DNA from: Gemmatimonas sp.
GTDB taxonomy: Bacteria; Gemmatimonadota; Gemmatimonadetes; Gemmatimonadales; Gemmatimonadaceae
Length of the DNA: 40,469 nucleotides
Assembly (NCBI GenBank): GCA_013822285.1
Contig: PNKF01000004.1
Coordinates: 1 to 40,469, forward strand
Direction: 5' to 3'
The position numbers and the translations under genes were made by a program. The notes under the pieces are model-generated. The model worked only from the letters and a program-made list of their open reading frames with translations, was not told where the DNA came from and did not search any database. Shown here piece by piece: positions 1-40,469 of this stretch. The number at the start of each line of letters is the position of its first letter. Position 1 is the first letter of the stretch.

Positions 1-1
1 G

Positions 2-742
2 AAGCCGCGTCCGGGCACAGATGCGACCGGCGTGCGCATCGTCGCCGACGGCGGCGAAGGCGCCTTCCTGGCGACGCTGACCTTGGCCGAGCTGCCGGGC
101 GTGGGGCCCAAGATGCAGGACAAGCTGCGCAGCCTCGGACTCGTGCGCGTCGAAGACGTCCTGCCGCACGACCGCGCCACGCTGGCCCGCTGGCTCGGCC
201 GCCGCCCTGCCGAGTGGTTGTATGCGCGCGTGCGCGGCATCCACACGGCGCCCGTCGAGCCGCGCGGCACCTCCAAGCAGATCAGCCGCGAGAGCACCTT
301 CTCGCGAGACGTCGCCGACGACACCCAACTGAGCGCGCACCTGCGCGCCTTGGTCGCCAAGGCCGCCGCCGAGCTCCGCGACTCGCAGCTCGCCGCCCGC
401 AGCGTGACGGTGAAGGTCCGCGATGCAGACTTCACCACGCGCCTCGCCAGCCGGACTGCGCCTGAGCCCCTCGAAAGCGACCGCGCCATCGGCGATCTCG
501 CGGTCAGCCTGCTCCAGAAGCTGCGCGCGGCACGACGCTTCCCTGCCCGCCTCGTCGGCGTCGCGCTGGGCGGTCTCGTGGCCGCACGCGACGCCGAACA
601 GCTCGGCCTGTTCGCCGGCGGTCCCGCTCCGGTCGAGCGCGCCGAGGACCGCGCGCTGTCGCGCGCCGTCGACAAAGTCCGAGAGCGCTTCGGGGACACT
701 GCCATCCAGACGGCGTCAACGCCGGTCCGCCGCGCGCCGTAG
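2..742 (+). CDS. dinB: DNA polymerase IV (Y family), C-terminal part
   Basis: Translesion DNA polymerase of the DinB class, cut at its 5' end by the window edge; the reading frame is open from base 2. What remains is the thumb, with a helix-hairpin-helix (LPGVGPKMQDKLRSLGL) that grips the primer-template, and the little-finger domain, with the family-typical stretch KQISRESTFSRDV followed by a beta-rich region ending in QLGLF. The palm with the catalytic carboxylates lies outside the window, so activity cannot be judged. The first residues, KPRPG, match the linker after the palm in DinB proteins. The next gene starts 37 bases downstream on the same strand. ImuB-like relatives are the main alternative, but the intact little finger favours DinB. 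Confidence 0.9.
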   Translation, partial: KPRPGTDATGVRIVADGGEGAFLATLTLAELPGVGPKMQDKLRSLGLVRVEDVLPHDRATLARWLGRRPAEWLYARVRGIHTAPVEPRGTSKQISRESTFSRDVADDTQLSAHLRALVAKAAAELRDSQLAARSVTVKVRDADFTTRLASRTAPEPLESDRAIGDLAVSLLQKLRAARRFPARLVGVALGGLVAARDAEQLGLFAGGPAPVERAEDRALSRAVDKVRERFGDTAIQTASTPVRRAP

Positions 743-779
743 ATTCCTCATCCCCACCATCACCTCTTCCCTAGGTCCG

Positions 780-3383
780 ATGCGATTCAGCAGACCGTTG
801 TTCGTCTCGGCTGGACTCGCGTTGGCCGCCGTGTCATGCACGCCGGCCGCCGCGACGACTCCCGCCCCCACCCCGACCCCGGCCCGCACCGCGCCGGCCC
901 AGACGGGCCCCGCGAATGGCGCGCCCCAAGGCGCCGCTCAAGGCGCCGCGCAGGGTGGCGCCCAAGGTGGCGCCGCCGGTGGCCAGCAGGATCCGCAGCC
1001 GCGTCCGTACGCGCAGGTCGTGCGCGGTGAAGGGCTCGTCACCAAGGATGGCCTGTTCAAGACGCATCGCATCGGCAGCGGGCGCCTGCTGTTCGAGATC
1101 CCGGCCCGCGAGATGGGCAAGGACCTCCTGCTCGTGACGCGTGCCGCGTACAACTCGCGCACCGACGGCCTCGGCGGCGACGAGATCGCCAGCGAAGTCG
1201 TGCGCTGGGAGCGTCGCGGCAACCGCGTCCTGCTCCGCCGCATCCAGTTCAACATCATCGCCGATCCGAACAACCCGATCGCGGAAGCGGTCGATCGCTC
1301 GAACTACGACGCCATCCTCGCGGCGTTCAACGTCGAAGCCTACGGCGCCGACTCGGCCGCCGTCATCGACGTCTCGCGCCTGTATACGAACCCGCCGAAC
1401 GAGATCAGCATCGTGCAGCAGTCGCGCGGGCAGATCGACGCGGCGCGCTCCTTCCTCGAGTCGGTCGCGACCTTCCCGACCAACGTCGAGGTCGAAGCCG
1501 TGCTCACGGTGAATGCGCAGCCCAGCGCGCAGAGCTTCATCCCGGGCCTGCCGGCCCAGGCGCCGCCGCCGGGCACGCCGACGGTCTCGAAGAGCTTCGT
1601 CGTGCACTGGTCGATGGTGAAGCTGCCGGAGACGCCGATGCGTCCGCGTCTCCGCGACTCGCGCGTCGGCTACTTCCACACGAACACCGTGGACTTCTCG
1701 CGCCCCGAGCAGCGTGCGCAGACGCGCTCGTTCATCTCGCGCTGGCGCCTAGAAAAGAAGGATCCGAACGCCGCGATCTCCGAGCCGGTGAAGCCGATCA
1801 CGTACTATGTGGATCCGGCGACGCCGACCTGGCTCGTGCCCTTCGTGAAGGCGGGCATCGAGGAGTGGCAGCCGGCCTTCGAGGCAGCGGGCTTCCGTCG
1901 TGGCATCGTCGCCGCCGAGGCGCCGAGCAAGCAGCAGGATCCGGATTGGTCGCCAGACGACGCGCGCTACTCCGTGGTGCGCTGGCTGGCGTCGACCACC
2001 GAGAACGCCGTCGGCCCGAGCATCGTCGATCCGCGCTCCGGTGAAATCATCGAAGCCGACGTAATGATGTTCCACAACATCATGAACCTGCAGACCTGGT
2101 GGTATTGGACGCAGGTCGGTCCGCTGGATCCGCGCGCCGCGCGCCTCCCGCTGCCCGATTCGCTGCAGGGTCGCCTCGTACAGTTCGTCGTCGCCCACGA
2201 AGTGGGCCACACGCTCGGCCTGCCGCACAACCAGGTCGCCTCGGCCATGTACCCGGCCGACTCCGTGCGCTCGCGCAGCTGGGTGGAGAAGATGGGCCAC
2301 TCGCCGACGATCATGGACTACGCCCGCTTCAACTACGTGGCGCAGCCTGAGGACAACCTCCCGCTGCACACGTTGATCCCGCAGGTGGGACCGTACGACA
2401 AGTTCGCGATCAAGTGGGGCTACTCGGTGTTCCCGGGTACGCGAAACGCCGATGACGAGCGCCCGCAGCTCGACGCCCTCGCGCGCCAGCAGGACACGGT
2501 GCCGTGGTTCCGCTACGGCGTGCCGGACGACTTCGGCTCGATCCCGTACACGGCGTACAGCGAAGCCGTCGGCGACCAGGACGCGATCAAGAGCTCCGAG
2601 CTCGGCATCCGCAACCTGAAGCGCCTCATCCCGATGCTGCTGCCGGCCACCACGCAGCCGTACGAAGACGTGTCCTATACCAAGGAAGGCTACGGCCGCA
2701 TCCTCGGGCAGTTCACGAACGAAGTGCGTCACGTGGCCGCGATCGTCGGTTCGTCGGACGGTCAGGAGAAGTACGGCTCGCAGCCGGGCGCGCGCTTCAC
2801 GCCGATCCCGCGCGAGCGTCAGCGTGCCGCGGTGCAGTTCATCCAGCAGCAGGTCTTCGCGACCCCGACCTGGATGCTCGACCCGGCGATCCTGCGTCGC
2901 CTCGAGCCGGAAGGTTCGATCGCCCGCATTAACAACATGCAGCGTGGCATCCTTGGCTTCATGATGGATGACAACCGCATGGCGCGCCTGGTGGAGTACG
3001 AAGCCGTCCCGGGCACGGTGCGTCCGTATCCGCTCGCCGAGTTCCTCGCCGACATGCGTGGCGGGATCTGGAGCGAGCTCAGCGCGGGCTCGGTGCGTGT
3101 GGATGCGTACCGTCGCGGCCTGCAGCGCATCTACCTCGAAGCCGTCGCGGGCAAGCTGAACGCGCCGGCTTCGACCACCCCGCGCATCTCGTCGAGCGCC
3201 CAGACCGGCCAGAGCTTCACCGCCCCGGCCCGCCCGAGCACCGACGTGAAGGCGATGCTGCGGATGGAGTTGCGCAGCCTCGACGCCGCACTGGCGGCGG
3301 CGTTGCCGAAGGCTGGCGATGCGGCGACCCGGGCGCATATCCAGGACGCGCGGTGGCAGATTGATCGGCTGCTGAATCCGTAA
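780..3383 (+). CDS. Exported zinc-dependent metalloprotease (DUF5117/DUF4953 type)
   Basis: An 867-residue protein with a lipoprotein-type signal peptide: a hydrophobic segment ends in AAVSC, with Cys20 as the likely lipidated residue. A low-complexity Ala/Pro/Gly/Gln linker follows to about residue 70. The central part carries HEVGHTLGLPHN at residues 473-484, an extended HExxHxxGxxH zinc site with Glu474 as catalytic base, as in metzincin-like proteases. The architecture agrees with the family that joins a DUF5118/DUF5117 N-terminal region to a DUF4953 metalloprotease domain, common in Gemmatimonadota and Bacteroidota. The ATG at 780 was chosen because it begins the signal peptide; the frame is open further upstream but overlaps dinB. 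The substrate is unknown; the protein probably acts on the outer side of a membrane. Confidence 0.88.
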   Translation: MRFSRPLFVSAGLALAAVSCTPAAATTPAPTPTPARTAPAQTGPANGAPQGAAQGAAQGGAQGGAAGGQQDPQPRPYAQVVRGEGLVTKDGLFKTHRIGSGRLLFEIPAREMGKDLLLVTRAAYNSRTDGLGGDEIASEVVRWERRGNRVLLRRIQFNIIADPNNPIAEAVDRSNYDAILAAFNVEAYGADSAAVIDVSRLYTNPPNEISIVQQSRGQIDAARSFLESVATFPTNVEVEAVLTVNAQPSAQSFIPGLPAQAPPPGTPTVSKSFVVHWSMVKLPETPMRPRLRDSRVGYFHTNTVDFSRPEQRAQTRSFISRWRLEKKDPNAAISEPVKPITYYVDPATPTWLVPFVKAGIEEWQPAFEAAGFRRGIVAAEAPSKQQDPDWSPDDARYSVVRWLASTTENAVGPSIVDPRSGEIIEADVMMFHNIMNLQTWWYWTQVGPLDPRAARLPLPDSLQGRLVQFVVAHEVGHTLGLPHNQVASAMYPADSVRSRSWVEKMGHSPTIMDYARFNYVAQPEDNLPLHTLIPQVGPYDKFAIKWGYSVFPGTRNADDERPQLDALARQQDTVPWFRYGVPDDFGSIPYTAYSEAVGDQDAIKSSELGIRNLKRLIPMLLPATTQPYEDVSYTKEGYGRILGQFTNEVRHVAAIVGSSDGQEKYGSQPGARFTPIPRERQRAAVQFIQQQVFATPTWMLDPAILRRLEPEGSIARINNMQRGILGFMMDDNRMARLVEYEAVPGTVRPYPLAEFLADMRGGIWSELSAGSVRVDAYRRGLQRIYLEAVAGKLNAPASTTPRISSSAQTGQSFTAPARPSTDVKAMLRMELRSLDAALAAALPKAGDAATRAHIQDARWQIDRLLNP

Positions 3384-3404
3384 GAGCCGAGAGAAGGGAG
3401 AAGC

Positions 3405-3441
3405 AGAAGCGGCCCCGGCGACGTTCGCCGGGGCCGCTTCT
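3405..3441 (+). terminator. Perfect 17-bp hairpin after the metalloprotease gene
   Basis: Arms 3405-3421 and 3425-3441 are exact reverse complements around the loop CGT. The stem is GC-rich and lies 21 bases after the stop codon. There is no clear run of T on the plus side, so it may be a weak intrinsic terminator or a 3'-end stabiliser. It sits between two convergent genes and could serve both. Confidence 0.65.
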
Positions 3442-3466
3442 GTCTGCACGTTGAACTGCAGCTGAA

Positions 3467-3528
3467 AGCTGTAAGCTCTAAGCTGTAAGTGCCGTTCACT
3501 CTCAGCTTACAGCTTAGAGCTTACAGCT
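3467..3528. repeat. AT-rich 23-bp inverted repeat between convergent genes
   Basis: Arms 3467-3489 and 3506-3528 are perfect reverse complements separated by 16 bases. Each arm is itself built from the near-repeated unit AGCTGTAAG / AGCTCTAAG. Its base composition is far more AT-rich than the flanking genes. It lies directly before the stop codon of the M16 gene and could act as terminator for the leftward operon or as a dispersed palindromic element. Only one copy is in this window. Confidence 0.7.
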
Positions 3529-3532
3529 GCGG

Positions 3533-5677
3533 TTATCGCACTCGCACAAACTCCAGCGGCACTCCCGCCGGCCCAAACTTCAGCACCCGATGCGGCGCCG
3601 CCTGCTCAATCCAGTACGTCCCTGGCGCCTCTCCTCCCGCATAGCTCACACGGTACGCCGCCACCGCGCCGATCGGCAGGTTCACCACTTCCACGCCCTC
3701 GACGCGGAACGTGCGACGCTCCACCACGCCACGGCCCGACGCGAACACCGACAGTTCGATCGTCGCGCCTTCGGCCCAGGTGAAGAACGGCAACAAGGCC
3801 ACCACGACGTTGTCATCGACCGTGCCTGCCGGCACCGCGACATCCTTGTAGTTGACCGGCTGCATGCCCGCCTGTCCCGGCGTCACGCCTTCGCCGCTGG
3901 CCTTGCCGTCCACGTACTGCACGAGAATGCGCAGGTCGTTGCCCTGCACTTTCCCGCTCTGCTCGGTGCGCTGCATCGTCACGGCGTTGGAGAACTCCAC
4001 CGTCGTCTGCTGCTGCAGGATCGGCCCGAGCACACTGCGCTCGCGGAAGATCCACCCCGTGGCACTGCGCTCGAGCGCCGTCGTCTGGTAGCCGAAGTTC
4101 TGGCCCTGCACCATCACCGCGAACGAATCGCTGCTCGCGCGGAGTGCCGAGGGGTTGAGCGCGAGCGGAATCGGCTTCACTTCCATCGCCTCGGCGGCCA
4201 TCGGATTGCCGTCCACATCCACCAAGGTCACCGGCGCGATCGCGGCGAGGCGATCGCGCAGGGCAAGTCCGTCACCCACCACGACGATCAACGCCGCATC
4301 GGCGCGCATGCCGGCGCGCGCCGCCGCCTGCACCTGTTGCGGCGTCAGCGCGGCGAGCCGCTGCCGATACGTCTGCACATAGTCATTGGGGAGGCCGAGT
4401 AGCCTCGCCCGTGCCACCTGCCCCGCCACCTGCTGCGCCGTCTCGATCTGCAACGGGAAGCGACCGGTGAGCGTCTGCTGCTGCCGCTCGAACTCCGCCG
4501 ACGGCACGGTCTCGCTGCCCATGCGGCGCACCTGCCGCAGCAGCTCCACCAGCGCGGAGTCCGTCACGTCCGTGCGCACCTCGGCGCTCGCCGTGAAGGA
4601 CCCCACGCCGCGCACTTCGGCGACATCGGAGTACGCCCCATAGGTCCACCCCTTCTCCTCGCGCAGGATCGTGAACAGCCGCGAGTCGCTCGCGCCACCG
4701 AGGATCTGATTCGCGAGATCCATCGCATGTCCCCGCGTGTCGGTGGGCAGCCAGGTCGTGTTGCCGACCACGATGTTCGACTGCACCGAGCCCGGCCGAT
4801 GCACGAGGATGATCTCGCTGCGCATGCGCTGCGGCGCCGGACGCGCCGGCGGCGGCGTGGCGCCGCGTCCCGTCCAGGCCGTGAAGTGCCGGCTGACCAA
4901 GCGATGCGCTTCGATGCTATCGATCGCACCGGCGAGCACCAAGAGGCCCTGCGCCGGTCGCACGCGCGTGGCATGGAACTGCACGAGGTCTTCGCGCGAG
5001 ATCGCACGCACGCTGGCTTCGTCGGCACGCCGCGCGTACGGATGATCCCCATACAGCGCCTTCGCGAACAGCCGGCCGGCGATTGCATCCGGCTGCGACT
5101 TCGCCAGCGCCAGCGCGGACAGCGTCTGCCTGCGCAACAGCTCGACTTCGTCCTGCGGGAAATTCGGACGCAGCAGCGCGTCGGCCATCAGCTCGAAGGC
5201 CAGGTCGCGGTCGTCGCGCAGCACCGAGGCGTTGATGCTGAGCACATCGGGTCCGGCGCTGGCCGCGAGACTGCCGCCCACGCGCTCGATCGCCTCGGCG
5301 ATCTGATCCGCCGTCCGCGAGCCGGCACCCTTGGTCAGGAGGCTGGCGACCATGTCCGCCACACCGCTCTTGCCCTGTGGGTCGTAGAGCGTGCCGCCCA
5401 ACACCGAGAGCTGCATCGACAGCACCGGCTGCTTCGCACTCGGCACGAGCACTACACGCAACCCGTTCTCCAACTCGAACTCGACGAACGGCGGGAACTG
5501 CGCCTCGGTGAGCGGCAGCGGAGCCGGCGGCTGCTGGCGCTGCGGCGTCTGTTGCGTCGCCGGCCGCGAAGACTGCGGTGCCGGACGCGTCGGCTGCGGC
5601 GTCGGACGCGTCGGTTGCTGGGCCATCGCCAGCGCGGGAAGCGCGGCGGCCATGAAGGTCATGAGGACTGCGCGCAT
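3533..5677 (-). CDS. M16 family peptidase-like subunit, zinc site lost, with extra C-terminal domain
   Basis: A 714-residue exported protein: signal peptide (residues 1-19, ending AMA), a Pro/Gln/Thr-rich linker (20-56) with PTRP-type repeats, then two M16 (pitrilysin/MPP-like) halves. Where active M16 enzymes have HxxEH, this protein reads ADMVAS (107-112), so all three zinc ligands and the base are gone. It should be the non-catalytic partner in an M16 heterodimer. Residues from about 500 onward are not M16; they look like a beta-rich domain reminiscent of DUF3108-type periplasmic folds. The ATG lies one base after the stop of the active M16 gene, so the two are probably translationally coupled and made in equal amounts. 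The M16 assignment is firm; the C-terminal fold is a guess. Confidence 0.87.
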   Translation of the reverse strand: MRAVLMTFMAAALPALAMAQQPTRPTPQPTRPAPQSSRPATQQTPQRQQPPAPLPLTEAQFPPFVEFELENGLRVVLVPSAKQPVLSMQLSVLGGTLYDPQGKSGVADMVASLLTKGAGSRTADQIAEAIERVGGSLAASAGPDVLSINASVLRDDRDLAFELMADALLRPNFPQDEVELLRRQTLSALALAKSQPDAIAGRLFAKALYGDHPYARRADEASVRAISREDLVQFHATRVRPAQGLLVLAGAIDSIEAHRLVSRHFTAWTGRGATPPPARPAPQRMRSEIILVHRPGSVQSNIVVGNTTWLPTDTRGHAMDLANQILGGASDSRLFTILREEKGWTYGAYSDVAEVRGVGSFTASAEVRTDVTDSALVELLRQVRRMGSETVPSAEFERQQQTLTGRFPLQIETAQQVAGQVARARLLGLPNDYVQTYRQRLAALTPQQVQAAARAGMRADAALIVVVGDGLALRDRLAAIAPVTLVDVDGNPMAAEAMEVKPIPLALNPSALRASSDSFAVMVQGQNFGYQTTALERSATGWIFRERSVLGPILQQQTTVEFSNAVTMQRTEQSGKVQGNDLRILVQYVDGKASGEGVTPGQAGMQPVNYKDVAVPAGTVDDNVVVALLPFFTWAEGATIELSVFASGRGVVERRTFRVEGVEVVNLPIGAVAAYRVSYAGGEAPGTYWIEQAAPHRVLKFGPAGVPLEFVRVR

Positions 5678-5678
5678 G

Positions 5679-7016
5679 TTAGCGATCCTCCGCAGCGATG
5701 ACGAGCGTGAGCGAACGCTCTGGGCGCAGGTAGGTGCGCGCCACGCGTCGGATGTCGGAAAGCGTCACGGCGGCATAGCGCGCCGCTTCGGTGTTCATGG
5801 CCTCGGGGCCGCCGAGATACATCGCGGCGTACTGCAGCGCCTCGGCCACGTCGGCGGCGCGCTGGCGACCGAAGATCGTGCCGGCCCGCCAGGCATTCTT
5901 CGCCTTCTCGAGCTCGTCGGCATCGATGCGATCGGCCACGTCGAACAGCTCGCGCGCGAGCTCCGCGCGCACGGAATCCACCGGCACGCCACCGTTCGCG
6001 ATGGCCAGCGCACCGAACACGCCGGCGGCGCGCATTGGCCCGAAGGGATCATGCAGCGACTGCACCGCCACCGACGACTTGCTGCCGCGCACCATCGCGC
6101 GGTTCAGGCGGCTGCTCTCGCCGCCGCCAAGGATCGTCGAGAGCAGCGCGAGCGCCGGATAATCCGCGTGCGACGGCGGCACCGCACGCACCGCCGTCAG
6201 CACGGCCGGCAGCGAGGCCTTGTCGTCCACCACTCGATGCACGGAGGCCGTGCCCGCCCCCGGGGGCGCATCGCAGCGCACGGGATCGCGCGCCGGACCC
6301 GGCGGGATGTTGCCGAAGTACTGCTGCGCCAGCCGCATCACCTGCTGCTGCGTCACGTCGCCGACGACCACCAGCGTCGCCGTATTCGGCGCGTAGTGCG
6401 TCCGGAAGAAGTCGCGCACGTCGTCCACGCTGGCCGCATCAAGATCGGCCATCGAACCGATGATCGAATGGGCGTAGGCGAAGCAACGTTCGCGGTCGAA
6501 CATCAGGGGCAGCGAGTCGATGAACGCCGCCGAGTACGGCTGGTTATCGACGCGCAGGCGCCGCTCTTCCTTCACGGCCTGGCGTTGGTTCTCGAGGTTC
6601 TCCGCGGAGATCGCCAGCGACCGCATGCGGTCGGCTTCGAGCCACAGCGCGAGGTTGAGGCGATTCGACGGCACCGTCTGGAAGTAGTTCGTGCGGTCGG
6701 GCTGCGTGGTGCCGTTGTAGGTGCCGCCCGCGCGCTCGACCAGCTGGCCGTGTTCCATCTTGCCCACGTTCTGGGAGCCTTGGAACATCATGTGCTCGAA
6801 GAGGTGCGCGAAGCCGGTGCGGCCAGGCCGCTCGTTGCGTGAACCGACATCGTACCAGACGTTCACGGCGACGACCTGCGCCGAGTGGTCCTCCACGACG
6901 TGGACACGCAGGCCGTTGGTCAGCGTGAAGCTCTCGATCTTGACGGGCGTGGGCTGCTGGGCGGCGAGCGGAAGCGCGCAGCACAGCGCGAGGAATCCGT
7001 GGCGAAGCATCTGCAT
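5679..7016 (-). CDS. Zinc-dependent M16B peptidase, active subunit, exported
   Basis: A 445-residue M16B peptidase with an N-terminal signal peptide ending near PLAAQ. The inverted zinc motif HLFEH is at residues 71-75 (His71 and His75 as ligands, Glu74 as base), and the distal ligand Glu151 lies in VKEERR at the expected spacing of 76 residues. It therefore looks catalytically competent. The second half has the usual degenerate M16 fold. The ATG at 7016 begins the signal sequence; the longer open frame would run into dut. It is followed one base later by the inactive M16 subunit, a pairing seen in mitochondrial processing peptidase-like and bacterial periplasmic M16 systems. It lies 20 bases after dut and is probably co-transcribed. 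Confidence 0.92.
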   Translation of the reverse strand: MQMLRHGFLALCCALPLAAQQPTPVKIESFTLTNGLRVHVVEDHSAQVVAVNVWYDVGSRNERPGRTGFAHLFEHMMFQGSQNVGKMEHGQLVERAGGTYNGTTQPDRTNYFQTVPSNRLNLALWLEADRMRSLAISAENLENQRQAVKEERRLRVDNQPYSAAFIDSLPLMFDRERCFAYAHSIIGSMADLDAASVDDVRDFFRTHYAPNTATLVVVGDVTQQQVMRLAQQYFGNIPPGPARDPVRCDAPPGAGTASVHRVVDDKASLPAVLTAVRAVPPSHADYPALALLSTILGGGESSRLNRAMVRGSKSSVAVQSLHDPFGPMRAAGVFGALAIANGGVPVDSVRAELARELFDVADRIDADELEKAKNAWRAGTIFGRQRAADVAEALQYAAMYLGGPEAMNTEAARYAAVTLSDIRRVARTYLRPERSLTLVIAAEDR

Positions 7017-7036
7017 GGTCACGGGGTGGTGGGCGC

Positions 7037-7537
7037 CTAGCGCCCGGTGGAGCCGAAGCCGCCGCTGCGCTCGGTCGAGCGCGAGACGGATCCAGCTGCG
7101 AAGTCCAAGGTCTCGTACTTGGCCAACACCATCTGGGCGATCCGTTCGCCGTGCGCAATGCGCAGCGGCGTCGTCCCGCCATTCTTCACCGGCACCATCC
7201 ACTCGTCGGGGAAATCCGCGTCGATGGTGCCAGGGCTGTTCACGATCACGAGGTCCGTCTTGAGGGACGTGCCCGAGCGCGGCCGCACCTGGGCCTCATA
7301 CCCCACCGGAAGGCGCGCACGGAAGCCGAGTGGGATCAGGGCTTTCTCGCCCGGCGCCAAGACGACGGCCGACGGGTCGCCCGCCTCCACCGCCCTCGGC
7401 TCCGGCTTGCCGGCCACGAAGACGGTCACCGTGCCGCTGTGCAGACAGGCCGCCAGGTCATGGCCGGCGCTCGCCGCCGTGGCCCGCTGCGGCGGCTGCA
7501 CGCCCGGGTGCAATGCTTCGAACACGATCGAGTCCAT
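7037..7537 (-). CDS. dut: dUTP diphosphatase
   Basis: Hydrolyses dUTP to dUMP and pyrophosphate, keeping uracil out of DNA and feeding thymidylate synthesis. All five trimeric dUTPase motifs are visible in order: AGHDLAA, RPRSGTS, NSPGTIDADF, IAHGERIAQMVLAK, and the C-terminal arm RSTERSGGFGSTG that closes over the active site. At 166 residues it is slightly longer than the usual 150. The ATG at 7537 is chosen because the protein then begins close to the conserved core; the longer frame starts in sequence shared with the divergent promoter. First gene of the leftward dut / M16 / M16 operon. Confidence 0.95.
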   Translation of the reverse strand: MDSIVFEALHPGVQPPQRATAASAGHDLAACLHSGTVTVFVAGKPEPRAVEAGDPSAVVLAPGEKALIPLGFRARLPVGYEAQVRPRSGTSLKTDLVIVNSPGTIDADFPDEWMVPVKNGGTTPLRIAHGERIAQMVLAKYETLDFAAGSVSRSTERSGGFGSTGR

Positions 7538-7548
7538 AGAGTGGAAAG

Positions 7549-7579
7549 TTACAACTCGGCGCGCGACTCGGGGTATCAT
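7549..7579 (+). promoter_or_regulatory. Putative promoter with leaderless start
   Basis: TTACAA (7549-7554) and TATCAT (7574-7579) resemble a sigma-70 promoter with a long 19-base spacer. The -10 ends only six bases before the ATG at 7586, so a transcript would begin at or next to the start codon. No Shine-Dalgarno sequence is present. Assignment rests on the -10 and its position. Confidence 0.45.
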
Positions 7580-7585
7580 TGAAGC

Positions 7586-9394
7586 ATGTGGATTCCGCGC
7601 CTGTCAGTCCCTAGAGCCCCTGCCCGAACTGCCCTCGCCGGCATGGCTTCTGCTGCACTGCAGGTGGCGCTCACGGCGCTGCCCGCGGCGACGCACCCGC
7701 AGGCGCTCGCCGCACAGGGCACCGACAGCGCGGCGGTGTCGATGGATCCCCGCGATGTCGGCCAGCGGGCGCAGGCGCGCTTCGAGACCTTCCGGCGCGC
7801 GAATCTTCCGGCGCACCGCGGCCGCTCCAGCAACCGCTGCGAAGAGCGCGTCGGGCGTTTCTGCTATTGGTACGACGAGGTCTCGCCGCCGCCTGAGCCC
7901 GAGAACGCGACGGTCACGACCGCGCGCACGCAGTTGATCGCCACGCTCGATTCCCTCGGGCGCGCGCTGCCCACCGATGAGTGGCTCGCCGCCCAGCGCG
8001 TGCGCTATCTGGACGAAGCCGGCCGTAACGCCGAGGCGCTGACGGCCGCCACCGAATGCCGCGCCTACGGCTGGTGGTGCATCGCGTTGCGCGGCTTCGC
8101 CCTGCACCAACTCGGCCGCTATGCCGACGCCGAGCTGCGCTGGGATAGCACCCTCGTCGCCCTGCCCGTCGGCCTGCGCTGCCTCTGGAGCGACGTCGGG
8201 CTGTATCTCGATGAAGATGCGCGGCGGCAGTACTCGCGCAGCGGCTGCGGCACGGCGCAGCGCGACTCGCTCACGGCCCGCATCTGGTGGTTGGCGCGGC
8301 CCCGCTACTCGATGCGCGGCAACGACGCCCGCAGCGAACACTTCGCGCGACTCACCTACGCCGAGTTCCTGCGGGCGGCGCCCAGCGCCTACATGTTCGG
8401 CTTCGACGAGGACGAGCGGGAGCTGCTGCTGCGCTTCGGCTGGTCGCGCGCCTGGTCGCGTGGTCCCGAGATGCCGTTGATGATGCCGGGCGGCGGTCAA
8501 CAGGTGATGAACATCGTCGGCCACGATCCCACGCCGGCGTATCGGTACATCCCGCCGAACTACGTGCTCAACTCACCCTTGAGCTCCGACTCCACCGACT
8601 GGGCCGTGCAGCTGCCGCCGGTCGTCGCGCGCTATCAGCCGCCGTATGCCAAGCGGCTCTTCATGCTTGAGCATCAACAGGCCCTGTTCCGCCGCGGCGA
8701 CACGGCCTTGGTCGTGCTCGCCTACGACCTGCGCCGCGTCGCGGCCCGCGGGGCCTCGACCATCGAGGCCGCGCTCGTCGCCACACCGGCGACCCTCAGC
8801 AATGCGGGCATCGCCATCCGCACGGACGCCCCCGCACGCGGCACCTTGATCGCGCGCGCGCCGTGGGGGCCGCTGCTCATGAGCGCCGAGGTCGCCGCTC
8901 CGGATTCCAGCGTCCTCGCCCGCGCGCGCTACGGCATTCGACCGCCGCTCGCGACAGGCGCGCGCGTCTCGCTCTCGGACCTGCTCTTCTACGAGCCCTA
9001 CGGCGAGTTCCCGACGACCGTCGAACAAGCCGTCCCGCACGCCATCCCCACACAGCGGATCCTGCGGGGGCAGAAGCTCGGCGTCTTCTGGGAGACCTAC
9101 GGCACCGATCCCGCCGGCGAAGTGATGACCATCTCGTTGACCGTGGTCCCCGAAACGGAGGAGGCGGGGGCGATGCGCCGTGCCGCGCGAGCCTTGCGGC
9201 TCTCGCGGGAGTCGGCGCCGGTGAGCATCGGTGCGCAGGACGTCTCGGCGCGTGGCAGCTCACGCACCGCACGCGCGCTGGAGCTCGACATCGCGACCCT
9301 CCGTCCCGGCGATTACCTGGTCCAACTCGAGGTCAGCGTGGCCGGCCAGTACACGATCCGCGCCGACCGCCGTCTCGTTGTCGTCGCTCCCTGA
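7586..9394 (+). CDS. Exported protein of unknown function
   Basis: A 602-residue protein with an Arg-containing N-terminus and a hydrophobic stretch to about residue 44 (ending ALAAQ), typical of a Sec signal. Residues 45-300 are rich in Trp, Tyr and Cys, with TPR-like text (LRGFALHQLGRYADAELRWDS), and include a stretch (RIWWLARPRYSMRGNDARSEHF) resembling regions next to GWxTD-type domains. The C-terminal half is predicted beta-rich and ends in a VVVAP strand. I do not recognise a catalytic motif. It is followed after 17 bases by another exported protein, so they probably form an operon. Function is unknown; a cell-envelope role is only inferred from export. Confidence 0.75.
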   Translation: MWIPRLSVPRAPARTALAGMASAALQVALTALPAATHPQALAAQGTDSAAVSMDPRDVGQRAQARFETFRRANLPAHRGRSSNRCEERVGRFCYWYDEVSPPPEPENATVTTARTQLIATLDSLGRALPTDEWLAAQRVRYLDEAGRNAEALTAATECRAYGWWCIALRGFALHQLGRYADAELRWDSTLVALPVGLRCLWSDVGLYLDEDARRQYSRSGCGTAQRDSLTARIWWLARPRYSMRGNDARSEHFARLTYAEFLRAAPSAYMFGFDEDERELLLRFGWSRAWSRGPEMPLMMPGGGQQVMNIVGHDPTPAYRYIPPNYVLNSPLSSDSTDWAVQLPPVVARYQPPYAKRLFMLEHQQALFRRGDTALVVLAYDLRRVAARGASTIEAALVATPATLSNAGIAIRTDAPARGTLIARAPWGPLLMSAEVAAPDSSVLARARYGIRPPLATGARVSLSDLLFYEPYGEFPTTVEQAVPHAIPTQRILRGQKLGVFWETYGTDPAGEVMTISLTVVPETEEAGAMRRAARALRLSRESAPVSIGAQDVSARGSSRTARALELDIATLRPGDYLVQLEVSVAGQYTIRADRRLVVVAP

Positions 9395-9411
9395 TTAACT
9401 TCCGCGCGCCT

Positions 9412-10338
9412 ATGCGCATCCCCCACCTGCTCGCCCTCGCCACGACCGGCGCCTTGCTCGCGGCCGTGGCCGCCCACACGCCGGACGCCTCCGCACAGTC
9501 TCGCGGCACGACGCCGGCGGCCGCCGCCGATGAGCCGATTCCCGGCGGCCGTCCACGCCCGGGCGCGATCCTCCCGTACAACCGTATCATCGCGTTCTAT
9601 GGCAACCCGCTCTCGCGCCGCATGGGCGTGATGGGCGAGTACGCGCCGGATCTCATGCTCGCGATGCTCGATGCCGAAGTCGCGACCTGGCAGGCCGCCG
9701 ATCCGACCACCCCGGTGAAGCCGGCGCTGCACTTGATCGCGGTGGTGGCACGCGACAACCCGGGCCCGGACGGCAAGTACCGCGGCCGCATGGCCGACAC
9801 CTTGATCGAACGCGTCGCCCAATGGGCCGCGACGCGCGATGCGCTGGTGTTCCTGGACGTGCAGGTGGGCCTGTCCACGCTGCAGGAAGAACTGCCACGC
9901 CTCGCGCCCTTCCTGCGCCGCCCGAACTTCCACCTCGGGATCGACCCCGAGTTCTCGATGAAGAACGGCGGCATCCCCGGCAAGCGCATCGGCACCTACG
10001 ACGCCGAGGACATCAACTACGCGGTGCGTTTCCTCTCGCAGCTCGCGCGCGACGCGAACATCCCGCCGAAGATCCTCGTCGTGCACCGCTTCACGCGCCG
10101 CGGCGTGACCAATGCGCAGAACATCCGCCTCGATCCGCACGTGCAGATCATCATGCACATGGACGGCTTCGGGTCGCCGACCTTGAAGCGCGGCACCTGG
10201 AACGCGTACATCCGACCGGAGCCGGTGCAGTTCGCGGGCTGGAAGCAGTTCTACAAGGAGCGCAACGACAATCCGCGGACGACGCTCGCCGACATCATCG
10301 CGCTGCGGCCCAAGGTGCTCTACGTCCAGTACCAGTGA
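9412..10338 (+). CDS. Exported protein, probable TIM-barrel-like fold
   Basis: A 308-residue protein beginning with a signal peptide (MRIPHLLALATTGALLAAVA, cleaved near ASAQS). The mature part has alternating hydrophobic strands and helices (ALHLIAVVA, DALVFLDVQVG, NFHLGIDPEF, ILVVHRF, VQIIMHMDGFG), a spacing suggesting a beta/alpha barrel. Conserved-looking acidic residues end several strands (DVQ, IDPEF, HMDGF), as in glycoside-hydrolase-like or phosphodiesterase-like barrels, but no family-defining active site is recognised. It follows the preceding gene by 17 bases without an evident Shine-Dalgarno sequence and is followed by a terminator. The fold is inferred by eye and could be wrong. 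Confidence 0.78.
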   Translation: MRIPHLLALATTGALLAAVAAHTPDASAQSRGTTPAAAADEPIPGGRPRPGAILPYNRIIAFYGNPLSRRMGVMGEYAPDLMLAMLDAEVATWQAADPTTPVKPALHLIAVVARDNPGPDGKYRGRMADTLIERVAQWAATRDALVFLDVQVGLSTLQEELPRLAPFLRRPNFHLGIDPEFSMKNGGIPGKRIGTYDAEDINYAVRFLSQLARDANIPPKILVVHRFTRRGVTNAQNIRLDPHVQIIMHMDGFGSPTLKRGTWNAYIRPEPVQFAGWKQFYKERNDNPRTTLADIIALRPKVLYVQYQ

Positions 10339-10342
10339 ACAG

Positions 10343-10378
10343 AAACGGTGACCGACGCTGAGCGCCGGTCACCGTTTT
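10343..10378. terminator. Bidirectional intrinsic terminator
   Basis: Stem AAACGGTGACCG (10343-10354) pairs with its complement ending in TTTT (10366-10378). On the plus strand the hairpin ends in CGTTTT; on the minus strand it also ends in T-rich sequence. It lies between convergent genes ending at 10338 and 10383 and suits both. Confidence 0.85.
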
Positions 10379-10382
10379 CGAT

Positions 10383-10991
10383 TTAGCGTACCAGCACCAC
10401 GCCGCGCACCCCGTCCGCCTGCGCAAACAGCTTGCCGTTGGGATTGTAATAGTAGATGCGGCGCTTGCGCCCTTCGACGATTTCGTCGGCGTTGGTGAAC
10501 TGCTGCACCAGCGCGAGCTGCCCCTCTTCGCGCACGGGGAAGGTCGCCGCCGGGTAGCTCACGAAGACTTCGTCCTGCTGCACATCGACGATCGCGGTCT
10601 CGCGCGTCGTCTTGATGATCGCCAGCGCCTCTTCGCGCTGCATCGGCGTGGCGATGATCTCCGACTGCACGACGCCCGGCTCGAACGCCGGCTCCTCACC
10701 AGTGGCCGCCCAGAGCACGAGCACCAGGAGGATGCCCGCGGAGGAGTAGCGCACGACCGGCGTCTGCTTCCGATAGAAGGCCCAGCCTTGCAGCGCGAGG
10801 GCGCGCAGTCGCTCGACCGCTTCGCTCAGCGCCGGCGCGCCAGCCCCGCCGGACGCACCCGTGCCGACCGACGGCGCCTGACGCGTCGACGTCGTCCGCT
10901 TCGCCGACGGCCCCTCCGCCGGATACGGCGTGAAGCAATACGGACAGACGCGGAGGTTCTTGCTCTCTTTGTTGCAGACGGCGCAGATCAT
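10383..10991 (-). CDS. Zinc-ribbon membrane protein of unknown function
   Basis: A 202-residue protein. The N-terminus holds a CxxC...CxxC zinc ribbon (Cys3, Cys6, Cys16, Cys19). A Thr/Ser/Ala-rich linker follows, then one transmembrane helix (around SSAGILLVLVLWAATG). The C-terminal 90 residues form a soluble domain with alternating strands that ends in VVLVR. The ATG at 10991 was preferred to an in-frame codon 36 bases upstream because it places the zinc ribbon at the very start. The topology (cytoplasmic zinc ribbon, extracytoplasmic C-terminus) is inferred. It may be read together with the upstream rhodanese gene, 50 bases away. Confidence 0.75.
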   Translation of the reverse strand: MICAVCNKESKNLRVCPYCFTPYPAEGPSAKRTTSTRQAPSVGTGASGGAGAPALSEAVERLRALALQGWAFYRKQTPVVRYSSAGILLVLVLWAATGEEPAFEPGVVQSEIIATPMQREEALAIIKTTRETAIVDVQQDEVFVSYPAATFPVREEGQLALVQQFTNADEIVEGRKRRIYYYNPNGKLFAQADGVRGVVLVR

Positions 10992-11041
10992 CGCCCTAAA
11001 GCAACGCGGGGCAGGCCGCGCAGGCAATAGAGCGCAGGCGA

Positions 11042-11329
11042 TCAGGCGGCGAAGTCCTGGCTGGCCGCGCCCATCCCGCCACCGTCGACGACGTTGGAAT
11101 ACCCGGCGGCCTTCAGGATCCCCGCCGCCTGGGCCGAGCGCATGCCGCTCGCGCAGTACACGAGGATGCGGCTCTTGGGCGTGAGGTTGAGGCCGTCGAG
11201 CCCGGTGAGGCCGTCAGGCAGGCGGTCCACGGGCACGTTCGTGGCGCCCGGCAGGTGGCCCATCCAAAACTCCAGCTTGGAGCGCACATCGATGACGGCA
11301 TCAACAGGACGATTACGGAAGGTCGGCAT
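11042..11329 (-). CDS. Single-domain rhodanese
   Basis: A 95-residue rhodanese domain: the cysteine loop CASGMRS (Cys59) is the persulfide-carrying active site, and the early strand AVIDVRS plus GHLPGATNVP are the usual CH2-type motifs. Single-domain rhodaneses transfer sulfane sulfur between small thiols and proteins in the cytoplasm; the partner here is unknown. It has no signal peptide. A well-formed promoter with a palindrome at the expected start site lies just upstream, so regulated expression is likely. Confidence 0.92.
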   Translation of the reverse strand: MPTFRNRPVDAVIDVRSKLEFWMGHLPGATNVPVDRLPDGLTGLDGLNLTPKSRILVYCASGMRSAQAAGILKAAGYSNVVDGGGMGAASQDFAA

Positions 11330-11360
11330 GGTTGGGTGGGGTGTTTGTATTTGCTCTATA

Positions 11361-11399
11361 ACTATATAGTAGAATAAGACCCACCCGCATTCTCGTCAA
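11361..11399 (-). promoter_or_regulatory. Sigma-70 promoter with palindrome at the start site, rhodanese gene
   Basis: On the minus strand TTGACG (11399-11394), a 17-base spacer and TATTCT (11376-11371) form a near-consensus promoter. The 10-base palindrome ACTATATAGT occupies 11361-11370, where transcription should start, leaving about 35 bases to the ATG at 11329. The AT-rich block stands out sharply from the GC-rich flanks. The palindrome is a candidate repressor site. Confidence 0.7.
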
Positions 11400-11412
11400 G
11401 ACCCCCGATCGC

Positions 11413-11790
11413 TCAGCGCGGCAGTCGGCTCCCCGCCACCGCCAGCATCACCCAGCCCGCGATGAAGGCCACGCCGCCCAGCGGCGTAATCGCCCCCAGC
11501 GCCCGAATCCCCGTGAAGGTCATCGCATAGAGGGACCCGGAGAACAGCAGCGTGCCCGCCACGAAACACCAGCCCGCCCAGGTGGCCGGCGCCTCCGCAC
11601 GCCCTCCCTGCCCCACCAGCCACGCCACCGCGAGCAACGCCAGCGCGTGGTACATCTGGTAGCGCGCCGCGGTCTCGAACACCTCGAGCAGCCGCGGCTC
11701 CACCTTGGACCGCAACGCGTGGGCACCGAACGCCCCCGCCGCGACGGCCAACGCCGCCGACAACGCGCCGATCGTCGCGAAGTGTCGCAT
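11413..11790 (-). CDS. DUF423 family inner-membrane protein
   Basis: A 125-residue protein with four hydrophobic segments and the family-typical N-terminus AGAFGAHALRSKVEP, followed by YQMYHALALLAVAW and the late stretch ITPLGGVAFIAGW. These are the recognisable marks of the DUF423 (YgdD-like) membrane family, whose role is not established. The ATG at 11790 overlaps the last base of the upstream TGA (TGATG), indicating translational coupling to the Pycsar-effector-like gene. The longer open frame would lie within that gene and is rejected. Confidence 0.88.
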   Translation of the reverse strand: MRHFATIGALSAALAVAAGAFGAHALRSKVEPRLLEVFETAARYQMYHALALLAVAWLVGQGGRAEAPATWAGWCFVAGTLLFSGSLYAMTFTGIRALGAITPLGGVAFIAGWVMLAVAGSRLPR

Positions 11791-12428
11791 CAAGTCATCA
11801 GGTGGTAGAGGCCCAAGGTGCCGAGCATGAGGCCGAGCAGCGCCGTCATCAGGTTCACGCCGAAATAGAGACGATCCAACGCCGCATACTTCCGCTGGTT
11901 CACCATCGACAGCGTGTAGAGCTGATCCGCGAGCTCGGTGGTGAGGTTGTCCATGCGCAGCCGTTCCCACAGCGCCCGGTAGTCCTCGCGCCCCCGCGCC
12001 ATCACGTCGGCGTGGAAGAGCACGCGCATCGAGCGCCCCGGCTCCACCTGTGATGGCATCTCATGCGCCGGCGGCGGATGCACACCCCGCGGCCGCAACG
12101 CCGACACGGCCTGCGCCACGAAGTACAGCGTCACCACCACGTACACGGCGATCTGCGCCACCAGGGCCAAGCTCCACAGCCCAGTCGTCGGCATCAGCGA
12201 CGTGCCACCGCGTGCCACCAGCAGGACCGCGACGGCATTCAACACGCTCATGATGACCAGCGCGAACCGCGCCTTGCGGTCACCCATCTCGATCAGGTCC
12301 TGGGCCTGCTTCACCGCGTTGACCAAGGCCTTGTAGCGATCGGCGGGTTCGAGCAGCCCCCGCGACTCTTCAAGCTTCCGCAGGGCCTTCTCCAGCTTGT
12401 CAGGCTTTTCGGCCGTCATCTCCGTCAC
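11790..12428 (-). CDS. Pycsar-effector-like (DUF5706 type) membrane protein
   Basis: A 212-residue protein with a charged helical N-terminus, transmembrane helices near 54-73 and 84-111, a cytoplasmic helical part with VLFHADV (136-142), EDY (148-150) and LADQLY...KY (166-181), and a last membrane helix at 186-208. This order (membrane hairpin, F-x-D/H-x-x...E-x-Y, then L-x-x-Q...KY, then a membrane helix) matches my recollection of PycTM effectors, which in Pycsar anti-phage systems bind cyclic pyrimidine nucleotides and damage the membrane. No pyrimidine cyclase gene is nearby, so a defence role is uncertain. The GTG start overlaps the upstream TGA by four bases (GTGA); an ATG nine bases further in is an alternative. 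The next gene overlaps by one base. Confidence 0.65.
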   Translation of the reverse strand: MTEMTAEKPDKLEKALRKLEESRGLLEPADRYKALVNAVKQAQDLIEMGDRKARFALVIMSVLNAVAVLLVARGGTSLMPTTGLWSLALVAQIAVYVVVTLYFVAQAVSALRPRGVHPPPAHEMPSQVEPGRSMRVLFHADVMARGREDYRALWERLRMDNLTTELADQLYTLSMVNQRKYAALDRLYFGVNLMTALLGLMLGTLGLYHLMT

Positions 12429-13624
12429 GCGTCAGGTCCCCCCGGCAGCAGCGGCTCGAGATCCGGCGCCGTCGATCCCTGCTCGGTGCACAGCGCGTAC
12501 TTCGTCTCCCCGGCACGATACATCGAGACACCCGCCGAACGTCCCTGCTTGTCGACGACGAAGAAGCGCACGTTGAAGTTCGGCAAGCCGCGCGCATTGA
12601 GCAGCCGGCGCTCGACCGTGTTCTTCTGGACGCGACGCAAGGCCTCGAGCCCGGCGTCCTTCGGTGCGCGGCCGCGGCGGAGTTCCTCGATGATCAGGTA
12701 CGACGAGAGGTTGTAGAGATTCGCCTCTCCGCGGCCGGTCGAGCCCGCCGCGCCCACGTCATTGTCGACGTACATGCCCGCCCCGAGGATGGCCGAGTCG
12801 CCGACGCGACCGGGAATCTTCCAGGCGAGACCACTGGTCGTCGTGACGCCCGCGAGGTCACCTGATGGCGTGACGCCGCTGCAGTTGATGGTACCCCAGA
12901 ACGAGCCTTCGCGAATGAGCCCGTCGCGGACCATCGAGAGCCCGGCGAGCAGTTCGGGATCGCGCTCATGCGCGGGCCGATTCTCGTCGCGACGGCGGCG
13001 CCCGGTCCCGTTGGGATCCAACCAATGCTCCGGATCCACGCGACGTCGCCACTCCATCCACAGGCGGCGGCTGTCCGGCGTGTTGAGGTCGTCTTCGACC
13101 GTGAAGCCCACATCGCGTGCGAAGTCGCGCGCGTCGCGACCGACGATCAGGTGGTGATCCGTCAACTCCATCACCGCCTTCGCGACGAGCGAGGGCGTGC
13201 GCACGCCTTCGATGCTGGCCACAGCACCCGCGCGACGCTTCGGCCCGTGCATGCAGGAGGCGTCGAGCTGCACCACGCCCAGCGCGTTGGGCAGCGCGCC
13301 GTAACCGATGCCGTTCTCGGTCGGGTCGAGTTCTGGGATGTTCACGCCCGCGATGAGCGCGTCGAGCACGTCTTCGCCCTGCGTGATGCCGCGGAAGGCA
13401 CGTTCGACCGCGTTCTCCGGGCCGCCGTTCTTGAACGCATAGCCCGAGTAGTCGGCGATGACCACGGGCTTCACCGCGCGACGGATCAACAGATCCGGGG
13501 CTCCCCCCGGCGAGAGAGTCGTCGACTCGGCGATCGCCGGCGCGGCGCCGGCATTCGACAGCGGGGTGGCGGCCGCGAGTCCCGCGGCGGCCGTGGTGCG
13601 GAGAAAGTCGCGGCGCGAAGTCAT
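12425..13624 (-). CDS. Tat-exported N4-(beta-N-acetylglucosaminyl)-L-asparaginase family protein
   Basis: A 399-residue Ntn-hydrolase of the glycosylasparaginase / isoaspartyl peptidase family. The N-terminus has a twin-arginine signal (SRRDFLRT) and a short hydrophobic stretch. The autocatalytic cleavage site is WGTINC, which would release Thr245 as the new N-terminal nucleophile. The substrate-pocket motif WKIPGRVGDSAILGAGMYVD follows at the expected distance. Family members cleave the asparagine-GlcNAc bond or isoaspartyl peptides; which applies here cannot be told from sequence. First gene of a coupled operon with the Pycsar-effector-like and DUF423 genes. A possible -10 (TAGCAT) lies five bases before the ATG. 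Confidence 0.88.
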   Translation of the reverse strand: MTSRRDFLRTTAAAGLAAATPLSNAGAAPAIAESTTLSPGGAPDLLIRRAVKPVVIADYSGYAFKNGGPENAVERAFRGITQGEDVLDALIAGVNIPELDPTENGIGYGALPNALGVVQLDASCMHGPKRRAGAVASIEGVRTPSLVAKAVMELTDHHLIVGRDARDFARDVGFTVEDDLNTPDSRRLWMEWRRRVDPEHWLDPNGTGRRRRDENRPAHERDPELLAGLSMVRDGLIREGSFWGTINCSGVTPSGDLAGVTTTSGLAWKIPGRVGDSAILGAGMYVDNDVGAAGSTGRGEANLYNLSSYLIIEELRRGRAPKDAGLEALRRVQKNTVERRLLNARGLPNFNVRFFVVDKQGRSAGVSMYRAGETKYALCTEQGSTAPDLEPLLPGGPDA

Positions 13625-13699
13625 GATTGATGCTATGCTCTTGGCGCCAACGTCGCCACCGCAGTGCCAGCGGCGACGGACCTTCGACGGGAGCCTGAG

Positions 13700-14311
13700 A
13701 TGGCAAGCATGGGATCACGCGAGCGCTGGATGGTCGGCGGAATCTTCGGCGGCATCGGCCTCATCTTCGTCGCCGTCGGCTGGGCGCTGGTGCTGCAGCA
13801 GTCGCGATTGTTGACCCGTGCCGTAGTGGTCCAGGGCGAGGTCCTCGAGGCCTACGTCGAGACCGCGACCAGCGTGCGAGGGCCCGACTCGCACGTCGCG
13901 CGGGTGCGGTACCGCTATGTGCTGCGCGACACGCTGTGGGAGAACGACCGCGTGCTGCCGCATGAGATGCGGACCTCGAGCCGTAAGCAGATGCGGCAGC
14001 TCGCGTCACGGTTCCCCGTGGGGTCGGCGATTCCGGTCTTCGTGGATCCCGACGATGCGGAGCGCGCCTTCCTGCTGAAGGAGCTGCTCTGGCTGCCCTA
14101 CGTGATTGCGCTGGCGCCGATGTTGTTCGTGCTGATTGGCGCGGCGGTGGCATTGCCGGCGTGGGGCACCCTGACGCTCGGGATCGGCCTGCTCGGGCCG
14201 ATGTGGTGGCATCAACGCATGTTGCCGGAGGCCATGCCCGCGTGGATGCTGGCGTGCTACATCGGGCTGCTGACTGCTGCTGCCTTCCCGCTGCTGCTGC
14301 GACGCCGCTAG
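13700..14311 (+). CDS. DUF3592-type membrane protein
   Basis: A 203-residue protein with one membrane helix near residues 9-32, an extracytoplasmic or cytosolic beta-domain (VVVQGEVLEAYVE ... RVRYRYVLRDTLWENDRVLP ... GSAIPVFVDPDDAERAFL) and three C-terminal hydrophobic segments. The order and the VDPDDA stretch before the membrane match DUF3592 proteins, whose role is unknown. The ATG at 13700 has GGGAG eight bases upstream; another ATG three codons later is possible. It is divergent from the asparaginase gene. Confidence 0.75.
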   Translation: MASMGSRERWMVGGIFGGIGLIFVAVGWALVLQQSRLLTRAVVVQGEVLEAYVETATSVRGPDSHVARVRYRYVLRDTLWENDRVLPHEMRTSSRKQMRQLASRFPVGSAIPVFVDPDDAERAFLLKELLWLPYVIALAPMLFVLIGAAVALPAWGTLTLGIGLLGPMWWHQRMLPEAMPAWMLACYIGLLTAAAFPLLLRRR

Positions 14312-14346
14312 GCGCTAGCGCGCCGCGGCGACCACACGCGTCCCCG

Positions 14347-14880
14347 TCACTGCGGCACGCCCAACGCGCGCCGAAGCGCCGCGATGCCTTCAGCCGTCGC
14401 CGGTCCCGTCGTGCGGAACGTCACGCGCCCTTCGCGATCGAGCAGCAGCAGATGGATCGTCGACTCGGACGCGATCGACAGCGCCTCCTTAAACGGCCCC
14501 TTGTCGATGTACAGCGTAACCGTCACCTCGCGCACCTCTTGGCTCTTGATGCCGCGCGCCATGCCCCCGTCGATCCACCCACGCAGCGGCGTCCAGCCAC
14601 TCGACAGCGTAGGGATCTCGTAGACCGCGAGGCCGGCATCCGCGGCGCGGCGTGCGTTCAACTCGGGCATCCACGAGTCCACCTCACGTTGCTGCCGCTG
14701 GCGGAAGGCCACCAGGACCACCGTGCGCTCTCCGGCGAAATCGGCGGGAAGGCGCAGCGTGCGGCCCTCGAGGTTGCGACCGGTGACGTTGGGGAACTGC
14801 ACAGGGGCCGACGGCTGGACCTGCGCGGGGAGCGCTCTGCTGCTGAAACCGAGGAGGATGGCGAGCACGAGACGGCGCAT
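14347..14880 (-). CDS. Exported ATP10-like / thioredoxin-fold protein
   Basis: A 177-residue protein with a signal peptide ending ALPAQ. The mature part looks like a thioredoxin fold (TVVLVAFRQRQQREVDSW) but has no CxxC, so it is not an oxidoreductase. Its second half (RGWIDGGMARGIKS ... VTVTLYIDKGPFKEAL) resembles the hallmark region of ATP10, a mitochondrial factor for assembly of ATP synthase Fo, and its bacterial relatives. The bacterial role is not established. The ATG at 14880 starts the signal peptide. The assignment rests on the motif as remembered and could be a more general redoxin-like family. Confidence 0.65.
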   Translation of the reverse strand: MRRLVLAILLGFSSRALPAQVQPSAPVQFPNVTGRNLEGRTLRLPADFAGERTVVLVAFRQRQQREVDSWMPELNARRAADAGLAVYEIPTLSSGWTPLRGWIDGGMARGIKSQEVREVTVTLYIDKGPFKEALSIASESTIHLLLLDREGRVTFRTTGPATAEGIAALRRALGVPQ

Positions 14881-14948
14881 GCTGCTATCAACGCTGCAGG
14901 GCTCTGCAATGTGCCGCACGGCGATCTGCACGGCACCGCCACGGCACG

Positions 14949-14994
14949 CAAAAACAGAAGCGGTGCCATCACGTTGATCACGCGATGGCACCGC
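14949..14994 (-). terminator. Intrinsic terminator of the tRNA-Pro gene
   Basis: On the minus strand, 31 bases after the tRNA end, GCGGTGCCATC (14994-14984) pairs with GATGGCACCGC (14970-14960), and the RNA continues into TTCTGTTTTT (14959-14950). An 11-bp stem with a U-rich tail is a textbook terminator, placed correctly for tRNA-Pro. Confidence 0.85.
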
Positions 14995-15025
14995 AAGCTG
15001 CTGTGTAGAAAGAGCTTAGTCGAAA

Positions 15026-15099
15026 TCGGGACGGCGGGATTCGAACCCGCGACCCCCTGAACCCCATTCAGGTGCGCTACCGGGCTGCGCTACGTCCCG
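15026..15099 (-). tRNA. tRNA-Pro (anticodon GGG)
   Basis: The 74-base cloverleaf is complete. The acceptor CGGGACG (15099-15093) pairs with CGTCCCG (15033-15027), followed by discriminator A. The D-arm begins GCGC, the anticodon arm is CCTGA-ATGGGGT-TCAGG with anticodon GGG, and the T-arm is GCGGG-TTCGAAT-CCCGC. A first base C is characteristic of proline tRNAs. CCA is not encoded. Confidence 0.97.
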
Positions 15100-15171
15100 T
15101 CCGCCTTGGGTCACCATCATCCGCGGACAGACGGCGAAAGCTAGTCAGCCATCCCCCGCCCGTCTACTGAC

Positions 15172-15834
15172 TCAGGGCGACACGATCTCCACTCGGCCCT
15201 CCGTGAACCGCATCCGGCTCCGCCGCTCCGGCACGGCCACGAAGCGACCCTCCCAGAGCACGCGATCGTCCAGGGTGAGCCTCAGCATCGCCCAAGGCCG
15301 GCGCATCATGATCAGCTCGTTCACCACCGCGTAGCGCGCGCGGTTCGAGTACTGCCCGACGCGCTCGCCGTCCACCCAGAGTCGCAGGTCGCCATTCGGT
15401 GCCTGCGCCGTCTCGATGGTCAACGATGATTGGAAGGGCCGGAATCGCAGTTGCGGCGCGTAGCGGAGGCGCGTGGCCCGCAGGCGCGGCGTCTGCGAGC
15501 CCACCTGGCTCCATTCCCGCAGGACCATCACGCCCACGGAGACGTCGCCTGACGGTCGCAGCGAGTCCGGTAGTCCGTCGATGCGGAGCCCGCGGCGCTC
15601 GACGTCCACCAGCTCGCCTGCGGCGGAGGCAGGGTACACGGTCGCGCGCAGGCTGTCTTCCACGTACAGATACCCGGGGAAGGAATCGGTCCACTGGCGC
15701 AGGCCGCGGTCCGCGCCCGGCCGCGGTGGCGACGCTTGCGCCTCGAGCGCGGTCGGCCCGTGCGCGGCGGCCAAGCCCAGGAGGAGCAGCGCGCCGAGCT
15801 GGCGTCGCGCGCGTGACTGCATGAAGCGTCGCAT
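15172..15834 (-). CDS. Exported protein of unknown function
   Basis: A 220-residue protein with a basic N-terminus and a hydrophobic core (LGALLLLGLAAAHGP), cleaved near LEAQA. The mature part is mostly beta with many arginines and tryptophans (QLRFRPFQSSLTIETA, DLRLWVDGERVGQYSNRARYAVV, MLRLTLDDRVLWEGRFVAV), suggesting a jelly-roll or lipocalin-like fold. No family is recognised. The ATG at 15834 lies five bases after a TAAAAT -10 on the minus strand, consistent with a leaderless transcript. It is divergent from phhA, and the two promoters lie side by side. Confidence 0.72.
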   Translation of the reverse strand: MRRFMQSRARRQLGALLLLGLAAAHGPTALEAQASPPRPGADRGLRQWTDSFPGYLYVEDSLRATVYPASAAGELVDVERRGLRIDGLPDSLRPSGDVSVGVMVLREWSQVGSQTPRLRATRLRYAPQLRFRPFQSSLTIETAQAPNGDLRLWVDGERVGQYSNRARYAVVNELIMMRRPWAMLRLTLDDRVLWEGRFVAVPERRSRMRFTEGRVEIVSP

Positions 15835-15850
15835 GCTGGATTTTATCCCG

Positions 15851-15880
15851 TTGACGGAAGTCCTGCGCGGCGTGTATGCT
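15851..15880 (+). promoter_or_regulatory. Sigma-70 promoter of the phhA leader
   Basis: TTGACG (15851-15856), an 18-base spacer and TATGCT (15875-15880) form a good promoter. The -10 ends eight bases before the leader-peptide ATG at 15889, so the transcript may start at the ATG itself. The divergent -10 TAAAAT (15845-15840, minus strand) is only five bases from this -35, so polymerases at the two promoters should compete. Confidence 0.75.
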
Positions 15881-15888
15881 CCGTCACG

Positions 15889-15972
15889 ATGTCGCGCCGC
15901 CGCCTCGCCACCACGACCTATTACTACACGCCCCGGATCCCGGGACGCGGAGTCCGAGCCGTGCGCGCCTAG
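15889..15972 (+). CDS. phhA leader peptide with three tandem Tyr codons
   Basis: A 27-codon frame from ATG to TAG between the promoter and phhA. Residues 8-14 read TTTYYYT; the Tyr codons TAT TAC TAC occupy 15919-15927, just before a set of mutually exclusive RNA helices. Three consecutive Tyr in a 27-residue peptide is far from chance and mirrors the regulatory codons of amino-acid-operon leader peptides. Translation would sense charged tRNA-Tyr: stalling at the Tyr codons covers RNA strand 1 and frees strand 2. No Shine-Dalgarno sequence is visible; leaderless initiation is likely. The peptide itself probably has no other role. Confidence 0.82.
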   Translation: MSRRRLATTTYYYTPRIPGRGVRAVRA

Positions 15973-16041
15973 CGACACACCAGCGCAACACCAGAGCTCG
16001 AGTTCCCCAGCGCCCCGTGGATCCTCCACGGGGCGCTTTTT
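15929..16041 (+). promoter_or_regulatory. Ribosome-mediated Tyr attenuator: pause, anti-terminator and terminator helices
   Basis: Four strands can be traced. Pause hairpin 1:2 pairs 15929-15936 with 15940-15947 (7 pairs, one C-A mismatch). Anti-terminator 2:3 pairs 15941-15948 with 16010-16017 (7 of 8) and continues with 15949-15959 against 15996-16006 (10 of 11, two G-U), leaving three bases bulged. Terminator 3:4 pairs 16009-16021 with 16025-16037 (13 perfect pairs). Strand 2 cannot be in 1:2 and 2:3 at once, nor strand 3 in 2:3 and 3:4. A ribosome stalled at the Tyr codons would mask strand 1, favour 2:3 and let transcription reach phhA. With ample Tyr-tRNA the ribosome runs to the stop at 15972 and the terminator forms. 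Confidence 0.8.
16009..16041 (+). terminator. Attenuator terminator before phhA
   Basis: A 13-bp perfect stem (16009-16021 with 16025-16037), a three-base loop and a run of five T (16037-16041) end 24 bases before the phhA ATG. Such a strong intrinsic terminator between a promoter and the gene it should express makes sense only as a conditional terminator. Confidence 0.93.
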
Positions 16042-16065
16042 GTCGTCCCTATCACCCAACGCGTC

Positions 16066-16881
16066 ATGTCAGCCTCACACCCGCATGCCCACGCACACCG
16101 CGCCGCCTCGGGCGATCGCCATCACGACGCCATCGCGCCCGTCGAGGCCGAGCTTCCGGAGTTCCGATCGCAGGACTACGGCCGCTACGACGCTGAAGCG
16201 CACGACGTGTGGCAGATCCTCTTCGCCCGTCGCATGGCCACGCTCGCCGACACCGCAAGCCAGGTCTTCCTCGACGGCATGGCGCGCATCGGCCTCGAGC
16301 CTGAGCGCGTGCCTGACCTGCGCGAGGTGAACCGCCGGCTCGACGCCAGCACGGGCTGGAACGCCGTTGGCGTGGACGGCTTCATTCCCGCCGAACAGTT
16401 CTTCCGCTGCCTCTCGCGCCGTCGCTTCCCGACCACGCTCATCGTGCGCCCGCGCGCCCAGCTCGACTACCTGCCCGAGCCCGACATCTTCCACGATGTC
16501 TTTGGCCACGTGCCGCTGCACGCCGATCCAGTCTTCGCCGACTTCCTCCAGCGATTCGGCGCCCTCGCGGCCGCCGCGCGCACGCCGGAAGAAACCACCC
16601 AGATGGCGCGCCTCTTCTGGTTCACCGTGGAGTTCGGCCTGATCCGCGAGCGCGGGGCCGTGCGCATCTACGGCAGCGGACTCATCTCCTCGCACGGCGA
16701 CGCGGCGAACGCGCTGGGGCCCAAGGTCGAGCGGCGGCCTTTCTCACTCGACGCCGTCATCAACCAGCCCTTCGCAATCGATCACTTCCAGGACGTGCTC
16801 TTCGTGGTCGAGCACTTCGATCAGCTCTTCGACGCCGTGGAAACGCTCACGCAACGTCAGCGGACGGTGCAGCGCGAATGA
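16066..16881 (+). CDS. phhA: Phenylalanine 4-monooxygenase
   Basis: Converts L-phenylalanine to L-tyrosine with O2 and a reduced pterin cofactor. The 271-residue protein has the monomeric bacterial length and lacks the regulatory ACT domain of animal enzymes. The iron-binding facial triad is visible: His143 and His148 in FHDVFGHVPLH, and Glu189 in FTVEFGLI. The pterin and substrate regions (TGWNAVGVDGFIPAEQFF, FPTTLIVRPRAQLDYLPEPD) are typical. The N-terminal 25 residues are His-rich and probably disordered. The gene stands alone; control by a Tyr-codon attenuator implies it is switched on when tyrosine is short, pointing to a biosynthetic role. No pterin-recycling gene is adjacent. Confidence 0.96.
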   Translation: MSASHPHAHAHRAASGDRHHDAIAPVEAELPEFRSQDYGRYDAEAHDVWQILFARRMATLADTASQVFLDGMARIGLEPERVPDLREVNRRLDASTGWNAVGVDGFIPAEQFFRCLSRRRFPTTLIVRPRAQLDYLPEPDIFHDVFGHVPLHADPVFADFLQRFGALAAAARTPEETTQMARLFWFTVEFGLIRERGAVRIYGSGLISSHGDAANALGPKVERRPFSLDAVINQPFAIDHFQDVLFVVEHFDQLFDAVETLTQRQRTVQRE

Positions 16882-16940
16882 GATGCGGCGGGAGACGTCG
16901 TGGTACCGGCACCCACCAAGACGGGCCTACCATGGGGCAC

Positions 16941-16978
16941 TTCCCAAACGCCCCCTTCTTAGCTATTCTGTTAGCTAA
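16941..16978 (+). promoter_or_regulatory. Promoter and operator-like repeats of the toxin-antitoxin operon
   Basis: TTCCCA (16941-16946), a 17-base spacer and TATTCT (16964-16969) form a plausible promoter. TTAGCTA (16959-16965) and TTAGCTAA (16971-16978, a perfect palindrome) are repeated around the -10. Antitoxins of this class repress their own operon, so these repeats are the likely operator. AGGGGG at 16981-16986 serves as ribosome-binding site. Confidence 0.6.
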
Positions 16979-16991
16979 TTAGGGGGCCTCA

Positions 16992-17222
16992 ATGAAAACC
17001 GTGACCATGCACGCCGCGAAGACCAATCTCTCGAAGCTCGTCGCTGCCGCCGAGGCGGGCGAGGAAGTCGTCATCTTGCGCGGCCGCACCCCCGTCGCGC
17101 GCCTCGTGGGATTGGACGTCGCACCGGCCCGCAGCTTCGGGGCGCTCAAGGACGTCGTGCAGGTGACGCCGGCATTCTTCGAGGCGCTGCCCGACGCCGA
17201 ACTCGACGCCTGGGAAGCCTGA
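16992..17222 (+). CDS. Phd/YefM-family antitoxin
   Basis: A 76-residue type II antitoxin. The N-terminal MKTVTMHAAKTNLSKLVAAAE followed by GEEVVILRGRTPVARLV is the Phd/YefM DNA-binding dimer domain. The acidic C-terminus (ALPDAELDAWEA) should wrap the toxin and block its active site. It is three bases from the PIN-domain gene, in the usual antitoxin-first order, and has its own promoter with repeated operator-like sequences. Confidence 0.92.
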   Translation: MKTVTMHAAKTNLSKLVAAAEAGEEVVILRGRTPVARLVGLDVAPARSFGALKDVVQVTPAFFEALPDAELDAWEA

Positions 17223-17225
17223 CGC

Positions 17226-17612
17226 GTGCGTGTCCTGCTCGACACGCACGCGCTGCTCTGGTGGCTGGCCGGCGACGACAAGCTCTCCACGCGCGCGCGG
17301 CGCACCATCGCGGACAGTCGCCATGAGGTCTTCGTGAGTGCGGCCTCCGCATGGGAGGTCGCGACCAAGCACCGCATCGGCAAGCTGCCCGGCGCGGGGC
17401 CGCTGGCCGTGGATTTCGCCCGTGAGGTCCGAAGGCAAGGCTTCATGTCCCTGCCGATCTCGCTCGAGCAGGCCCAGGTTGCCGGTGCCCTCCCCGGTGA
17501 CCACCGGGACCCCTTCGACCGCATGCTGATCGCACAGGCGCGCGAGGAACGCTTGGCGCTGGTTTCCGCCGAGTCGCTGTTCGACGACTACGGCGTCACG
17601 CGCATCTGGTAG
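17226..17612 (+). CDS. PIN-domain ribonuclease toxin (VapC-like)
   Basis: A 128-residue PIN domain. The acidic metal-binding residues are Asp6 (LLDTHALLWW), Glu44 (SAWEVATKHRIGKL), Asp95 and Asp98 (HRDPFDRMLIAQA), all intact, so it should be an active Mg-dependent RNase. The WEVATKHRIGKL text matches the subgroup that pairs with Phd-type antitoxins. It starts with GTG three bases after the antitoxin stop. The RNA target cannot be read from sequence. Its 3' end is 18 bases from the convergent CBS-transporter gene. Confidence 0.92.
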   Translation: MRVLLDTHALLWWLAGDDKLSTRARRTIADSRHEVFVSAASAWEVATKHRIGKLPGAGPLAVDFAREVRRQGFMSLPISLEQAQVAGALPGDHRDPFDRMLIAQAREERLALVSAESLFDDYGVTRIW

Positions 17613-17630
17613 CCCGCGACCGCAACTGCG

Positions 17631-18950
17631 TCAGCGGTCGGGGCGCCGCTCCACCAACGCCTCGCGCACGCCACGCCCGCGGAGCGTCAGCACCTCGATG
17701 CGCATCTCCTCGTACTCGACCACGTCCCCGACTTTCGCGGGGCGCCCGAGCAAGGCGAGCACGAGACCGCTCACCGACTCGACGTCGGGATGTTCGACCA
17801 CGGCGTTGATCGCCGCGCCGGCATCGAGGACGCGCACCGTCCCCGCCACGACGAACTTGCCGTCGCCGCGCGGACGGATCTCCGCCGGCGCCGAGGCATC
17901 CTCGGTGAGCTCGCCGACGACTTCCTCGATCAAGTCCTCGAGCGTGATGATGCCCGAGGTGCCGCCATGCTCGTCCATGACCACCACGAGCTGCGAGCGC
18001 TGCTGACGCATCGTCGCCAGCACCTGATCGGCCGTCATCGTCTCCGGCACGAAGGGCACCGGCCGCGCCGACAGACTGCGCACGAGCTGACCCGGCGCGA
18101 GCCCGCCGAGCAGATCCTTCACGTGTACCATGCCGACGATGTGGTCGAGATCGCCATCGATCACCGGATACCGCGAGTGCGGGGCATCGCGCAGCAGCTT
18201 CGCCACCTCGGCCGCACCGTCGGCGACGTCCACGCCCACCACGCGCACGCGCGGCACCATCACCTGCCCCGCGGTGAGATCGCCGAACTCCAGCAACTCC
18301 TGCACGACGGTCGCACTCTGCTTCTTCAGCAAGCCGCCCGCCGAGCTTTCGCGCACGATGTACGCGAGCTCATCCGGTGTGCGTACTGACTCAGCGCTCA
18401 TCTCTTGGCGCCGCACGCCGAACAGCGCGAGCGTCGCGTTACCGATGCCATTGAGCAGCACGACGAACGGAAACAGCAACAGCTGGAACCCCCGCATCAA
18501 CGGCGAGATCCACAGCACCGCGCGGTCCGCCTTCGCCAACGCGATGCTCTTCGGCACCATCTCGCCGACGACGATATGCACGTAGGTCAGCACGGCGATC
18601 GCGCCGATGCTGCCCAAGGTATGCGCGGCGATCCATCGCCCAGCGCCTAGCGCCTCGAACTTGAGCGAGAGCCACTCCGCGAGCAGGTGCTCGCCATACA
18701 TGCCGAGGCCCAGCGAGGCCAGCGTGATGCCGAGCTGGGCGGTCGCGATGAAGCGGTCGACCTCGCGCGGATCCGAGACGATGCGCCGCACCAGGCGCGC
18801 CGCGCGATTGCCGCCGTTCGCCAGGCGATCGATCGTCGCACGCGGCGCGCCGACGATCGCGAACTCCGCCGCGACGAACAAGCCGTTCGCGAGCACCAAC
18901 GCAATCACGATGAGTGTCGGCCCGAGGGCCGCCATGAGGCCCTCAGTCAT
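17631..18950 (-). CDS. CNNM/CorC-type membrane protein with CBS domains, copy 2
   Basis: A 439-residue protein: DUF21/CNNM transmembrane domain (about 1-200, with VLANGLFVAAEFAIVGAPR and VHIVVGEMVPKSIAL), a pair of CBS domains (about 215-340, with VMVPRVRVVGVD, SRYPVIDGDLDHIVGMVHVK and VVVMDEHGGTSGIITLEDLIEE), and a C-terminal CorC_HlyC domain. Relatives move or sense Mg2+ and other divalent cations. The ATG at 18950 overlaps the previous gene by eight bases, so translation is coupled. It is a diverged paralogue of that gene; tandem copies may form a heteromer, which is an inference. Confidence 0.92.
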   Translation of the reverse strand: MTEGLMAALGPTLIVIALVLANGLFVAAEFAIVGAPRATIDRLANGGNRAARLVRRIVSDPREVDRFIATAQLGITLASLGLGMYGEHLLAEWLSLKFEALGAGRWIAAHTLGSIGAIAVLTYVHIVVGEMVPKSIALAKADRAVLWISPLMRGFQLLLFPFVVLLNGIGNATLALFGVRRQEMSAESVRTPDELAYIVRESSAGGLLKKQSATVVQELLEFGDLTAGQVMVPRVRVVGVDVADGAAEVAKLLRDAPHSRYPVIDGDLDHIVGMVHVKDLLGGLAPGQLVRSLSARPVPFVPETMTADQVLATMRQQRSQLVVVMDEHGGTSGIITLEDLIEEVVGELTEDASAPAEIRPRGDGKFVVAGTVRVLDAGAAINAVVEHPDVESVSGLVLALLGRPAKVGDVVEYEEMRIEVLTLRGRGVREALVERRPDR

Positions 18951-20259
18951 CGCCCACCTCCGCCACCTTCGGCGTCGCGACGAGCCATTCCACCGCGCGA
19001 CCGCGCAGCTTCTCGACTTCGATGCGGACGCCATCGACATCGAGCACATCGCCAGCCACCGGCAGTCGACCCAAGCGTTCCATCACCAGGCCACCGACGG
19101 TGTAGGCATCGGCCTCCCAATGCACGCCCACCCACTGCGTGGCCTCGTCGAGCCGCAACGCGCCCGGCAGACGCACGCGGCCGTCGGCGAGGCGCTGCGG
19201 AGCATTCTCCTTCGGCTTGAACTCGTCGCCGGTCTCGCCGAGGAGTTCATCGAGCAGATCGCCGACCGTGATCAGGCCCGCCGTGCCGCCGAACTCGTCG
19301 GCTACGATGGCCAGCGCCTTGCGTTCCGCACGCAGGCGTTCGAGCAGGCGATCGACGGCCATGGTCTCCGGCACCACCAGCACCGGCGTGATGACGTCGC
19401 GCAGTGACGTCGGGGGCTCGGTGCCTTCGATCAGACGCCGCACGACATCGCGCACGTGCAACACGCCGACCACATGGTCGAGCGTCTCCTCATAGACGGG
19501 CAGTCGCGAGAACGGCGTGCGGCGCAGCACGTCGACCACTTCAGGCCACGGCGTGTCCTCGGCGATGCCGACCACGCGCGTGCGCGGCACCATCAACTCG
19601 CCGACCGTTCGCATGCCGAGGCGCAGTGCCTCGCGCAGCCGCTGCGACTCCTGCGGGTCGAGCTGTCCACCCTCACGGCTCTCGGCGATGAGATACTCGA
19701 TCTCCGTCGGCGAGTGGATGTGGGCGTGGCCATGCGTCGGCATCCGCAGCGCGCGGAGGATGGCCGCGCCGCTGCCGTTGAGCAGCGAGATGGGCCAGCG
19801 CATGAGTTTCAGCGACGCCAGCAGCGGCAGCACCGTCCAGCGCGCGGTGCGCGTCGGGAACTGCAGCGCCAAGGACTTCGGCACCAACTCCCCGATCACC
19901 ATCTGCAGGACGGTGAGCAGGACAAGCACGACGATCGCCGCCGCACTCTGCGCCGTGGCGTCTTGCAGATCGCCCAAGCGCGCGAAGATCGGGGCGAGGT
20001 CCACGGCGAGCGTCGCCTGTGCGTAGGCGCCCAGCACCAGCGACGAAATCGTGATGCCGACCTGACAGGCGGCGATGTAGCGGTCCAGCGCGATGCCGTC
20101 ATTGAGGACGGCCAGCATGCGCGCGGCGAGTCGGTCACCCTCCTCCGCCATCTGCTGCAAGCGGCTGCGCCGCACGCTCACCGCCGAGAACTCGGCGGCC
20201 ACGTAGAGGGCGTTGACCAGGATCAATGCGACGAGGACCGCCGCGACGACCAGACTCAT
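18943..20259 (-). CDS. CNNM/CorC-type membrane protein with CBS domains, copy 1
   Basis: A 438-residue protein with the same architecture as its downstream neighbour: DUF21/CNNM membrane domain (VNALYVAAEFSAVSVRRSR, MVIGELVPKSLAL), CBS pair (LMVPRTRVVGIAED, SRLPVYEETLDHVVGVLHVRD, AIVADEFGGTAGLITVGDLLDE) and C-terminal CorC_HlyC domain with LPGALRLDEA. Likely role is divalent cation export or magnesium homeostasis at the inner membrane. The ATG at 20259 was chosen because the first membrane helix starts there; eleven in-frame codons upstream are not family-like. It lies 64 bases after tRNA-Gly on the same strand. Confidence 0.92.
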   Translation of the reverse strand: MSLVVAAVLVALILVNALYVAAEFSAVSVRRSRLQQMAEEGDRLAARMLAVLNDGIALDRYIAACQVGITISSLVLGAYAQATLAVDLAPIFARLGDLQDATAQSAAAIVVLVLLTVLQMVIGELVPKSLALQFPTRTARWTVLPLLASLKLMRWPISLLNGSGAAILRALRMPTHGHAHIHSPTEIEYLIAESREGGQLDPQESQRLREALRLGMRTVGELMVPRTRVVGIAEDTPWPEVVDVLRRTPFSRLPVYEETLDHVVGVLHVRDVVRRLIEGTEPPTSLRDVITPVLVVPETMAVDRLLERLRAERKALAIVADEFGGTAGLITVGDLLDELLGETGDEFKPKENAPQRLADGRVRLPGALRLDEATQWVGVHWEADAYTVGGLVMERLGRLPVAGDVLDVDGVRIEVEKLRGRAVEWLVATPKVAEVGDD

Positions 20260-20323
20260 ACAAGTGGGAAATGAGAAGGTCCCTGCGGCCACCGGCCATA
20301 GGGACCCCTTCAGGACCTGCCAG

Positions 20324-20396
20324 AGCGGGCGATGGGGTTCGAACCCACGACATCCAGCTTGGGAAGCTGGCGCTCTACCAACTGAGCTACGCCCGC
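20324..20396 (-). tRNA. tRNA-Gly (anticodon CCC)
   Basis: A complete 73-base cloverleaf. The acceptor GCGGGCG (20396-20390) pairs with CGCCCGC (20331-20325), with discriminator T as usual for glycine. The D-arm is GCTC...GAGC, and the anticodon arm CCAGC-TTCCCAA-GCTGG gives anticodon CCC. The T-arm GTGGG-TTCGAAC-CCCAT has a G-T pair at its base. CCA is not encoded. Confidence 0.97.
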
Positions 20397-20439
20397 GTGT
20401 CTCGGAACTTACCCCCCCGCGGGGGCGGCATCAAGCCGC

Positions 20440-20468
20440 GTGACGCAAGTAGTTGCGGGCGTTAGACT
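20440..20468 (+). promoter_or_regulatory. Putative promoter with leaderless start, CoA-transferase gene
   Basis: GTGACG (20440-20445), a 17-base spacer and TAGACT (20463-20468) resemble a sigma-70 promoter. The -10 ends seven bases before the ATG at 20476, so the mRNA should start at or very near the start codon; no Shine-Dalgarno sequence is seen. Confidence 0.5.
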
Positions 20469-20475
20469 TCCCCGC

Positions 20476-21750
20476 ATGACGCTGCCTTCGACTTGGTCCG
20501 CCGCCGCCGGCTCTCCCGACGACGTAGTCAAGCACATCCGCTCCGGCATGCACGTCTTCGTGCACGGCTCGGCCGCCACGCCGCACCCGCTGCTACAGGC
20601 GCTGTGCCGCCGTTCGGATCTCGAGAACGTCACGCTGTACCACCTGCACACGGACGGACCCGCGCCCTGGATGGCCCCCGAAATGACGGGGCGTTTCCGG
20701 GGCGTCTCGCTGTTCACCGGCCCCTCGCAGCGTGAGCCGGTGAATGCCGGGCGCGCCGACTACGTCCCGATCTTCCTCTCCGACGTGCCCGGCTTGTTCA
20801 CCAGCGGCATCGTGAAGCTCGATGCCGCCATCGTGCAGCTCTCGACGCCCGACCGCCACGGCCGCTGCTCACTGGGCACGGCGGTGGATGCCGCGCGCGC
20901 CGCGGTCGATAGCGCAGCGCTGGTGCTCGCCGAGATCAACGCGCAGATGCCACGCACGCACGGCAACACCGCCGTCGCGCTGAACAAGCTGACGGCGTTC
21001 ACGACGTCCGACCGTCCGCTGCCCGAACACAAGCCAGGCGACGAGTCTCCGGAGATCGCGCGCATCGGCGAGCTCGTCGCCGAACTCATCGAGGACGGCT
21101 CCACCTTGCAGATGGGCATCGGGGCGATTCCCGACGCCGTGCTTTCGCGACTCGGCAATCGCCAGCACCTCGGCGTGCACACCGAGATGTTCTCCGATCG
21201 CCTGGTGGACCTCTACCACAGCGGCGCCATCACCAACGACCTCAAGTCTTTCGCCCGCGGTCGCATCGTCACGTCCTTCGTGCTCGGCTCGAAGAAGGTC
21301 TTCGATTTCGTGCACGACAACTCTGCGGTCCAGTTCGAAGGCTGCGATTACACGAACGACACCGGCCGCATCGGCCGCAATCCGAAGGTCGTGGCCATCA
21401 ACTCGGCGCTGCAGGTGGACCTCACCGGACAGGTCTGCGCGGACTCGATCGGCACGCGCATCTACTCGGGCATCGGCGGGCAGATGGACTTCATCCGCGG
21501 CGCGGCGCGCTCGCCCGGCGGCAAGCCGATCATCGCCCTGCCTAGCACGGCGGCGAAAGGGACCGTCTCGCGCATCGCGCCGGTGCTCGATGAAGGCGCG
21601 GGTGTGGTCACCACGCGTGGCCATGTGCATTGGGTCGTCACGGAGTTCGGCGCGGTCAACCTGCACGGACGGTCGCTGCGGGAGCGGAAGGAGTTGCTGA
21701 TCTCGATTGCGCACCCGGACTTCAGGGCAGAGTTGCAGCGCGCCCGATAA
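20476..21750 (+). CDS. Acetyl-CoA hydrolase/transferase family protein
   Basis: A 424-residue class I CoA-transferase, closest by eye to 4-hydroxybutyrate or acetate CoA-transferases. The HTEMFSDRLVDL stretch holds the glutamate that forms the glutamyl-CoA thioester, and GIGGQMDFIRGAARS with the preceding ADSIG are the CoA-binding loops; GIGAIPDAV is also typical. It moves CoA between short acyl groups, or hydrolyses acetyl-CoA, in the cytoplasm. The substrate cannot be fixed from sequence and the gene stands alone. The ATG at 20476 is chosen over a GTG 36 bases upstream because the latter would sit in the -35 element. Confidence 0.9.
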   Translation: MTLPSTWSAAAGSPDDVVKHIRSGMHVFVHGSAATPHPLLQALCRRSDLENVTLYHLHTDGPAPWMAPEMTGRFRGVSLFTGPSQREPVNAGRADYVPIFLSDVPGLFTSGIVKLDAAIVQLSTPDRHGRCSLGTAVDAARAAVDSAALVLAEINAQMPRTHGNTAVALNKLTAFTTSDRPLPEHKPGDESPEIARIGELVAELIEDGSTLQMGIGAIPDAVLSRLGNRQHLGVHTEMFSDRLVDLYHSGAITNDLKSFARGRIVTSFVLGSKKVFDFVHDNSAVQFEGCDYTNDTGRIGRNPKVVAINSALQVDLTGQVCADSIGTRIYSGIGGQMDFIRGAARSPGGKPIIALPSTAAKGTVSRIAPVLDEGAGVVTTRGHVHWVVTEFGAVNLHGRSLRERKELLISIAHPDFRAELQRAR

Positions 21751-21811
21751 GTGGGAGATGTGGGACGGGGACGAGGGCGGAGATGGAGAGAGGCAAATGG
21801 GGGAGAGGGGC

Positions 21812-21858
21812 TTGACAGCCTGAGCCCACACAGGCAGTGTATTGCAACACCAATACAC
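21812..21858 (+). promoter_or_regulatory. Promoter and GntR operator of the ABC-transporter operon
   Basis: A consensus -35 TTGACA (21812-21817) is followed at 19 bases by GTGTAT (21837-21842) as a -10 candidate. This overlaps the perfect inverted repeat GTGTATTG-CAACAC-CAATACAC (21837-21858). Symmetric GT...AC half-sites are usual for GntR regulators, and the repeat lies directly upstream of the GntR gene, so it should be its autoregulatory operator. Confidence 0.8.
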
Positions 21859-21866
21859 CGCCCACC

Positions 21867-22244
21867 ATGTTCAGTCGCATCGACCCGCGAAGCCCCGTCC
21901 CGATCTATGCGCAAATCGCAGATCGGGTGCGCGTGGCCATCGCCGCCGGGGACCTGAAGGAAGGCGACGCCCTGCCCTCCGTGCGCGCGCTCGCCGCTGA
22001 GCTGCGCGTCAACCCCGCCACCATCGTGCAGGCGTACCGCGCGCTCGAACGCGAATCGATCGTCGAGCTGCGCCAGGGCGCCGGCACCTTCATCGCCCCG
22101 ATCGGCGCCGAGACGAAGACGCGTGAGCGCGGTGCCGCCGCGCGCCGCCTCGTGCGCGAGATGCTCGCCGAGGCGACGCGCCTCGGCCTGACCCCGCGTG
22201 ACGTCCGCGTCGCGCTCGACAAAGAACTCCCGGAGGACGCGTGA
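21867..22244 (+). CDS. GntR-family transcriptional regulator, YtrA subfamily
   Basis: A 125-residue regulator: the winged-helix GntR domain (PVPIYAQIADRVRVAIAAGD, LPSVRALAAELRVNPATIVQAYRALE, GAGTFIAP) is followed by a short helical dimerisation tail of about 50 residues without a ligand-binding domain. That short tail defines the YtrA subgroup, which usually controls the ABC transporter encoded next to it, as here. The ATG at 21867 excludes the operator from the coding sequence. It overlaps the ATPase gene by four bases (GTGA). Confidence 0.93.
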   Translation: MFSRIDPRSPVPIYAQIADRVRVAIAAGDLKEGDALPSVRALAAELRVNPATIVQAYRALERESIVELRQGAGTFIAPIGAETKTRERGAAARRLVREMLAEATRLGLTPRDVRVALDKELPEDA

Positions 22245-23146
22245 CCGACGCCATCCGCATTCGCGACCTGCAGTGGAAGGCCGATCGCGAATTCGCCATC
22301 CGTGACCTCTCGATGCGCGTGCCGACTGGCGCCATCTATGGATTCCTCGGCCCCAATGGCTCGGGTAAGACGAGCACCATCCGCTGCCTGCTCGGCATGC
22401 AAGCGCCGCACGGCGGCAGCATCGAAGTCCTCGGCCACGCCATGCCCGCCAAGGCGCCGCTCGCGCTGGCGCGTATCGGCTACGTGCCGGAGCGGCTGCA
22501 CCTGTACAGCCGCCTCACGGTCGAGGAAAGCATCCGCTTTCACGCGACCTTCTTTCCCAGCTTCGACAACACCGAGGCGGAACGACTGCGCAAGCGCTTC
22601 TCGCTGCGCGAGACGCAGACGGTCAGCGCGCTCTCCAAGGGTGAAGCAGGCAAGCTCATGATGCTGCTCGCTCTCGCCCAGCGCCCGGAGCTGCTGGTGC
22701 TGGATGAGCCGACCGACGGTTTGGATCCCGTGATCCGCCGCGACGTGCTCTCGGCCCTGGTGGAATTCGTCGAGGCCAAGCAGGCCACGGTCCTCATCTC
22801 CTCGCACCTCGTGCACGAGCAAGAGCGCATCTGCGACTGGGTCGGCGTGATGGATGGCGGCCGCTTGGTCGCCGAGATGCCGATGCAGGAGTTCCGCTCG
22901 GGGATCAAGCGCCTGCGAGTCTCCGGCTATGCGGTCAGCACGGCGCCCTTCCCCTGCACGCTGCTCTCGAAGGGCCCGAGCGGCGCACACCTCGAGACCT
23001 GGGTGGTGCGCGGTTGGCAGCCAGACATGAAGGATTGGTTCGTCCGCGCCGGCGCTGAGCTGCGCGACGTGGAGGACTTGGATCTCGAAGAAAGCTTTGT
23101 CGAACTGCTGAGCGGCGCGCGCGCCGCCGCCGTGGAGGCCCGCTGA
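22241..23146 (+). CDS. ABC transporter ATP-binding protein
   Basis: A 301-residue ATPase with Walker A (GPNGSGKTS), Q-loop region, signature ALSKGEAGK, Walker B LLVLDEP and the H-loop histidine in ISSHLVHEQE. The C-terminal 85 residues form an accessory domain as in YtrB/NatA-like ATPases. It energises the membrane protein encoded next. The substrate is unknown; YtrA-linked exporters often respond to cell-wall-active or membrane-active compounds. It starts with GTG overlapping the regulator's stop codon. Confidence 0.95.
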   Translation: MTDAIRIRDLQWKADREFAIRDLSMRVPTGAIYGFLGPNGSGKTSTIRCLLGMQAPHGGSIEVLGHAMPAKAPLALARIGYVPERLHLYSRLTVEESIRFHATFFPSFDNTEAERLRKRFSLRETQTVSALSKGEAGKLMMLLALAQRPELLVLDEPTDGLDPVIRRDVLSALVEFVEAKQATVLISSHLVHEQERICDWVGVMDGGRLVAEMPMQEFRSGIKRLRVSGYAVSTAPFPCTLLSKGPSGAHLETWVVRGWQPDMKDWFVRAGAELRDVEDLDLEESFVELLSGARAAAVEAR

Positions 23147-23799
23147 TGTTCGCGATGATGTTCCGTACGCAATGGCGTTGGACGCGCGTGGCGGTGATGA
23201 GCATCGCCGGACTGGCGCTCATCTTCCCGACGCTCGCGCGCTATCTCACGCGCAGCCTCGGCAGCGAGGACGCCCTGCGACAGGTCCTCGACGGCTTTCA
23301 GGTGCTCGGGCCCATGCTGGGCTTCCTCGCGTTGCTCGGGCCATTCATCCTCGCGGCCTTGCCCTGGACGATCGACCACGAGACGCGGCATGTGTATCCG
23401 CTGTCGCTACCGGTCGAGTGGTCGCGGTGGGTGGGCACGCGCTTCGTGATCGGCGCCATCACCTTGGTGATTCCGGCGATTGCCCTGTACATCGGCGCCT
23501 GGGCTACGGTGTCCGCGCTGGAGCTGCCGCCGCTGTTGCGGGCGTATCCTGGCGCGCTCGCGTTTCGTTTCCTGCTCGCCTCGCTGCTCTCGTACGCGAT
23601 CTCATTCGCACTCCAGTACCTAGCCGGCCGACGCGCGACCCACGTCGCGGCGACCGGTTTGGTGGCGGTGCTCGTGCTCATTCTGGCCGCGACGCTGGTG
23701 GGTCAGGCCGACCTCATCGAGCGCGCGGCCGAGTATCTGTTCGTGTGGCCGGGTCCGCTCGCGCTGTTCATCGAGCCGTGGACGCTGCTCGATGTCTAG
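23146..23799 (+). CDS. ABC transporter membrane subunit (ABC-2-like)
   Basis: A 217-residue protein with about six hydrophobic segments (VAVMSIAGLALIFPTLA; MLGFLALLGPFILAALPW; FVIGAITLVIPAIALYIGAW; FRFLLASLLSYAISFALQYLA; VAATGLVAVLVLILAATLVG; a last one near the C-terminus). The loop HETRHVYPLSLPVEWSRWV resembles the cytoplasmic coupling region of ABC-2 permeases. Its ATG overlaps the ATPase stop by one base, so the two should be made together. The membrane subunit is divergent and the substrate cannot be inferred. Confidence 0.85.
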   Translation: MFAMMFRTQWRWTRVAVMSIAGLALIFPTLARYLTRSLGSEDALRQVLDGFQVLGPMLGFLALLGPFILAALPWTIDHETRHVYPLSLPVEWSRWVGTRFVIGAITLVIPAIALYIGAWATVSALELPPLLRAYPGALAFRFLLASLLSYAISFALQYLAGRRATHVAATGLVAVLVLILAATLVGQADLIERAAEYLFVWPGPLALFIEPWTLLDV

Positions 23800-24820
23800 G
23801 CAACCCCTCTCACGCCGTGCGCCGTGGCCGGCGCTGCGTCTCGCGTTCGCGTGCCTGGTCTTCACCGCGAGCGCCGACGCGCAGGACATCCGCGCCATCC
23901 AGGATTCACTCGCGGCCATGCGGGAGCGAGTGGCCGACGCCCGACAGCAACTGGCCAACGCCGAGTTCCGCGTGCGGGCGCTGCCGAACGACTCGCTCGA
24001 GCTTTCGGGTGCAAAGGTGCTCTTCAACTCGGCGGACGTGCCGCCGGCAGAACGCCGCCGTCTCGCCAAGGCCTTCGCGCGTGCCGAGCGTGAACTCGTG
24101 CGCGACCTCGGGGATGACGGCCGCTCACTGCTCGCCGAGACGCGCTGGCAGATCATCGTGTCGCAGCGACCGGGGATGTTCGAGCGCCCGTATGTGAGCC
24201 TCGTGCCGCTCTATCGCCGCACGGCAGGCGCCAGCGCGAGCCCGAGTGCCGTGCTGCGATTCCCGATCGCGCAGGGCAGCGTGTCGTACCTCGTGAAGCG
24301 GGGCGCCGGCGAGCGCCTCGTGATCCGCCATGCCTCGCTCAACAACTGGCTCGGCGGCTCGTTGTACCTGCGCGACCCCGCGGATACCTACTACGCGGCC
24401 TCGCGCGAACTCGCGCTGCGCGGCAACGGGAAGTCGCGGCGCTGCGTCCGCGGTGACATCGCCGAGTGCGCCATCATCCTCGATCCCGCGAGGCGGGACG
24501 AATGGTACGAAGGCGAGTCGGAGAATCGTCGCATGCCACCGGCCTCGCACGCCGTGCGCGAGAGCGTGCTGCACTTCGTGCTGGAGCGCGCGGGACCGTC
24601 GCTACTGTCGACGATTGCGGCCGCGCCCGACTCTGCGGAGCCCATCGCCTTGCTCGCCCAAGCCGCGGGACTCTCGCGAGAGGAGTTGCTGAGGCAATGG
24701 CAGCTCGCCATCTCCAGTGGCGGCACGACGCGGGCGCAAGTCGCGCCGCGCATGGCGCTCTCGAGCCTACTGTGGATCGTCCTATTCGGCGCCGTCGCCG
24801 TCCGCCGGAGGCCCCGCTAA
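23792..24820 (+). CDS. Exported, C-terminally anchored protein of unknown function in the ABC operon
   Basis: A 342-residue protein with a signal peptide ending SADAQ, a helical coiled stretch (residues 32-62), a soluble domain and a C-terminal membrane helix (LSSLLWIVLFGAVAV) followed by RRRPR, so most of it should face the periplasm. The text HAVRESVLHFVLERAG ... LSREELLRQWQLAI resembles the C-terminal part of peptidase-MA-like proteins, but no HExxH is present, so enzymatic activity is doubtful. It overlaps the permease gene by eight bases and the next gene by one, and may be an accessory or sensor for the transporter. Family not recognised. Confidence 0.75.
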   Translation: MSRQPLSRRAPWPALRLAFACLVFTASADAQDIRAIQDSLAAMRERVADARQQLANAEFRVRALPNDSLELSGAKVLFNSADVPPAERRRLAKAFARAERELVRDLGDDGRSLLAETRWQIIVSQRPGMFERPYVSLVPLYRRTAGASASPSAVLRFPIAQGSVSYLVKRGAGERLVIRHASLNNWLGGSLYLRDPADTYYAASRELALRGNGKSRRCVRGDIAECAIILDPARRDEWYEGESENRRMPPASHAVRESVLHFVLERAGPSLLSTIAAAPDSAEPIALLAQAAGLSREELLRQWQLAISSGGTTRAQVAPRMALSSLLWIVLFGAVAVRRRPR

Positions 24821-25905
24821 TGCGTCGATGGATCTTTGCAACAGTCGTGCTGGGCGTCGTGGCGGCGACGATGCTCGTCGCGCGCCGCCGCAGCGACCTG
24901 CCGGACGAGGCGCTCTACGCGCTGCAGTATCCCGAGGTCAACGCGGCGCGTACGCTGATGCTGACGCGCTCCGACAGCGTGCGCGCATGGTCGGCCGCAC
25001 TCACGCGGGCCCAGAGTCTCGCCTTGGCCGCCACCGCGACGCGCGGGCCGCAGCCCTTCCTGCTCGAGACCCGCGGCATCGTCAGCCCGGGAACGCGGGC
25101 CGCGTTCTCGCGCATCCTCGAGGCTGAGCTCGCGCGCATCGGAACGCCCCGCGTACCCATTCGCGTGCTGCTCGCCTCAGATACCGCCGCGAGCTACTCC
25201 AACTACGCCGGCTGGTACCTGCGTCCCACGACGGCTGGCGATCCTTGCGTGGTGATCATCCGCTTGCGTGAGTCGCAGACGGCCACCTTCGCCCCGCGGA
25301 CGGGTGATCAGCGCCTGGGTGTCTGTGCATTGTATGCGCGACATGGCATGCCGGGAGCGGGAATCGCGGCGTGGTTGGATAGCACGCGGGCCATCAGCGC
25401 CGCTGGCGACAGCGCCAGCGTTGGATCCGGCGACCGCACGTCGTACCCTGGGGTCAGCCGCATCGCCGGTGGCATGCTGCTGCAAGCATTGGCACCCGTC
25501 GCCTGTGTGGCCGGCCGCGACGAGGCCTGCGTGACCGCGACGCTTCACCCGCGCTTCGAGGAGCCGCGGCGCGTGATCATCGACATCGCCCGCAGTCCGA
25601 AGATGTCGTCGGTGTACCCGTACGAAATCACCGACTACCCCGGCAACATGACGGCATCGCTGCGTGCGTCGATGGGCCCGGAGAGTTTCCAACGCTGGTG
25701 GCAGAGTTCCCTCCCGCCGGCCGAGGCCTACGAGCAGATCAGTGGTGAGCCCTTCGCGCTGTGGGCACGGCGGTATATGGAGGGCTTCATCGGCAAGCGG
25801 AACCCGGGGCCGCTGCGCGCCGAGTTTCCGCTGGTACTCGGCCTGCTGCTGGCGGTCGTCATGGCCTGGTGGGGCATCCGCGGCGCGCGGCGCGCCCGGA
25901 GCTGA
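24820..25905 (+). CDS. Membrane-anchored protein of unknown function in the ABC operon
   Basis: A 361-residue protein with an N-terminal membrane helix (IFATVVLGVVAATMLV) and a C-terminal one (FPLVLGLLLAVVMAWWGI), leaving a periplasmic domain of about 300 residues. That domain contains Cys residues in GDPCVV, GVCALY, VACVAG and EACVT that could form disulfides, and the late segment GPESFQRWWQSSLPPAEAYEQI. The segment resembles the ends of peptidase-MA-like proteins, as in the preceding gene, but again no zinc motif is seen. The ATG overlaps the preceding stop by one base (TAATG). Last gene of the operon before a 26-bp terminator hairpin. Confidence 0.75.
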   Translation: MRRWIFATVVLGVVAATMLVARRRSDLPDEALYALQYPEVNAARTLMLTRSDSVRAWSAALTRAQSLALAATATRGPQPFLLETRGIVSPGTRAAFSRILEAELARIGTPRVPIRVLLASDTAASYSNYAGWYLRPTTAGDPCVVIIRLRESQTATFAPRTGDQRLGVCALYARHGMPGAGIAAWLDSTRAISAAGDSASVGSGDRTSYPGVSRIAGGMLLQALAPVACVAGRDEACVTATLHPRFEEPRRVIIDIARSPKMSSVYPYEITDYPGNMTASLRASMGPESFQRWWQSSLPPAEAYEQISGEPFALWARRYMEGFIGKRNPGPLRAEFPLVLGLLLAVVMAWWGIRGARRARS

Positions 25906-25911
25906 ATGCCC

Positions 25912-25964
25912 GAGAACGAAGCGGGGGCCGGGCGCAGACTGCGCCCGGCCCCCGCTTCGTTCTC
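25912..25964. terminator. 26-bp perfect hairpin at the end of the ABC operon
   Basis: Arms 25912-25937 and 25939-25964 are exact reverse complements around a single central base. The GC-rich stem lies between convergent genes (ends at 25905 and 25973). There is no T-run, but the stem is strong and could work in both directions. Confidence 0.8.
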
Positions 25965-25972
25965 GTTGATGC

Positions 25973-26575
25973 TTACGGCGTCTGCACCATCGCTGCGACG
26001 CGCTGCTGTACCATGTCGCGGATGCGAATCTCGAGGTCGCCCGTCGACGAGCAGCGCACATCCTGCGTGCTCGACGTGACGGGATTGCGACCGACGGCCG
26101 AGATGATCGTGCCGACCACGGAACCGCCGCCGGGGTTCGCCGTCACCGAGGTGACGATGGTCATGTTGATCTGATAGGTCTCGGCGTTCTCGATGGTGCC
26201 CGAGCGACCGCATTCGAGATAGCGCTGCATGGGCACGCGACCGATCTGTCGGCGCGTACGCCAGCCCTCGTTGCCGATCACCTTGCGATTGTCGTCCTTC
26301 ACCGTGAGCGGAATGCCGAGATCCTGGAACACGCTCGGCAGCACCGACCACACCTGCGCGACGGTGCCCGTCGAGAGCAGGCGGATGTTGTTGTCGAGGT
26401 TCGCCGAGGTGATGGCGAGTCCGCCGCCGCCCGAGGAGGTGACGACGCGCTCGGTCTGGATGGTCGGCGCAGTGGAGGGCACCGGCGCGGGATCGCTGCC
26501 GCCGGGGGCCGTGCTGCACGCAGCGGCGAGGCAAGCAACAGAGCCTAGGAGCAACGCGGTCGAAGCGTGACGCAT
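25973..26575 (-). CDS. Lipoprotein of unknown function
   Basis: A 200-residue protein with a lipoprotein signal peptide: hydrophobic stretch ending LAAAC, Cys20 being the lipidation site. The mature part has a Pro/Thr/Gly linker and then a compact domain (LLSTGTVAQVWSVLPSVFQDLGIPLTVKD ... RKVIGNEGWRTRRQIG) resembling periplasmic amyloid- or BamC-like small folds, with two Cys (LECGRSG, DVRCSS) that may form a disulfide. No family is recognised with confidence. The ATG at 26575 begins the signal peptide; the frame upstream runs through the tRNA fragment and is not coding. Confidence 0.78.
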   Translation of the reverse strand: MRHASTALLLGSVACLAAACSTAPGGSDPAPVPSTAPTIQTERVVTSSGGGGLAITSANLDNNIRLLSTGTVAQVWSVLPSVFQDLGIPLTVKDDNRKVIGNEGWRTRRQIGRVPMQRYLECGRSGTIENAETYQINMTIVTSVTANPGGGSVVGTIISAVGRNPVTSSTQDVRCSSTGDLEIRIRDMVQQRVAAMVQTP

Positions 26576-26703
26576 GAAAGGCCTCTCGAACGAGTGAGCG
26601 TGACGGGGCAGCCAGTGGGACGGCCGGATGGCGCAGAAGTTACCCCCAAAGCCGCATTTCGTGCCACGGCGCGGTGGGGCGCGGCCGGCGTGGCGAATGC
26701 AAA

Positions 26704-26734
26704 CGCGGCCCCCGGCAGAGTGCCGGGGGCCGCG
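26704..26734 (-). terminator. GC-rich hairpin downstream of the tRNA fragment
   Basis: Arms 26704-26717 and 26721-26734 form a 14-bp perfect stem with loop GAG, 24 bases beyond the 3' end of the tRNA-like fragment on the minus strand. This is the right place for the native terminator of the interrupted tRNA gene and supports the view that the left side is original chromosome. Confidence 0.65.
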
Positions 26735-26757
26735 AGGCAAGTCTAGAGTTGCTGCAG

Positions 26758-26785
26758 AGCCACAGGTGGGAATTGAACCCACGAC
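26758..26785 (-). other. 3' end of a tRNA gene: likely prophage attachment site (attL)
   Basis: On the minus strand the sequence holds a T-arm, GTGGG-TTCAATT-CCCAC (26782-26766), then CTGTGGC as acceptor 3' strand (26765-26759) and discriminator T. Upstream on the same strand there is no anticodon arm, D-arm or acceptor 5' strand, so only the 3' end of a tRNA is present. Chromosomal genes lie on one side and phage genes on the other. This is what remains when a phage integrates into a tRNA gene and supplies its own copy of the 3' end at the other junction. The amino acid cannot be told; the missing acceptor strand should begin GCCACAG. Confidence 0.75.
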
Positions 26786-26897
26786 CGCTTGGCGGGAGTA
26801 ATCGCGCCGCGCAGCAGGTTCGCTCTGGTTTCACTCTGAGCGAAGGCCAGTCGAGCGGCTCTGGAGCCCCGAACGCCCGCCGAATCCAGAAGTCGAA

Positions 26898-26916
26898 CGA
26901 CACTTATCCGACACTT
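26898..26916 (+). repeat. Tandem CGACACTT repeats next to the attachment site
   Basis: CGACACTT occurs at 26898-26905 and 26909-26916 with three bases between. Short direct repeats 110-160 bases from an attachment core are where integrases bind arm-type sites. The stretch 26786-26940 otherwise holds no recognisable gene. Confidence 0.35.
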
Positions 26917-26940
26917 GGCTTCGCGGGACTCTGCGCGTCG

Positions 26941-27075
26941 CTGCGTCTCAGGGTCGGCCGCTTTCTGTGCTGGCTCGACGAGGGCCATCGCTACGACAGC
27001 GAGCACCCGCGCATCGCCTATGGTCTGATCTTTCTCGACTGCCTGCGGTGCGGGCACACGGTGGTGTGGGAATGA
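26941..27075 (+). CDS. Small zinc-ribbon-like phage protein, start unclear
   Basis: The open frame ends at a TGA that overlaps the next gene's ATG (ATGA), the same arrangement as the genes that follow. The last 40 residues (FLCWLDEGHRYDSEH ... FLDCLRCGHTVVWE) look like a tiny zinc-binding phage protein with Cys and Cys-x-x-Cys. There is no ATG, GTG or TTG between the attachment site and this region in frame; CTG at 26941 is the closest candidate. Either a rare start is used or the 5' end was lost. Sequence further upstream in this frame translates the tRNA fragment and is not protein. Confidence 0.4.
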   Translation: MRLRVGRFLCWLDEGHRYDSEHPRIAYGLIFLDCLRCGHTVVWE

Positions 27076-27593
27076 ACCGCGCCGCCGAGCATGACCCCAA
27101 GGCCCAAGCGGACGTGTGCCCGAAGTGCGGCGGCAAGCTGCGCTTTGAGCGCGCGCCTGGCGGCAGCGGGCAGACCGTCGAGATCTGCGAGAACCTCCGC
27201 ATGTCGACGGTGAAGCCTGGCGTGAATGTCGGCACGTGCGACCACTGGCGCATGCTTGAAACGCTACGCCGGCCCGAGCTGGCACGTCGGCCGCGGAGTC
27301 CCGAGCCAGCCGAGTCGCTCCGTCAGCGGCGCACGGCACGGAGCACCGGAGTGACCGGTGCCGTCGCGCTCAAGCTCGAGCGCGTCTTGTCTGTCCTGGG
27401 CGACGAATCGAAGGTGGCGCGCACGAAGGACGAAGTGGCGCAGGCGCTCGGCATGCCCGTCGAGAATGCCTATCGGTACCTCGAGATCCTCGTCGTGCAG
27501 GGGCGAGCGGCGATGCAGTTCCGCAGCCGCGGGCAGCGGCATCGCCGACCCAAGGAGTACTGGGTCACGCGCGCGGGCCGGGAGGCCGCATGA
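27072..27593 (+). CDS. Phage zinc-ribbon and winged-helix protein
   Basis: A 173-residue protein. The N-terminal part has Cys16-x-x-Cys19 and later Cys39 and Cys56, a plausible zinc ribbon. The C-terminal part (about 95-173) reads as a winged helix: KVARTKDEVAQALGMPVENAYRYLEILVVQGRA, then RHRRPKEYWVT. Such proteins in early phage regions are usually DNA-binding regulators. The ATG overlaps the upstream stop (ATGA) and the end overlaps the next gene by four bases. Regulator role inferred from fold only. Confidence 0.7.
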   Translation: MNRAAEHDPKAQADVCPKCGGKLRFERAPGGSGQTVEICENLRMSTVKPGVNVGTCDHWRMLETLRRPELARRPRSPEPAESLRQRRTARSTGVTGAVALKLERVLSVLGDESKVARTKDEVAQALGMPVENAYRYLEILVVQGRAAMQFRSRGQRHRRPKEYWVTRAGREAA

Positions 27594-28198
27594 TCGAGCG
27601 TCCGATCCTGTTCAGCGGGCCGATGGTCCGCGCGATTCTCGCGGGCCACAAGACGCAGACGCGGCGGGTCGTGCGCGGCGACTTCGACACGATCCAGCCG
27701 AGTGTGATGACGACCGACGGCAAGATGCTCGAGTCGCACTGGACTGCGACCGGGCCCGCAGGTCGGGTCGGACTCGTATCGCCGTATGGCGTCGACGGCC
27801 ACAAGCTTTGGGTGCGCGAGACGTGGGACTTTCGGCCCTGGGCCACTGAGGATGCACCCACCGCAGTGCGCGTCGCATACGCTGCCGATGGTGAGCAGCG
27901 GGATGTGGTTGCTCCCGCCGACTGGAATCCGACGCTCTTCGGCACGGCGCGTTGGCGGCCGTCTATCCACATGCCGCGCTGGGCGTCGCGCCTCACGCTC
28001 GAGGTCACGGACGTTCGCGTCGAGCGGCTGCAGTGCATGAGCGAAGAAGATGCGATTGCGGAAGGAGTCGTCGCGCCAGCCCGCTGGGCGAGCGTACCTG
28101 GCTTCGCAGTGCTTTGGGACTCACTCAACGCCGCCCGCGGCTTCGGCTGGGACGCGAACCCCTGGGTGTGGGTGATCGAGTTCCGGAGGGTCTCGTGA
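27590..28198 (+). CDS. Phage ASCH-domain-like protein
   Basis: A 202-residue protein. The pattern PILFSGPMVRAILAGHKTQTRR at the start, then LWVRETWDF, RWRPSIHMPRWASR, LTLEVTDVRVERLQCMSEEDAIAEGV and a final WVWVIEFRR, is the familiar phage protein that carries an ASCH (PUA-like) fold. ASCH domains bind RNA or modified nucleotides; the phage role is not established. It overlaps both neighbours by four bases. Confidence 0.85.
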   Translation: MIERPILFSGPMVRAILAGHKTQTRRVVRGDFDTIQPSVMTTDGKMLESHWTATGPAGRVGLVSPYGVDGHKLWVRETWDFRPWATEDAPTAVRVAYAADGEQRDVVAPADWNPTLFGTARWRPSIHMPRWASRLTLEVTDVRVERLQCMSEEDAIAEGVVAPARWASVPGFAVLWDSLNAARGFGWDANPWVWVIEFRRVS

Positions 28199-28332
28199 TC
28201 TCGCGCTGCAAGCGTGCTGCGTCGGCCCTGCTCGACACGGTCGAGTTCTGGATCATCTACCTCTTCTTCCTCCTCGCCTGCGCCCTCGAGCCCGACGAAA
28301 AGGACTCCTTCGACCTGTGGAATCGGCCATGA
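28195..28332 (+). CDS. Small single-pass membrane protein, phage
   Basis: A 45-residue frame starting with GTG that overlaps the previous stop (GTGA) and ends in ATGA with the next gene. It contains one hydrophobic helix (FWIIYLFFLLACAL) followed by an acidic tail (EPDEKDSFDLWNRP). The double overlap supports it as a real gene. Function unknown; too early in the genome to assume a holin. Confidence 0.6.
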   Translation: MISRCKRAASALLDTVEFWIIYLFFLLACALEPDEKDSFDLWNRP

Positions 28333-28724
28333 CTTGTAATCGAAAGGGGCCGCACGGCAAGCGCTGCGGAGGGATACTCATCGAACGCACCGACCGCATC
28401 GGTCGTGTGCTCTTCGATTGCCCACGCTGTGAGCGGCGCGAGGCCGGCGTGTGTGCGACGTGCCCGCGGCGCGTGCGTGGGATGGTCGGCCGCGCGGAGT
28501 TCTGCGAGAGCTGCTACGTCCGCCGCCAGCAACAGCTGGGACGGCTCCGGAAGAAGGAGTGGCGCCGTGAGTACCGCGAACGTGTGCCCGCAATCCCACT
28601 AGCAGAAGCAGGGCGTCGCGCCGGCCGCTCTCGCGCTCGTAACCTGAGCCCGGAGCGCCGCCAGGAGATCGCGCGGATGGGCGGCCAGGCGAAGTGGGCG
28701 CGCGTGCGCGCGAGGGCCGCCTGA
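28329..28724 (+). CDS. Phage zinc-finger protein with KGG-like tail
   Basis: A 131-residue basic protein. Cysteines in KRCGGI, DCPRCERR, CATCPRR and CESC suggest two zinc ribbons. The C-terminus LSPERRQEIARMGGQAKWARV resembles the KGG-type helical repeat seen in small phage and stress proteins. The ATG at 28329 overlaps the previous stop; a GTG four codons upstream is less likely. Probably nucleic-acid binding, by charge and fold only. Confidence 0.65.
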   Translation: MTCNRKGPHGKRCGGILIERTDRIGRVLFDCPRCERREAGVCATCPRRVRGMVGRAEFCESCYVRRQQQLGRLRKKEWRREYRERVPAIPLAEAGRRAGRSRARNLSPERRQEIARMGGQAKWARVRARAA

Positions 28725-29233
28725 TGCACTCCGACCACGACATCATTGGCACTCGCGTGCGCGTCGACCAGACGGAAGGGCTCGGGCTGTTCGATGCCGC
28801 GCGCACGCAGGCCGCGGCACCGCCCGCGCCGCCGCGGCGCGTCTCGCGCGTGAAGGCCGCCGCCGACGAGCCATCGGACCGCGACGACGCCATCGCGCGG
28901 CTGAAGGATCTCATCGTCGAGGCACTGGTGCGGCGCGCGCTCGACCGCCGCGACCGCGCCGAGAACCCCGGCGTCACGGCGGATGATGTTCTCGCGCTGT
29001 GTCGACAGCACCCGCAATCCGCGCTCGTGGCATCAGGCAAGCGCGACGAGCAGCGGGCCTGGTCATGGGTTGGCCCTTGGCTCGCCCAGCTCGATCGTGC
29101 CGGGGCCCTGGCCGAGCTGCACCTCTCAGGACAGAAGGTCTATCGCCGCAGCACGCGGCCCTCCTCTCACGGCAATCTGCAGGTCGTCTACGTGCATCCC
29201 ACCGATCACCGCGCGCGCCGGAGGGCTGCCTAG
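28724..29233 (+). CDS. Phage protein of unknown function
   Basis: A 169-residue protein. The first 50 residues are Pro/Ala-rich; a helical domain follows (DAIARLKDLIVEALVRRALDR ... TADDVLALCRQHP ... RAWSWVGPWLAQLDRAGALAEL), reminiscent of a small winged-helix or vWF-unrelated helical bundle ending in a beta hairpin. No family recognised. It overlaps the previous stop by one base (TGATG) and the next GTG by one base. Confidence 0.65.
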   Translation: MHSDHDIIGTRVRVDQTEGLGLFDAARTQAAAPPAPPRRVSRVKAAADEPSDRDDAIARLKDLIVEALVRRALDRRDRAENPGVTADDVLALCRQHPQSALVASGKRDEQRAWSWVGPWLAQLDRAGALAELHLSGQKVYRRSTRPSSHGNLQVVYVHPTDHRARRRAA

Positions 29234-30066
29234 TGGCGCGCATTCGCACGATCAAGCCGGAGTTTGCCGACGACGAGAAGCTCGCGAAGGTCTCACGAGA
29301 CGCCCGTCTCACCTTCGTGCTCCTTATCACGCAGGCCGACGACTACGGACTGATTCCAGGGTCACCCCGGCAGCTGCTCGGCTCCCTGTTTCCGCTCGAC
29401 GAGTCGGTGTCGACCGATATGCTGCGCGCGTGGATCTCCGAGCTCGTCTCCATCGGTGCCGTCCGGTGGCGCTCCACTGTCGACGGCGCGCCCGTGGTTG
29501 AGCTGACGCAATGGGCCAACCACCAGAAGGTCGACCACCCGGCCAAGCCCGTCCTGCGCGACAAGCTGGCGCCCGCCGAAGCGGCGGCGTCTGTGCAGTC
29601 TCGCGAGGATGTTCCGAGGGATTCGCGAGACCCTCGCCCGCCGACCTTGGACCAGCGACCAACGACCGAGGACCACCGACCGGCTGCTGCTGCGCACGCC
29701 CGCGTGGAGATCGCCCGCACCGCCAACGACGCCATCGACGCTGCCTTCGGCACCACCAACAAGCGCCGCAGTCTACTACCCGGCACCGCCGCGGCGGTGC
29801 TTGAGGTCCTCGAGCAGGACGCCGTTCCGCTCGACTTTGCCCTGCAGGCCATCCGGGATGCCGTTCCCGCGCTCAAGGAGCCGCCGCGCTCCCTGGCATA
29901 CTTCGCCCCGATCGTCCGCGAGCGTTGGGAACAGCGCCAGGTCGCGCCGTCGCCCGCCGGTCGCCGCACCGGAAGGCCGGCCCCTCGGTCGGCGGTGACC
30001 CGCCAAGAGCGCAATCTCGCCGCCGTGCGAGATTGGCTCGAGGAGGGAGAGCCCAGTGGCGTCTAA
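29233..30066 (+). CDS. Phage replication initiator-like protein
   Basis: A 277-residue protein. The start ARIRTIKPEFADDEKLAKVSRDARLTFVLLITQADDYG and the stretch LISIGAVRW-type winged helix (ISELVSIGAVRW) with WANHQKVDHP are typical of the lambda O/DnaT-like N-terminal domains common in siphovirus replication modules. A Pro-rich linker and a C-terminal helical part (AVLEVLEQDAVPLDFALQAI) follow. It probably binds the phage origin or helps load the host helicase together with the next two genes. The GTG start overlaps the preceding TAG. Confidence 0.75.
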   Translation: MARIRTIKPEFADDEKLAKVSRDARLTFVLLITQADDYGLIPGSPRQLLGSLFPLDESVSTDMLRAWISELVSIGAVRWRSTVDGAPVVELTQWANHQKVDHPAKPVLRDKLAPAEAAASVQSREDVPRDSRDPRPPTLDQRPTTEDHRPAAAAHARVEIARTANDAIDAAFGTTNKRRSLLPGTAAAVLEVLEQDAVPLDFALQAIRDAVPALKEPPRSLAYFAPIVRERWEQRQVAPSPAGRRTGRPAPRSAVTRQERNLAAVRDWLEEGEPSGV

Positions 30067-30592
30067 GCTCGCCGTCGCCAAGGCCATGGCCGTACTCGGC
30101 GCGACGTTCCCCAGGGACGTCACGCCAGAGCTCGTCGCGATCTACGCCGCGGCGGTGCAGGACCTGTCGGACCAAGACCTCGACCGAGCCGTGCAGCGTG
30201 CCGTCGCGACGTGCCGGTTCTTTCCCGTGCCCGCGGAGCTGCGTGAGTTCGCGGGTGCCAACCGCCCGCCCGTCGTCGAGGTCGACACCATTCTCGACCA
30301 GCTGCGCGGCATGTGCGGCTACCTGCCGACGGTCGGCACGATTGCGCCGCGCGTCGACGACGTGCGGCAGAAGCTCGGAGAGAGCGTCGCCCGCGCATAC
30401 GCGGCCTGCGGCGGTGGCAGTCGGCTGCTTCTCGGGAATGACACGACCTCCGCGATCGCCCTGCGGGAGTTCACCCAGGAACTGCATGCCGAGGTCCGCG
30501 CCGTCGGACCAGCGGCGCTGCTCCCGGCCACCTCCGATCTCCGGTTGGTGCAATCGCCGAACCCACAAACCCGAGGACTCCTCCGTGACTGA
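30056..30592 (+). CDS. Phage helicase-loader-like protein, first copy
   Basis: A 178-residue protein, mostly helical, with the pattern YAAAVQDLSDQDLDRAVQRAVATCRFFPVPAELREFA typical of phage helicase loaders and replication P-like proteins. It follows the initiator-like gene with an 11-base overlap, as in many replication modules. It starts with GTG. The C-terminal part contains CGGGSRLLLGND, which is not a real P-loop. Loader role is inferred from pattern and position. Confidence 0.65.
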   Translation: MASKLAVAKAMAVLGATFPRDVTPELVAIYAAAVQDLSDQDLDRAVQRAVATCRFFPVPAELREFAGANRPPVVEVDTILDQLRGMCGYLPTVGTIAPRVDDVRQKLGESVARAYAACGGGSRLLLGNDTTSAIALREFTQELHAEVRAVGPAALLPATSDLRLVQSPNPQTRGLLRD

Positions 30593-31202
30593 CACCCTGA
30601 CCTCGGCGGATGACTTCGCGCCGATGTTCCACGAGCTGTGGCTGGCGCTGGGGCCGAAGGAGCGCACCGACTTCGACGAGAAGCTCGCGGTCTATCACCA
30701 CGCTCTGCGCGACATCCGCGCCGTCTCGCTCCGCGCGGCGATCGAGCGCTGCATCAAGGCCGCGCGCATCCGTGCGCTGCCCGCGCCTGGCGAGATCCGC
30801 GCGCGCGCCCTCGAGCACCACCAGGAGCTGCAGTCGGCGCTCAAACACCGCGCGCCCGACCTGCCGCCGGTGCCGCACACGCACTGCGAGTGCCGCTGCG
30901 GCGGTCGGCGCTGGTATCGCGTCATGCGCGACCGCGCGACGAACGCCGTGCGCGAGTACCCGGCCGACATCGCAGCGCAGACAATGGCCCCCGATCTCGC
31001 GCTGCATGCTGCCACGTTCCGGAAGGCGCTGGAGGCCCTCGCGGGTGAGCCGATGCTTCGCACGCATGTGCACTGCAAGCGACACCCGTTCACCCAGGTC
31101 GATCGTGAGCCGTCACAAGCGCACTACCTCGGCCTCTCGGCTGACGGCTGTCCTGTGTACGACCCCGACCGCCGATCGGCAAGCCACGAGGCTGCCGCAT
31201 GA
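30585..31202 (+). CDS. Phage helicase-loader-like protein, second copy with Cys/His cluster
   Basis: A 205-residue protein starting with GTG eight bases before the preceding stop. The N-terminal 80 residues (YHHALRDIRAVSLRAAIERCIKAARIRALPAPGEIRARA) match the same helix pattern and the PxPxE turn of the preceding gene, so the two look like diverged copies. The second half differs: HCECRCGGRRW and HVHCKRHPF suggest a zinc site. It may be an adaptor with a DNA-binding tail; the role is inferred. Confidence 0.6.
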   Translation: MTDTLTSADDFAPMFHELWLALGPKERTDFDEKLAVYHHALRDIRAVSLRAAIERCIKAARIRALPAPGEIRARALEHHQELQSALKHRAPDLPPVPHTHCECRCGGRRWYRVMRDRATNAVREYPADIAAQTMAPDLALHAATFRKALEALAGEPMLRTHVHCKRHPFTQVDREPSQAHYLGLSADGCPVYDPDRRSASHEAAA

Positions 31203-31408
31203 GCTACTCACAACACGAGGCGGACCTCATCACCGAGAACCGCGAGCTGCGCCAGCGACTGCAGGGCGCGATTGCTGACCTCGAGGCGGAGCGCCTCAAG
31301 AACCTGCGCGCCGCGGAAACGCATGCACGCATGGACCTCAAACTGCAGCAGATGACGGCCGATCTCCGGGTCGCCAAGGGCAAGCTCGAGCGAGCGGGCA
31401 TCCGGTGA
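31199..31408 (+). CDS. Small coiled-coil phage protein
   Basis: A 69-residue protein that is almost wholly coiled coil (ENRELRQRLQGAIADLEAER ... RMDLKLQQMTADLRVAKGKL). Both ends overlap neighbours by four bases (ATGA and GTGA). No known family. Confidence 0.7.
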   Translation: MSYSQHEADLITENRELRQRLQGAIADLEAERLKNLRAAETHARMDLKLQQMTADLRVAKGKLERAGIR

Positions 31409-31572
31409 CGTGGAAGCCGCGCAAGCATCCGCGTTTGATCTTGCCGGAAGACCCGTTCTGGCCGCGTCGCGTCAGCGTCCCGCAGAGCGGCGACTGCGTG
31501 CCGTTTCACCTGATGCTCATGTGGCACTGGCAGTTCTTCCTCGATGGCCTTCCCCCGTTCACCGACGAATGA
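31405..31572 (+). CDS. Small phage protein of unknown function
   Basis: A 55-residue frame from GTG (overlapping the preceding TGA) to TGA (overlapping the following ATG). It is rich in Pro, Trp, Phe and His: KPRKHPRLILPEDPFWPRRV near the start and HLMLMWHWQFFLDGLPPF near the end. Real coding is supported by the overlaps on both sides, not by homology. Confidence 0.55.
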   Translation: MTWKPRKHPRLILPEDPFWPRRVSVPQSGDCVPFHLMLMWHWQFFLDGLPPFTDE

Positions 31573-31781
31573 CCGCGACTGAATCCAAGGCGCTCACCAA
31601 GCGCGAGCTGCAGATCGCCACACTGATCGGCGAGGGCGCGACCGTTGTCCAGGTCGCGCGTGCCATCGCCTGCCCACTGTCGACGGTGCGCGTGCACGTG
31701 CGCGCCATTGCGCGAAAGCTGCCGAACCCGCACGGGCTGCCGGCCGCGCGACTGATTCGCAGGTGGCATTCAGCGCGATGA
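31569..31781 (+). CDS. Stand-alone LuxR/GerE-type HTH protein, phage
   Basis: A 70-residue protein consisting of one helix-turn-helix: LTKRELQIATLIGEGATVVQVARAIACPLSTVRVHVRAIARKL is the GerE/LuxR DNA-binding domain, without a receiver or ligand domain. It probably controls phage or host promoters. Overlaps of four bases on both sides. Confidence 0.8.
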   Translation: MTATESKALTKRELQIATLIGEGATVVQVARAIACPLSTVRVHVRAIARKLPNPHGLPAARLIRRWHSAR

Positions 31782-32113
31782 ACCAACTACCCAGGTGGGT
31801 ATTGCGCGGAAAGTCCGACCGGCCAATCCTCCGCGCAATGACCACGAATGCGCGCGGTGGCGAAGCGCCCTGCGAAGAATGCGTGAAGCAGAACGGCCTC
31901 TGTGCCCATCACGCCAAGCACGTCTGCCCACAGCTGAAGCAGCCCTCGTGGTATCGCCTCGTCGGGTCGCGGCACTACGACACGCGCCACGAGGAGTCAC
32001 CAGAAGGCCGCAAGATCCGCGAGCGCAAGGAGCGCAAGCGCGCAGCCCGGCGCTTGCTCGACGCGATTGGCGGCGCGCGCATGCGCAACACCTCAAGCCG
32101 AAAGGCCGCCTGA
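31778..32113 (+). CDS. Phage protein with Cys/His cluster, unknown function
   Basis: A 111-residue basic protein. CEECVKQNGLCAHHAKHVC (about residues 31-49) could bind zinc; the C-terminal half is a highly charged helix (EGRKIRERKERKRAARRLLDAI). The ATG overlaps the previous stop. Position just before HNH and terminase genes suggests a late-region accessory role, not provable here. Confidence 0.65.
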   Translation: MNQLPRWVLRGKSDRPILRAMTTNARGGEAPCEECVKQNGLCAHHAKHVCPQLKQPSWYRLVGSRHYDTRHEESPEGRKIRERKERKRAARRLLDAIGGARMRNTSSRKAA

Positions 32114-32114
32114 T

Positions 32115-32480
32115 GTGCCGGACGCCCCGCTCCGCCCTTGCGCTCAACCTGGTTGCCCTGCTCTCGTCCGTTCAGGACGATGCGAGCCTCACGCCAAGCA
32201 GCACCAGCGCCGCACGGACCAACGACGCGGATCCTCGCACGAGCGCGGCTACGACTATCGCTGGCGGCTCTACTCGCGCGCGTTCATCCGCCGACATCCC
32301 CTGTGTGCCTACTGCGCCGACGAAGGCCGCACGACGGCAACCGAGTGCGTCGACCACATCGTCCCACACAAGGGCAATCAGCAGCTCTTCTGGGATCCTT
32401 CGAACCACAAGCCGGCGTGCATTGCGTGCAACAGCCGCAAGGCTGCGCGTGAAGAAGGTGGGTTCGGACATGCACTTTGA
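32115..32480 (+). CDS. HNH endonuclease next to the terminase genes
   Basis: A 121-residue HNH nuclease: Cys64-x-x-Cys67 (LCAYC), the catalytic DHIVP with His81, and Cys102-x-x-Cys105 (ACIACNSRKA) hold the zinc. In HK97-like phages an HNH protein at this place joins the terminase in cutting at cos. The GTG at 32115 lies one base after the upstream stop and gives a protein beginning near the first Cys; the longer frame overlaps the previous gene. A 160-base non-coding stretch with a G-rich block follows before terS. Confidence 0.88.
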   Translation: MPDAPLRPCAQPGCPALVRSGRCEPHAKQHQRRTDQRRGSSHERGYDYRWRLYSRAFIRRHPLCAYCADEGRTTATECVDHIVPHKGNQQLFWDPSNHKPACIACNSRKAAREEGGFGHAL

Positions 32481-32546
32481 GTACGTGTTCGTCGTCACCG
32501 GCAATGCCTGCCGCCGTCTCGGAACGCGACACCGGCAGGGGCTGCC

Positions 32547-32580
32547 GGGGGGAGGGGGGGTCGAATCCCTGCAGGGCCCC
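32547..32580 (+). other. Candidate cos site
   Basis: A G-run (GGGGGGAGGGGGGG, 32547-32560) is followed by TCGAATCCCTGCAGGGCCCC (32561-32580). It lies in the only longer non-coding gap of the packaging module, between HNH and TerS, where cos sites are found in phages with HNH-dependent packaging. The G-run followed by TCGAATC is reminiscent of such sites. The exact cut cannot be placed. Confidence 0.45.
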
Positions 32581-32641
32581 GCCGCCATCGACCGCTCCGA
32601 AGCTTTCCTCGTGACTCGTCAGGTTTCGTGAGGGGGGTCCT

Positions 32642-33145
32642 GTGAGCGGCGGACGCCGCGGACCAGCGCCGCAGCCACGGGCGCTGAAGCTCTTGAAGGG
32701 CACATTCCGCCCTGATCGCGACGGGGGCATGCCGGATCCCGAAGCGCTCGTTGAGATCCCGAAGGCACCGGCGTACCTGAGCACGGACGCGAAGCGAGAG
32801 TGGAAGCGTGTGTGCGCGGAACTCATCGCGCTCGGCGTCCTGACCAACCTCGATCTCGCGGCGCTCGAAGGCTATTGCACGGCCTACGGACGCGCGGTCA
32901 CGGCGGAGCGGTCGCTCAAGAAGTCCGGCAAAGGCATTCGCGCGCTCACGATGCTCACGCCCCAGGGCTGGATTGCGCGGCCCGAAGTCGCGATCGCCAA
33001 GGCCGCGTGGGCCGAGGCGCGGCGGTTCGCGCAGGAGTTCGGCATCACGCCGGCGAGCCGCACGCGCGTGCCGCACGCGAAGGCCGGCGGCGACGCACCG
33101 AAGAAGGATCCGTGGGGCCGAGTGGCCGGTGATCGAGCCTCGTGA
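32642..33145 (+). CDS. Terminase small subunit, P27 family
   Basis: A 167-residue protein that recognises phage DNA for packaging. The start GRRGPAPQPRALKLLKGTFR with the following PDPEALVEIPKAPAYLS and WKRVCAELIALGVLTNLDLAALEGYC are the characteristic P27 features. The GTG at 32642 follows GAGGGGGG at a usable distance. It overlaps terL by 17 bases. Confidence 0.93.
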   Translation: MSGGRRGPAPQPRALKLLKGTFRPDRDGGMPDPEALVEIPKAPAYLSTDAKREWKRVCAELIALGVLTNLDLAALEGYCTAYGRAVTAERSLKKSGKGIRALTMLTPQGWIARPEVAIAKAAWAEARRFAQEFGITPASRTRVPHAKAGGDAPKKDPWGRVAGDRAS

Positions 33146-36017
33146 TTATGCAGCCATCGCCCTCGACTATGCGCGCGGTACAGTGGAGGGCCGGATCCCC
33201 GCGGCGCGATGGCAAGTCGCCGCGTGTGCGCGGCAGCTGCATGACCTGGCGCGCGAGGGGACGCCGGAGTTTCCCTACCGCTACGACGCTGAGCGCGGCG
33301 CGAGGGTCTGCCTGATGATGGAGCTCTTGCCGCACGTGAAGGGACGCTGGAAGACCCGGACGTTGCGGCTCGAGCCTTGGCAGGTGTTCCTGCTGATGAC
33401 GCTCTTCTCGTGGATCTGCGCGACCGCCGCGCACGCCGACGAGTCGATGCGCGAGCGGGACGGTTTGCGTCGCTACCGCACGGCGTACATCGAGGTGCCG
33501 AGAAAGAACGCGAAGGCGCTCGCTCTGGACACGCCGATTCCGACGCCCACGGGATGGACCACAATGGGGGATGTGAAGGTCGGCGACCTGGTCTATGATG
33601 AACGCGGTGAGCCCTGCCGCGTGGTTGCCGCGACCGATGTGATGCACGATCACGAGTGCTATCGCCTCACGTTCTCCGACGGTAGCTCCATTGTTGCTGA
33701 CGCAGGCCACGAGTGGTTCACGGTCTCTCGCCGGACTGGGCTCCCCCGGACGGGTCTTGGACCGAAGGCAACGTGGCGCGAGCGACACATCCGGACATCG
33801 GAGCAGATCGCTGCCACGTTGCGCGTCGGCCGCGAGCACAACCATCGCGTCCCCGTGGCCGGTATCCTCAAGTCGGCGAACGCCGACTTGCCGCTGGATC
33901 CGTACCTGCTCGGGTACTGGCTTGGTGACGGGCATACGGATGCCGCACGAATCACAGTCGGGAAGCAGGACGGCCAGGCACTCGACCTGCTTCGGGCGAC
34001 GGGCGAGCCGATGATCGTGCGCGAACTCCCTCAGCAGTACCAGGTCTCACTGACGGCCGGTCGCGGCAAACGGAGCGACGGCAAGGATAGCGTCCGCGCT
34101 CGACTGCGTGACCTCGGAGTCTTGGGGAACAAGCACATCCCGAGCGCGTACCTCCGCGCGTCGGAATCGCAGCGCCGCGCATTGCTGGCGGGCCTGATGG
34201 ACTCGGATGGAACGGCGGCGTTTAGTGGCCCGCGGCGTGTTCCTTCGTGCTCGTTCGCTACCACTTCACCCGCGTTGCGCGACGGCATCCTCGAGCTCGT
34301 GCGCAGCCTCGGGATGAAGCCGCAGATACAGGAGTCGCGCGCGCGGCTCTATGGTCGAGACTGCGGGGCGGTCTACAACGTCCAGTTCACGGCGTATGCC
34401 GAGGATGCACCGTTCCGGCTGAACCGAAAGCTCGAGCGCCTGGCGCCAGCCCCCGAGGCACCGACGCGCGCGCGCAACCGCCGAATCGTCGGCTGTGATC
34501 GCGTTGCGAGCGTTCCCGTCCGCTGCATCCAGGTGGACTCCCCGAGCCATTTGTACTTGGCCGGCGAGTCGATGGTTCCGACACATAACTCGACCATCGC
34601 CGCTGGCCTCGGGCTCTTTATGCTCGGCCCGGACGGCGAGCCCGGCGCCGAGGTCTACTCCGCAGCCACGACGCGCGAGCAGGCGAAGATCGTGTTCAAC
34701 ACCGCACGCCAGATGGCGATGCGCACGCCGGCCTATTGCGATCGCTTCGGTGTCGAACCCGGCATCCACGCCCTAGTCTCACTGGCGACCGAGGCGAGCT
34801 TCAAGGCGCTCTCGTCCGACGACCAGACATTGGACGGCCTGAACCCGCACGCTGCGATCGTCGATGAGCTGCACGCGCATCGCACCCGCGGTGTGTGGGA
34901 CGTGCTGGAGACGGCCACGGGCGCGCGCTCCCAGTCCCTGCTGCTGGCCATCACGACGGCCGGCTCGGACCGGTCCGGCATCTGCTTCGAGGTCCGCAGC
35001 TACCTGCTGCAGATCCTCGAGGGCGCGCTCGCGAAGACGCCGGAGGTCGCGGACGCCCGGGGCTACACGCTGAAGGGCGCGACCACGGACGACGAGTCGT
35101 TCTTCGGCATCGTGTACACGATCGACGAGGACGACGACTGGACGTCGCCCGAGGCCTGGGCGAAGGCCAACCCGAACCTCGGCGTGTCGGTCAAGACCGA
35201 CGACATCGCGCGCGCCTGCCAGAAGGCGATGCGCCTCCCGTCCGCGCAGCCGAACTTCCTCACGAAGCGCCTGAACGTCTGGGTCAACGCCGACTCGGCG
35301 TGGATGGATATGCGCGCGTGGAGCCGCTGCGGGGATTCGCAGCTGCGTATCGAGCAGTTCGCTGGCACTCCCGCGATCGTGGCGCTCGACCTTTCGTCGA
35401 AGACGGACATCGCGGCCGCGGCGATCCTGTTCCGCCGGGTGGAGCGCGAGAAGGACAAGCACGGCGAGGACGTCGACCGGGTCCACTACTACGCCTTCGG
35501 TCGGTACTACCTGCCCGAGGAGACGATCGAGGAGTCGGACAACAGCCAGTACCGCGGCTGGGCCGACAGCGAGTTCCTGATCGAGACGGACGGCAATACG
35601 ACGGACTTCGCGCGGATCCGGGAGGACCTGGTCGAGCTGCGCAGCACGGTGGCCGTGGCCGAGGTCGGCATCGACGTGTACCAGGCGCGGCAGCTGGGCA
35701 ACGAGCTGCAGGAGGATGGGCTGGCGGTCGTCGAGATTCCGATGACCGTGAAGCAGCTGTCCGAGCCGATGAAGGAACTGGAGGCCGCCGTGCTGGGCGG
35801 CCGGTTCCATCACGATGGGAACCCGGCGCTCGCCTGGATGATGAGCAACGTCGTGGCGCATCGGGACCGGAAGGACAACATCTTCCCCGCGAAGCCTACG
35901 GCGAACGCCAAGATCGACGGCGCCGTCGCGCTGATCATGGCGATGTCGCGCGCGCTCGTCGCGCCCGCGCCGCCCGCCCGCAGCGTCTACGAGACCCGAG
36001 GCCCCAGCTTCGCATGA
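33129..36017 (+). CDS. Terminase large subunit with in-frame intein
   Basis: The 962-codon frame encodes the packaging ATPase and nuclease, interrupted by a 358-residue intein. N-extein: residues 1-129, ending VPRKNAK, the first part of the Walker A motif. C-extein: from Ser488, beginning STIAAGLGLF. Spliced protein: 604 residues, the usual length for HK97-like TerL. Walker B is AIVDELHAH; the nuclease part begins around IVALDLSSKTD, the first metal-binding aspartate. Without splicing the ATP site is split, so packaging should depend on it. The GTG at 33129 overlaps terS by 17 bases; the frame is open upstream but the family starts here. It overlaps the next gene by four bases. Confidence 0.93.
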   Translation: MIEPRDYAAIALDYARGTVEGRIPAARWQVAACARQLHDLAREGTPEFPYRYDAERGARVCLMMELLPHVKGRWKTRTLRLEPWQVFLLMTLFSWICATAAHADESMRERDGLRRYRTAYIEVPRKNAKALALDTPIPTPTGWTTMGDVKVGDLVYDERGEPCRVVAATDVMHDHECYRLTFSDGSSIVADAGHEWFTVSRRTGLPRTGLGPKATWRERHIRTSEQIAATLRVGREHNHRVPVAGILKSANADLPLDPYLLGYWLGDGHTDAARITVGKQDGQALDLLRATGEPMIVRELPQQYQVSLTAGRGKRSDGKDSVRARLRDLGVLGNKHIPSAYLRASESQRRALLAGLMDSDGTAAFSGPRRVPSCSFATTSPALRDGILELVRSLGMKPQIQESRARLYGRDCGAVYNVQFTAYAEDAPFRLNRKLERLAPAPEAPTRARNRRIVGCDRVASVPVRCIQVDSPSHLYLAGESMVPTHNSTIAAGLGLFMLGPDGEPGAEVYSAATTREQAKIVFNTARQMAMRTPAYCDRFGVEPGIHALVSLATEASFKALSSDDQTLDGLNPHAAIVDELHAHRTRGVWDVLETATGARSQSLLLAITTAGSDRSGICFEVRSYLLQILEGALAKTPEVADARGYTLKGATTDDESFFGIVYTIDEDDDWTSPEAWAKANPNLGVSVKTDDIARACQKAMRLPSAQPNFLTKRLNVWVNADSAWMDMRAWSRCGDSQLRIEQFAGTPAIVALDLSSKTDIAAAAILFRRVEREKDKHGEDVDRVHYYAFGRYYLPEETIEESDNSQYRGWADSEFLIETDGNTTDFARIREDLVELRSTVAVAEVGIDVYQARQLGNELQEDGLAVVEIPMTVKQLSEPMKELEAAVLGGRFHHDGNPALAWMMSNVVAHRDRKDNIFPAKPTANAKIDGAVALIMAMSRALVAPAPPARSVYETRGPSFA
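33516..34589 (+). other. Class 3 intein with LAGLIDADG homing endonuclease, inside TerL
   Basis: Residues 130-487 of the TerL precursor (intein residues 1-358). Block A begins ALALDTPIPTPTGW: position 1 is Ala, not Cys or Ser. Block B has GHEWFTV with His65 and Trp67. Block F reads VRCIQVDSPSHLYL, with Cys337 where other inteins have Asp. Block G is VPTHN with Thr356, His357, Asn358, and the +1 residue is Ser. Trp (B:12), Cys (F:4) and Thr (G:5) are the W-C-T triplet that defines class 3 inteins, whose first attack is made by the block F Cys. Two LAGLIDADG-type motifs, LGYWLGDG (132-139) and LLAGLMDSDG (223-232), show a homing endonuclease with both acidic residues kept. Confidence 0.92.
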
Positions 36018-36217
36018 AGACCCTGAAGCGGTATTTCGCCGCGGCGCTGACCGTGCTCCGCGGCGTCGCGGCGTTGTTCGACGCTCGTGACTGGCACTTC
36101 TATGGCGGGCTCGCGCTCGCCTACGCCGGCGCGCGCGCCGTGCACCCGGCCTATGCACTGCTCGGCGTCGGCGTCGTCCTGATGGGCGTCGGCCTGCTGT
36201 ATCGAGGAAGAGCCTGA
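36014..36217 (+). CDS. Small two-helix membrane protein between terL and portal
   Basis: A 67-residue protein. Two hydrophobic segments (FYGGLALAYAGARAV and LLGVGVVLMGVGLLY) follow a basic amphipathic start. Four-base overlap with terL (ATGA) and one-base overlap with the portal gene support it as real. Small membrane proteins at this place occur in siphoviruses; a holin role is possible but there is no lysis gene beside it. Confidence 0.72.
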   Translation: MKTLKRYFAAALTVLRGVAALFDARDWHFYGGLALAYAGARAVHPAYALLGVGVVLMGVGLLYRGRA

Positions 36218-37446
36218 TGGGCCTGCTCTCCGCCCTGGCCCGCACGGCCCCGCGCGCGGATGTCGGCAGCACGCAGGAGCTGCTGCGCCTGATCACGTCC
36301 GGCAGCTACGAGAGTGAGACCGGCGAGGTTGTGACGCCCCAGAGCGCGATGCAGGCGGCGACGGTGTTCGCCTGCGTCCGCGTCATCATGGAAGACATCG
36401 GCAAGCTGCCCTGTCATGTGTATCGACGTCTGCCGAACGGCGGGAAGGAACGGGCGACCAACCACCCGGTCTACGGACTCTTGCGCCGCATCCCGAACGC
36501 CTGGCAGACGCCGATGTCCTTCTTCGGCAGCGCCGTCGCTTCACTTGAGCTGATCGGCGCCGGAGCGGCCTACATCACGCGCGACCCGCGGAACGGACGA
36601 CCGCTCGAGCTCCTGCCAATCAACGGGCGGCTGCGCGTCGAGCAGGACGCCGACTGGAAGGTGCGCTACTACGTGCGCGACCGGAACGGCGGCGAGCAGC
36701 CCGTCGATCCGAAACACGTCCTCTACATCCCGGGTCCGAGCCTCGATGGCGTGACGGGCATGTCGACGATCGGCTATATGCGCGAGACCATCGGCACGGC
36801 GATCGCGACGGAGCGCCACGCGAGCCGATTCTTCCGGAACTCGGCGCGGCCGTCCATCGTCGTCGAGCGACCAAAGGATGCGCCGGTTTGGTCGCCAGAG
36901 GCCGCCGACAAGTTCGTGCGCGACCTCGCCGATCGGTGGGGCGGGAAGAACAGCTCGTCGGTTGGCCTGCTCGAGGAGGGCATGACGGCGAAGGCGCTGA
37001 CCATCAGCGCGAAGGACGCGCAGTTCCTCGAGACGCGCGGCTACAACCGTTCGGACATCTGCGGGTTCTTCCGCGTCGCGCCGCACAAGGTGGCGGACCT
37101 CTCGCGCTCGACGAACAACAACATCGAGCACCAGGGCCTCGAGCACCTGACCGACTGCCTGCTGCCGCGGCTCGTGCGCATCGAGCAGGCGCTGTCGCGC
37201 GCGCTGCTCACGCCGGACGAGCAGGAGGAGTACGTCATCGAGTTCCTGGTCGACTCGGTCCTCCGCGCCGACTTCAAGACCCGCATGGAAGGCTATGGGG
37301 TCGCGATCCAGAACGGCATGATGGCCCCCAACGAAGCGCGCGTGAAGGAGAACGAGAACCCGCGCGAAGGCGGCGACCACTTCTGGCGGCCCGCCAACAT
37401 GGTTCGCGACGACGAGCGCACCCCCACTCCACCGAAGGCGGACTGA
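36217..37446 (+). CDS. Portal protein, HK97 family
   Basis: A 409-residue portal subunit that forms the dodecameric DNA channel at one capsid vertex. Recognisable stretches: TVFACVRVIMEDIGKLPCHVYRR, PVYGLLRRIPN, LELIGAGAAYITRDPRNGRP, LPINGRLRVEQD, VLYIPGPSLDGVTGMSTIGY, SRFFRNSARPSIVVE and FRVAPHKVADLSRSTNNNIE. Length and order are those of the phage portal HK97 family. The acidic-basic C-terminus is short. Positioned directly before the prohead protease. Confidence 0.96.
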   Translation: MGLLSALARTAPRADVGSTQELLRLITSGSYESETGEVVTPQSAMQAATVFACVRVIMEDIGKLPCHVYRRLPNGGKERATNHPVYGLLRRIPNAWQTPMSFFGSAVASLELIGAGAAYITRDPRNGRPLELLPINGRLRVEQDADWKVRYYVRDRNGGEQPVDPKHVLYIPGPSLDGVTGMSTIGYMRETIGTAIATERHASRFFRNSARPSIVVERPKDAPVWSPEAADKFVRDLADRWGGKNSSSVGLLEEGMTAKALTISAKDAQFLETRGYNRSDICGFFRVAPHKVADLSRSTNNNIEHQGLEHLTDCLLPRLVRIEQALSRALLTPDEQEEYVIEFLVDSVLRADFKTRMEGYGVAIQNGMMAPNEARVKENENPREGGDHFWRPANMVRDDERTPTPPKAD

Positions 37447-37448
37447 CA

Positions 37449-38345
37449 ATGCCACGCCCGCGCACCCCGCTCCCTGAGATGGGAGCTGATTCCGCACGCC
37501 CGCAGTTCCGCCAACCGGCCCGCCCCGCAAACCGACTGCCGCAAATCCGGAGCGTGCAGAACGCGGCCGACGAATCGGCAGACCTTTTCATCTACGACAT
37601 CATCGGCTGGGGTGGCGTGACGGCACAGCTGGTCGCCGAGCATCTCAGCCAGATCACGGCCCCGACGATTCACGTCCGCATCAACTCGGGCGGTGGCGAC
37701 GTCTTCGAGGGCATCGCCATCTACAACGCCCTGCTGCGCGCGCGGGGCCGCGTCGTCACGCACGTGGATGGGGTCGCAGCGTCAGCCGCGTCGATCATCG
37801 CGCTCGCCGGCCAGGAAGTGCTCATGGCGCAGTCGGCCCTCGCAATGATCCACTCTGCGTGGGGGTGCGTGTGTGGCAACACGCGCGAGCTCCGACGCGT
37901 CGCGGACTTGCTGGACAAGGTGGACGGTCAGCTCGCCGGCGTGTACGCGCGCCAGATGGACATCACGCCAGAGGCCGCGCTGGCCCTCATGGAAGCCGAG
38001 ACCTGGATGAACGCCGACGAGGCAGTCGCCCAGGGCTTTGCCGACGACATCGAAGACCGCGAGGCCGTCGAGGCCTCGTTTGACTGGTCGCTCTTCAAGA
38101 ACACCCCGGACCGGCTGGCCGCGTCGCGCGGGAGCGCGCGCGGCAATGCGTCGAAGCCGCAGACGATCCGGGAGCTCGAGGCAGTCCTGCGGGATGCAGG
38201 CTACTCGCGCACTGAGGCCGCACGCATCGCGGCCTCCGGCTTCGCCACCGGGACGCCGGCTCGGGATGAGCCCCCCGCCCCGTCGCTCTCCCTGTCGCCG
38301 CTCGAGGCCCTCGCGGCGACGATCCGCTCCCACTCCCAGAGGTAA
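37449..38345 (+). CDS. ClpP-like prohead maturation protease
   Basis: A 298-residue serine protease of the ClpP/SppA-like phage type that removes the capsid delta domain or scaffold during head maturation. INSGGGDVFEGIAIYNAL forms the oxyanion region, Ser112 in DGVAASAAS is the nucleophile and His135 in MIHSAWG the base. After residue 215 a low-complexity C-terminal part rich in Ser, Ala and Pro may act as scaffold. ATG three bases after the portal stop. Confidence 0.93.
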   Translation: MPRPRTPLPEMGADSARPQFRQPARPANRLPQIRSVQNAADESADLFIYDIIGWGGVTAQLVAEHLSQITAPTIHVRINSGGGDVFEGIAIYNALLRARGRVVTHVDGVAASAASIIALAGQEVLMAQSALAMIHSAWGCVCGNTRELRRVADLLDKVDGQLAGVYARQMDITPEAALALMEAETWMNADEAVAQGFADDIEDREAVEASFDWSLFKNTPDRLAASRGSARGNASKPQTIRELEAVLRDAGYSRTEAARIAASGFATGTPARDEPPAPSLSLSPLEALAATIRSHSQR

Positions 38346-38351
38346 CCACCC

Positions 38352-39887
38352 ATGAAGGTCCACACCCACGCCGCGATCGTGCTTCGGAAGATCGCGGGGC
38401 GCGTCGTCGCGCTGTTCAACTCCGAGCACTTCGGCATGGCGGTCGCGGGCCCGCGCGGCGGGTTCGCCCTCTCGCCGGCATTCGTCGGTGGCCTCGGCCT
38501 CATTCTCGCGGTCACGGTCGTCGCGCTCGCGACGCTGGCGTTCACCATGTTCGGCCCGGGTGTCACGGGTGCCGCGCTGCTCGCCACTGCCCCGCTGGCC
38601 GCGACGCAGGCTGATGTCCAGGCGGTCGCCGACAAGCTCGGCAGCGCCTTCGAGCAGTTCAAGGCCGCGAACGACGAGCGGCTGAAGGCGGGTGACCGCG
38701 CCGACGCGCTGCTCAACGCGCACGTCGACCGCATCAACGCGGACATCACCAAGCTGCAGGCTGAGCTCTCCGAGACGATCAAGGCGGCCGCCCGCCCGAA
38801 CTTCAACGCGCCGCAGTCGAAGGAAGAGCAGGCGAAGCTGGCGCACGTGCGCGAGTTCCTCGCGCTCACGCGCGGCATCACCGACCGCCACGAGATGCAG
38901 GCGCTCGCGGTGACGAACGAGGACCTCGAGCAGGTGCAGCAGTACGGGCGCAGCCTGAACGCGTACCTCCGCACGGGCAAGGCGAACGCGGCCATGCAGA
39001 CGGGCTCGCAACCGGACGGCGGCTACCTGATCACGCCGGACAAGAGCGGCCGTCTCGTGCAGCTCGTGTACGAGCAGAGCCCGATCCGTCAGCTCGCCAG
39101 CATCCAGGTGGTGGGCACTGACGCGCTTGAGGGCGTGCTCGACCTCGAGGAAGGCGACGCCGGCTGGGTCGGCGAGACCGAGACGCGCGGCGACAGCAAC
39201 ACGCCGAAGCTCGGCGAGTGGCGCATCCCGGTGCAGGAAGTCTACGCCATGCCGAAGACCACGCAGCGGAGCCTCGATGACGCCTCGCGCGACCTCGAAG
39301 GCTGGCTCGTGGAGAAGGCCGCGGCCCGCATGGCGCGCATGGAGGGCGCCGCGTCGGTGAGCGGTGACGGCAACAAGAAGTGGATGGGCATCCTTCCTTA
39401 TGCGAGCGCGTCGAAGCCGACGTCCTCCAACTGGAAGCGCATCGAGTTCATCAAGACCGGCACGAGCGGCGGTTTCGGGACGACCGGCGCGGCCGACAAG
39501 ATCATCGATGCCATCCAGGCACTGAAGACGATCTACCGCCCCGGCGCCGTGTTCTTCGGTAACAGCCTGACCATCGCCGCGGTGCGCAAGATCAAGAACG
39601 GCAACGGTGAATACGTGTTCCAGCCCGACATGGTGAACGGCTTCAACGGTCGTCTGTGCGGCTACCCGCTCGTCGACTTCGCCGACATGCCGGACCCGGC
39701 CGCGGACAGCCTGTCGCTCGGCTTCGGCAACCTGCGCGAGGGCTATCAGATCGTCGATCGCCTCGGCATCCGCGTCCTGCGCGATCCGCTGACGACGAAG
39801 GGCTACGTGAAGTTCTACGTCACCAAGCGCAGCGGCGGCGACGTCGTGAACTTCGAGGCCATCAAGCTGCTCAAGTTCGGCACCTGA
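38352..39887 (+). CDS. Major capsid protein, HK97 fold, with hydrophobic N-terminal extension
   Basis: A 511-residue protein. Residues from about 165 to the end are an HK97-fold capsid: GGYLITPDKSGRLVQLVYEQSPIRQLASI, AGWVGETETRGDSNTPKLGEW, YAMPKTTQRSLDDASRDLEGWL and VFFGNSLTIAAVRKIKNGNGEYVF. Residues 86-150 are coiled coil, the usual delta (scaffold) domain removed by the protease. Before it lies an unusual 85-residue extension with one clear membrane-like helix (about 44-66, LILAVTVVALATLAF). The ATG at 38352 has GAGGTAA upstream; an in-frame ATG at 38547 would drop the helix. A hairpin follows the gene. Confidence 0.94.
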   Translation: MKVHTHAAIVLRKIAGRVVALFNSEHFGMAVAGPRGGFALSPAFVGGLGLILAVTVVALATLAFTMFGPGVTGAALLATAPLAATQADVQAVADKLGSAFEQFKAANDERLKAGDRADALLNAHVDRINADITKLQAELSETIKAAARPNFNAPQSKEEQAKLAHVREFLALTRGITDRHEMQALAVTNEDLEQVQQYGRSLNAYLRTGKANAAMQTGSQPDGGYLITPDKSGRLVQLVYEQSPIRQLASIQVVGTDALEGVLDLEEGDAGWVGETETRGDSNTPKLGEWRIPVQEVYAMPKTTQRSLDDASRDLEGWLVEKAAARMARMEGAASVSGDGNKKWMGILPYASASKPTSSNWKRIEFIKTGTSGGFGTTGAADKIIDAIQALKTIYRPGAVFFGNSLTIAAVRKIKNGNGEYVFQPDMVNGFNGRLCGYPLVDFADMPDPAADSLSLGFGNLREGYQIVDRLGIRVLRDPLTTKGYVKFYVTKRSGGDVVNFEAIKLLKFGT

Positions 39888-39893
39888 TCCAGA

Positions 39894-39925
39894 CGGGGGC
39901 GTGTTCCACGCGGAACACGCCCCCG
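39894..39925 (+). terminator. Hairpin after the capsid gene
   Basis: A perfect 14-bp stem, CGGGGGCGTGTTCC (39894-39907) with its complement (39912-39925), loop ACGC. It starts seven bases after the capsid stop. There is no T-run; it may be a partial terminator or mRNA stabiliser that sets capsid level above downstream genes. Confidence 0.65.
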
Positions 39926-39975
39926 CTGTCACACCCCCTCTCCATTCACCGCGCCCTTGGCGCAGGAGCCGCGCA

Positions 39976-40407
39976 ATGCGCGACTTGATGAACGACATCC
40001 ACCCGAAGGTGGCGATCGCCCCCGTGGTGGCCACCGACAACACCGCCCTGGTCGGCCTGGACATCGACCGCACCGGGTACGACTCCCTCACGTTCGTCCT
40101 CGGGATGGGCACCTTGGCCGACGTCGACGCGACGTTCGCCGTGCTCGTCGAACACGCGGATGACAACGGCTCCGGCGCCGCCGGGAGCTATGCCGCCGTC
40201 GCCGACGAGGAGCTCGTGGGCACGGAGGCGCTGGCCGGCTTCACCTTCGCGGCCGACAATGCGTGCCGCAAGATCGGCTACATCGGCGGCAAGAAGTGGT
40301 GCCGCATCACGGTGACGCCGTCTGGCAACACCGGCAACGCCCCGATCGCGGCGCTGGCCATCCTCGGCCACCCGAGCGTGAAGCCGACCGCGAACCCGCC
40401 GGCCTGA
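39976..40407 (+). CDS. Small phage head protein, probable decoration or stabilising protein
   Basis: A 143-residue, mostly beta protein placed directly after the capsid gene. Features: VAIAPVVATDNTALVGLDIDRTGYDSLTFVLGMG, then VLVEHADDNGSG and KIGYIGGKKWCRITVTPSGNTGNAPIAALAILGHP. The fold text and place fit a capsid decoration or head-completion protein, known in many siphoviruses as a conserved unknown. The ATG at 39976 has AGGAG upstream; the longer frame would run through the terminator hairpin. Confidence 0.75.
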   Translation: MRDLMNDIHPKVAIAPVVATDNTALVGLDIDRTGYDSLTFVLGMGTLADVDATFAVLVEHADDNGSGAAGSYAAVADEELVGTEALAGFTFAADNACRKIGYIGGKKWCRITVTPSGNTGNAPIAALAILGHPSVKPTANPPA

Positions 40408-40410
40408 TCC

Positions 40411-40469
40411 GTGCGATTCACCTGTACCACCCGATGGGGTCGCCGGTCCGCCGGTGGCCCCATCGGTGC
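40411..40469 (+). CDS. Start of a further phage gene, cut by the window edge
   Basis: A GTG three bases after the preceding stop opens a frame that runs to the edge (first residues RFTCTTRWGRRSAGG after the initiator). Too short to recognise; head-tail connector genes are expected here. Confidence 0.3.
   Translation, partial: MRFTCTTRWGRRSAGGPIG

Follow-up and report, generated by a model that had tools for sequence, protein, structure and literature searches.

The phenylalanine hydroxylase gene phhA of a Gemmatimonas sp. appears to be controlled by transcription attenuation, in which a ribosome translating a leader peptide gauges the supply of charged tRNA-Tyr; judging from sequence comparisons, we put the probability of this reading at about 0.9. 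The gene lies on contig PNKF01000004.1 (assembly GCA_013822285.1), of which positions 1-40,469 were analysed and are called the window here. The draft genome measures 2.53 Mb and is 72% complete; among named genomes, those closest to it are MAGs of the Gemmatimonadaceae.

A tyrosine-codon leader upstream of phhA

A sequence-only reading of the window had described a promoter, a 27-codon leader frame with the codons TAT TAC TAC, a set of alternative helices and a 13-bp terminator with five T, all of which lie where it placed them (Table 1). The promoter is the sole promoter-like site between 15700 and 16200 (0.1 in shuffled sequences). The pattern TAYTAYTAY is present twice in the window, where 0.01 copies would be expected over 40 kb; the second copy is located within a 214-aa frame. 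The intrinsic terminator contains 13 pairs (16009-16037) plus the five T (to 16041) and ends 24 nt before phhA. The encoded protein scores 303 bits with NF008877 (curated cut-off 247) and 155 bits with PF00351, and its HDVFGHVPL stretch is presumably the iron-binding region of the family.

Table 1. Elements of the phhA leader region, with positions in the window
Feature	Position	Strand	Support
Sigma-70-type promoter, TTGACG-18 nt-TATGCT	15851-15880	+	-35 and -10 boxes arranged alike ahead of the leader in most relatives
Leader peptide frame, 27 codons, MSRRRLATTTYYYTPRIPGRGVRAVRA	15889-15972 (ATG 15889, TAG 15970-15972)	+	Conserved in relatives
Regulatory codons TAT TAC TAC, directly 5' of segment 1	15919-15927	+	Tyr codons at the same place in relatives
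Segment 1, 5' arm of pause hairpin 1:2 with segment 2 (15927-15935 with 15941-15949)	15927-15935	+	Columns 12-20/27-35 of alignment A1, covariation
Segment 2, encodes P-G-R; partner of segment 1 (hairpin) or 3 (anti-terminator core)	15939-15949	+	
Outer anti-terminator extension, 5' side, pairs with 15996-16006	15949-15959	+	Window and L004 sequences; fold
Outer anti-terminator extension, 3' partner	15996-16006	+	Fold
Segment 3, terminator 5' arm and anti-terminator 3' arm	16009-16021 (conserved core 16010-16020)	+	
Segment 4, terminator 3' arm, then T run (16037-16041)	16025-16041	+	
phhA, phenylalanine 4-monooxygenase, 271 aa, contains HDVFGHVPL	16066-16881	+	NF008877, PF00351

In the proposed mechanism, RNA polymerase would start beside the leader ATG, with a ribosome translating the leader behind it. 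When Tyr-tRNA is ample, the ribosome would pass the Tyr codons and reach the stop codon, letting hairpin 1:2 form; segment 3 would then be free to pair with segment 4, and the resulting terminator would halt transcription ahead of phhA. When Tyr-tRNA is scarce, the ribosome would stall on the three Tyr codons and cover segment 1, so that segments 2 and 3 pair, the terminator is blocked and phhA is transcribed. Since the reaction of PhhA converts phenylalanine to tyrosine, the enzyme would be controlled by its own product.

The -10 box of the window ends 8 nt before the leader ATG and no Shine-Dalgarno sequence precedes this ATG; the leader is therefore probably leaderless or close to it. Its counterparts in relatives are arranged similarly: the best -10 box lies 6-8 nt 5' of the ATG in 26 of the 32 phhA leaders described below, a promoter score of at least 8 at this spacing is reached by 20/32 leaders against 35/4432 control ATGs, and an SD-like tetramer is found before 1/32. 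Leaders of the other target genes show a similar arrangement. The transcript would probably have almost no 5' untranslated stretch, its first base being the start of the leader frame or adjacent to it.

Conservation on phhA and two PhhA lineages

Upstream regions of phhA were collected from the sampled genomes and their contigs, oriented, and scanned for a short frame with clustered Tyr codons followed by a terminator. This gave 32 non-redundant loci, four of which (L044, L047, L049, L052) come from MAGs titled Acidobacteriota; this phylum was sampled through four genomes, MAG organism names can be wrong, and most of the genomes are drafts. The 32 leaders were aligned (alignment A1), and a covariance model of the phhA leaders (R1) added five more loci. 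This comparison had been proposed in the sequence-only reading; the Tyr codons and the helices are conserved upstream of phhA in relatives, with compensatory changes.

The leader and terminator are present on 37 of the 47 sampled phhA genes of a first PhhA lineage (Gemmatimonadota, Acidobacteriota), and on 0/22 of a second lineage, which is set apart by a long branch in the PhhA tree and whose members are mostly encoded next to hppD (Fisher p = 1e-10, a statistic that ignores kinship). The ten first-lineage genes lacking the element are all from Gemmatimonadota and form clades of six and three plus a single row (L045). A search with R1 of 36 loci lacking the leader gave no match. Gemmatimonadota carry both lineages (seen in L233-L252, among other loci), the more distant one being mostly beside hppD and devoid of the attenuator.

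Three alternative helices

Twelve of the 20 pairs of helices 1:2 and 3:4 are changed on both sides in A1, with 35 double-changed cells against 8.8 in shuffles (0/500). In these two helices 88.7% of the cells are paired, a figure that falls to 31-48% when the alignment is slid by 1-3 columns. Helix 2:3, which has columns in common with both of the others, shows 10 double-changed cells against 2.4 expected (0/500) and a covariation score reached in 0/500 shuffles. In L052 and L043, segments 2, 3 and 4 are changed together. The anti-terminator pairing of the sequence-only reading is present in the window, but its conserved part is a 10-position core, pairing 15939-15948 with 16010-16019; beyond this core, the outer extension can be made out clearly only in the closest relatives.

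Hairpin 1:2 has a mismatch at one position in 30/32 leaders, as does 2:3 at the corresponding position in 19/32, which should leave the terminator as the strongest helix. ViennaRNA gives hairpin 1:2 a median energy of -9.9 and the terminator 3:4 one of -24.7. Covering segment 1 leads to 2:3 in 31/32 leaders; with nothing covered and segment 4 available, 3:4 forms in 32/32. The mutual exclusion of the three helices is supported both by the covariation of all three and by folding. MFE folding before segment 4 has been made prefers 2:3 over 1:2, so the switch needs kinetic, co-transcriptional folding, like other attenuators. The Tyr codons abut segment 1 in A1, a placement that would let a stalled ribosome cover it.

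The same frame before other amino-acid genes

A set of 395 Gemmatimonadota genomes was searched with R1; 80 match regions were fetched and representative downstream genes named. Matches were found in 158/395 genomes. Apart from phhA, the frame precedes genes for DAHP synthase (63 leaders, counted by homology to the named representatives), tyrA (three), pheA (nine; L146-L148, L150, L154, L155, L176, L177, L197), thrA (four; L156, L158, L191, L199) and hisG (three; L205, L210, L213). Examples of the DAHP synthase leaders are L117, L157 and L160.

The regulatory codons correspond to the amino acid that the downstream gene helps to make: phhA and tyrA have Tyr codons, pheA has Phe, thrA has Thr and hisG has His, with Tyr or Phe on DAHP synthase (led by Tyr in 45/63 leaders and by Phe in 18/63). 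On average, a leader contains 3.6 Tyr on phhA, 4.3 Phe on pheA, 10.3 Thr on thrA and 6 His on hisG. DAHP synthase aside, 51/56 leaders have a leading sensor residue that suits their gene, against a maximum of 40 in 100,000 permutations; for phhA this match is biased, since the founding 32 leaders were picked by a Y..Y pattern and R1 includes Tyr columns, a selection that does not touch the Phe, Thr and His leaders. The His leaders also show a concerted change in segments 2, 3 and 4, which read GACGGG/CCCGTC instead of the CACGGG/CCCGTG of the Tyr leaders. In several genomes (e.g., G017, G028, G030, G052, G055, G057, G076, G078 and G080), a Tyr leader on DAHP synthase has tyrA 1-2 kb downstream, and in G027 the leader directly precedes tyrA. 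This match of codons to pathways across targets strongly supports Tyr sensing on phhA, and finding the same frame, with matching codons, on aroF-tyrA, tyrA, pheA, thrA and hisG strengthens the tyrosine attenuation put forward in the sequence-only reading well beyond what a single locus could do.

We give an even chance to the wider proposal that these elements form a modular Gemmatimonadota attenuator family reaching Acidobacteriota, in which phhA, aroF-tyrA, tyrA, pheA, thrA and hisG all received copies of one ancestral frame whose leader was leaderless, with the sensor codons alone exchanged, and phhA took over as the Tyr-regulated gene for tyrosine synthesis where TyrA is absent. The helix patterns of attenuators stay alike over long distances (PMC1262725); the shared frame could therefore be convergent, and common descent is not a result of this analysis.

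Weak R1 matches before purA (L207, L220, L222) have a strong terminator and no sensor codons, and were taken as bare terminators.

Tyrosine metabolism in the carrier genomes

Six genomes of one genus, the window's own (G000) together with G002, G004, G007, G011 and G016, carry a leader-type phhA and PheA (PF00800). TyrA (PF02153) is absent or under the cut-off in these six, and its C-terminal domain (PF20463) is absent in all of them; G011 is a single contig, 100% complete. With PheA and PhhA found and TyrA not, PhhA is the sole recognised tyrosine route in the window's genome and in the five others of its genus. This absence of a recognisable TyrA beside PheA, for which the sequence-only reading had proposed a search, fits a tyrosine-making PhhA. 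In a further member of the genus, G009, both PheA and TyrA are present. Three more (G006, G014, G015) have PheA and neither TyrA nor PhhA detected; they may be tyrosine auxotrophs or use an unrecognised route.

TyrA is present in 10/26 genomes with leader-phhA and absent in 48/123 others; over these 149 genomes, the link between TyrA absence and leader-phhA is weak (Fisher p = 0.05, again ignoring kinship). We therefore discarded TyrA absence as proof of an anabolic role and let it count in favour of that role in the window's genus. PF00800, too, is missing from some leader-phhA genomes; in the four Acidobacteriota genomes, TyrA is over the cut-off in 0/4 and PF00800 is present in 1/4. Pterin-4a-carbinolamine dehydratase is present in 12/12 genomes tested. 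Taken together, the gene content suggests that the window's clade would obtain its tyrosine through PhhA, and that elsewhere the enzyme would be an accessory route.

The same attenuator could instead serve a catabolic PhhA, its Tyr codons slowing the breakdown of phenylalanine whenever tyrosine abounds. A catabolic role is the usual description of bacterial phhA (PMC1173090), and most of these genomes encode HPPD, the window's among them. However, such an arrangement would have low tyrosine switch on a catabolic step, and the PhhA lineage linked to hppD is the one without the leader. The same leader is also found on aroF-tyrA and tyrA, and most members of the window's genus with a leader-type phhA have PheA with no TyrA found. 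We consider the catabolic role improbable and favour tyrosine-responsive control of an anabolic PhhA.

The arginine-rich tail of the leader peptide

The Tyr codons of the leaders are followed by a conserved Arg-rich tail, T/P-G-R-x-x-R-R-x-R, as might be expected if the nascent peptide itself bound tyrosine and stalled the ribosome as a ligand-specific arrest peptide. The TGR part of the tail is accounted for by segment 2, though, and the frame is unchanged where the sensor residues follow the gene and become Phe, Thr or His, which makes an arrest peptide very unlikely. Equally hard to sustain is a small independent gene with its own terminator and an unregulated phhA: intrinsic terminators are common after short genes, but here the frame itself contains segment 2, which resembles segment 4 and shows covariation with segment 3, and the residue composition of the leader tracks the downstream gene.

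In most leaders, the stretch that separates segment 2 from the stop codon retains GGAGGCGTnTGCGC, encoding RRVRA (A1 columns 36-53; window 15949-15969, where the copy is degenerate). This SD-like stretch is unexplained by helices 1:2, 2:3 and 3:4, and may slow or re-start ribosomes.

Comparison with known attenuators

The T-box of Firmicutes tyrosine genes resembles the phhA element in that tRNA-Tyr charging is sensed and a terminator controlled. T-boxes bind uncharged tRNA directly, without a leader peptide. No T-box was matched in the window, where the two tRNA genes were the only matches, nor at the locus up to E 10, and Rfam searches gave no leader, T-box or riboswitch family.

With the Phe leaders (pheA, pheST) and the trp attenuator of Proteobacteria, whose features we take from general knowledge and PMC1262725, the phhA element shares a cognate-codon leader, three alternative helices, an intrinsic terminator and a biosynthetic target. 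It differs from them in its Tyr codons, its phhA target, its occurrence in other phyla and the lack of a Shine-Dalgarno sequence before the leader. The actinobacterial trp, leu, ilv and cys attenuators are likewise classical attenuators outside Proteobacteria, with conserved complementary triples in their helices; for the operons of Tyr, Phe, Thr or His, the same survey of Actinobacteria saw no RNA structure of this type. It lists attenuators for His, Thr and Phe, and gives T-boxes as the RNA elements that control tyrosine genes in other bacteria (PMC1262725). The uORFC-13-1 motif of Acholeplasma aroF also combines an upstream frame and a terminator on DAHP synthase, with possible attenuation; there, one or more Phe codons are proposed as the sensor, a ribosome-binding site is present, and clade and target are different (PMC8632094).

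We found no earlier report of a Tyr leader peptide or a phhA attenuator in the open-access literature, most subscription journals being outside the search. The mechanism would be that of classical ribosome-mediated attenuation, the new parts being the Tyr-specific leader peptide, the phhA target and these phyla. Tyrosine would join the amino acids sensed via leader peptides, and the element offers RNA-level evidence that a bacterial phenylalanine hydroxylase, best known for phenylalanine breakdown, can serve tyrosine synthesis. It also opens two phyla with few annotated attenuators, as said of Acidobacteria in a 2010 survey, in which almost no predicted attenuator of that phylum had a function (PMC2965389). 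The natural codon swaps (Tyr, Phe, Thr, His) on one RNA frame provide a ready test of codon sensing and of attenuator evolution.

Other features of the window

Two further R1 matches in the window, both on the reverse strand, were rejected: at 24429-24510 the match lies opposite a coding frame, and at 26700-26806 a terminator is present but a suitable leader was not seen. The region 26700-26830 of this strand contains a GC-rich terminator hairpin, and the stretch 5' of it resembles a tRNA 3' half. The tRNA genes found by ARAGORN in the window are a tRNA-Pro (15026-15099) and a tRNA-Gly (20323-20396), and no others. Just 3' of phhA, at 16992-17612 on the forward strand, a Phd/YefM-type antitoxin-like frame is followed by a PIN-domain-like (VapC-like) frame, as judged by eye.
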